Made by a program: the position numbers and the translations under genes
Shown: positions 1-25,228 of the stretch, one piece after another
Position numbering within the stretch: the stretch's first letter is position 1
Layout of the letters: each line of letters opens with the position of its first letter
Notes under the pieces: generated by a model
The model's database searches: none
What the model was told of the DNA's origin: nothing
Seen by the model: only the letters and a program-made list of their open reading frames with translations
Source: a virus
Direction: 5' to 3' (one strand)
Virus record (IMG/VR): IMGVR_UViG_3300040816_000148
Span: 1 to 25,228 of that record
DNA length: 25,228 nucleotides

Positions 1-897
1 GTAAGCGATTGGGATAGTAAATTAAAAGTTGCCGATCAAAAAAGTTATTCTAAGAACATAAAAATTATCCGTAAAGGTAGTGCTGATATGGCCAACTACC
101 TTATCTCTGCCGCAGTAGGTGAAGAAGCCACAATCGTAGGTGCTTACTTAGACAATCTTGCATTCATGGATGGAATTGATTTCAAAGCAGATATTAGAGT
201 TGCTGTGATGAAAGAAGGTAAAGAAATTCTTGATGGCTATTCTCTTAAATTATATTCAAACAAAACAGTAGGTCTTGCAAATACAACCGCAAGAGGCCTA
301 TGTGGGCATTTAGGTGGCGCTGCAGCAGAAAAGAAATTCGATAGCATCTCTAAAAAAGATAATATACTACAAGATTTAATTGGCAAAGCTAAAGCCATTA
401 ACCATATTAAACAAGATTTTAAAAAGCATTTAAAAGGTGATACCGCTGCCACTAATCGTCTTAAAACACGACGTGGCCTTACCGATGCTGAAATTGAAAA
501 ACTGGATGTGAATGTATTAGATGCCGAAAGAAAAGAGGCTCGATCCCCTATTAATACTAGAGTTGCTGCATTAGTATATCAGGTATTAAAAGAATATGAA
601 GGTACTGAAACTCTTGGAGAAAAAATACTTGACATTTTAGGATTTAATGATAAAGAAACTAAAATGTTAATGGCAATAACAACCGAAAAGAAAAGTGAAA
701 TTATTGCTGCACACCCCGATTTGGATTTAAGTCAAATTAAAATTGAAGATCCTAATGGTAGGGTATCAATTAATATTATTGGACCAACTGGTAAGAGAAT
801 TGTATCGTTCAACGTGAAAGAAGGCGAACAAAGAAAAGTAAGTGGATCTGTTTCATTCGCAGGAATTGATCCAGAGGAGTATGACGAATACCTATGA
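1..897 (+). CDS. Conserved phage protein, 5'-truncated; possible PD-(D/E)XK nuclease-like internal protein
   Basis: The frame is open from base 1 with no stop before the ATG at 88, and that ATG has no good Shine-Dalgarno. The gene therefore most likely starts upstream and this is a 3' part of at least 298 codons. The visible protein is soluble and mixed alpha/beta. Residues encoded around 205-260 read D-I-R...then G-Y-S-L-K-L-Y-S, which resembles the D...x-x-K core of PD-(D/E)XK nucleases and also the LKLFSK stretch I recall in T4 internal protein IPIII. The missing N-terminus means I cannot see whether it carries the capsid-targeting leader found on its neighbours. Its stop overlaps the next start (ATGA). 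The function is a guess; the gene itself is secure. Confidence 0.85.
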   Translation, partial: VSDWDSKLKVADQKSYSKNIKIIRKGSADMANYLISAAVGEEATIVGAYLDNLAFMDGIDFKADIRVAVMKEGKEILDGYSLKLYSNKTVGLANTTARGLCGHLGGAAAEKKFDSISKKDNILQDLIGKAKAINHIKQDFKKHLKGDTAATNRLKTRRGLTDAEIEKLDVNVLDAERKEARSPINTRVAALVYQVLKEYEGTETLGEKILDILGFNDKETKMLMAITTEKKSEIIAAHPDLDLSQIKIEDPNGRVSINIIGPTGKRIVSFNVKEGEQRKVSGSVSFAGIDPEEYDEYL

Positions 898-2135
898 AAA
901 CACTAACAGGTTACTTATCAGAGGCCGCAGGAAAGAATACTCATATGACTCATATTGAGGATTTGATTCTTGACGGCGGGGTTAAGGGGGCGCGCCAGGC
1001 TATCCTAGCATTAAGGTCACTGCGGGATATGTTGAGTGGTAATTCAAAATCACCTGTGGATATCACTGTTAAATGGGACGGCGCCCCCGCCGTATTTGCT
1101 GGAGAGGATCCAAGAGACGGATCCTTTTTTGTAGCAAAGAAAGGCATCTTTAATGCCAATCCAAAAATTTATAAGTCACATGAGGATATAAAGGCTGATA
1201 CTTCGGGTGACCTTACCAAGAAATTACTTCTTGCATTTGATGAATTACAGAAACTAGGAATTAAAGGTGTAATTCAAGGTGACTTCATGTTCGACAAGTC
1301 AGATTTAAAAAATGAGAAAATAAATGGAATACCACATATTGTTTTTCATCCTAATACCATTGCTTATGCTGTCCCTGATGGTACGCCCTTAGCTAGAGAA
1401 ATTAAAGCAGCAAAAATAGGTATAGTATGGCACACAATATATACTGGAGCAACATTTGAAACAATGCAAGCAGAGTTCGGAAGGGAAATTGTACCCAAGT
1501 TAAAGAAATCAAGTTCAGTGTGGATGCAAGATGCCACTCTGCCCGATTTGTCTGGTACTGCTACATTTACTGCAAAGGAAACCGAAAAAGTAACTAAAAA
1601 GTTATCAGAGGCAGGTAAAATATTTAAACAGATTTCTTCTTCTACCTTAAAAGAAATAGAACAGAACAAAGAATTAAATACAATTATTAATGTGTATAAC
1701 AATAGAAAGGTAAGAGAAGGCCAAAGAATTACTGATACAAAGAAACATGCTACTGGATTAATTATGTTCGTAAATGATAGGTGGCAAAAAGAGATAGATA
1801 AAGTATCCCGTCCAGAAACTAAGGCGGCAAAGGCTGGTAAAAGAGATGAATTATTAAAGTTTTTTGATAAAAAGAACCTAAAAAATCTACAAAAAGTCTT
1901 TGATTTGCAGAATTTGGTGGTTGATGCGAAATTAATTATTATAAATAAACTTAACAGTCTTAATAAAATTGGGACGTTTGTAAAAACTAAATCCGGATTT
2001 AGAGTAACCAACCCAGAAGGTTTTGTTGCTATTGATCGAATGGAAGGTGGCGCTGTTAAACTTGTTGATAGAATGGAATTTTCTACTAACAACTTTAGCA
2101 AAGATATTATAAAAGGTTGGGACAACCCCAACTAA
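894..2135 (+). CDS. Ligase-like nucleotidyltransferase with capsid-targeting-like N-terminus
   Basis: The 413-aa protein contains V-K60-W-D-G-A-P, the KxDG motif I that carries the covalent nucleotidyl-lysine in DNA/RNA ligases and capping enzymes. G-V-I-Q-G-D-F-M-F further on resembles motif III, and a hydrophobic strand I-G-I-V-W-H-T-I-Y-T-G follows. The C-terminal half is Lys-rich and helical, unlike the OB-fold of the DNA ligase at 22062-23330. The N-terminus MKTLTGYLSE|A fits the T4 gp21-type (L/I)-x-E|A cleavage rule, so it may be packaged in the head and trimmed after residue 10. Its start overlaps the upstream stop. It may seal nucleic acid or modify another target. The nucleotidyltransferase call is good; ligase activity and packaging are inferred. 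Confidence 0.75.
   Translation: MKTLTGYLSEAAGKNTHMTHIEDLILDGGVKGARQAILALRSLRDMLSGNSKSPVDITVKWDGAPAVFAGEDPRDGSFFVAKKGIFNANPKIYKSHEDIKADTSGDLTKKLLLAFDELQKLGIKGVIQGDFMFDKSDLKNEKINGIPHIVFHPNTIAYAVPDGTPLAREIKAAKIGIVWHTIYTGATFETMQAEFGREIVPKLKKSSSVWMQDATLPDLSGTATFTAKETEKVTKKLSEAGKIFKQISSSTLKEIEQNKELNTIINVYNNRKVREGQRITDTKKHATGLIMFVNDRWQKEIDKVSRPETKAAKAGKRDELLKFFDKKNLKNLQKVFDLQNLVVDAKLIIINKLNSLNKIGTFVKTKSGFRVTNPEGFVAIDRMEGGAVKLVDRMEFSTNNFSKDIIKGWDNPN
1105..1130 (+). terminator. Terminator-like hairpin inside a coding sequence
   Basis: AGGATCC (1105-1111) and GGATCCT (1119-1125) form a 7-bp stem with a 7-nt loop, followed by a run of six T (1125-1130). This has the form of an intrinsic terminator but lies inside the ligase-like gene, so it would at most attenuate. 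It may be an accident of the codons E-D-P-R-D-G-S-F-F. Confidence 0.3.
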
Positions 2136-2154
2136 ATGGGAAACCGAGGATAAA

Positions 2155-2538
2155 ATGAAATCATTCAAAGAATACACAGCTGCCAATGAAGCATTAAATA
2201 TGGCGCAACGCCAGAAAAGAAAGGCTGCGTTTAGGAAGAATAAAGCTAAAATAATGATTGCCCGTAAAAAGGCATCTAAGAAACTCGCCAGTCCAGAGAA
2301 ATTAAAAGCACGAGCTCAAAAAGCGGCTCGTCAACTCATCATTAAAAAGATCCTTAAGAATAAAGGTAAAGACGACCTCTCCTTTGCTGCAAGACAAGAA
2401 CTAGAAAAGAAAGTTGATAAGAAGAAATCTGCAATAAACAGAATTGCAAAGAAACTTTTACCTCAAGTTAAGAAGAAAGATAGAGCAAAATTGAGTAGAC
2501 ATAAAACTCAAACACCTGGACAGACACGAGATGATTAA
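2155..2538 (+). CDS. Small, very basic DNA-binding-like protein with capsid-targeting-like leader
   Basis: This 127-aa protein is extremely rich in Lys and Arg and nearly all predicted helix, with alternating Lys/Arg and Ala/Leu blocks. It looks like a histone-like DNA-compacting protein rather than an enzyme. It begins MKSFKEYTAANE|A, matching the leader shared by several neighbours, although the residue two before the Glu is Ala rather than Leu/Ile. GAGGA at about 2147 gives a Shine-Dalgarno. I recognise the pattern as a conserved unknown protein of marine T4-like phages. Binding to packaged genomic DNA is a reasonable inference from charge plus leader; nothing in the sequence proves it. 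Confidence 0.8.
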   Translation: MKSFKEYTAANEALNMAQRQKRKAAFRKNKAKIMIARKKASKKLASPEKLKARAQKAARQLIIKKILKNKGKDDLSFAARQELEKKVDKKKSAINRIAKKLLPQVKKKDRAKLSRHKTQTPGQTRDD

Positions 2539-3907
2539 GAGTTTTAACGAATATATAACAGAAGCGAAAGGAGAGATTACATTTGTCTTTGGCAGATTTA
2601 ATCCACCTACGACTGGGCATGAAAAATTATTCGATACATTACAGAAAGTATCAGGTGGGACGTATAGAATATACGGCTCTAAATCACAAGACCCTAAAAA
2701 GAATCCCCTTACATTTAAACAGAAAGTAAAATTCTTGCGTAAGATGTTTCCTAAACATGCAAGAAAGGTTATGGCCGATTCTGATGTAAGACACGTAATG
2801 GATATTGCAGTTAAACTATACGACCAAGGATATACTAAGGTAAGTATGGTTGCCGGTTCTGATCGTGTACCAGAATTTAAGGCGTTACTTAATAAGTATA
2901 ATGGCGTTAAGGCAAGACACGGGTTCTATGAATTCAAAGATGAAATCGAAGTAATCTCTGCTGGAGAAAGAGATCCAGATGTAGAGGGTGTTACAGGTAT
3001 GTCTGCTTCTAAAATGAGAGCAGCGGCAGAAGAGGGTTCACTACAAACATTTGCAAAAGGTGTTCCTGGTGGATATAATCCAAAAGAATTATTTAATGCT
3101 GTACGTAAGGGAATGGGAATTAAAGAATCTCCTAAATTTAGAGAGCATGTGGAACTTCCTAAAGTATCCGAGACAAGAGAAGAATATGTTGAAGGTAATT
3201 TATTCTCTGAAGGCGATACTGTAGTATTAAAAGAAACAAGTGATGTTGGAAAAATTCTTGTCTGTGGTAGTAATTATCTAGTAGTAGAATTTGGTCAATG
3301 GAAAAAGAGAGTTTGGTTAGACCAAGTCGAGTTATTAGAAAAATCAGGTGCTGGTGATTTTGGTACAGATGAAGTAACCAATGCATATAAGAAAGAAACC
3401 CCCGGCCAACAAGTAAAAGAAAAGATGACAGTTGCACAAAAAAGAAAGAAAAGCAACTATTATAATGATGATTCAAAGGATGGAAAGTTATCCAAATCAA
3501 CTGCGGCAAAAAGACACGCACAATTTGCAAAACAGGCCAAGATGGATGATGATAATCCAGCGGCATACAAACCTGCTCCTGGAGATGCAGATGCAAAAAC
3601 AAAACCATCAACACATACAAAGAAATATAAGCAAATGTATGGGGAAGATTTGTTATCATTTGAGGACTATAATATAGATGAAGGTAAGGCAGACGCGGCC
3701 CTTAAAAAGAAGGCAGATAAATCTGGTATGCCTTTGGCAATTTTAAGAAAGGTTTATAATAGAGGAGTTGCTGCATGGAGAACAGGTCATAGACCTGGGA
3801 CTACTCCACAACAGTGGGGCTTGGCAAGAGTAAATTCCTTTGTAACTAAATCGTCGGGTACATGGGGTAAGGCAGATAAAGACCTTGCGGCCAAAGTAAG
3901 AGGGTAA
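2531..3907 (+). CDS. Cytidylyltransferase/NMNAT-like protein fused to a second domain through an internal leader-like sequence
   Basis: The 458-aa protein begins MIKSFNEYITE|A, an excellent match to the T4 internal-protein leader. Residues 15-175 form a nucleotidyltransferase of the HxGH superfamily: F-G-R-F-N-P-P-T-T-G-H30 is the HxGH region and M-S-A-S-K-M-R (157-163) is the ISSTxxR-like motif, as in NMN or pantetheine-phosphate adenylyltransferases. Residues 225-270 look like a small beta-barrel (SH3/KOW-like). A low-complexity Lys-rich linker (about 285-370) leads to L-S-F-E-D-Y-N-I-D-E|G (375-385), a second leader-like sequence. Residues 386-458 are a separate conserved domain (A-A-W-R-T-G-H-R-P-G-T-T-P-Q-Q-W) known from marine T4-like phages. 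The substrate is unknown. Confidence 0.8.
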   Translation: MIKSFNEYITEAKGEITFVFGRFNPPTTGHEKLFDTLQKVSGGTYRIYGSKSQDPKKNPLTFKQKVKFLRKMFPKHARKVMADSDVRHVMDIAVKLYDQGYTKVSMVAGSDRVPEFKALLNKYNGVKARHGFYEFKDEIEVISAGERDPDVEGVTGMSASKMRAAAEEGSLQTFAKGVPGGYNPKELFNAVRKGMGIKESPKFREHVELPKVSETREEYVEGNLFSEGDTVVLKETSDVGKILVCGSNYLVVEFGQWKKRVWLDQVELLEKSGAGDFGTDEVTNAYKKETPGQQVKEKMTVAQKRKKSNYYNDDSKDGKLSKSTAAKRHAQFAKQAKMDDDNPAAYKPAPGDADAKTKPSTHTKKYKQMYGEDLLSFEDYNIDEGKADAALKKKADKSGMPLAILRKVYNRGVAAWRTGHRPGTTPQQWGLARVNSFVTKSSGTWGKADKDLAAKVRG

Positions 3908-3908
3908 A

Positions 3909-4274
3909 ATGAAATCATTTAACGAATACAATGAAGGTAAATTATCGGATATTAAAAAGAAATTATCCAAGATAAAGGGCCTTAAGGCAGACCAATTACA
4001 AGTATTGCAAAGTTTGCCAATGCCTGTTATTATCTCTATTGTAAATCAGTTAAGTATGATAGTATCTGATACAGAATTACAAGAGGCTCCTTTGGTAATG
4101 AGCCATGCTGATATATTAGATACTATATGGAAAAAATTAAAACCAAATTTGGAAAAAGAATTAGGGAAAGGTAAAGTAGAAACAGTAAATAATCTTGCAC
4201 GTATGGTAAAATATAAAGTGTCTACTAAGGGACAACAGAAAGGTCGTTCATACAGATACGATTTAAAGAAATGA
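3909..4274 (+). CDS. Unknown protein with capsid-targeting-like leader
   Basis: This 121-aa protein starts MKSFNEYNE|G, and its first 22 bases differ from those of the gene at 2155 at only two positions. After the leader it is a mostly helical, Lys-rich protein (K-L-K-P-N-L-E-K-E-L) ending in a basic strand, R-S-Y-R-Y-D-L-K-K. No catalytic motif is visible. It sits one base after the upstream stop and overlaps the downstream kinase start (ATGA), so it is clearly part of the same operon. It is probably a virion-internal protein, by leader and company only. Confidence 0.8.
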   Translation: MKSFNEYNEGKLSDIKKKLSKIKGLKADQLQVLQSLPMPVIISIVNQLSMIVSDTELQEAPLVMSHADILDTIWKKLKPNLEKELGKGKVETVNNLARMVKYKVSTKGQQKGRSYRYDLKK

Positions 4275-4951
4275 TAACTCTTAAAGAATATTTAAAATTA
4301 TCAGAAGGGGTTAATGATCCTTCTATTTTTAAGGCAGTATTCCTTGCAGGTGGCCCAGGCTCTGGTAAATCATTTGTAGTAGGTAAAACTTCCTTAAAGG
4401 CATTAGGATTTAGATTAATTAATTCTGATGATGCTTTTGAAAGGGGTCTTTCAAAGGCTGGTCTGACGACAGACCCAGATGATATTGCATCTGCCCAAGG
4501 TCAGGCAGTTAGAGGTAAGGCAAAGGCATTAACAGGTAAAATGCTCGATCGAGCCTTAAAGGGTAGAATGGGTATAGTAATAGACGGAACGGGTAAAGAT
4601 TACGAGAAGATCAAGAAACAAGTTGACATGGTAAGAGATATAGGATATTCCGTACATATGATATTTGTCAACACAGATTTAGAAACTGCATTAGACCGTA
4701 ATAAGGCAAGACCTAGAAGTTTACCGGATGATATGGTAAAACAAATGTGGAAAGATGTTCAGAATAATATAGGTAAATTCCAAGGATTATTTAGAGGTAG
4801 AATGACTATTGTAGATAATTCAAAAGGTTCTGATATTAATACAGCCACTATGGCCGCGTATAAAAAAATTAAGACCTGGTCTGAAAAACCACCCGAAAAT
4901 GCTATAGCAAAAAGTTGGATAAGAAGTCAGATACCAGGCCCGAGGAAATAA
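4271..4951 (+). CDS. P-loop 5'-polynucleotide kinase-like protein (T4 Pnkp kinase-domain type) with capsid-targeting-like leader
   Basis: The 226-aa protein has Walker A G-G-P-G-S-G-K-S near residue 30, then L-I-N-S-D-D, where T4 polynucleotide kinase has I-N-R-D-D with the catalytic Asp. The lid region D-R-N-K-A-R-P-R-S-L-P-D-D-M-V-K-Q-M-W aligns by eye with E-R-N-S-K-R-G-T-K-A-V-P-I-D-V-L-R-S-M-Y of T4 PseT/Pnkp. It lacks the Pnkp phosphatase domain; a stand-alone protein of that type is encoded at 20862-21326. The N-terminus MITLKEYLKLSE|G fits an L-x-E|G prohead-protease site. Zeta-toxin-like or other small-molecule kinases are alternatives. The kinase fold is secure; the polynucleotide substrate is inferred. 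Confidence 0.8.
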   Translation: MITLKEYLKLSEGVNDPSIFKAVFLAGGPGSGKSFVVGKTSLKALGFRLINSDDAFERGLSKAGLTTDPDDIASAQGQAVRGKAKALTGKMLDRALKGRMGIVIDGTGKDYEKIKKQVDMVRDIGYSVHMIFVNTDLETALDRNKARPRSLPDDMVKQMWKDVQNNIGKFQGLFRGRMTIVDNSKGSDINTATMAAYKKIKTWSEKPPENAIAKSWIRSQIPGPRK

Positions 4952-4952
4952 A

Positions 4953-5387
4953 ATGGATAAGAATAAAATAGTTAGTTCGTTTAATGGTAAATGGAAGTAT
5001 AGGAAAGATAAAGAGCAGTACGGTATGGCCGATGCTTGGAAAATTATCTATTCGCCAAATGCAGAAGGTAAGTATGTAGGGGACTGTGAGGATTACGCCT
5101 TATCAATTCTTTACAGATTATGCGGAGAAAGTCACTTAAAGATGTGGTGGATGTTAATTACCCATCAGGCAGGAATCTGTTGTGTAGGTCCAAGTAAGTG
5201 GAAAATGTCTCATGCCGTATTAAGATATAAGGGCGAATACGTAGATAACTGGACAAAGAAACTTGGTCCTAAATCTGCAATAGAAAAGAACCACACTTTC
5301 CATATTTTTTATGGACATGGATGGGCATACTTTACTGCATTAAAAATGATCATAAGTAAAGTAGTGAGAACTATTAAGGGTATATAA
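4953..5387 (+). CDS. Transglutaminase-like cysteine peptidase
   Basis: The 144-aa protein has the ordered triad of bacterial transglutaminase-like cysteine proteinases: G-D-C45-E-D-Y-A-L, then S-H87-A-V-L, then Y-V-D98-N-W. This fold cleaves or rearranges amide bonds. A hydrophobic Trp-rich segment (about 62-80) lies between Cys and His. There is no capsid-targeting leader, unlike most neighbours, and no signal peptide. The start lies one base after the kinase stop and the gene ends in a TAATG overlap with the next. Possible roles are trimming virion proteins or attacking a host protein or peptide cross-links. The family call is good; the role is unknown. Confidence 0.75.
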   Translation: MDKNKIVSSFNGKWKYRKDKEQYGMADAWKIIYSPNAEGKYVGDCEDYALSILYRLCGESHLKMWWMLITHQAGICCVGPSKWKMSHAVLRYKGEYVDNWTKKLGPKSAIEKNHTFHIFYGHGWAYFTALKMIISKVVRTIKGI

Positions 5388-5758
5388 TGCATAGTTTTTT
5401 AGAACATATAGAAGAAAGATTTGGTATTTACGAGGGTAGACACGTACCTCTAGAGCAACCTATGATTGAATCCGAATATAAGGGTAAAGACATAGAATTG
5501 AATCAACCAAAAAGAGGCGGTAAGGCTAAATACTATGTATATGTTAAGAATGATAAAGGTAACGTAATTAAAATCCAATTTGGAGATACTACAGGCCTTA
5601 GTGCAAAAATTAATGATAAAGGAGCGGCAAAGAATTTTGCTGCAAGACATCAGTGTCATTTAAAAAATGATAAAACCAAGGCAGGATATTGGGCGTGTAG
5701 GTTACCAAAATATGCTAAACAATTAGGACTTAAAGGTGGTGGAAATTACTTTTGGTAA
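5387..5758 (+). CDS. Conserved T4-like phage protein with leader-like N-terminus (VPL...YVYVKNDKGNV...ARHQC family)
   Basis: The 123-aa protein starts MHSFLEHIEERFGIYE|G, with a possible I-x-E|G cleavage after residue 16. The family block I recognise from marine T4-like phages begins directly after it: G-R-H-V-P-L-E-Q-P-M, then Y-Y-V-Y-V-K-N-D-K-G-N-V-I-K-I-Q-F-G-D, then F-A-A-R-H-Q-C...G-Y-W-A-C-R. The last part, with His and two Cys, could bind metal or nucleic acid. The coincidence of predicted cleavage site and start of the conserved block supports processing. The family has no function that I can name. Confidence 0.8.
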   Translation: MHSFLEHIEERFGIYEGRHVPLEQPMIESEYKGKDIELNQPKRGGKAKYYVYVKNDKGNVIKIQFGDTTGLSAKINDKGAAKNFAARHQCHLKNDKTKAGYWACRLPKYAKQLGLKGGGNYFW

Positions 5759-6014
5759 ACCGTACTGGGAAGACGGGGAAATAAGAAAATTTGATCCGAC
5801 TAAGGATGATTCGGAGTTTGTCTGGCACCGAGACAATGAGGATAGAGAAATAGAAATTTTAGAGGGTGAAGGTTGGCAATTTCAAGTAGATAAATGTTTG
5901 CCTTGGCTACTAAAAGAGGGCATGGTATTTAATATTAAGAAAGAAGAATACCATAGATTAATAAAGGGGGTAACTCCCCTAAAGTGTAGGGTTTATAAAT
6001 ATGCCAACAGCTAA
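5736..6014 (+). CDS. Cupin-fold protein
   Basis: The start is GTG at 5736 (AGGA at 5725-5728, 7-nt spacer), overlapping the upstream gene by 23 nt. The 92-aa product has the two cupin motifs in compressed form: W-H-R-D-N-E-D-R-E-I-E-I-L-E-G-E-G-W, then G-M-V-F-N-I-K-K-E-E-Y-H-R-L-I-K-G. His and Glu/Asp residues at the expected places could bind a metal. Small single-domain cupins recur in marine T4-like phages. The enzyme activity, if any, cannot be told. Confidence 0.7.
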   Translation: MVEITFGKPYWEDGEIRKFDPTKDDSEFVWHRDNEDREIEILEGEGWQFQVDKCLPWLLKEGMVFNIKKEEYHRLIKGVTPLKCRVYKYANS

Positions 6015-6300
6015 TGAGCAACGTGCCGAACAGTCGGCAAGATTAGATAGAATCGAACAGAAAATAGACCAAATGTCAGAGGCTATTATTGCTTTAGCAC
6101 GTGCTGAAGAAAAAATTATAACTCTTACAGAATTTGGTAAACAACAAGGTGAGCAGATTCTAACCCTTATAAATAGAGTAGACAGATTGGAAGATTTAGT
6201 AAGACAAAATGCTTCTACTGTTAACATTATTAATAAAATATTCTGGATAGTCATTGCGGCAGCTGCCACAGCTATTACAGGAATGCTTTTCATACAATAG
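6001..6300 (+). CDS. Coiled-coil protein with C-terminal membrane anchor (XhlA-like architecture)
   Basis: The 99-aa protein has a long amphipathic helix (about 5-75: repeated L/I at heptad spacing, R-L-D-R-I-E-Q-K-I-D-Q-M) followed by one membrane helix (I-F-W-I-V-I-A-A-A-A-T-A-I-T-G-M-L-F, about 80-98). This resembles the architecture of XhlA-type phage membrane/lysis-accessory proteins. It overlaps the cupin gene by 14 nt. It might be a holin-associated or virion membrane-interacting protein. Only topology supports this. Confidence 0.7.
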   Translation: MPTANEQRAEQSARLDRIEQKIDQMSEAIIALARAEEKIITLTEFGKQQGEQILTLINRVDRLEDLVRQNASTVNIINKIFWIVIAAAATAITGMLFIQ

Positions 6301-6309
6301 GAGAAAAAT

Positions 6310-7209
6310 ATGAAACTCAATGATGAAAAAACTAGAAGCGTTGCTGCAGCAGTCAGTGATGTCCTAGAAGGAAAAAATAAAATGAAAAAAGAGGAAGTAA
6401 AATATCCTCATAAGATGTATTCTAAAGATGGTAAGGATGAAGTAGAAGTCAAAGATAAGGCTGAACACGACAAGTATGCTGCTAAAGGATATGTCCACGA
6501 AAAACCAGAGGTTAATGAAGTCGAAGAGCCAAGAGCAAAAGGCGAGAAAGACTTTAAGGCCAAACATGTGATTAAAAAGTCTGGCGAAAATAATGACGGT
6601 ACTGTCACTAAAGAAGGTAAGAAAGTTGACGAGGTACTAGGGTTCGATAAGGACAATCCTCATAAAGACGAAGACGAAGACGAGAAAGAAAAAGAGAAGA
6701 AGGAAGGTAATGCCTTTACTAAAGCTCTTAATGCTGCTCGTAAAAACGGCGATGACGATTTTGTTGTTTCAGGAAAAAAATATAAAGTCGAAGATTATGA
6801 TGAGGAAGAGGACGAAGATGAAGTCGAAGAAAGGTCAATGACTCCGATGAAAGATAAGTTCGGCCCCGATAAAAACCTTGTTAAGAAAGCCGTTGCTCTT
6901 GCTACTAAAATGGGTGGTAATATGACAGGTGCTGTTAAAAAAATCGAAAAGATGCAGAAAGGGTTGTCTAAAGATAAAGACGTGGCCGCTGCTCTACGAC
7001 TTGCTAATGAAGAAGTAAGTGAATCAGTATTGGATGAAGCCAAACGAATGAATGAAGCTGAAGATAAGAAAACTAAGTATAGAAAATTCTTTGACAAAGC
7101 TTTGAAAAAGTTTGGTGTAAAATCACCTGCTGAATTGAAAGGCGACAAGAAGAAGGAATTCTTTGATTACGTTGATGCAAATTATGAAGCGGAGAACGAG
7201 TCAGACTAA
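6310..7209 (+). CDS. Highly charged, prohead-core-like protein
   Basis: The 299-aa protein is dominated by Lys, Glu and Asp, with an Asp/Glu run at about 118-130 and another at 161-175, a composition typical of assembly-core or scaffold proteins. V-L-E|G near residue 20 and V-L-D-E|A at about 240-244 resemble prohead-protease sites. The last 60 residues (K-Y-R-K-F-F-D-K-A-L-K-K-F-G-V) form a conserved helical tail that I recognise in marine T4-like phages. GGAG at about 6300 serves its ATG. Its stop overlaps the next start (TAATG). A core/scaffold role is inferred. Confidence 0.75.
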   Translation: MKLNDEKTRSVAAAVSDVLEGKNKMKKEEVKYPHKMYSKDGKDEVEVKDKAEHDKYAAKGYVHEKPEVNEVEEPRAKGEKDFKAKHVIKKSGENNDGTVTKEGKKVDEVLGFDKDNPHKDEDEDEKEKEKKEGNAFTKALNAARKNGDDDFVVSGKKYKVEDYDEEEDEDEVEERSMTPMKDKFGPDKNLVKKAVALATKMGGNMTGAVKKIEKMQKGLSKDKDVAAALRLANEEVSESVLDEAKRMNEAEDKKTKYRKFFDKALKKFGVKSPAELKGDKKKEFFDYVDANYEAENESD

Positions 7210-7559
7210 TGAAATCTTTTAAGCAAATCAGAGAAGACATTTTCAAATTAAAGAACTTTAAGGATCGTGATCGTAAAGGTCATGAGGCTTATATGAATAT
7301 CGAAATTGTTAAGGGTAATACCAGTAATAAGTATGATGATGATTTCGGTTTCAATAAGCAAGAACTAGGTGTTATGGATAAGGTTATTAGTAAAATTAAG
7401 AATATGCATATTTCTAGTTTTGATGGTGGTAACACTGCTCCTGCATCTTTAGAGTTTTATGGGGATGAGGCTTCTTTAAAGAAATTTGCATCAGATAAAA
7501 ATGTACAAAAGATTGTTAAAAAATACAAAGGTAAAGTATCTGGACCATATAAAGCTTAA
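7209..7559 (+). CDS. Unknown protein with capsid-targeting-like leader
   Basis: The 116-aa protein begins MKSFKQIRE|D, a leader-like start with I-x-E followed by Asp. The rest is a small alpha/beta domain: I-V-K-G-N-T, then D-F-G-F-N-K-Q-E-L-G-V-M-D-K-V-I, then a strand S-L-E-F-Y-G-D and a Lys-rich helix. No catalytic motif is visible. It shares its first base with the upstream stop. Probably virion-internal by leader and position only. Confidence 0.75.
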   Translation: MKSFKQIREDIFKLKNFKDRDRKGHEAYMNIEIVKGNTSNKYDDDFGFNKQELGVMDKVISKIKNMHISSFDGGNTAPASLEFYGDEASLKKFASDKNVQKIVKKYKGKVSGPYKA

Positions 7560-7569
7560 TTGACTTATA

Positions 7570-7578
7570 TATAATATA
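7570..7578 (+). promoter_or_regulatory. Possible promoter -10 element (TATAATATA)
   Basis: The 21-nt gap before the ATG at 7581 is an AT tract containing TATAATATA, the same -10 and downstream bases as the five sigma-70-type promoters of this window. No -35 hexamer lies 17 bp upstream. If active it would start transcription at about the ATG. It may instead be a degenerate late promoter or chance. Confidence 0.25.
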
Positions 7579-7580
7579 TA

Positions 7581-7949
7581 ATGAAAGTATTTGACGAATT
7601 AAATAGACGTAATTTTGAATTATATGCTTCTCAGAATTATAATAACCCTGAGTGCATTGACATAGAAGAATTCAAAGAGGACTTGGCAAGATTTAAATAT
7701 CTAAAAAGACTTCTGAGAAGGTATGAGGTAACCGAAGACTTGCAAGAAAGATTGATTTTAAATCATCTGATTGTGTTATATAACGTCTTCGGTATAACTG
7801 CTGCCAATAAAATGATATGGTATAAAATAGAAAGGGAACACTGGACTTATATTAAACCATTTCTAGTCTTCCTTAATTACTTACCAGTGGATGAAAAGGT
7901 TGATATACCTTTAGATCCATATATTGTAGACGTACTTAGGAAAATTTAA
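7581..7949 (+). CDS. Conserved T4-like phage protein of unknown function
   Basis: The 122-aa helical protein has the pattern F-D-E-L-N...F-E-L-Y-A, then D-I-E-E-F-K-E-D-L-A-R-F-K-Y-L-K-R-L-L-R-R-Y, then L-Q-E-R-L-I-L-N-H-L-I-V-L-Y-N-V-F-G. I recognise this as conserved in cyanophages and relatives. MKVFDEL superficially resembles the leader of its neighbours, but no x-x-E|A/G site follows. The TAATG junction ties it to the next gene, its usual partner. Structural or assembly role possible, not shown. Confidence 0.75.
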   Translation: MKVFDELNRRNFELYASQNYNNPECIDIEEFKEDLARFKYLKRLLRRYEVTEDLQERLILNHLIVLYNVFGITAANKMIWYKIEREHWTYIKPFLVFLNYLPVDEKVDIPLDPYIVDVLRKI

Positions 7950-8533
7950 TGAGTGTAGTATCAAGAACAGCTGATTTATTTTACGCCTTTAGGTTTCTAA
8001 AGTTGTTGGTTACTCCATGGGATAAAATGGGTGCATACGAATATGGTATTGTTGACGAGAATGGAAAAGTTTTAATTAAGGGTAAAGATATAACAGACCC
8101 TAAGGCAAAGGCAGAGTACACGGTTTTTCATAGGTTGGTATTTAACCTAAAAAGGATTTTAAATAAACTGCCTTTCGGTAAAACAAAACTGGCATCTTAT
8201 GCTGCCGCTTTGTTTTTAATAAAGGAAAATACTGGACTAACAGAAGAACAAATTAGAAAGGTATTGGAAGAAATTTTAGAGGATATGGATGAATCACTAA
8301 ATGAGGAAGTATTCTTCGTTAAAGATGATGTCATTAATCCTGGTAAATATAAATTAGTTTCTGAAATGGCTAGTATGGATACGGGAGAAATTATTGCTTT
8401 TCCTGGCCAAGAAGTGGTAATATCACTTCACAGTAAACCAGTAGACTATATGTTTAATACTGGAATTTACGAGGTAACACATACTTTAACACAACAGAAA
8501 TTATATATAACTAGTGGAGATATACAAAAATGA
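7949..8533 (+). CDS. Conserved T4-like phage protein of unknown function
   Basis: The 194-aa protein opens with V-V-S-R-T-A-D-L-F-Y-A-F-R-F-L-K-L-L-V-T-P-W, and the middle has L-P-F-G-K-T-K-L-A-S-Y-A-A-A-L-F-L-I-K-E, a block conserved in marine T4-like phages. The C-terminal 60 residues (about 130-194) form a small beta-rich domain. No enzyme motif is seen. It is translationally coupled to both neighbours (TAATG upstream, ATGA downstream). Confidence 0.75.
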   Translation: MSVVSRTADLFYAFRFLKLLVTPWDKMGAYEYGIVDENGKVLIKGKDITDPKAKAEYTVFHRLVFNLKRILNKLPFGKTKLASYAAALFLIKENTGLTEEQIRKVLEEILEDMDESLNEEVFFVKDDVINPGKYKLVSEMASMDTGEIIAFPGQEVVISLHSKPVDYMFNTGIYEVTHTLTQQKLYITSGDIQK

Positions 8534-8973
8534 AAAAATTTAAAGACGTATGGGAAGATGCAGCGGCCAATTCCGTGGCAAAAGGCGGTGTCTCCCTGCC
8601 TGCAGATGCAGTTCATGATAAGAAAAAGAGGAAAAAAGCAGTGTACGATGGAAGAACAAAGGAAGGCCGTAAATTCGTAGAACGAATGTTGGCAAGAAGA
8701 AAGTCCAAAAATGAAAAGGCTCAAAAGAGTTTACAGGCGCAAAATTTAAAATCCGTTGAAGTAAAAGAAGACAGCGTAGAAGAAGCTAGAAAAGCCCCAC
8801 AGATTAAACATTTAAATATTTACGGTTCAGAGATTAGTGGTTTAAGATCCGGAGGCAAATATTATATGGCAATGGCAATTGATATGAGAGGCAAACTTAT
8901 GTATAAAGTAATCGATGAGTTTGGTTCTATTGAAACCATTGACCTTAAAACATTCGCAAAAAGATTCGGTTAA
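8530..8973 (+). CDS. Basic unknown protein with capsid-targeting-like leader
   Basis: The 147-aa protein begins MKKFKDVWE|D, a weaker version of the shared leader. Residues 30-75 are strongly basic (D-K-K-K-R-K-K-A-V-Y-D-G-R-T-K-E-G-R-K-F-V-E-R-M-L-A-R-R), a block I recognise from cyanophage virion-region proteins. A compact C-terminal domain (about 95-147) has alternating strands, Y-Y-M-A-M-A-I-D-M-R-G-K-L-M-Y-K-V-I. It is probably a DNA-contacting internal protein; no direct functional motif. Confidence 0.7.
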   Translation: MKKFKDVWEDAAANSVAKGGVSLPADAVHDKKKRKKAVYDGRTKEGRKFVERMLARRKSKNEKAQKSLQAQNLKSVEVKEDSVEEARKAPQIKHLNIYGSEISGLRSGGKYYMAMAIDMRGKLMYKVIDEFGSIETIDLKTFAKRFG

Positions 8974-8989
8974 TTATATAGGTTAGATT

Positions 8990-9382
8990 ATGTCAAAAAT
9001 ATTGATGGGTATTATAGGAGCAATGGGGCTGGCAGGTTTCATGTATTATAATTTTTCTGTAGTACCAATGAAGAATAAGTTGGAAGAACAAGCAAAGGTT
9101 ATTATTGCTCAAGACCTACGTGATCAAGAACAAAGAGCTACTATAGAGTCAATTCAAAGTAATCTGACTAGAACCACACAAGCCCTTTCTGGGTTACAAA
9201 TTCAAAATCAACAATACGAAGTAGAGATGGCTGAATACTTGGATATATTCAGACGTCATAACTTATCTAAATTGGCTAGTGCAAAACCTGGGATGGTAGA
9301 ATTAAGAGCTAATAATGCAACTAAGGAGGTATTCGATGCGATTGAAGCAGATAGCGCTCGTATTTCTAGCCTTAACGATTAG
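8990..9382 (+). CDS. Inner-membrane coiled-coil protein, i-spanin-like (Rz-like)
   Basis: The 130-aa protein has an N-terminal membrane helix (about 4-21, I-L-M-G-I-I-G-A-M-G-L-A-G-F-M-Y-Y) and a long coiled-coil periplasmic part rich in Gln, Glu and Leu. This is the layout of Rz-type i-spanins, which bridge to an outer-membrane lipoprotein and fuse the membranes at lysis. The lipoprotein gene starts inside its 3' end, as in Rz/Rz1 pairs. No sequence match to lambda Rz is claimed; architecture and context carry the call. Confidence 0.65.
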   Translation: MSKILMGIIGAMGLAGFMYYNFSVVPMKNKLEEQAKVIIAQDLRDQEQRATIESIQSNLTRTTQALSGLQIQNQQYEVEMAEYLDIFRRHNLSKLASAKPGMVELRANNATKEVFDAIEADSARISSLND

Positions 9383-9836
9383 TGGTTGTAGTTTACTTCA
9401 ACAGTCTCCAAGAGAAGTTGAGATAATTACCAAACCAGTTAAAGTTGATATTGTTCAACCAGTACTACCTAGACCTATTGACTTAAAAGAACCTAAATGG
9501 TATGTGGTATCAGATACCAAAATTATAGAGGCATGTCTAAAGAGTCCAGAAACTAATAAACCTGACTGTAAGTTAGGTAGAGAAGATAAGTATCCAGAAG
9601 GATACACATATTTGGATAGATTTATAGATGACATCAAAAAGAAACATGGCGGAGATATAGTATTTTATGCCATGACTGTGGACGATTATGAGTTAATGGC
9701 TTATAACACACAGGAAATTAAACGTTATATTAATCAACTCGGAGAAGTGATTATTTATTATAGGAATGTAACTATCGATGATGAGAAAGGCGCAGCAGTT
9801 GGTATCAAAGTGGAGGAAGAAAATGGCAACGACTAG
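9336..9836 (+). CDS. Outer-membrane lipoprotein, o-spanin-like (Rz1-like)
   Basis: AAGGAGG at 9323-9329 with a 6-nt spacer sets the start at ATG 9336 rather than the in-frame ATG at 9315. The 166-aa product has a lipoprotein signal, M-R-L-K-Q-I-A-L-V-F-L-A-L-T-I-S-G-C19, with lipobox T-I-S-G|C. A Pro/Val stretch follows (P-V-L-P-R-P-I-D-L-K-E-P-K-W-Y-V-V), similar to the P-x-P...W-x-V-(V/I) segment of many o-spanins. It is longer than classical Rz1. It overlaps the i-spanin-like gene by 47 nt and the lipase gene by 14 nt. Confidence 0.7.
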   Translation: MRLKQIALVFLALTISGCSLLQQSPREVEIITKPVKVDIVQPVLPRPIDLKEPKWYVVSDTKIIEACLKSPETNKPDCKLGREDKYPEGYTYLDRFIDDIKKKHGGDIVFYAMTVDDYELMAYNTQEIKRYINQLGEVIIYYRNVTIDDEKGAAVGIKVEEENGND

Positions 9837-10584
9837 AATGAAAGAAGAAATGGGCAAATGGGATAGAGCAGAAATAGCTGCACGTCTATCTGCAATTGCA
9901 TATATGAATGAGAAACCAGCACAGACTGCTGCTAAGAAATTAGGTTTTGCATGGGTAAAATTAATCAGTAAAGATGGGGCAGAAGTATTAGTGGCTAAAG
10001 ATAGAAATGATTTATGGTTTGCATTTAGAGGTACTGAACCTTCTAAAATGAATGATGTTATGGCTGACCTTAAAATTATTAAGAATACTGCCAAGGCTGG
10101 TGGTAAAGTACACGGTGGATTCCAACAAGAAGTAAATGATTTATGGATGGACATTGTAAAAGAACTAGAACACAACGACCAATTAAAAGTAAGAAAAGAT
10201 GTGTATATGACTGGACATAGTCTAGGCGCCGCCATGGCAACTATTGCATCTACTAGATATCAACCAGAAGAATTATTCACTTTCGGATCTCCAAGAGTTG
10301 GTGGGCCAAGATTCATTAAAAATATTAAGTGCCCACATTATAGATTTATGAATAATAACGATATAGTATGTAGAATACCACCTGCATGGTTAGGGTTTAG
10401 ACACCATGGAACTATGATTTATTTCGATAGAAATGGTAATAAGGCTCCTAAACCAACATGGGGAGATTTGTTTTATGGTATTCTAAACTCGTGGAAACGA
10501 TTTAAATTCTTCGATGGTGTTGTAGACCACGGAATGCCACACTACGTTAAGGCATTGCGCAAACTGGCTAAGGTAGAAAAATAA
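9823..10584 (+). CDS. Class 3 lipase (alpha/beta hydrolase)
   Basis: The 253-aa protein carries the full lipase class 3 signature: A-F-R-G-T-E-P (65-72, oxyanion strand), V-H-G-G-F, nucleophile elbow T-G-H-S133-L-G-A-A, F-G-S-P-R-V-G-G-P-R-F, D180 in N-N-N-D-I-V-C-R-I-P-P, and H240 in H-Y-V-K-A-L. Ser133/Asp180/His240 form the predicted triad. There is no signal peptide. GGAGG at 9812-9816 places the start at 9823, in preference to the in-frame ATG at 9778. Overlap with the spanin-like genes suggests an ester- or phospholipid-cleaving role in lysis; a virion role is also possible. Confidence 0.85.
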   Translation: MATTRMKEEMGKWDRAEIAARLSAIAYMNEKPAQTAAKKLGFAWVKLISKDGAEVLVAKDRNDLWFAFRGTEPSKMNDVMADLKIIKNTAKAGGKVHGGFQQEVNDLWMDIVKELEHNDQLKVRKDVYMTGHSLGAAMATIASTRYQPEELFTFGSPRVGGPRFIKNIKCPHYRFMNNNDIVCRIPPAWLGFRHHGTMIYFDRNGNKAPKPTWGDLFYGILNSWKRFKFFDGVVDHGMPHYVKALRKLAKVEK

Positions 10585-10901
10585 TGTATTGGCTTCTTAT
10601 TCTTACTGTTAAATCAATATTGAGTTCTGTTATAGGATCATCTTTCTATAACTGGTTTCAAGGTACTACATTAGGTATATGGTTTCAAAAACAAGTAGAC
10701 AGATTTATGCAACACTTTGCAGAAAAATATAACTTAGAGGTTATAAAGAAAGATGCCAAGTTTAGGAAGCAATTTCCTCTGGCAGCAGAGAAGTTGGATA
10801 GGGTTGTAAAAAATTCTCATCCATGTAAAGAACTGCATGAATTTGACGCTTATCCCAAATTGATAGCTAGAATAGAAGAGCTAGAAAAAAAAGTAAAATA
10901 G
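10584..10901 (+). CDS. Small membrane-anchored protein of unknown function
   Basis: The 105-aa protein has an N-terminal hydrophobic segment (Y-W-L-L-I-L-T-V-K-S-I-L-S-S-V-I-G-S), an amphipathic region with W-F-Q-K-Q-V-D-R-F-M-Q-H-F, and a C-terminal charged helix ending in I-E-E-L-E-K-K-V-K. It is coupled to the lipase gene by a TAATG junction, which suggests a part in the same membrane-directed process. It is the last gene before the strong promoter at 10905. Confidence 0.65.
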   Translation: MYWLLILTVKSILSSVIGSSFYNWFQGTTLGIWFQKQVDRFMQHFAEKYNLEVIKKDAKFRKQFPLAAEKLDRVVKNSHPCKELHEFDAYPKLIARIEELEKKVK

Positions 10902-10904
10902 TTG

Positions 10905-10933
10905 TTTACATTTCATGTGAAATGTGATATAAT
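10905..10933 (+). promoter_or_regulatory. Sigma-70-type promoter upstream of nrdA
   Basis: TTTACA (10905-10910) and TATAAT (10928-10933) are separated by exactly 17 bp, with an extended -10 TGA at 10925-10927. The predicted start is near 10940, leaving a leader of about 20 nt. This is the first of five near-identical promoters and marks the change from the lysis-type block to the nucleotide-metabolism block. Confidence 0.85.
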
Positions 10934-10959
10934 ATATACTATTAAAACATGGAATAATA

Positions 10960-13275
10960 ATGAATGGGATAAATGCAATGAAAATCAATGTCACTAAACG
11001 TGACGGTTCACAACAAGAATTTGACTTAGAAAAAGTACACAAGGTACTAGAATGGGCAGTTGACGGTATTACGGGCGTTAGTATTTCCGAAATAGAGCTC
11101 AAGGCTAATATACAGTTATATAATAATATACCTGCATACGATATACATGAACTATTAATTAAGTCAGCAGCAGAATTAATTTCTGAACAAACTCCTAACT
11201 ACCAATTCGTGGCAGCTAGGTTAATCAATTACAAACTGCGTAAAGAAGTTTATGGTGAATATGAACCCTGGCCTCTTGCTCAGTTAATTATAGAAAATAT
11301 TTATCGTAATGTATATGACGGCGAGATTATGACAAATTATACTAGGGATGAAATTGATGAGCTAGACAAATACATTAAACACGAACGTGATGATACCTTT
11401 ACCTATACTGGTATGGAACAGTTTAGAGGTAAGTACTTAGTCCAAGACCGTAAGAACAAACTCCATTATGAAACACCCCAGATGTTGTATATGTTAGTAT
11501 CAGCTACGTTGTTTATGAACTACCCTAAAGAAACCCGATTAAAATATGTCAAGGATTATTATGATGCTATATCTCAGTTCTATATCTCGCTCCCTACGCC
11601 GATTATGGCTGGTGTACGGACGCCGACCCGTCAGTTTTCAAGTTGTGTGCTTATCGAATCTGGTGATAGTCTTGATTCTATTAACGCTACTGCCACTTCA
11701 ATAGTAAAGTATATCAGTAAGAAGGCCGGTATCGGTATTGGTGCAGGTGCAATCAGGGCAGAGGGTGCAAAAGTAGGAGACGGTTCCGTAGTGCACACTG
11801 GACTTATCCCATTCTTAAAATACTTTCAAGCGGCAGTTAAATCATGTTCACAAGGTGGTGTTCGTGGTGGTGCAGCGACAGTATATATTCCAGTGTGGCA
11901 CTACGAATTCGAGGATCTGGTTGTTCTAAAGAATAATAAGGGAACAGAAGAGAACAGAGTCCGACACATGGACTATGCATTCCAATTTAATAAACTAATG
12001 TATGAAAGGTTACTTACAGGTGGCAATATTACATTCTTTGATCCTAATGACGTCCCTGGTTTATATGATGCATTCTTTGCAGACCAAGATAAATTCAAAG
12101 AGCTATATGAGAAGTATGAAAGAAAAACATCTATTAGGAAAAAGTCATTACCAGCAATTCAGGTATTCTCACAATTCTTAACAGAGAGAAAGGATACGGG
12201 TAGAATATATCTAATGAATGTTGACCATGCAAATGAACATGGTGCTTTCTTGCCGGATCGAGCCCCTATTAGAATGAGTAATCTATGTTGTGAAATTGAT
12301 TTACCTACTTCTCCGTTGGATGCATCTGATGAAAATGTAGGGGAAATATCACTGTGTACTTTATCAGCAATCAACTGGGGACTCATAAATGATCCAAAAG
12401 ACTTTGAGAAATATTGTAATCTTTCTGTTAGGGCTCTTGATGAGCTTCTTGATTATCAAGGGTATCCAGTACCTGCCGCTAAGAGAGGTACTCTCAGCCG
12501 AAGACCTCTTGGAGTTGGTATTATTAACCTCGCATACTTCCTTGCCAAACGTGGCCTAAAATATGATAAGTCTGCATTCGAGGTTGTGGATGAATATGCA
12601 GAGGCGTGGAGTTACTACCTTATTAAGGCATCTGCTGACTTGGCAGAAGAAAAAGGTAAAATTCCTTTAAATAATGAGACAAAATACGGCCATGGAGTTC
12701 TTCCAATTAATACATATAAGAGTGCAATAGATAATTTAATAGGGCACAAAGAACGTATGAATTGGGACGAATTGAGAACTCAACTCAAGGCCACAGGAAT
12801 TCGTAATAGTACCCTCATGGCATTAATGCCGTCAGAAACATCTGCACAGATTAGTAATAGTACAAATGGTATCGAGCCACCTAGAGCATTGGTATCATAT
12901 AAACAAAGTAAGGATGGTGTTATGGCCCAAGTAGTGCCAGGGTATCATCACTTAAAGAATAAGTATGATTTACTGTGGGATCAAAAATCTCCTGAAGGAT
13001 ACTTGCATATCTGTGCCATCTTACAGAAGTATATTGACCAAGGTATCTCGGTTAATACTTCATACAATCCGGAACACTTCGAGGACAATAAAATCCCTAT
13101 GTCAGAAATGATAAAGGATACAGTTACTGCCTATAAGTATGGATTAAAACAACTGTATTACTTTAACACCTTTGATGGTGCTGGAGAAATGACAGACGAG
13201 ACCACACATCACACATATTATGAAGGTGAGTCCGAAACATACGAAGATGATGATTGCGAGAGTTGCAAGATTTGA
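10960..13275 (+). CDS. nrdA: Ribonucleoside-diphosphate reductase large subunit (class Ia)
   Basis: The 771-aa protein reduces ribonucleoside diphosphates to deoxy forms with NrdB. It has an N-terminal ATP-cone-like region, S-S-C229-V-L-I (redox cysteine), the active-site segment S-N-L-C443-C444-E445-I-D, P-S-E-T-S-A-Q-I-S-N-S-T-N-G-I-E-P-P-R, and a C-terminal C766-E-S-C769-K-I redox tail. The Cys directly after C443 is unusual beside the SNLCxE of E. coli. ATG 10960 has a weak GGAA; ATG 10978 (M-K-I-N-V-T-K-R-D-G) is an alternative start. No intron or split is seen. It is followed at once by a small gene and nrdB. Confidence 0.95.
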   Translation: MNGINAMKINVTKRDGSQQEFDLEKVHKVLEWAVDGITGVSISEIELKANIQLYNNIPAYDIHELLIKSAAELISEQTPNYQFVAARLINYKLRKEVYGEYEPWPLAQLIIENIYRNVYDGEIMTNYTRDEIDELDKYIKHERDDTFTYTGMEQFRGKYLVQDRKNKLHYETPQMLYMLVSATLFMNYPKETRLKYVKDYYDAISQFYISLPTPIMAGVRTPTRQFSSCVLIESGDSLDSINATATSIVKYISKKAGIGIGAGAIRAEGAKVGDGSVVHTGLIPFLKYFQAAVKSCSQGGVRGGAATVYIPVWHYEFEDLVVLKNNKGTEENRVRHMDYAFQFNKLMYERLLTGGNITFFDPNDVPGLYDAFFADQDKFKELYEKYERKTSIRKKSLPAIQVFSQFLTERKDTGRIYLMNVDHANEHGAFLPDRAPIRMSNLCCEIDLPTSPLDASDENVGEISLCTLSAINWGLINDPKDFEKYCNLSVRALDELLDYQGYPVPAAKRGTLSRRPLGVGIINLAYFLAKRGLKYDKSAFEVVDEYAEAWSYYLIKASADLAEEKGKIPLNNETKYGHGVLPINTYKSAIDNLIGHKERMNWDELRTQLKATGIRNSTLMALMPSETSAQISNSTNGIEPPRALVSYKQSKDGVMAQVVPGYHHLKNKYDLLWDQKSPEGYLHICAILQKYIDQGISVNTSYNPEHFEDNKIPMSEMIKDTVTAYKYGLKQLYYFNTFDGAGEMTDETTHHTYYEGESETYEDDDCESCKI

Positions 13276-13448
13276 AAAAGAAAGAACGAATTCCACTAAA
13301 AGGTGGAGAAGAGTTTGACGCACTTACACCAGCACGTAAACGGTATAAGTATTTAACTAGCCCTGGTGTTACCAAAAACATTAAAAAGGGTTATAATAAA
13401 CGATTTAGAAAAAAAGGAAAAATTAATGTCAGTATTGAAGAAGAATAA
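13272..13448 (+). CDS. Small basic conserved protein between nrdA and nrdB
   Basis: The 58-aa protein reads I-P-L-K-G-G-E-E-F-D-A-L-T-P-A-R-K-R-Y-K-Y and ends in a basic tail K-K-G-Y-N-K-R-F-R-K-K-G-K, a pattern I recognise in marine T4-like phages. No ATG is available. TTG at 13272 overlaps the nrdA stop and has GAGAG upstream; TTG at 13263 or 13254 are alternatives. It overlaps nrdB by 23 nt. The charge suggests nucleic-acid binding; function unknown. Confidence 0.65.
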   Translation: MKKKERIPLKGGEEFDALTPARKRYKYLTSPGVTKNIKKGYNKRFRKKGKINVSIEEE

Positions 13449-14499
13449 AAAGTCCCATCTGGAGAAAAATATGTTCTTAGATGAAGGCGTAGATATTCAA
13501 AGATATGATGAACTAAAATACCCACAATTAGATAAGATTACCGAAAAACAATTAGGATTCTTTTGGAGACCCGAAGAGGTAGATATTTCAAAAGATAAAA
13601 AAGATTTCGATTCTCTTACCGAACATGAGAAGCATATTTTTACATCAAATTTAAAGAGACAGATTGTATTGGATTCGGTACAGGGCCGTGCACCTAATCT
13701 TGCATTCTTACCTATTGCATCTCTACCAGAAGTAGAGAACTGGATTGAAACTTGGTCATTCTTTGAAACAATTCACAGCAAGAGTTATACACATATCATT
13801 CGTAATATATATCCAGACCCTTCGAAGGTATTTGATGGCATTTTGGATACTAAAGAAATTGGCAATTGTGCAGATTCTATTAGTACCTACTATGATGATT
13901 TGGTTACATCAAATAATGGGCCGACTAATAAAATGCAACATAAGAGAGCTATTTGGATGGCGATGATGTCTGCAAATGCATTAGAAGGAGTAAGGTTCTA
14001 TGTATCATTTGCATGTTCGTGGGCCTTTGCAGAGTTAAAGAAAATGGAAGGTAATGCAAAGATTATCAAGTTTATTGCTCGTGATGAAAATGTGCACCTT
14101 GCATCAACTACTACAATGTTAAAACTCTTACAGAAAGAAGATAAAGACTTTGCAAAGATTGCAAAACAAACTGAAAAAGAATCCATTCAGTTATATGTAG
14201 ATGTAATTGAACAAGAAAAGGCATGGGCCGAATACCTGTTCCGTGACGGTTCTATGATTGGTCTAAATTCAAAACTCTTATGTGACTATATAGAATGGAT
14301 TGGTTGTAAAAGAATGAGGGCAATTGGATTACCTTGTCCGTATACAGTTACTCAAATGAATCCATTACCATGGACAGAAAAATGGATTTCTGGAGGTAAT
14401 GTTCAAGTAGCACCACAAGAGACCGAAATAAGTTCCTATGTGGTTGGGGGTGTAAAACAAGACGTAGATGACAACACACTAAAAGGACTCAGTCTATAA
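13426..14499 (+). CDS. nrdB: Ribonucleoside-diphosphate reductase small subunit (class Ia)
   Basis: The 357-aa protein holds the di-iron tyrosyl radical for NrdA. Ligands are all present: D83, E114 and H117 in F-F-E-T-I-H-S-K-S-Y, radical Tyr121, E187 in A-L-E-G-V-R-F-Y, and E221/H224 in A-R-D-E-N-V-H-L. AAGGA at 13414-13418 with a 7-nt spacer sets ATG 13426; the in-frame ATG at 13366 lies inside the previous gene. The stop overlaps the next start (TAATG). Confidence 0.95.
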   Translation: MSVLKKNKKSHLEKNMFLDEGVDIQRYDELKYPQLDKITEKQLGFFWRPEEVDISKDKKDFDSLTEHEKHIFTSNLKRQIVLDSVQGRAPNLAFLPIASLPEVENWIETWSFFETIHSKSYTHIIRNIYPDPSKVFDGILDTKEIGNCADSISTYYDDLVTSNNGPTNKMQHKRAIWMAMMSANALEGVRFYVSFACSWAFAELKKMEGNAKIIKFIARDENVHLASTTTMLKLLQKEDKDFAKIAKQTEKESIQLYVDVIEQEKAWAEYLFRDGSMIGLNSKLLCDYIEWIGCKRMRAIGLPCPYTVTQMNPLPWTEKWISGGNVQVAPQETEISSYVVGGVKQDVDDNTLKGLSL

Positions 14500-14696
14500 T
14501 GCCAACACAACTTAAATTTAATTTTGACAAACCTCGAGATTGTACTCCTAAGGAACAAAAAGAGTGGATCGGCGGCGAACTTAAATATTGGGCTGATATT
14601 CAAGGCAATATTATTATAGGTTTATCAATTTTACAAGTAAGTCTTTTAGGATTCATGTTAGGTATGATGTGTGTCATAGAAAATACAATAGCTTAG
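14499..14696 (+). CDS. Small single-pass membrane protein
   Basis: The 65-aa protein has a charged N-terminal half (K-P-R-D-C-T-P-K-E-Q-K-E-W-I-G-G-E-L-K-Y-W) and one membrane helix (I-I-I-G-L-S-I-L-Q-V-S-L-L-G-F-M-L-G-M-M). It is coupled to nrdB by TAATG and lies 9 nt before the glutaredoxin gene. No function is recognised. Confidence 0.65.
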   Translation: MPTQLKFNFDKPRDCTPKEQKEWIGGELKYWADIQGNIIIGLSILQVSLLGFMLGMMCVIENTIA

Positions 14697-14705
14697 GAGA
14701 ATATA

Positions 14706-14936
14706 ATGAAAATAGAAATTTTTAGTAAGGATAATTGCCCTTACTGTGATATGGCAGTGCACAAGGCACAGTCAATGATACAAGAAAGAAACGATATAGA
14801 ATATTCAGTCTTTAAATTGGGAATTGATTTTGGTAGAGAAGAAATGCTAGAGAATTTCCCAGGAGCAAGAACCTTTCCCCAAATAAGAGTTGATGGGGAG
14901 AATATTGGCGGGTGGTTAGAATTTCAAAAGATTTAA
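14706..14936 (+). CDS. Glutaredoxin
   Basis: The 76-aa thioredoxin-fold protein has C-P-Y-C (14-17), the cis-Pro segment R-T-F-P-Q-I, and G-G-W-L-E-F in place of the usual G-G-x-D-E/D-L. The natural partner is the ribonucleotide reductase encoded just upstream, which needs a dithiol donor. TAGGAG precedes the ATG. It matches the role of T4 NrdC, though I do not assert direct orthology. Confidence 0.9.
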   Translation: MKIEIFSKDNCPYCDMAVHKAQSMIQERNDIEYSVFKLGIDFGREEMLENFPGARTFPQIRVDGENIGGWLEFQKI

Positions 14937-14953
14937 CAAATAAGGAGTTACTT

Positions 14954-15160
14954 ATGGCATACGGAACTGCACCGACACATTGGTACGTGCATGATTGTCA
15001 ATTTTGTTATAAACGATCATTTATTTCAATAGAGGATGAATGGGATACGGACGATAGATTCTGCCCTAATTGTGGTATATCATCAGAAGTGGATGCAACT
15101 TCAGACTATGGTGATACTACCGTAGAAACTTTGGATTATGACGAAGATTACGAGGAATAA
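14954..15160 (+). CDS. Small zinc-ribbon protein
   Basis: AAGGAG at 14942-14947 fixes ATG 14954. The 68-aa product has C-Q-F-C and C-P-N-C pairs about 22 residues apart, a four-Cys zinc ribbon, followed by an acidic tail (Y-D-E-D-Y-E-E). It could bind nucleic acid or protein. The next gene begins within its 3' end. Confidence 0.75.
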   Translation: MAYGTAPTHWYVHDCQFCYKRSFISIEDEWDTDDRFCPNCGISSEVDATSDYGDTTVETLDYDEDYEE

Positions 15161-15587
15161 TCCCCCATGGGTATATCAAGGCATCGAGTGGCAACCACCC
15201 GAAGACTTCGATCCGAGCGACGTATATGGTTTTGTCTACATAATAACCAATCTGAAAAATCAGAGGAAATACGTAGGGAAGAAGTTCTTTTGGAGTCAGA
15301 AAACTTTACCTATAACCAAGACAAGAAAACGCAGGAAGAAGCTTAAGGTTGAATCTGATTGGAGAACCTATTGGGGCTCTAATAAACATTTAGTTGCAGA
15401 GATAGAAGAATTCGGTACAGATAATTATACCAGAGAGATTCTTCACTTATGTAAGACTAAAGGTGACTGTGCATATATGGAAGCTAAGGAACAATTCGAT
15501 AGAGACGTATTACTTACCGAAGAGTATTATAACGGAATCATATCTTGTAAAATCGGTGGACAAACCGTTAAAAATTTAATTAAATAG
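15138..15587 (+). CDS. GIY-YIG-type endonuclease
   Basis: The 149-aa protein carries Y-G-F-V-Y-I-I-T-N (30-38) and K-Y-V-G-K-K (44-49), the GIY...YIG core, then a basic segment T-K-T-R-K-R-R-K-K-L-K, W-R-T-Y-W-G-S-N, and M-E-A-K-E-Q containing the probable catalytic Glu. It may be a stand-alone (Seg-like) homing enzyme or a phage DNA-processing nuclease. It overlaps the zinc-ribbon gene by 23 nt and lacks an obvious Shine-Dalgarno. Family good, role open. Confidence 0.75.
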   Translation: MTKITRNNPPWVYQGIEWQPPEDFDPSDVYGFVYIITNLKNQRKYVGKKFFWSQKTLPITKTRKRRKKLKVESDWRTYWGSNKHLVAEIEEFGTDNYTREILHLCKTKGDCAYMEAKEQFDRDVLLTEEYYNGIISCKIGGQTVKNLIK

Positions 15588-15590
15588 GGG

Positions 15591-15619
15591 TTTACATTTA
15601 TGGAAAAGTGTAGTATAAT
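15591..15619 (+). promoter_or_regulatory. Sigma-70-type promoter, near-leaderless
   Basis: TTTACA (15591-15596), 17 bp, TATAAT (15614-15619) followed by ATA. The predicted +1 at 15626 leaves only about 3 nt before ATG 15629. It lacks the TGn extension of the other four. Confidence 0.85.
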
Positions 15620-15628
15620 ATACCTATT

Positions 15629-15970
15629 ATGAAGAACAATATCATACAATTTCCGACTGGGCGAAGACAAGCACAGATTGAGGAAGAAAGGGACTGGGAG
15701 TATGAGAACTTCACAGACGAATGTGTAGATACTGCTCAGTTTGCTCTACTGCTATTGGAAGATTATATTGATTCAGATGAAGGTAGTAATCTTAAAGAAC
15801 TTGATTTTAGAAATCCAGAGTACGCAGAGTCCCGTGATATGTTTGTAGTAGTAAATTTATTGTCTTCTATGTTTATGCGTTATGGTGGTATAAAACACTT
15901 CTTGCAAAAAGACCTAGAAACTCTATTCACTAAAATACAAGAAACCCGAGAACCTAATGATATTACTTGA
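15629..15970 (+). CDS. Conserved phage protein of unknown function
   Basis: The 113-aa acidic helical protein contains I-I-Q-F-P-T-G-R-R, then F-A-L-L-L-L-E-D-Y-I and D-M-F-V-V-V-N-L-L-S-S-M-F-M-R-Y. I recognise the type from marine T4-like phages next to the RNase H gene, but not its role. The start is the first ATG after the promoter and has no Shine-Dalgarno. It overlaps rnh by 14 nt. Confidence 0.75.
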   Translation: MKNNIIQFPTGRRQAQIEEERDWEYENFTDECVDTAQFALLLLEDYIDSDEGSNLKELDFRNPEYAESRDMFVVVNLLSSMFMRYGGIKHFLQKDLETLFTKIQETREPNDIT

Positions 15971-16811
15971 CTATAGTCAGATCGCACTATCCAACATCAT
16001 AGTGCAAAAACTTAATGATGAAAATATGATACGCCATATGATTCTTAATAGTATCCGTATGTATAACAAGAGATACCGACAAGAGTATGGCCAAATGGTT
16101 ATATGCGCTGATGGCATGAATACATGGCGAAGAGAATACTTCCCAGAATACAAGGCAATGCGCAGGAAAGGTAAAGAAGAATCTGATACCGATTGGTCTG
16201 AAATTTTTAGAATACTTAATCTAGTACGAGAAGAAATCCAAGAAAATTTACCATATAAAGTACTGCATATGGAAGGGTGTGAGGCCGATGATATTATAGG
16301 TGCACTTACTATCCGTACCCAAGAATTTGGTCATGGAGAACCTGTAATGATTGTTTCATCCGATAAGGACTTTATTCAATTACAAAAATTCAATAATGTA
16401 AAACAATGGTCTCCTATTCAAAAGAAAGTAGTAACTGATAAGAACCCTAGAATGTATTTATTTAATCACGTCATGCGAGGTGATTCCGGTGATGGAGTTC
16501 CTAATGTATTATCAAAAGATGATACGTTTATTACAGAGGCAAAACAAACTCCATTAAGACAGACACGTATTGACGATTGGTTAGAAAGAAGTGATAATTT
16601 AAAAGACGCGATGCCAGAAGAAGTATATCGCAACTATCAGAGAAATAAAAAATTAATTGACTTGACAGAAATCCCAGAGGACATACAAGAATCAATTATA
16701 AATAATTATGATAATCAAAAACTACCTATGAAAATGAAAGTTTTGAATTACTTAATTAAGAAAAGATGTAACAACCTGATTGAATGCGTGGAGGAGTTTT
16801 ATAATGCGTAG
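15957..16811 (+). CDS. rnh: RNase H / 5'-3' flap exonuclease (T4 Rnh, FEN family)
   Basis: The 284-aa protein has the acidic metal-binding clusters of FEN nucleases in order: L-L-D-Y-S (4-8), C-A-D-G-M-N-T-W-R, E-A-D-D-I-I-G-A-L, S-S-D-K-D-F-I-Q-L-Q, and G-D-S-G-D-G-V-P-N. In T4 this enzyme removes RNA primers on the lagging strand before ligase seals. It overlaps both neighbours slightly. Confidence 0.9.
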   Translation: MILLDYSQIALSNIIVQKLNDENMIRHMILNSIRMYNKRYRQEYGQMVICADGMNTWRREYFPEYKAMRRKGKEESDTDWSEIFRILNLVREEIQENLPYKVLHMEGCEADDIIGALTIRTQEFGHGEPVMIVSSDKDFIQLQKFNNVKQWSPIQKKVVTDKNPRMYLFNHVMRGDSGDGVPNVLSKDDTFITEAKQTPLRQTRIDDWLERSDNLKDAMPEEVYRNYQRNKKLIDLTEIPEDIQESIINNYDNQKLPMKMKVLNYLIKKRCNNLIECVEEFYNA

Positions 16812-17229
16812 AAAATTAATATCCGAGGTCTTTGAAGAGGCCGCAAAACTAAATACTAAGAGTGCGAAGATTGCTTATTTGCAAAAGAATAATTCAGCGC
16901 CACTTAGAGATATTATCAGAATTAACTTTGATGATGATATCGTTTCACTATTACCGAAAGGTGCACCACCCTATAAGAAAGATGATATGGTCGACGGCCA
17001 TAATTATTCTACGCTGTATCATAAATTTAGACAGTTTAAATATTTCTTTAAGGGCCCAAAGACCAATATGAGCCAAGTAAAAAGAGAATCGGTATTTATT
17101 TCTTTACTTGAATCAATTCATCCAAATGATGCAGAATTGTTCATTCAGGCAAAAGATAAAAATTTGAAGTATAAGGGAATTACAAAGAAGCTTTGTCAAG
17201 ATGCATTCCCTAATTTAATTAGTAAGTAA
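16804..17229 (+). CDS. Conserved T4-like phage protein of unknown function
   Basis: GGAGGAG at 16790-16796 sets the start at ATG 16804, giving 141 aa. The pattern L-L-P-K-G-A-P-P-Y-K, then S-V-F-I-S-L-L-E-S-I-H-P-N-D-A-E-L-F-I-Q, then L-K-Y-K-G-I-T-K-K-L-C-Q-D-A-F-P-N-L-I is a family I recognise across T4-like phages, usually of unknown function. Position after rnh suggests replication or late-transcription linkage, which is only contextual. Confidence 0.75.
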   Translation: MRRKLISEVFEEAAKLNTKSAKIAYLQKNNSAPLRDIIRINFDDDIVSLLPKGAPPYKKDDMVDGHNYSTLYHKFRQFKYFFKGPKTNMSQVKRESVFISLLESIHPNDAELFIQAKDKNLKYKGITKKLCQDAFPNLISK

Positions 17230-17310
17230 TAATAACATGATAATAAGGAGGGCAGTCTATATAAAACCTTTATAATGATAGAATTCAATTAATCAACATG
17301 GAGAAACATT

Positions 17311-17475
17311 ATGCATGTACAAATTGAACGCCTTAAAAAAGACCAAAAAGAGGCAATATACTATCAAAAGAAACTGAAGCGTAAGGGGAAAGATGTTCTA
17401 GCATATAAGATGCAGAAAAAAATCGAATACCTAAATAAATTTATTGAAGATATGGCGGCAGTTCAAGGAGGTTAA
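17311..17475 (+). CDS. Small basic coiled-coil protein
   Basis: ATG 17311 preceded by GGAGA (17300-17304) opens a 54-codon frame ending at TAA 17475: Q-I-E-R-L-K-K-D-Q-K-E-A-I-Y-Y-Q-K-K-L-K-R-K, then K-I-E-Y-L-N-K-F-I-E. It is Lys-rich, helical and probably a coiled coil. The good ribosome site and codon pattern support it despite its size. Function unknown. Confidence 0.6.
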   Translation: MHVQIERLKKDQKEAIYYQKKLKRKGKDVLAYKMQKKIEYLNKFIEDMAAVQGG

Positions 17476-17489
17476 ATAACCGGGGTTAA

Positions 17490-17509
17490 GGCCCTGGTAA
17501 AACAGGGCC
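17490..17509 (+). promoter_or_regulatory. Perfect 7-bp hairpin just upstream of a start codon
   Basis: GGCCCTG (17490-17496) and CAGGGCC (17503-17509) form a perfect 7-bp, GC-rich stem with loop GTAAAA. It ends 8 nt before ATG 17518, and no T-run follows, so it is not an intrinsic terminator. The following gene has no separate Shine-Dalgarno, so the hairpin occupies its ribosome-binding region. Confidence 0.6.
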
Positions 17510-17517
17510 AATTACCT

Positions 17518-17829
17518 ATGACAGAAGAAATTAAATTTACTAAAGAAGAACTTGCAAATTCTAAAAGAATTTATAAGTCGGCAACACCAAAGTATACCTA
17601 CGACTGGTATCTAAAATGGGTATCAAGTGTTATCATTCTATGTGCAATAACAATCAGAGCGGCTGGAGTCCCAGAATTAATGTGGATGGATATGCTGTTA
17701 TCTTGGATTGGAGCAATGGGCTGGTTTGTTGTAGGATTTATATGGCAAGATAGAGCACTTATCTTATTAAATGGAGTTATAGGCATTATATTATTTTCGG
17801 GGCTAATTAGATATTACTTTGGAATGTAA
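17518..17829 (+). CDS. Integral membrane protein, two to three helices
   Basis: The 103-aa protein has a charged N-terminal 30 residues and then hydrophobic segments W-V-S-S-V-I-I-L-C-A-I-T-I, M-L-L-S-W-I-G-A-M-G-W-F-V-V-G-F-I-W and L-I-L-L-N-G-V-I-G-I-I-L-F. The W-F-V-V-G-F-I-W-Q-D-R-A-L-I-L-L-N-G block recalls small phage/bacterial membrane proteins of unknown role. The start is preceded by the hairpin at 17490. Confidence 0.7.
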   Translation: MTEEIKFTKEELANSKRIYKSATPKYTYDWYLKWVSSVIILCAITIRAAGVPELMWMDMLLSWIGAMGWFVVGFIWQDRALILLNGVIGIILFSGLIRYYFGM

Positions 17830-17845
17830 TGAATTTAAATAATGG

Positions 17846-17874
17846 TTGACAAATACCAATTGATGTGATATAAT
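17846..17874 (+). promoter_or_regulatory. Sigma-70-type promoter, predicted leaderless
   Basis: TTGACA (17846-17851), 17 bp, extended -10 TGA then TATAAT (17869-17874) and ATA. The predicted +1 is 17881, one base before ATG 17882, and no Shine-Dalgarno exists in between. Confidence 0.9.
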
Positions 17875-17881
17875 ATACATT

Positions 17882-18457
17882 ATGAATATTTTTATACTTA
17901 ACGAAGACCCAGTAATTGCAGCACAAGAACAGTGTGACAAACATGTGGTAAAAATGATTGTAGAGTCGGCACAAATGCTATCTACTGTACACAGAATGTT
18001 AGACGGCTCGATCGAGCAACGTCCATCCAAATCAGGAAAAAGAATCTTAAAATATTACAAATTACCAGACGAAAGAGAGGACTTGTATTACAAGGCTGTA
18101 CATCACAATCATCCATGTACTGTATGGACACGCGAGTCTTGTTGTAATTATTCTTGGCACTATGAACATTTTTGTGCACTTATGGATGAATATACATATA
18201 GGTATGGTAAGATACATTCAACGGATACTAAATTAAGAAAGGCCCTAAAACAGTTGCCAGATAATATCAATAGAACAGGTGGCAGAACTCACTTTAAATT
18301 GGCTATGGGTTCTAATCCAGAGTGTGTAGTATATGGGTTGGGTGGTACTGATCCTGTACAGTCTTACAGAAATTTCTATCAAACAAAGCAATCGAGGTTT
18401 AAAATGGATTGGACAAAACGTAAAGTGCCGGAGTGGTTTAACTATGCCGCTGTATGA
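17882..18457 (+). CDS. Conserved phage protein (MNIF...CDKHVVKM family)
   Basis: The 191-aa protein begins M-N-I-F-I-L-N-E-D-P-V-I-A-A-Q-E-Q-C-D-K-H-V-V-K-M-I-V-E-S-A-Q-M-L-S-T, a family common in marine phages and without an agreed function. Conserved His, Cys and Trp residues (H-H-N-H-P-C-T-V-W; S-W-H-Y-E-H) hint at a metal site or a DNA-repair-type fold. It is the first gene after a leaderless-type promoter. Confidence 0.75.
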   Translation: MNIFILNEDPVIAAQEQCDKHVVKMIVESAQMLSTVHRMLDGSIEQRPSKSGKRILKYYKLPDEREDLYYKAVHHNHPCTVWTRESCCNYSWHYEHFCALMDEYTYRYGKIHSTDTKLRKALKQLPDNINRTGGRTHFKLAMGSNPECVVYGLGGTDPVQSYRNFYQTKQSRFKMDWTKRKVPEWFNYAAV

Positions 18458-18689
18458 TTTTGAAGATAAAGTAACGGGCGAAATCGTTACAAAAATGATT
18501 AAGATATCCGATAAGGATCAATTCTTAAAGGATAATCCTAATCTAAAACAAGTAATTTTATCTACACCATCAATTGTTGGTAGTGTAGGTGGAACACTGT
18601 CTCGTGCAGGAGACGGATGGAAAGAAGTGCAAGATAAAATTAAATCGGGTTTACCCCCACGGTTAAAGGATAATATTAGAACAAAATGA
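18444..18689 (+). CDS. Conserved small protein with FmdB-like start (no zinc cysteines)
   Basis: GGAG at 18430-18433 supports ATG 18444, overlapping the previous gene by 14 nt. The 81-aa product starts M-P-L-Y-D-F-E-D-K-V-T-G-E-I, like the first strand of FmdB-type zinc ribbons, but has no Cys pairs. It continues D-Q-F-L-K-D-N-P-N-L and ends G-D-G-W-K-E-V-Q-D-K-I. Similar proteins accompany T4-like genomes; function unknown. Confidence 0.75.
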   Translation: MPLYDFEDKVTGEIVTKMIKISDKDQFLKDNPNLKQVILSTPSIVGSVGGTLSRAGDGWKEVQDKIKSGLPPRLKDNIRTK

Positions 18690-19378
18690 GTCAAAGACCT
18701 TCGCGTTTAAGAACAGAACATTTGGTTACATTAGAACCTCTCACAGAAGCACAAAGCTTTGTGTTTGAATCATGGAAAGATGGATTTAATCTAGTCTTAT
18801 CTGGTTCTGCTGGTACAGGTAAAACCTTTATTTCAATTTACTTGGCATTATTGGATGTTCTAAATAAAGAACTTCCGCAAGATAAATTAGTCATAGTGAG
18901 ATCGGCAGTACCTACACGAGATATGGGATTCTTGCCTGGAACATTAGAAGAAAAAGAAGATGCATATAAAATTCCATATAATGCAATTCTATCCGACCTC
19001 TTTGAAGACAAAGATGCATGGAAAAAACTAGAAACTGTAAAGAACATTGAATTTTTAACTACCTCGTTTATAAGAGGAGTCACACTTAATAATTGTATTG
19101 TTTTAATTGATGAATCACAGAATCTTAATTATCACGAATTGTGTTCGGTCATTACTCGATTGGGTAATAATACCAGAATTATTTTATGTGGTGATTATTA
19201 TCAAACAGACTTTACAAAAAATGTTGACATGTTAGGTTTGGCCAAGTTTACTGCAATTTTAGAAAATATGAAACACTTTGAACATATTACGTTTAAATGG
19301 AAAGACATTGTCAGATCGAGCCTTGTAAGGGACTTTATAATGACAAAGGAAATGATGGAAAATGATGACTTTAAATAA
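18686..19378 (+). CDS. phoH: PhoH-like P-loop ATPase
   Basis: The 230-aa protein has Walker A G-S-A-G-T-G-K-T (40-47), the PhoH signature V-R-S-A-V-P-T-R-D-M-G-F-L-P-G-T-L-E-E-K, Walker B I-V-L-I-D-E-S-Q-N, and C-G-D-Y-Y-Q-T-D. PhoH is one of the most frequent auxiliary genes of marine phages; its biochemical role in infection (RNA or phosphate stress related) is unsettled. It overlaps the neighbours by 4 and 17 nt. Confidence 0.92.
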   Translation: MSQRPSRLRTEHLVTLEPLTEAQSFVFESWKDGFNLVLSGSAGTGKTFISIYLALLDVLNKELPQDKLVIVRSAVPTRDMGFLPGTLEEKEDAYKIPYNAILSDLFEDKDAWKKLETVKNIEFLTTSFIRGVTLNNCIVLIDESQNLNYHELCSVITRLGNNTRIILCGDYYQTDFTKNVDMLGLAKFTAILENMKHFEHITFKWKDIVRSSLVRDFIMTKEMMENDDFK

Positions 19379-20075
19379 AGGGAATTTTATACATGAAAAA
19401 GTGGATTTGGGATATAACGACCTTTCTGCAAAGACAGGCTCTGGTGGTAGAACATACACCGCTCCTGATGGTAGTACTTATCCTTCTATTACAACAGTTC
19501 TGTCCATATTAGGCAGAGAGGCAATCCAGGCATGGAGAGCAAGAGTAGGGGAAGAAGAGGCAAATAAAATATCAAGAATTGCCTCAACAAGGGGTACAGC
19601 AGTACACGATATGTTAGAAAAGTATGTGGATAATGATCCGAACTTTTCTGAAGGTGTACTGCCACATATTCTACAATCATTTTATGATGTAAAAAATGTA
19701 CTCGATACTAATTTACAAAAAGTTTATGCACAAGAGGCTCCTCTGTATTCGGAACATTTAGGTCTGGCAGGTAGAGTGGATTGTGTTGGGGTATGGAATG
19801 GTAAAAATTCAATTATTGATTATAAAACATCCCGTAAACCCAAAAAGAAAGAATGGATTGATGGTTACTTCATGCAGTGTGCAGCATATGCAATAATGTG
19901 GGAAGAAAGAACCGGAATGCCCATTACACAATTGGTTGTTATGATTGCTGTAGATAACGAAGACCCTCAAGTCTTTATAGAACATAGAGATAATTGGGTT
20001 GATAAATTATTTGAAGTAATTGAACAGTATAAACTCGAAAAGAAACGAGAACATATATTTGGAGAAAGGAGGTAA
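19362..20075 (+). CDS. RecB/Cas4-like PD-(D/E)XK exonuclease
   Basis: The 237-aa protein shows the RecB-family nuclease order: R-G-T-A-V-H (motif I His), G-L-A-G-R-V-D-C-V (Asp), I-I-D-Y-K-T-S (D-x-K) and Y-F-M-Q-C-A-A-Y (Gln-x-x-x-Tyr). Such phage nucleases act in recombination or DNA processing. The start is ATG 19362, or ATG 19365, inside the phoH 3' end. No Fe-S cysteine cluster is apparent. Confidence 0.85.
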   Translation: MMTLNKGNFIHEKVDLGYNDLSAKTGSGGRTYTAPDGSTYPSITTVLSILGREAIQAWRARVGEEEANKISRIASTRGTAVHDMLEKYVDNDPNFSEGVLPHILQSFYDVKNVLDTNLQKVYAQEAPLYSEHLGLAGRVDCVGVWNGKNSIIDYKTSRKPKKKEWIDGYFMQCAAYAIMWEERTGMPITQLVVMIAVDNEDPQVFIEHRDNWVDKLFEVIEQYKLEKKREHIFGERR

Positions 20076-20076
20076 T

Positions 20077-20598
20077 ATGTTAAGTGTCGGAGATAAATTT
20101 CCTGCCTGTACTTTGCAGGGAGTAGATGAAAATAATGCTTTTGTCGAAGTAAAAATTGAGAATGGTTATACACCACATAAAAAAGATTGGAGTGTGGTTT
20201 ATTTCTATCCAAAAGATTTTACCTTTATCTGTCCTACGGAAATTGCAGGAATGGATATGTTGGTAGAAGAAGCAAATGTTGTCGGTATTAGTGGTGATAA
20301 TGAATTTTGCAAACTTGCATGGAAACAGAACAACGAATTAATCGGAAGTATTAATCACGTTCTTGCTGCAGATTGTGGATTAGGATTATCACATAAGCTA
20401 GGTATTGTCAACGAAGAAGAAGGTGTGTGCTATAGAGCAACATTTATCTATGATAGAGATATGGTGATTCAACACGTATCTGTCAATGCATTAGATACAG
20501 GTAGAAATGCACATGAAGTATTAAGAACTTTACAAGCACTTAAGGCTGGTGGTTTAACTGGCTGTGAGTGGAATCCAGGAGAGGAGTTTGTAGCATGA
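20077..20598 (+). CDS. Peroxiredoxin (AhpC/TSA family)
   Basis: AAGGAGG at 20066-20072 fixes ATG 20077; the product has 173 aa. The active site P45-K-D-F-T49-F-I-C52 fits PxxxTxxC with peroxidatic Cys52, and a C-terminal Cys in T-G-C-E-W-N-P-G-E may be the resolving residue. The enzyme reduces H2O2 or organic peroxides using thiols; the glutaredoxin at 14706 could be a reductant. A peroxiredoxin inside a phage DNA-metabolism operon is uncommon. Length is normal for the family, so it looks intact. Confidence 0.9.
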   Translation: MLSVGDKFPACTLQGVDENNAFVEVKIENGYTPHKKDWSVVYFYPKDFTFICPTEIAGMDMLVEEANVVGISGDNEFCKLAWKQNNELIGSINHVLAADCGLGLSHKLGIVNEEEGVCYRATFIYDRDMVIQHVSVNALDTGRNAHEVLRTLQALKAGGLTGCEWNPGEEFVA

Positions 20599-20819
20599 GA
20601 GAAAGAATGATAATTGCATTAAAGAATCATTATCACGGTGAGATTGGTAAACATAAAATGAATGTTGAGACGTTTCTAGCCAACCCAGTAGGCGTTGGAG
20701 AACATATCGACATTATGGAAACCATATCTGGCGAGATTGGTAAGATTGCCGAATATGAAGATAAATTAATGACTTTGGAAACACATTTTATTCTTCCAGA
20801 AAAAGAAATAAAAATTTAA
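20595..20819 (+). CDS. Conserved small phage protein (VGVGEH motif)
   Basis: GAGGAG at 20581-20586 supports ATG 20595, overlapping the peroxiredoxin stop by 4 nt. The 74-aa helical protein reads M-R-E-R-M-I-I-A-L-K-N-H, then N-P-V-G-V-G-E-H-I-D-I-M-E-T-I, then E-I-G-K-I-A-E-Y-E-D-K-L, a pattern I know from many marine T4-like phages. Unknown function. Confidence 0.75.
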   Translation: MRERMIIALKNHYHGEIGKHKMNVETFLANPVGVGEHIDIMETISGEIGKIAEYEDKLMTLETHFILPEKEIKI

Positions 20820-20826
20820 AAAAGTG

Positions 20827-20855
20827 TTGACAAAGTGTGGTATATTTGATATAAT
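20827..20855 (+). promoter_or_regulatory. Sigma-70-type promoter, predicted leaderless
   Basis: TTGACA (20827-20832), 17 bp, extended -10 TGA and TATAAT (20850-20855). The predicted +1 is 20862, the A of the ATG. The upstream block TTTAAAAAAGTGTTGACAA is identical to that of the promoter at 21432, with an A-tract that may act as an UP element. Confidence 0.9.
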
Positions 20856-20861
20856 ATACCC

Positions 20862-21326
20862 ATGAAAACAATTAAACATATTATCTTTGATATTGATGGA
20901 ACCATTGCAAATGTACAGCATAGGCGTAAGTTTGTTGATGGTTCCCAACCCAAAGATTGGCCCGCCTTTAAAGCTGCTACAGTAAATGATACCCCTATTC
21001 AGTGGGTATGCGATGCGGCTAAACAACACGTACAGAATCAAGACGTTGTAATATTCGTATCTGCAAGAAATACCACAGAAAGAGATATTACAGTAAAACA
21101 AATACAAGACTGGATTGGTATACAAGATCCTATCTTATTCTTAAGGCCTGAAGGTGATTACAGACCAGACCACGAATTTAAAAGTGATGTATTGGCTGAA
21201 ATTAAGAATGCAATAGGTGGTAATCCAGACTTGGTTTATGATGACAGAAATATGGTTGTTGATATGTGGAGATCACACGGAATAACCGTAAATCAAGTTG
21301 TTGATAGAGTTGCAGGTAATTTTTAG
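20862..21326 (+). CDS. HAD-type 3'-phosphatase, like the phosphatase domain of T4 Pnkp (PseT)
   Basis: The 154-aa protein has F-D10-I-D12-G-T, V-S-A-R-N, and D-D-R-N-M-V-V-D-M-W-R-S-H-G-I-T-V, which parallels D-D-R-T-Q-V-V-E-M-W-R-R-I-G-V-E in T4 PseT. It is a stand-alone equivalent of the C-terminal half of T4 polynucleotide kinase/phosphatase; the kinase-like half is encoded at 4271. The expected role is removal of 3'-phosphates from nucleic acid ends. Its last three codons lie inside the inverted repeat at 21316. Confidence 0.82.
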   Translation: MKTIKHIIFDIDGTIANVQHRRKFVDGSQPKDWPAFKAATVNDTPIQWVCDAAKQHVQNQDVVIFVSARNTTERDITVKQIQDWIGIQDPILFLRPEGDYRPDHEFKSDVLAEIKNAIGGNPDLVYDDRNMVVDMWRSHGITVNQVVDRVAGNF

Positions 21327-21408
21327 TGAGGATACTAGGTTCGGGACATCATACAGAGATTATAAACTACCCGGTAATCATCACCCTAGTATCCTCTCTA
21401 AAAATTAC
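21316..21408 (+). repeat. 24-bp inverted repeat with one mismatch, 45-nt centre
   Basis: The arm 21316-21339 is the reverse complement of 21385-21408 except at one position (T at 21327). Inside the 45-nt centre, CGGG (21342-21345) can pair with CCCG (21370-21373). The left arm contains the stop codon of the phosphatase gene, and the promoter at 21432 follows 23 nt after the right arm. No T-run follows, so it is not a classic intrinsic terminator. It could be an RNA processing hairpin, a stabilising 3' end or a DNA-level site. Confidence 0.85.
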
Positions 21409-21431
21409 TTGAAAAAAGTTTTAAAAAAGTG

Positions 21432-21460
21432 TTGACAAGATGTGTAAAATGTGTTATAAT
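21432..21460 (+). promoter_or_regulatory. Sigma-70-type promoter upstream of the nucleotidase/ligase operon
   Basis: TTGACA (21432-21437), 17 bp, extended -10 TGT and TATAAT (21455-21460), then ATA. The predicted +1 is 21467. That places ATG 21469 two bases in, or gives a 17-nt leader carrying AAGGA for ATG 21484. Confidence 0.9.
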
Positions 21461-21483
21461 ATACACATATGATAAGGAAAAAT

Positions 21484-22062
21484 ATGAAAGATAATATAAT
21501 TTTAGTTGACTGTGATGGAGTGTTATGTGATTGGGAATATGCATTCACACAGTTTATGCACCACAAAGGGTTCCCAACCCTTGATACTACGGAATATAAC
21601 GTAGGTAAAAGATTCGGATTTACCAGAGAACAAGGTCACACATTTGTTGAAGAATTTAATGATTCTGCGGCCATTGCGTTCTTACCCCCTCTAAGAGATT
21701 CTGTGTATTACATGAAAAGGCTCAATATGTTACATGGGTTTAAATTTCATTGTATTACATCACTCAGTACAAACAAGTATGCTCAGAAACTAAGAATTCA
21801 AAACCTAGAACTTTTATTTGGTAAAGAATTATGGGACGATTTTATTTTCCTACCATGCGGCGCGGATAAAGACGAGGCACTTGAAAACTACGAAGATACT
21901 GGTTGTTTCTGGATTGAAGATAAACCAGCAAATGCTCAAGTAGGGCTTGATATAGGTCTTAATTCTATCCTAGTTGCCCATGAACATAACAGTTCCGAGA
22001 CAAACATTCCTAGGTATTGGAAGTGGAAACATATTTACAAGCACATTGTGGGAGAACTATAA
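21484..22062 (+). CDS. HAD-family 5'(3')-deoxyribonucleotidase-like protein
   Basis: ATG 21484 with AAGGA at 21474-21478 is preferred; in-frame ATG 21469 is an alternative. The 192-aa product starts I-I-L-V-D-C-D-G-V-L-C-D-W, the DxDGVLxDW motif of 5'-deoxynucleotidases, with a cap region after it, T-S-L-S (motif II), and W-I-E-D-K-P-A-N-A (motif IV). It probably dephosphorylates (deoxy)nucleoside monophosphates, fitting the nucleotide-metabolism block. The TAATG junction couples it to ligase. Confidence 0.8.
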   Translation: MKDNIILVDCDGVLCDWEYAFTQFMHHKGFPTLDTTEYNVGKRFGFTREQGHTFVEEFNDSAAIAFLPPLRDSVYYMKRLNMLHGFKFHCITSLSTNKYAQKLRIQNLELLFGKELWDDFIFLPCGADKDEALENYEDTGCFWIEDKPANAQVGLDIGLNSILVAHEHNSSETNIPRYWKWKHIYKHIVGEL

Positions 22063-23330
22063 TGCAACCATGGGAAATAATTAAACACATCGAATCGGAT
22101 AACAGTAGGTTATTTAAAGAGGATGTCCTTAAACAACACATGGATAATCAAGAATTCGTCAAGGGCCTACAGAAGTGTTTCGACCCTTTGATTACCTTTG
22201 GGACGAGGGAAGTACCTGTAAAGAAAGAACCCAACGGATTAATCGAGCCATGGTTTACATGGGATCAGTTTGAACAACTCTGTTATAATTTAGAGACCAG
22301 AACTCTTAGTGGTCATGCTGCAAGAGATGCCATACTTAATGCTATGGCAATTTGTGATCAAAATGCATGGAATTTCTGGTATCGTAGAATTCTATTAAAG
22401 TCAATCGATGCAGGATTTGGAGAAAGAACTATCAATAAAATTGCTAAGGGTACAATCCCAAGATTTGGTTGTATGTTGGCAAAAGATGGTAAAGATGGTA
22501 AAGGTCTTGTAGGTAAGTGTCTTATTGAATACAAGTATGATGGTGTAAGGTGTATTGCAATTGTAAAGAATAATATTGCTACTCTTTATAGTAGAAACGG
22601 TAAAGTATTTCCCAATTTTCCTCACATAGAGGCCGCTTTAAGTAAACCTGAATTTAATGATTGTGTCTTCGATGGCGAGATTATGAGTGAGAATTTTCAG
22701 GCATTAATGAAACAAGTTTATAGAAAGTCTGATGTCCAAACAGAAGATGCATTTATGGCTCTATTTGATATAGTGGATTTACAAGAGTGGGAGAAAGGTA
22801 AAGGACATTTAAATACAATCGAAAGAAAAGAAATCATAGATAATATGAGCTTTGAAGATTGTATTAGACCAGTTGATTACACATTGGTAGACTTTGATGC
22901 CGAAAATGGTAACAAGACTTTCAAAGATATGAATAAAGAGGCATTAGAAAAAGGCTACGAAGGATTAATGGTTAAACCTATAGAGGCCTTATATGAATGT
23001 AAAAGATCTGCCTCTTGGTTAAAAATCAAACCTATTATTGAAGTCACTCTTATGGTAGAATACATAGAAGAAGGACAAGGTAAATTTATAGGTACAACTG
23101 GTGCCTTGGTTTGTGAAGGTGTTGATGATGGAGTACCTATTAAGGTTAATGTCGGATCTGGACTTACAGACGAATTACGAGATGCGATTTGGAATAATCA
23201 AGAAGATGTATTACATCAATTGGTTGAAATTAGAGCAGATGCCATTACTCAAAATGAGGATGGTAATTACAGTTTAAGGTTCCCTAGATTTAAAACGTTT
23301 AGGGGTTTTGAAATAGGCGAAAAAATATAA
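22062..23330 (+). CDS. ATP-dependent DNA ligase (T4 gp30-like)
   Basis: The 422-aa protein has motif I E-Y-K158-Y-D-G-V-R, S-R-N-G-K (Ia), F-D-G-E-I (III), Y-E-G-L-M-V-K-P (IV), W-L-K-I-K-P (V), and a C-terminal OB region ending R-F-P-R-F-K-T-F-R. GGGAG at about 22050 and the TAATG overlap set ATG 22062; the in-frame ATG at 22017 lies well inside the upstream gene. It seals nicks on the lagging strand, together with the RNase H at 15957. Confidence 0.93.
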   Translation: MQPWEIIKHIESDNSRLFKEDVLKQHMDNQEFVKGLQKCFDPLITFGTREVPVKKEPNGLIEPWFTWDQFEQLCYNLETRTLSGHAARDAILNAMAICDQNAWNFWYRRILLKSIDAGFGERTINKIAKGTIPRFGCMLAKDGKDGKGLVGKCLIEYKYDGVRCIAIVKNNIATLYSRNGKVFPNFPHIEAALSKPEFNDCVFDGEIMSENFQALMKQVYRKSDVQTEDAFMALFDIVDLQEWEKGKGHLNTIERKEIIDNMSFEDCIRPVDYTLVDFDAENGNKTFKDMNKEALEKGYEGLMVKPIEALYECKRSASWLKIKPIIEVTLMVEYIEEGQGKFIGTTGALVCEGVDDGVPIKVNVGSGLTDELRDAIWNNQEDVLHQLVEIRADAITQNEDGNYSLRFPRFKTFRGFEIGEKI

Positions 23331-23339
23331 GGAGTTAAT

Positions 23340-23576
23340 ATGAGCTTTTCAGGAACTAGCATAAAATATAGAGGCATTGCAAAGGATTCAACCATTGTGT
23401 GGAAACCTAAGACATATGCAATCGATGCATTTGATTACGATAAGGTTAAGGCCAGAGTAGAAAAATGTAAAGAAGAGGGTGATAAAAAGGCCCTAGAGGT
23501 AATCACAAAAAATATCAAAAGGGTATGTAAAGATAACCCAGAGATATTTGATGATTTTTTAAAACTTGTAACATAA
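23340..23576 (+). CDS. Small conserved phage protein of unknown function
   Basis: The 78-aa protein follows a good AAGGAG site. It reads S-I-K-Y-R-G-I-A-K-D-S-T-I-V-W-K-P-K-T-Y, then a Lys/Glu-rich helix and I-F-D-D-F-L. No domain is recognised. It lies 9 nt after ligase in the same operon. Confidence 0.7.
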   Translation: MSFSGTSIKYRGIAKDSTIVWKPKTYAIDAFDYDKVKARVEKCKEEGDKKALEVITKNIKRVCKDNPEIFDDFLKLVT

Positions 23577-23584
23577 GGAGAATA

Positions 23585-23779
23585 ATGCCAGTAAAATTAG
23601 GAAAGTCTTACAAGACTGTTGACAGAGCCACTAAAAAGGCGACTGTAGTAAATCCATACATAAAGGGTATGGCAAAAAAGGATCTCATAGAAAAGTATAA
23701 CGATAAAAATACTAGACCGAGAGATAAAAGGAAGATTAAAAATGAGTTGGTTAGGAGAGGCGGCGTCGTCTTTAATTAA
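23585..23779 (+). CDS. Small basic conserved protein
   Basis: The 64-aa Lys/Arg-rich protein reads K-S-Y-K-T-V-D-R-A-T-K-K-A-T-V-V-N-P-Y-I-K-G-M, then K-I-K-N-E-L-V-R-R-G-G-V. I recognise this as a small conserved protein of marine T4-like phages. AAGGAG precedes the ATG. Possible nucleic-acid binding; unknown function. Confidence 0.7.
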   Translation: MPVKLGKSYKTVDRATKKATVVNPYIKGMAKKDLIEKYNDKNTRPRDKRKIKNELVRRGGVVFN

Positions 23780-23861
23780 AGGTATATTCAATACCATCAA
23801 ATGGGTAATCATATTCTGCACAGTCGTTGCAGTTTGTATGACTACTATCGAAGTATTCTAA
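23742..23861 (+). CDS. 39-aa single-pass membrane peptide
   Basis: ATG 23742, preceded by AAGGAAG (23728-23734), opens a 39-codon frame overlapping the previous gene by 38 nt: an amphipathic start (S-W-L-G-E-A-A-S-S-L-I-K-G-I-F) and a membrane helix, W-V-I-I-F-C-T-V-V-A-V-C-M. The strong ribosome site and clean topology favour a real gene. It could be a small lysis or membrane-modulating peptide. Confidence 0.5.
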   Translation: MSWLGEAASSLIKGIFNTIKWVIIFCTVVAVCMTTIEVF

Positions 23862-23872
23862 TTATCTGGCTG

Positions 23873-23880
23873 TATAAATA
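23873..23880 (+). promoter_or_regulatory. T4-type late promoter TATAAATA
   Basis: This exact TATAAATA octamer, the T4 late -10 consensus, lies in a short gap between genes. The predicted +1, six bases after the box, is 23886, the A of the next ATG. It marks the switch from the DNA-metabolism block to structural genes. Confidence 0.75.
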
Positions 23881-23885
23881 GATAT

Positions 23886-24044
23886 ATGGCCAGATCTGCA
23901 AAAATTATAAAGACAATTGTTTCTAAACCCAAGTGTACTTCACAGGGTATAGGTGGACGTGGTCGTTCAACCAAAATAGGGTTGAGTACTATGAATAAAG
24001 ACAAAAAGAGGAGTCATAAGGCATATCGTGGGCAAGGTAAGTAA
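23886..24044 (+). CDS. 52-aa very basic conserved protein
   Basis: ATG 23886 opens a 52-codon frame: M-A-R-S-A-K-I-I-K-T, then T-S-Q-G-I-G-G-R-G-R-S-T-K-I-G, then T-M-N-K-D-K-K-R-S-H-K-A-Y-R-G-Q-G-K. The TSQG...MNK...Y-R-G-Q-G-(K/R) pattern recurs in T4-like phages. It sits directly on a late promoter and overlaps the next gene by 17 nt. Function unknown; nucleic-acid binding is likely from charge. Confidence 0.7.
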   Translation: MARSAKIIKTIVSKPKCTSQGIGGRGRSTKIGLSTMNKDKKRSHKAYRGQGK

Positions 24045-24243
24045 AAACGATATTACTGGAGACAGTATTCAAACAAAAGTAGCAAGTAATGCATATTGGG
24101 ATAACTATGATGCAATATTTGGGAAAAAACAAAAACTAAAGCAACAGTCAATGACTGAACTTAATTGGGATGGAAATGAAGACCGAGGCAGATATGGAGA
24201 AGACGAGTCGGCACAAAACAAGGTATCATCGGGTTCTGTTTGA
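24028..24243 (+). CDS. Small conserved phage protein (SKNDITGD...IQTK)
   Basis: GTG 24028 with AAGG (24018-24021, 6-nt spacer) gives 71 aa: S-K-N-D-I-T-G-D-S-I-Q-T-K, then Y-W-D-N-Y-D-A-I-F-G-K, a motif I recognise from marine T4-like phages next to structural genes. The acidic C-terminus overlaps the next small gene. Unknown function. Confidence 0.65.
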   Translation: MGKVSKNDITGDSIQTKVASNAYWDNYDAIFGKKQKLKQQSMTELNWDGNEDRGRYGEDESAQNKVSSGSV

Positions 24244-24343
24244 TCAGGACAGTCCATTCAAGCGTCATCGAGTTGTTCCCAATAAAAAGAAAAATATACC
24301 CAGAAAGAATAAGAATGGGAATATAAATATAAGAGAGGATTAA
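24176..24343 (+). CDS. Small basic conserved protein (RVLFDQDSPF motif)
   Basis: This 55-codon frame overlaps the previous gene by 68 nt and ends three bases before the ATG at 24346. It contains Y-H-R-V-L-F-D-Q-D-S-P-F-K-R-H-R-V-V and a Lys/Asn-rich tail, a pattern seen in cyanophage small proteins. ATG 24194 with GAGG at 24184 is an alternative start. Confidence 0.6.
   Translation: MKTEADMEKTSRHKTRYHRVLFDQDSPFKRHRVVPNKKKNIPRKNKNGNINIRED
24322..24329 (+). promoter_or_regulatory. T4-type late promoter TATAAATA
   Basis: A second exact TATAAATA, inside the 3' end of the previous small gene. The predicted +1 is near 24335, giving an 11-nt leader with GAGGA for the ATG at 24346. Confidence 0.7.
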
Positions 24344-24345
24344 AT

Positions 24346-24609
24346 ATGGCAGATTTATTAGATTTTGATTTCGGGTTTACCGCAGTTGATGAAAATGAAC
24401 TAGAAGCAGTCCAAAAGGTTACTACCGAGGCTTCTAGCACGTCCGCTTCTCTACAAGAAACAGAAGAGAAACTTAATAAATTGTATAATTCGATCTTGCC
24501 ACTTCTTACCAATTTAAAGAAGAATCCCGAAAAGGAATATATTCTCTGGCCAAATAGAGTAGAAAAGATAGAGCAATTTGAAGATTTAATTTCGGGGATA
24601 ATTAAATGA
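24346..24609 (+). CDS. Small conserved T4-like phage protein (DLLDFDFGFTAVD)
   Basis: The 87-aa acidic protein has M-A-D-L-L-D-F-D-F-G-F-T-A-V-D-E-N-E-L, a coiled-coil-like middle, and L-Y-N-S-I-L-P-L-L-T-N-L-K-K-N-P-E-K-E-Y-I-L-W-P-N-R, a family I recognise in cyanophages beside virion genes. It is driven by the late promoter at 24322 and overlaps the structural gene by 4 nt. A structural or assembly role is inferred. Confidence 0.75.
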   Translation: MADLLDFDFGFTAVDENELEAVQKVTTEASSTSASLQETEEKLNKLYNSILPLLTNLKKNPEKEYILWPNRVEKIEQFEDLISGIIK

Positions 24610-25228
24610 CATTAATTTCAAGTGGGGCATTGGCATTAAAAGATAATGGCACAAACCCGTCAAGTAGCACGATACATGATACTGGATATAATGCATTTTC
24701 TCTTGCATCTGATACGTCGTTTTCTTTACACCAAGCTTATCGGTTATTTTTTGATGGCGAATTCAATCAGTGGGAATATGATGTCGATGTACTCGTTGAT
24801 GGGACTGCATATGTATATAAAAGGTCATCAACTTCTGCATATCATGATTCAGGCCACCAAAACAATATATTTTCAACAAGCGGATTCAATGCCGATATAG
24901 GTACTGCATTACAATTATCCGGAACAGCAACTGGAAATGCATCACAAACTTATATTTCTGGAATAGGTTTAAATGCTAGTTCAAGTTCTACACTAGGAAG
25001 TTTATCCGCATCTGCTCAAACATTTACATCACCTGATGGTAGTGGACGTACTATTAGTGATTTCGGAATGTGCCAAAATACAAATTCAAATACGGGTTAT
25101 AACACATCCCAAGATAAGGGTAATATAATTTGGTTCGGCCTAGTTGGTCAAGTAAGTAATAGTGATACTGCAGCATTTTATAATCTGACTTTGTATGATA
25201 ATAATGGTAATGGAATAACCAGTCTTTT
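24606..25228 (+). CDS. Structural (fibre/appendage-like) protein, 3'-truncated
   Basis: ATG 24606 opens a frame with no stop to the end of the window (207 codons visible). M-T-L-I-S-S-G-A-L-A-L resembles the opening of many marine myophage virion proteins. Composition is strongly Ser, Thr, Gly and Asn with few charges, typical of beta-rich fibres, baseplate appendages or decoration proteins. No enzymatic motif is seen. Late-promoter context agrees with a virion role. Confidence 0.8.
   Translation, partial: MTLISSGALALKDNGTNPSSSTIHDTGYNAFSLASDTSFSLHQAYRLFFDGEFNQWEYDVDVLVDGTAYVYKRSSTSAYHDSGHQNNIFSTSGFNADIGTALQLSGTATGNASQTYISGIGLNASSSSTLGSLSASAQTFTSPDGSGRTISDFGMCQNTNSNTGYNTSQDKGNIIWFGLVGQVSNSDTAAFYNLTLYDNNGNGITSL

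Follow-up and report, generated by a model that had tools for sequence, protein, structure and literature searches.

T4-type capsid-targeting leaders predicted on a modular gene cassette of a marine relative of phage T4

The closest described counterpart of the locus analysed here is the capsid-targeting sequence (CTS) of phage T4. According to the covered portion of the genetic work, residues 4 and 7 of this sequence direct targeting, residues 8 and 10 govern processing and 10 residues are enough (PMC9026906); the T4 literature names four such proteins (IPI, IPII, IPIII and Alt). In the T4 genome (NC_000866), IPII and IPIII begin MKTYQEFIAE↓A and IPI begins MKTFKEFTSTTTPVSTITE↓A, the arrow marking the cut. 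The giant phages SPN3US and phiKZ offer a further parallel, with ejection proteins and with N-terminal head propeptides that a gp21-like protease cleaves behind Glu; several of their propeptides, however, exceed 100 residues and only that of gp45 (20 residues) has the length of a T4 CTS (excerpts of PMC5694885).

We analysed a stretch of 25,228 nucleotides (the window) from a marine relative of phage T4. An earlier note on this DNA had claimed that eight adjacent genes start with T4-like leaders, and all eight are open, with start positions and N-termini as claimed (Table 1). Like the T4 CTS, these leaders are short and N-terminal, are aromatic at positions 4 and 7 and place a hydrophobic residue and Glu before the predicted cut. 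As in the T4 internal proteins, the mature domains behind them lack mutual homology, and relatives of the window encode a gp21-type prohead protease. T4 differs in having four named proteins of this kind rather than eight neighbouring genes in one putatively late cassette, and several of the predicted cargo proteins are enzyme-like and unrelated to the internal proteins. A 65.6-kb contig fragment, G001, is a twin of the window, matching it exactly across 6,131 bases at the window start and 1,096 bases at its end; the comparison left out the middle. Gene starts were taken from a simple in-house caller, which yielded 48 genes in the window; those of S-CREM2 and of the cyanophage genes listed are as annotated.

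Table 1 Leaders and genes of the predicted cargo cassette (arrow, predicted cut)
Feature	Coordinates	Strand	Evidence or remarks
3' part of first cassette gene	1..897	+	427 aa in G001; no leader in source phage
Leader MKTLTGYLSE↓A, DUF6267 gene	894..923	+	sequence read, profile, site count
DUF6267 protein, 413 aa, invariant KWDG	894..2135	+	RNA-ligase-like fold suggested
Leader MKSFKEYTAANE↓A, 127-aa protein gene	2155..2190	+	sequence read, profile
Basic 127-aa protein, function unknown	2155..2538	+	
Leader MIKSFNEYITE↓A, cytidylyltransferase gene	2531..2563	+	sequence read, profile, site count
Cytidylyltransferase / NMNAT-like protein (phrog_3041, phrog_395)	2531..3907	+	homologues (E<1e-37) MS-detected in three cyanophage virions
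Leader MKSFNEYNE↓G, 121-aa protein gene	3909..3935	+	sequence read, profile
121-aa protein, EAPLVM domain	3909..4274	+	
Leader MITLKEYLKLSE↓G, P-loop kinase gene	4271..4306	+	sequence read, profile, site count
P-loop kinase	4271..4951	+	AAA_33/zeta family by Pfam; fold: O-phosphoseryl-tRNA kinase, polynucleotide kinase lead
Leader MHSFLEHIEERFGIYE↓G, 123-aa protein gene	5387..5434	+	sequence read, profile
123-aa protein, phrog_7595, function unknown	5387..5758	+	
Leader MKSFKQIRE↓D, 116-aa protein gene	7209..7235	+	sequence read, profile
116-aa protein, function unknown	7209..7559	+	
Leader MKKFKDVWE↓D, 147-aa protein gene	8530..8556	+	sequence read, profile
147-aa protein, two parts (DAAANSV... 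and ...KAPQIKHLNIYGSEISGL)	8530..8973	+	in relatives each part with own leader

The leaders were scored with a profile seeded with 6-mers from the leaders of the T4 internal proteins; its fitting used environmental relatives, leaving out cyanophages and including many relatives of the window. The profile matched 9 of the 48 window genes, namely the eight leaders and NrdB, against a mean of 0.21 and a maximum of 2 in 100 shuffles of the N-termini. All eight leader genes scored over the 99.5% null; NrdB at 13426 had the lowest score of the nine (12.65) and is probably a chance match. A loose regular expression matched 11 of 48 genes, comprising seven of the eight leaders (the gene at 894 was missed) and four unconvincing ones, when 0.6 were expected from internal Met residues and 1.4 from shuffles. 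Both nulls reject chance N-terminal similarity, and the eight leaders are genuine and far above chance. The processing half of the claimed likeness to T4 is weaker in four of the eight, where the residue at P3 is a poor one (AANE, YNE, IRE and VWE).

Within a 50-kb stretch of T4 the profile matched 3 of 74 genes, exactly IPI, IPII and IPIII, which is a sanity check only since these proteins seeded it. No leader match was found by the profile among 50 genes in bases 25,001–65,000 of G001. Leaders were concentrated in the cassette (bounds set by us) in five relatives: 5/18 cassette genes versus 3/206 others in C48C1, 3/23 versus 1/180 in HTVC008M, 5/22 versus 2/193 in Melnitz, 5/20 versus 2/145 in G002 and 8/22 versus 3/143 in G003. 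The motif is thus rare outside the cassette (1/180 to 3/143), contrary to what would be seen if it were equally common on cytoplasmic proteins, which the earlier note had named as a refutation. Matches above the cut-off that are probably due to chance, besides NrdB (weak in the window and also in G003), were a 1,829-aa protein in G003, a signal-peptide-like protein at 84024 in G002, a head-closure protein in C48C1, a 2OG oxygenase in HTVC008M, S-CREM2 gp1 (an SbcC-like ATPase), gp30, gp181, gp209 and perhaps gp137, and the S-SCSM1 baseplate protein SSCSM1_13 and plastoquinol oxidase SSCSM1_153.

Leader letters and length vary among orthologues and the gp21-type site is retained. The motif (L/I/V)xE preceded the folded domain in 111 of 111 distinct DUF6267 leaders (control 7.0%), 67 of 68 kinase leaders (control 3.1%) and 71 of 81 cytidylyltransferase leaders (control 24.9%), the ten without it belonging to the HTVC008M clade. 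Among the 67 kinase successes, MMEGVN probably reflects a late-called start, as does the sole failure. Members were left out of these counts if their first 60 residues held no domain anchor preceded by 5 or more residues (63 of 279 for DUF6267, 2 of 144 for the kinase and 177 of 326 for the cytidylyltransferase); for the other count, cited for the DUF6267 leader, 13 of 83 rows had been dropped beforehand. Unlike in T4, the length of the stretch ahead of the DUF6267 anchor is variable (6–21 residues), and the S-CRM01 DUF6267 protein starts MAKDGKNVHLEHLED with no leader. In the window kinase, the matched fold begins at about residue 13–19, directly after E12. A gp21 gene is present in five of five long relatives and in C48C1, HTVC008M and Melnitz, and was not found in G001, which is only a fragment. 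Predicted propeptides of the capsid protein end in the same site: FISE↓A, QINE↓T, MISE↓A, MISE↓V and FIGE↓D in the long relatives, and FLTE (C48C1), FLSE (Melnitz) and FLGE (HTVC008M).

A T4-type late promoter, TATAAATA, lies 41 bases upstream of the first cassette gene in G001 (L339:442). Among 112 distinct upstream regions, 61 have the same motif no more than 100 bases ahead of the first cassette gene, against a background of 87 of 937 plus-strand genes longer than 100 aa in those loci, the 61 cassette starts included; within the window it is at chance level (6 versus 4.6 expected). Judged by sequence, the motif marks the cassette start, and late transcription itself is inferred. The first slot of relatives, upstream of DUF6267, holds 18 families among 145 distinct proteins, some probably not cargo, and 67 of the 145 carry a leader. 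Nine proteins of the first slot or related to it, and the product of the first gene of G001, had no Pfam match, and PHROGs gave only families of unknown function or no match for first-slot proteins. In relatives the leader behaves as a swappable part, with identical domains behind differing leaders and differing domains behind similar ones.

Virion mass spectrometry published by others bears on the note's claim that absence from virions would refute packaging. The covered parts of these papers report detection of leader-bearing cytidylyltransferase homologues in S-CREM2, S-SCSM1 and S-SM1 (T4-GC190 in the latter), so absence does not hold for these three cyanophages; no such proteome exists for the source phage or its clade. 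These homologues are 32–42% identical to the window protein and begin MKKFSAFLNE↓A (S-SM1), MKNFSSFLTE↓A (S-CREM2) and MKSFLQFLKE↓A (S-SCSM1); their locus is the gp41–gp61 block, in S-CREM2 between the late sigma factor and primase genes. The S-CRM01 kinase, which starts MISFDQFLSE, is also detected in virions, as cited in the available portion of PMC10665884. No targeting signal or tag is mentioned in the covered passages of the S-SM1, S-CREM2 and S-SCSM1 papers, and those on S-CREM2 and S-SCSM1 allow for contaminants in CsCl-purified virions. The S-CREM1 proteome comprises 14 proteins in the part of its report covered.

Leader score tracked virion detection in S-CREM2 (p=0.0089) and in S-CREM2 and S-SCSM1 pooled, where one gene decides between p=4.5e-5 and 9.2e-5. 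This gene, SSCSM1_30, has a clear leader, was undetected and was excluded from our own split, by position, of S-SCSM1 genes into structural and non-structural; adding it moves the S-SCSM1 value from 0.0034 to 0.0066. Over all 282 S-SCSM1 genes, p was only 0.036, and the record flags 48 virion proteins versus 45 in the paper. Four of seven profile matches among the non-structural genes of S-CREM2 were detected and three were not; two of the detected ones, gp137 and gp209 (annotated endolysin), may be chance matches, and several detected proteins have a low leader score. The strict regular expression for S-CREM2 was written post hoc, after its N-termini had been viewed. Only two of seven virion-detected cassette proteins of S-SCSM1 carry a leader; another packaging route must therefore exist for the five leaderless ones. 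Presence of TATAAATA within 60 bases did not predict detection over all S-CREM2 genes (4/9, p=0.14), and the units headed by gp6, gp15 and gp154 have one such motif each.

The T4-like head-packaging interpretation of the earlier note gains support from the profile excess, the retained site and the virion-detected homologues in other phages. We consider it very probable that the leaders are T4-type CTSs and that the system has grown into a late cargo cassette, modular in make-up and including enzymes; targeting, cleavage, injection and cargo function are inferred for the source phage. The cassette would be transcribed late in infection from the T4-type promoter, and the leader, through an aromatic residue or Leu at position 4 and an aromatic residue or His at about 7, would dock each protein onto the core of the prohead. 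Once assembly is complete, the prohead protease gp21 would cut behind the Glu of (L/I/V)xE where A, G or D follows, freeing the mature cargo inside the head, into which DNA is then packed. At the next infection the cargo may enter the cell with the DNA, a step inferred from T4, and act ahead of early-gene expression, with the leader serving as an exchangeable module.

The leader might instead be a signal for core or scaffold docking and processing on proteins with a role in head assembly rather than as effectors in the next host. T4 IPIII also affects assembly (PMC9026906, in the part covered), several of the cassette products are small basic proteins or lack a known function, and in C48C1 the portal and protease genes flank a leader gene. 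We nevertheless regard this as unlikely, as the variable first slot and the enzyme-like cargo, which comprises a kinase and a nucleotidyltransferase and, in relatives, also RimK-like and HAD-like proteins, resemble host-directed cargo rather than parts for assembly. A shared docking peptide could also gather enzymes inside infected cells instead of in the head, for instance where replication takes place or at a membrane, and the cassette of HTVC008M, Melnitz and S-SM1 does lie in a replication and nucleotide region, between the genes for a gp41-type helicase and the gp61 primase (in C48C1 it follows an exonuclease gene). The late-promoter motif at the cassette start, the match of the leader site to both the gp21 site and that of the capsid protein itself, and the homologues in virions leave this barely credible.

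Hardly more can be said for a translation-initiation or expression feature, a Lys/Ser/Phe-rich start without a role in packaging. The A+T-rich genomes examined commonly have MK starts, and some cytoplasmic genes are matched by the loose expression, yet the site is conserved at the domain border irrespective of leader length, leader score tracks virion detection in other phages, and leaderless genes of the same block (C93 peptidase, lipase, spanin-like and NrdA) score below 0.

Returning to head packaging, the cassette enzymes are best read as an RNA-ligase-like protein, a P-loop kinase and a nucleotidyltransferase. KWDG is invariant in 48 DUF6267 sequences, and the structure model (pLDDT 74.7) suggests an RNA-ligase-like fold: RNA ligases form the largest top group of its VIA list (Z up to 6.8, residues ~61–217), which also mixes in unrelated helical proteins matching residues 247–346, and Foldseek gave no match at E<0.001. 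The protein at 4271 qualifies as a P-loop kinase by its P-loop (GGPGSGKS, invariant save for one nearly invariant Ser) and its nucleoside-phosphate-kinase-like fold. Pfam assigned AAA_33 (2.6e-14), the best Foldseek match was polynucleotide kinase 4gp6 (E 5.2e-7), and VIA ranked O-phosphoseryl-tRNA kinase first (Z 14.7, 170 aligned, rmsd 3.1), then polynucleotide kinase (13.6), with zeta toxin and UMP/CMP kinase (12.4) little lower. A PDB sequence search matched the kinase weakly to L-seryl-tRNA(Sec) kinase and gave nothing credible for the DUF6267 protein and cytidylyltransferase. Fold similarity gives no function and leaves the substrate (Pnkp or PSTK) undecided.

If the tag can be read, proteins now listed as 'unknown' in common ocean viruses would become predicted virion cargo. 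Such a tag could explain the recurrent cytidylyltransferases and kinases in cyanophage particles, inseparable from contamination in two papers, offers a simple test (a neo-N-terminus after xxE) and is a possible means of loading proteins into non-T4 heads. A broader proposal, possible although we would not presume it correct, is that T4-superfamily phages of marine heterotrophs and cyanobacteria carry a late cargo cassette in which the CTS is a plug-in tag, by which enzymes of a changing assortment are loaded and injected. Its recurring members, the ligase-like DUF6267 protein, the polynucleotide/tRNA-kinase-like protein and the nucleotidyltransferase, joined in some relatives by a PNK-phosphatase-like HAD protein and RimK, would then form a virion-delivered kit for RNA repair and translation control against RNA-cutting host defences, a counter-defence delivered before phage gene expression.

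The leaders collected from the environment share the T4 pattern. F occupies the '4' position in 485 of 535 and Y, H or F the '7' position in 367; these leaders were profile-selected, and clustering there lumped several families into one of 680. Their commonest F-to-E distance is 6 (174 of 535), as in T4, and in relatives the EAPLVM domain is joined directly to other leaders.

The sequence agrees with the claim of the earlier note that eight genes in the window, a 25,228-base IMG/VR virus fragment affiliated with the T4 superfamily, begin with T4-like capsid-targeting leaders. We seeded a leader profile with the cores of the T4 internal proteins, taking the T4 leaders from the phage's own record, and fitted it on N-terminal sequences from environmental relatives of these families. 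The profile converged to K-[ST]-F-K-[ED]-[YHF], then [LIV]-x-E-[GAD], and its cut-off was passed by 0.5% of 2,504 internal-Met starts. Nine of the 48 window genes passed (shuffled N-termini, mean 0.21): the eight and NrdB, which probably matches by chance. Over 50 kb of T4, 3 of 74 genes matched, exactly IPI, IPII and IPIII (Alt lies outside this stretch). Matches were similarly counted in C48C1 (8/224; 150 of 156 kb searched), HTVC008M (4/203), Melnitz (7/215) and two long relatives, G002 (7/165) and G003 (11/165); outside the window, some are probably due to chance. In each of the five relatives tested, matches clustered within a single cassette, whose bounds we chose ourselves (p = 3.6e-6 to 4.8e-3).

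The nearest DUF6267 match is C48C1 (56.5% identity), followed by Melnitz (Methylophilales phages; 49%), Stenotrophomonas phage DLP6 (44%) and Pelagibacter phage HTVC008M (38%), with cyanophages also among the matches. A 65.6-kb contig, G001, is identical to the window in both stretches compared, one of 6,131 bases at the start and one of 1,096 bases at the end. By annotation, the cassette is flanked by genes for a gp41-type helicase and a primase in HTVC008M, Melnitz and S-SM1, and by exonuclease and ribonucleotide reductase genes in C48C1; in the window, a lysis-like module and then nrdA lie downstream. This module comprises a membrane protein, an overlapping lipoprotein, a class 3 lipase (Pfam Lipase_3, 2e-20) and a further membrane-like protein. 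Within the cassette, one leaderless protein has a weak match, under the Pfam cut-off, to Peptidase_C93 (transglutaminase-like) and is strongly conserved among relatives (identity up to 93%).

We next asked how often (L/I/V/M/F)-x-E falls within 6 residues of a domain's first conserved motif across 320 environmental loci, leaving out members without a recognisable domain anchor. The site was present in 111/111 distinct DUF6267 leaders (control 7.0%), in 67/68 for the kinase (control 3.1%; the single miss reflects a gene start called too far downstream) and in 71/81 for the cytidylyltransferase (control 24.9%; the ten without it are all from HTVC008M-like loci). These counts are not independent trials because leaders share descent. 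The site stays constant while the letters and length of the leader vary, from 6 to 21 residues ahead of the DUF6267 anchor. Kinase leaders (slash, predicted cut) read MITLKEYLKLSE/GVNDP in the window, MKTFAELQE/GVYDP in Melnitz, where the gene has a different genome location, and MIPFILKE/GLYDP in HTVC008M; in relatives, other leaders are joined to the domains that the 3909 and 8530 genes encode. Judged from sequence, the leader acts as a modular element whose cut site is fixed. Among 535 distinct leaders over the cut-off, the distance from the '4' position to Glu was mostly 6 (174/535), as in T4. According to a review (PMC9026906), T4 targeting depends on positions 4 and 7 and processing on 8 and 10; for IPIII, the initial 10 residues suffice.

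In virion proteomes of other phages, leaders were associated with detection. Mass spectrometry found 52 virion proteins in S-CREM2 (PMC10665884). Among its 195 genes not labelled structural, 4/7 profile matches were detected versus 24/188 others (p = 0.0089), although two of the four, gp137 and gp209, may be chance; detected genes also scored higher than undetected ones (p = 3.2e-4, n = 28 and 167). A strict T4-like regular expression, composed after these sequences had been seen, gave 6/9 versus 22/186. Detected proteins with T4-like leaders include a cytidylyltransferase (MKNFSSFLTE/A), a SAM hydrolase (MKDFDSFLEE) and an APH-like kinase (MKRFDAFLTE); gp12, a Cas9-like nuclease reported in virions, carries the leader-like RFASFMAE/A at residues 18-26. 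The start ahead of that stretch (SRW..W) resembles the start of S-CRM01 g128. For S-SCSM1 (PMC9602691), we took virion-detection flags from the GenBank record. Of the 17 genes lying between two genes annotated as primase, in the gp41 and gp61 positions, seven encode virion proteins, versus 1 of 204 other genes outside head and tail regions (p = 3e-8; regions set by us), and only two of the seven, SSCSM1_89 and an NMNAT (MKSFLQFLKE/A), have a leader. The cassette block is therefore virion-located, in S-SCSM1 at least, and leaders mark only part of it, so that the remaining proteins must be loaded by another route. Leader and detection were associated in S-SCSM1 alone (all genes, p = 0.036) and in both phages pooled (p = 4.5e-5, or 9.2e-5 on adding an undetected leader protein first left out). 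The S-SM1 cytidylyltransferase T4-GC190, a virion protein according to PMC3037559, starts MKKFSAFLNE/A; the enzymes of S-CREM2, S-SCSM1 and S-SM1 are homologous to that of the window (32-42% identity, E below 1e-37). In S-CRM01, the kinase begins MISFDQFLSE, and its virion detection is credited to Dreher 2011 in PMC10665884; the DUF6267 protein of this phage has no leader.

The gp21 protease was found in 5/5 long relatives. Capsid propeptide ends in relatives, predicted by position, have the expected form, namely FISE/A, QINE/T, MISE/A, MISE/V and FIGE/D, and further predicted ends FLTE/T, FLSE/A and FLGE/I compare with FLTE/A in T4. N-terminal self-cleavage is suspected for T4 gp21. The N-termini of the gp21 genes L091:25945 and L349 contain sites such as YITE/A and VITE/A, which fit such self-cleavage. 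Homologues of a 299-aa acidic, Lys-rich window protein keep VLE/GK or VLE/GY near residue 20 (MKLQDKETLSVAAAVQNVLEGKK, MYNDDVTRSIAKAAQEVLEGYG) without the F-x-x-Y part; it is possibly a core- or scaffold-like protease substrate. Some homologues of another window protein (L044, L057 and G003) start with IREG or INEG, followed directly by the conserved [LV]LSR start; the stretch looks like a short, processing-only leader and is absent from the window protein itself.

The T4-type late-promoter motif TATAAATA lies within 100 bases upstream of the first cassette gene in 61/112 distinct upstream regions; across all plus-strand genes of more than 100 residues in the same loci the figure is 87/937, the 61 included. 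The motif is 41 bases ahead of this gene in G001, and two leader genes outside the cassette have their own, at 47 bases for a HAD protein of G002 (phrog_415, polynucleotide kinase) and at 13 bases for a RimK-like protein of G003. The principle of the CTS was already known in T4; according to the review, T4-like phages may use it to incorporate various proteins (PMC9026906). In our literature search, no paper title pointed to such leaders in marine phages of the T4 superfamily; most subscription papers were not covered, so absence is unproven. By sequence, the signal is the same as in T4, whereas the inferred cargo set here is larger, clustered, enzyme-rich and, judging by the promoter motif, late-expressed.

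In DUF6267, KWDG is invariant. RNA ligases form the largest group among the top structural matches of its model (pLDDT 74.7; residues about 61-217), mixed with unrelated helical proteins that match another part; the best ligase match has Z 6.8 (115 residues, rmsd 3.3), and the tool itself notes that such a result is not decisive. For the kinase, the model (pLDDT 84.2) most resembles O-phosphoseryl-tRNA kinase (Z 14.7) and polynucleotide kinases (Z 13.6); zeta toxin and UMP/CMP kinase score slightly lower. Together with the nucleotidyltransferase, these matches suggest RNA repair on entry, an inference that includes the activities themselves.

The slot upstream of DUF6267 holds 145 distinct proteins of 18 families, 67 of them with leaders, and some families are probably not cargo. 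A second recurring N-terminus there, approximately R-K-[YFS]-[YI]-R-Q-[IL]-[NR]-P (MSIRKYYRQINPIHES, MSLRKSIRQLRPIQEN), was found by one regular expression in 9 of the 145 and, by its sequence only, is possibly another tag.

Locations of further features in the window and related loci
Feature	Location
Leaderless Peptidase_C93-like protein	window 4953-5387
299-aa acidic, Lys-rich protein	window 6310-7209
Protein with IREG/INEG-starting homologues	window 7949-8533
Lysis-like module, right behind cassette	window 8990-10901
Second N-terminal type	first cassette gene of L107, L122, L123, L124, L128, L129, L133, L135, L136

Beyond the cassette, RimK-like ATP-grasp proteins also carry leaders, MTQKFSQFITE/E in Melnitz (L089:82) and MINFNGYITE/E in G003 (L362:15690); such a protein could possibly be an injected modifier of ribosomal protein S6.
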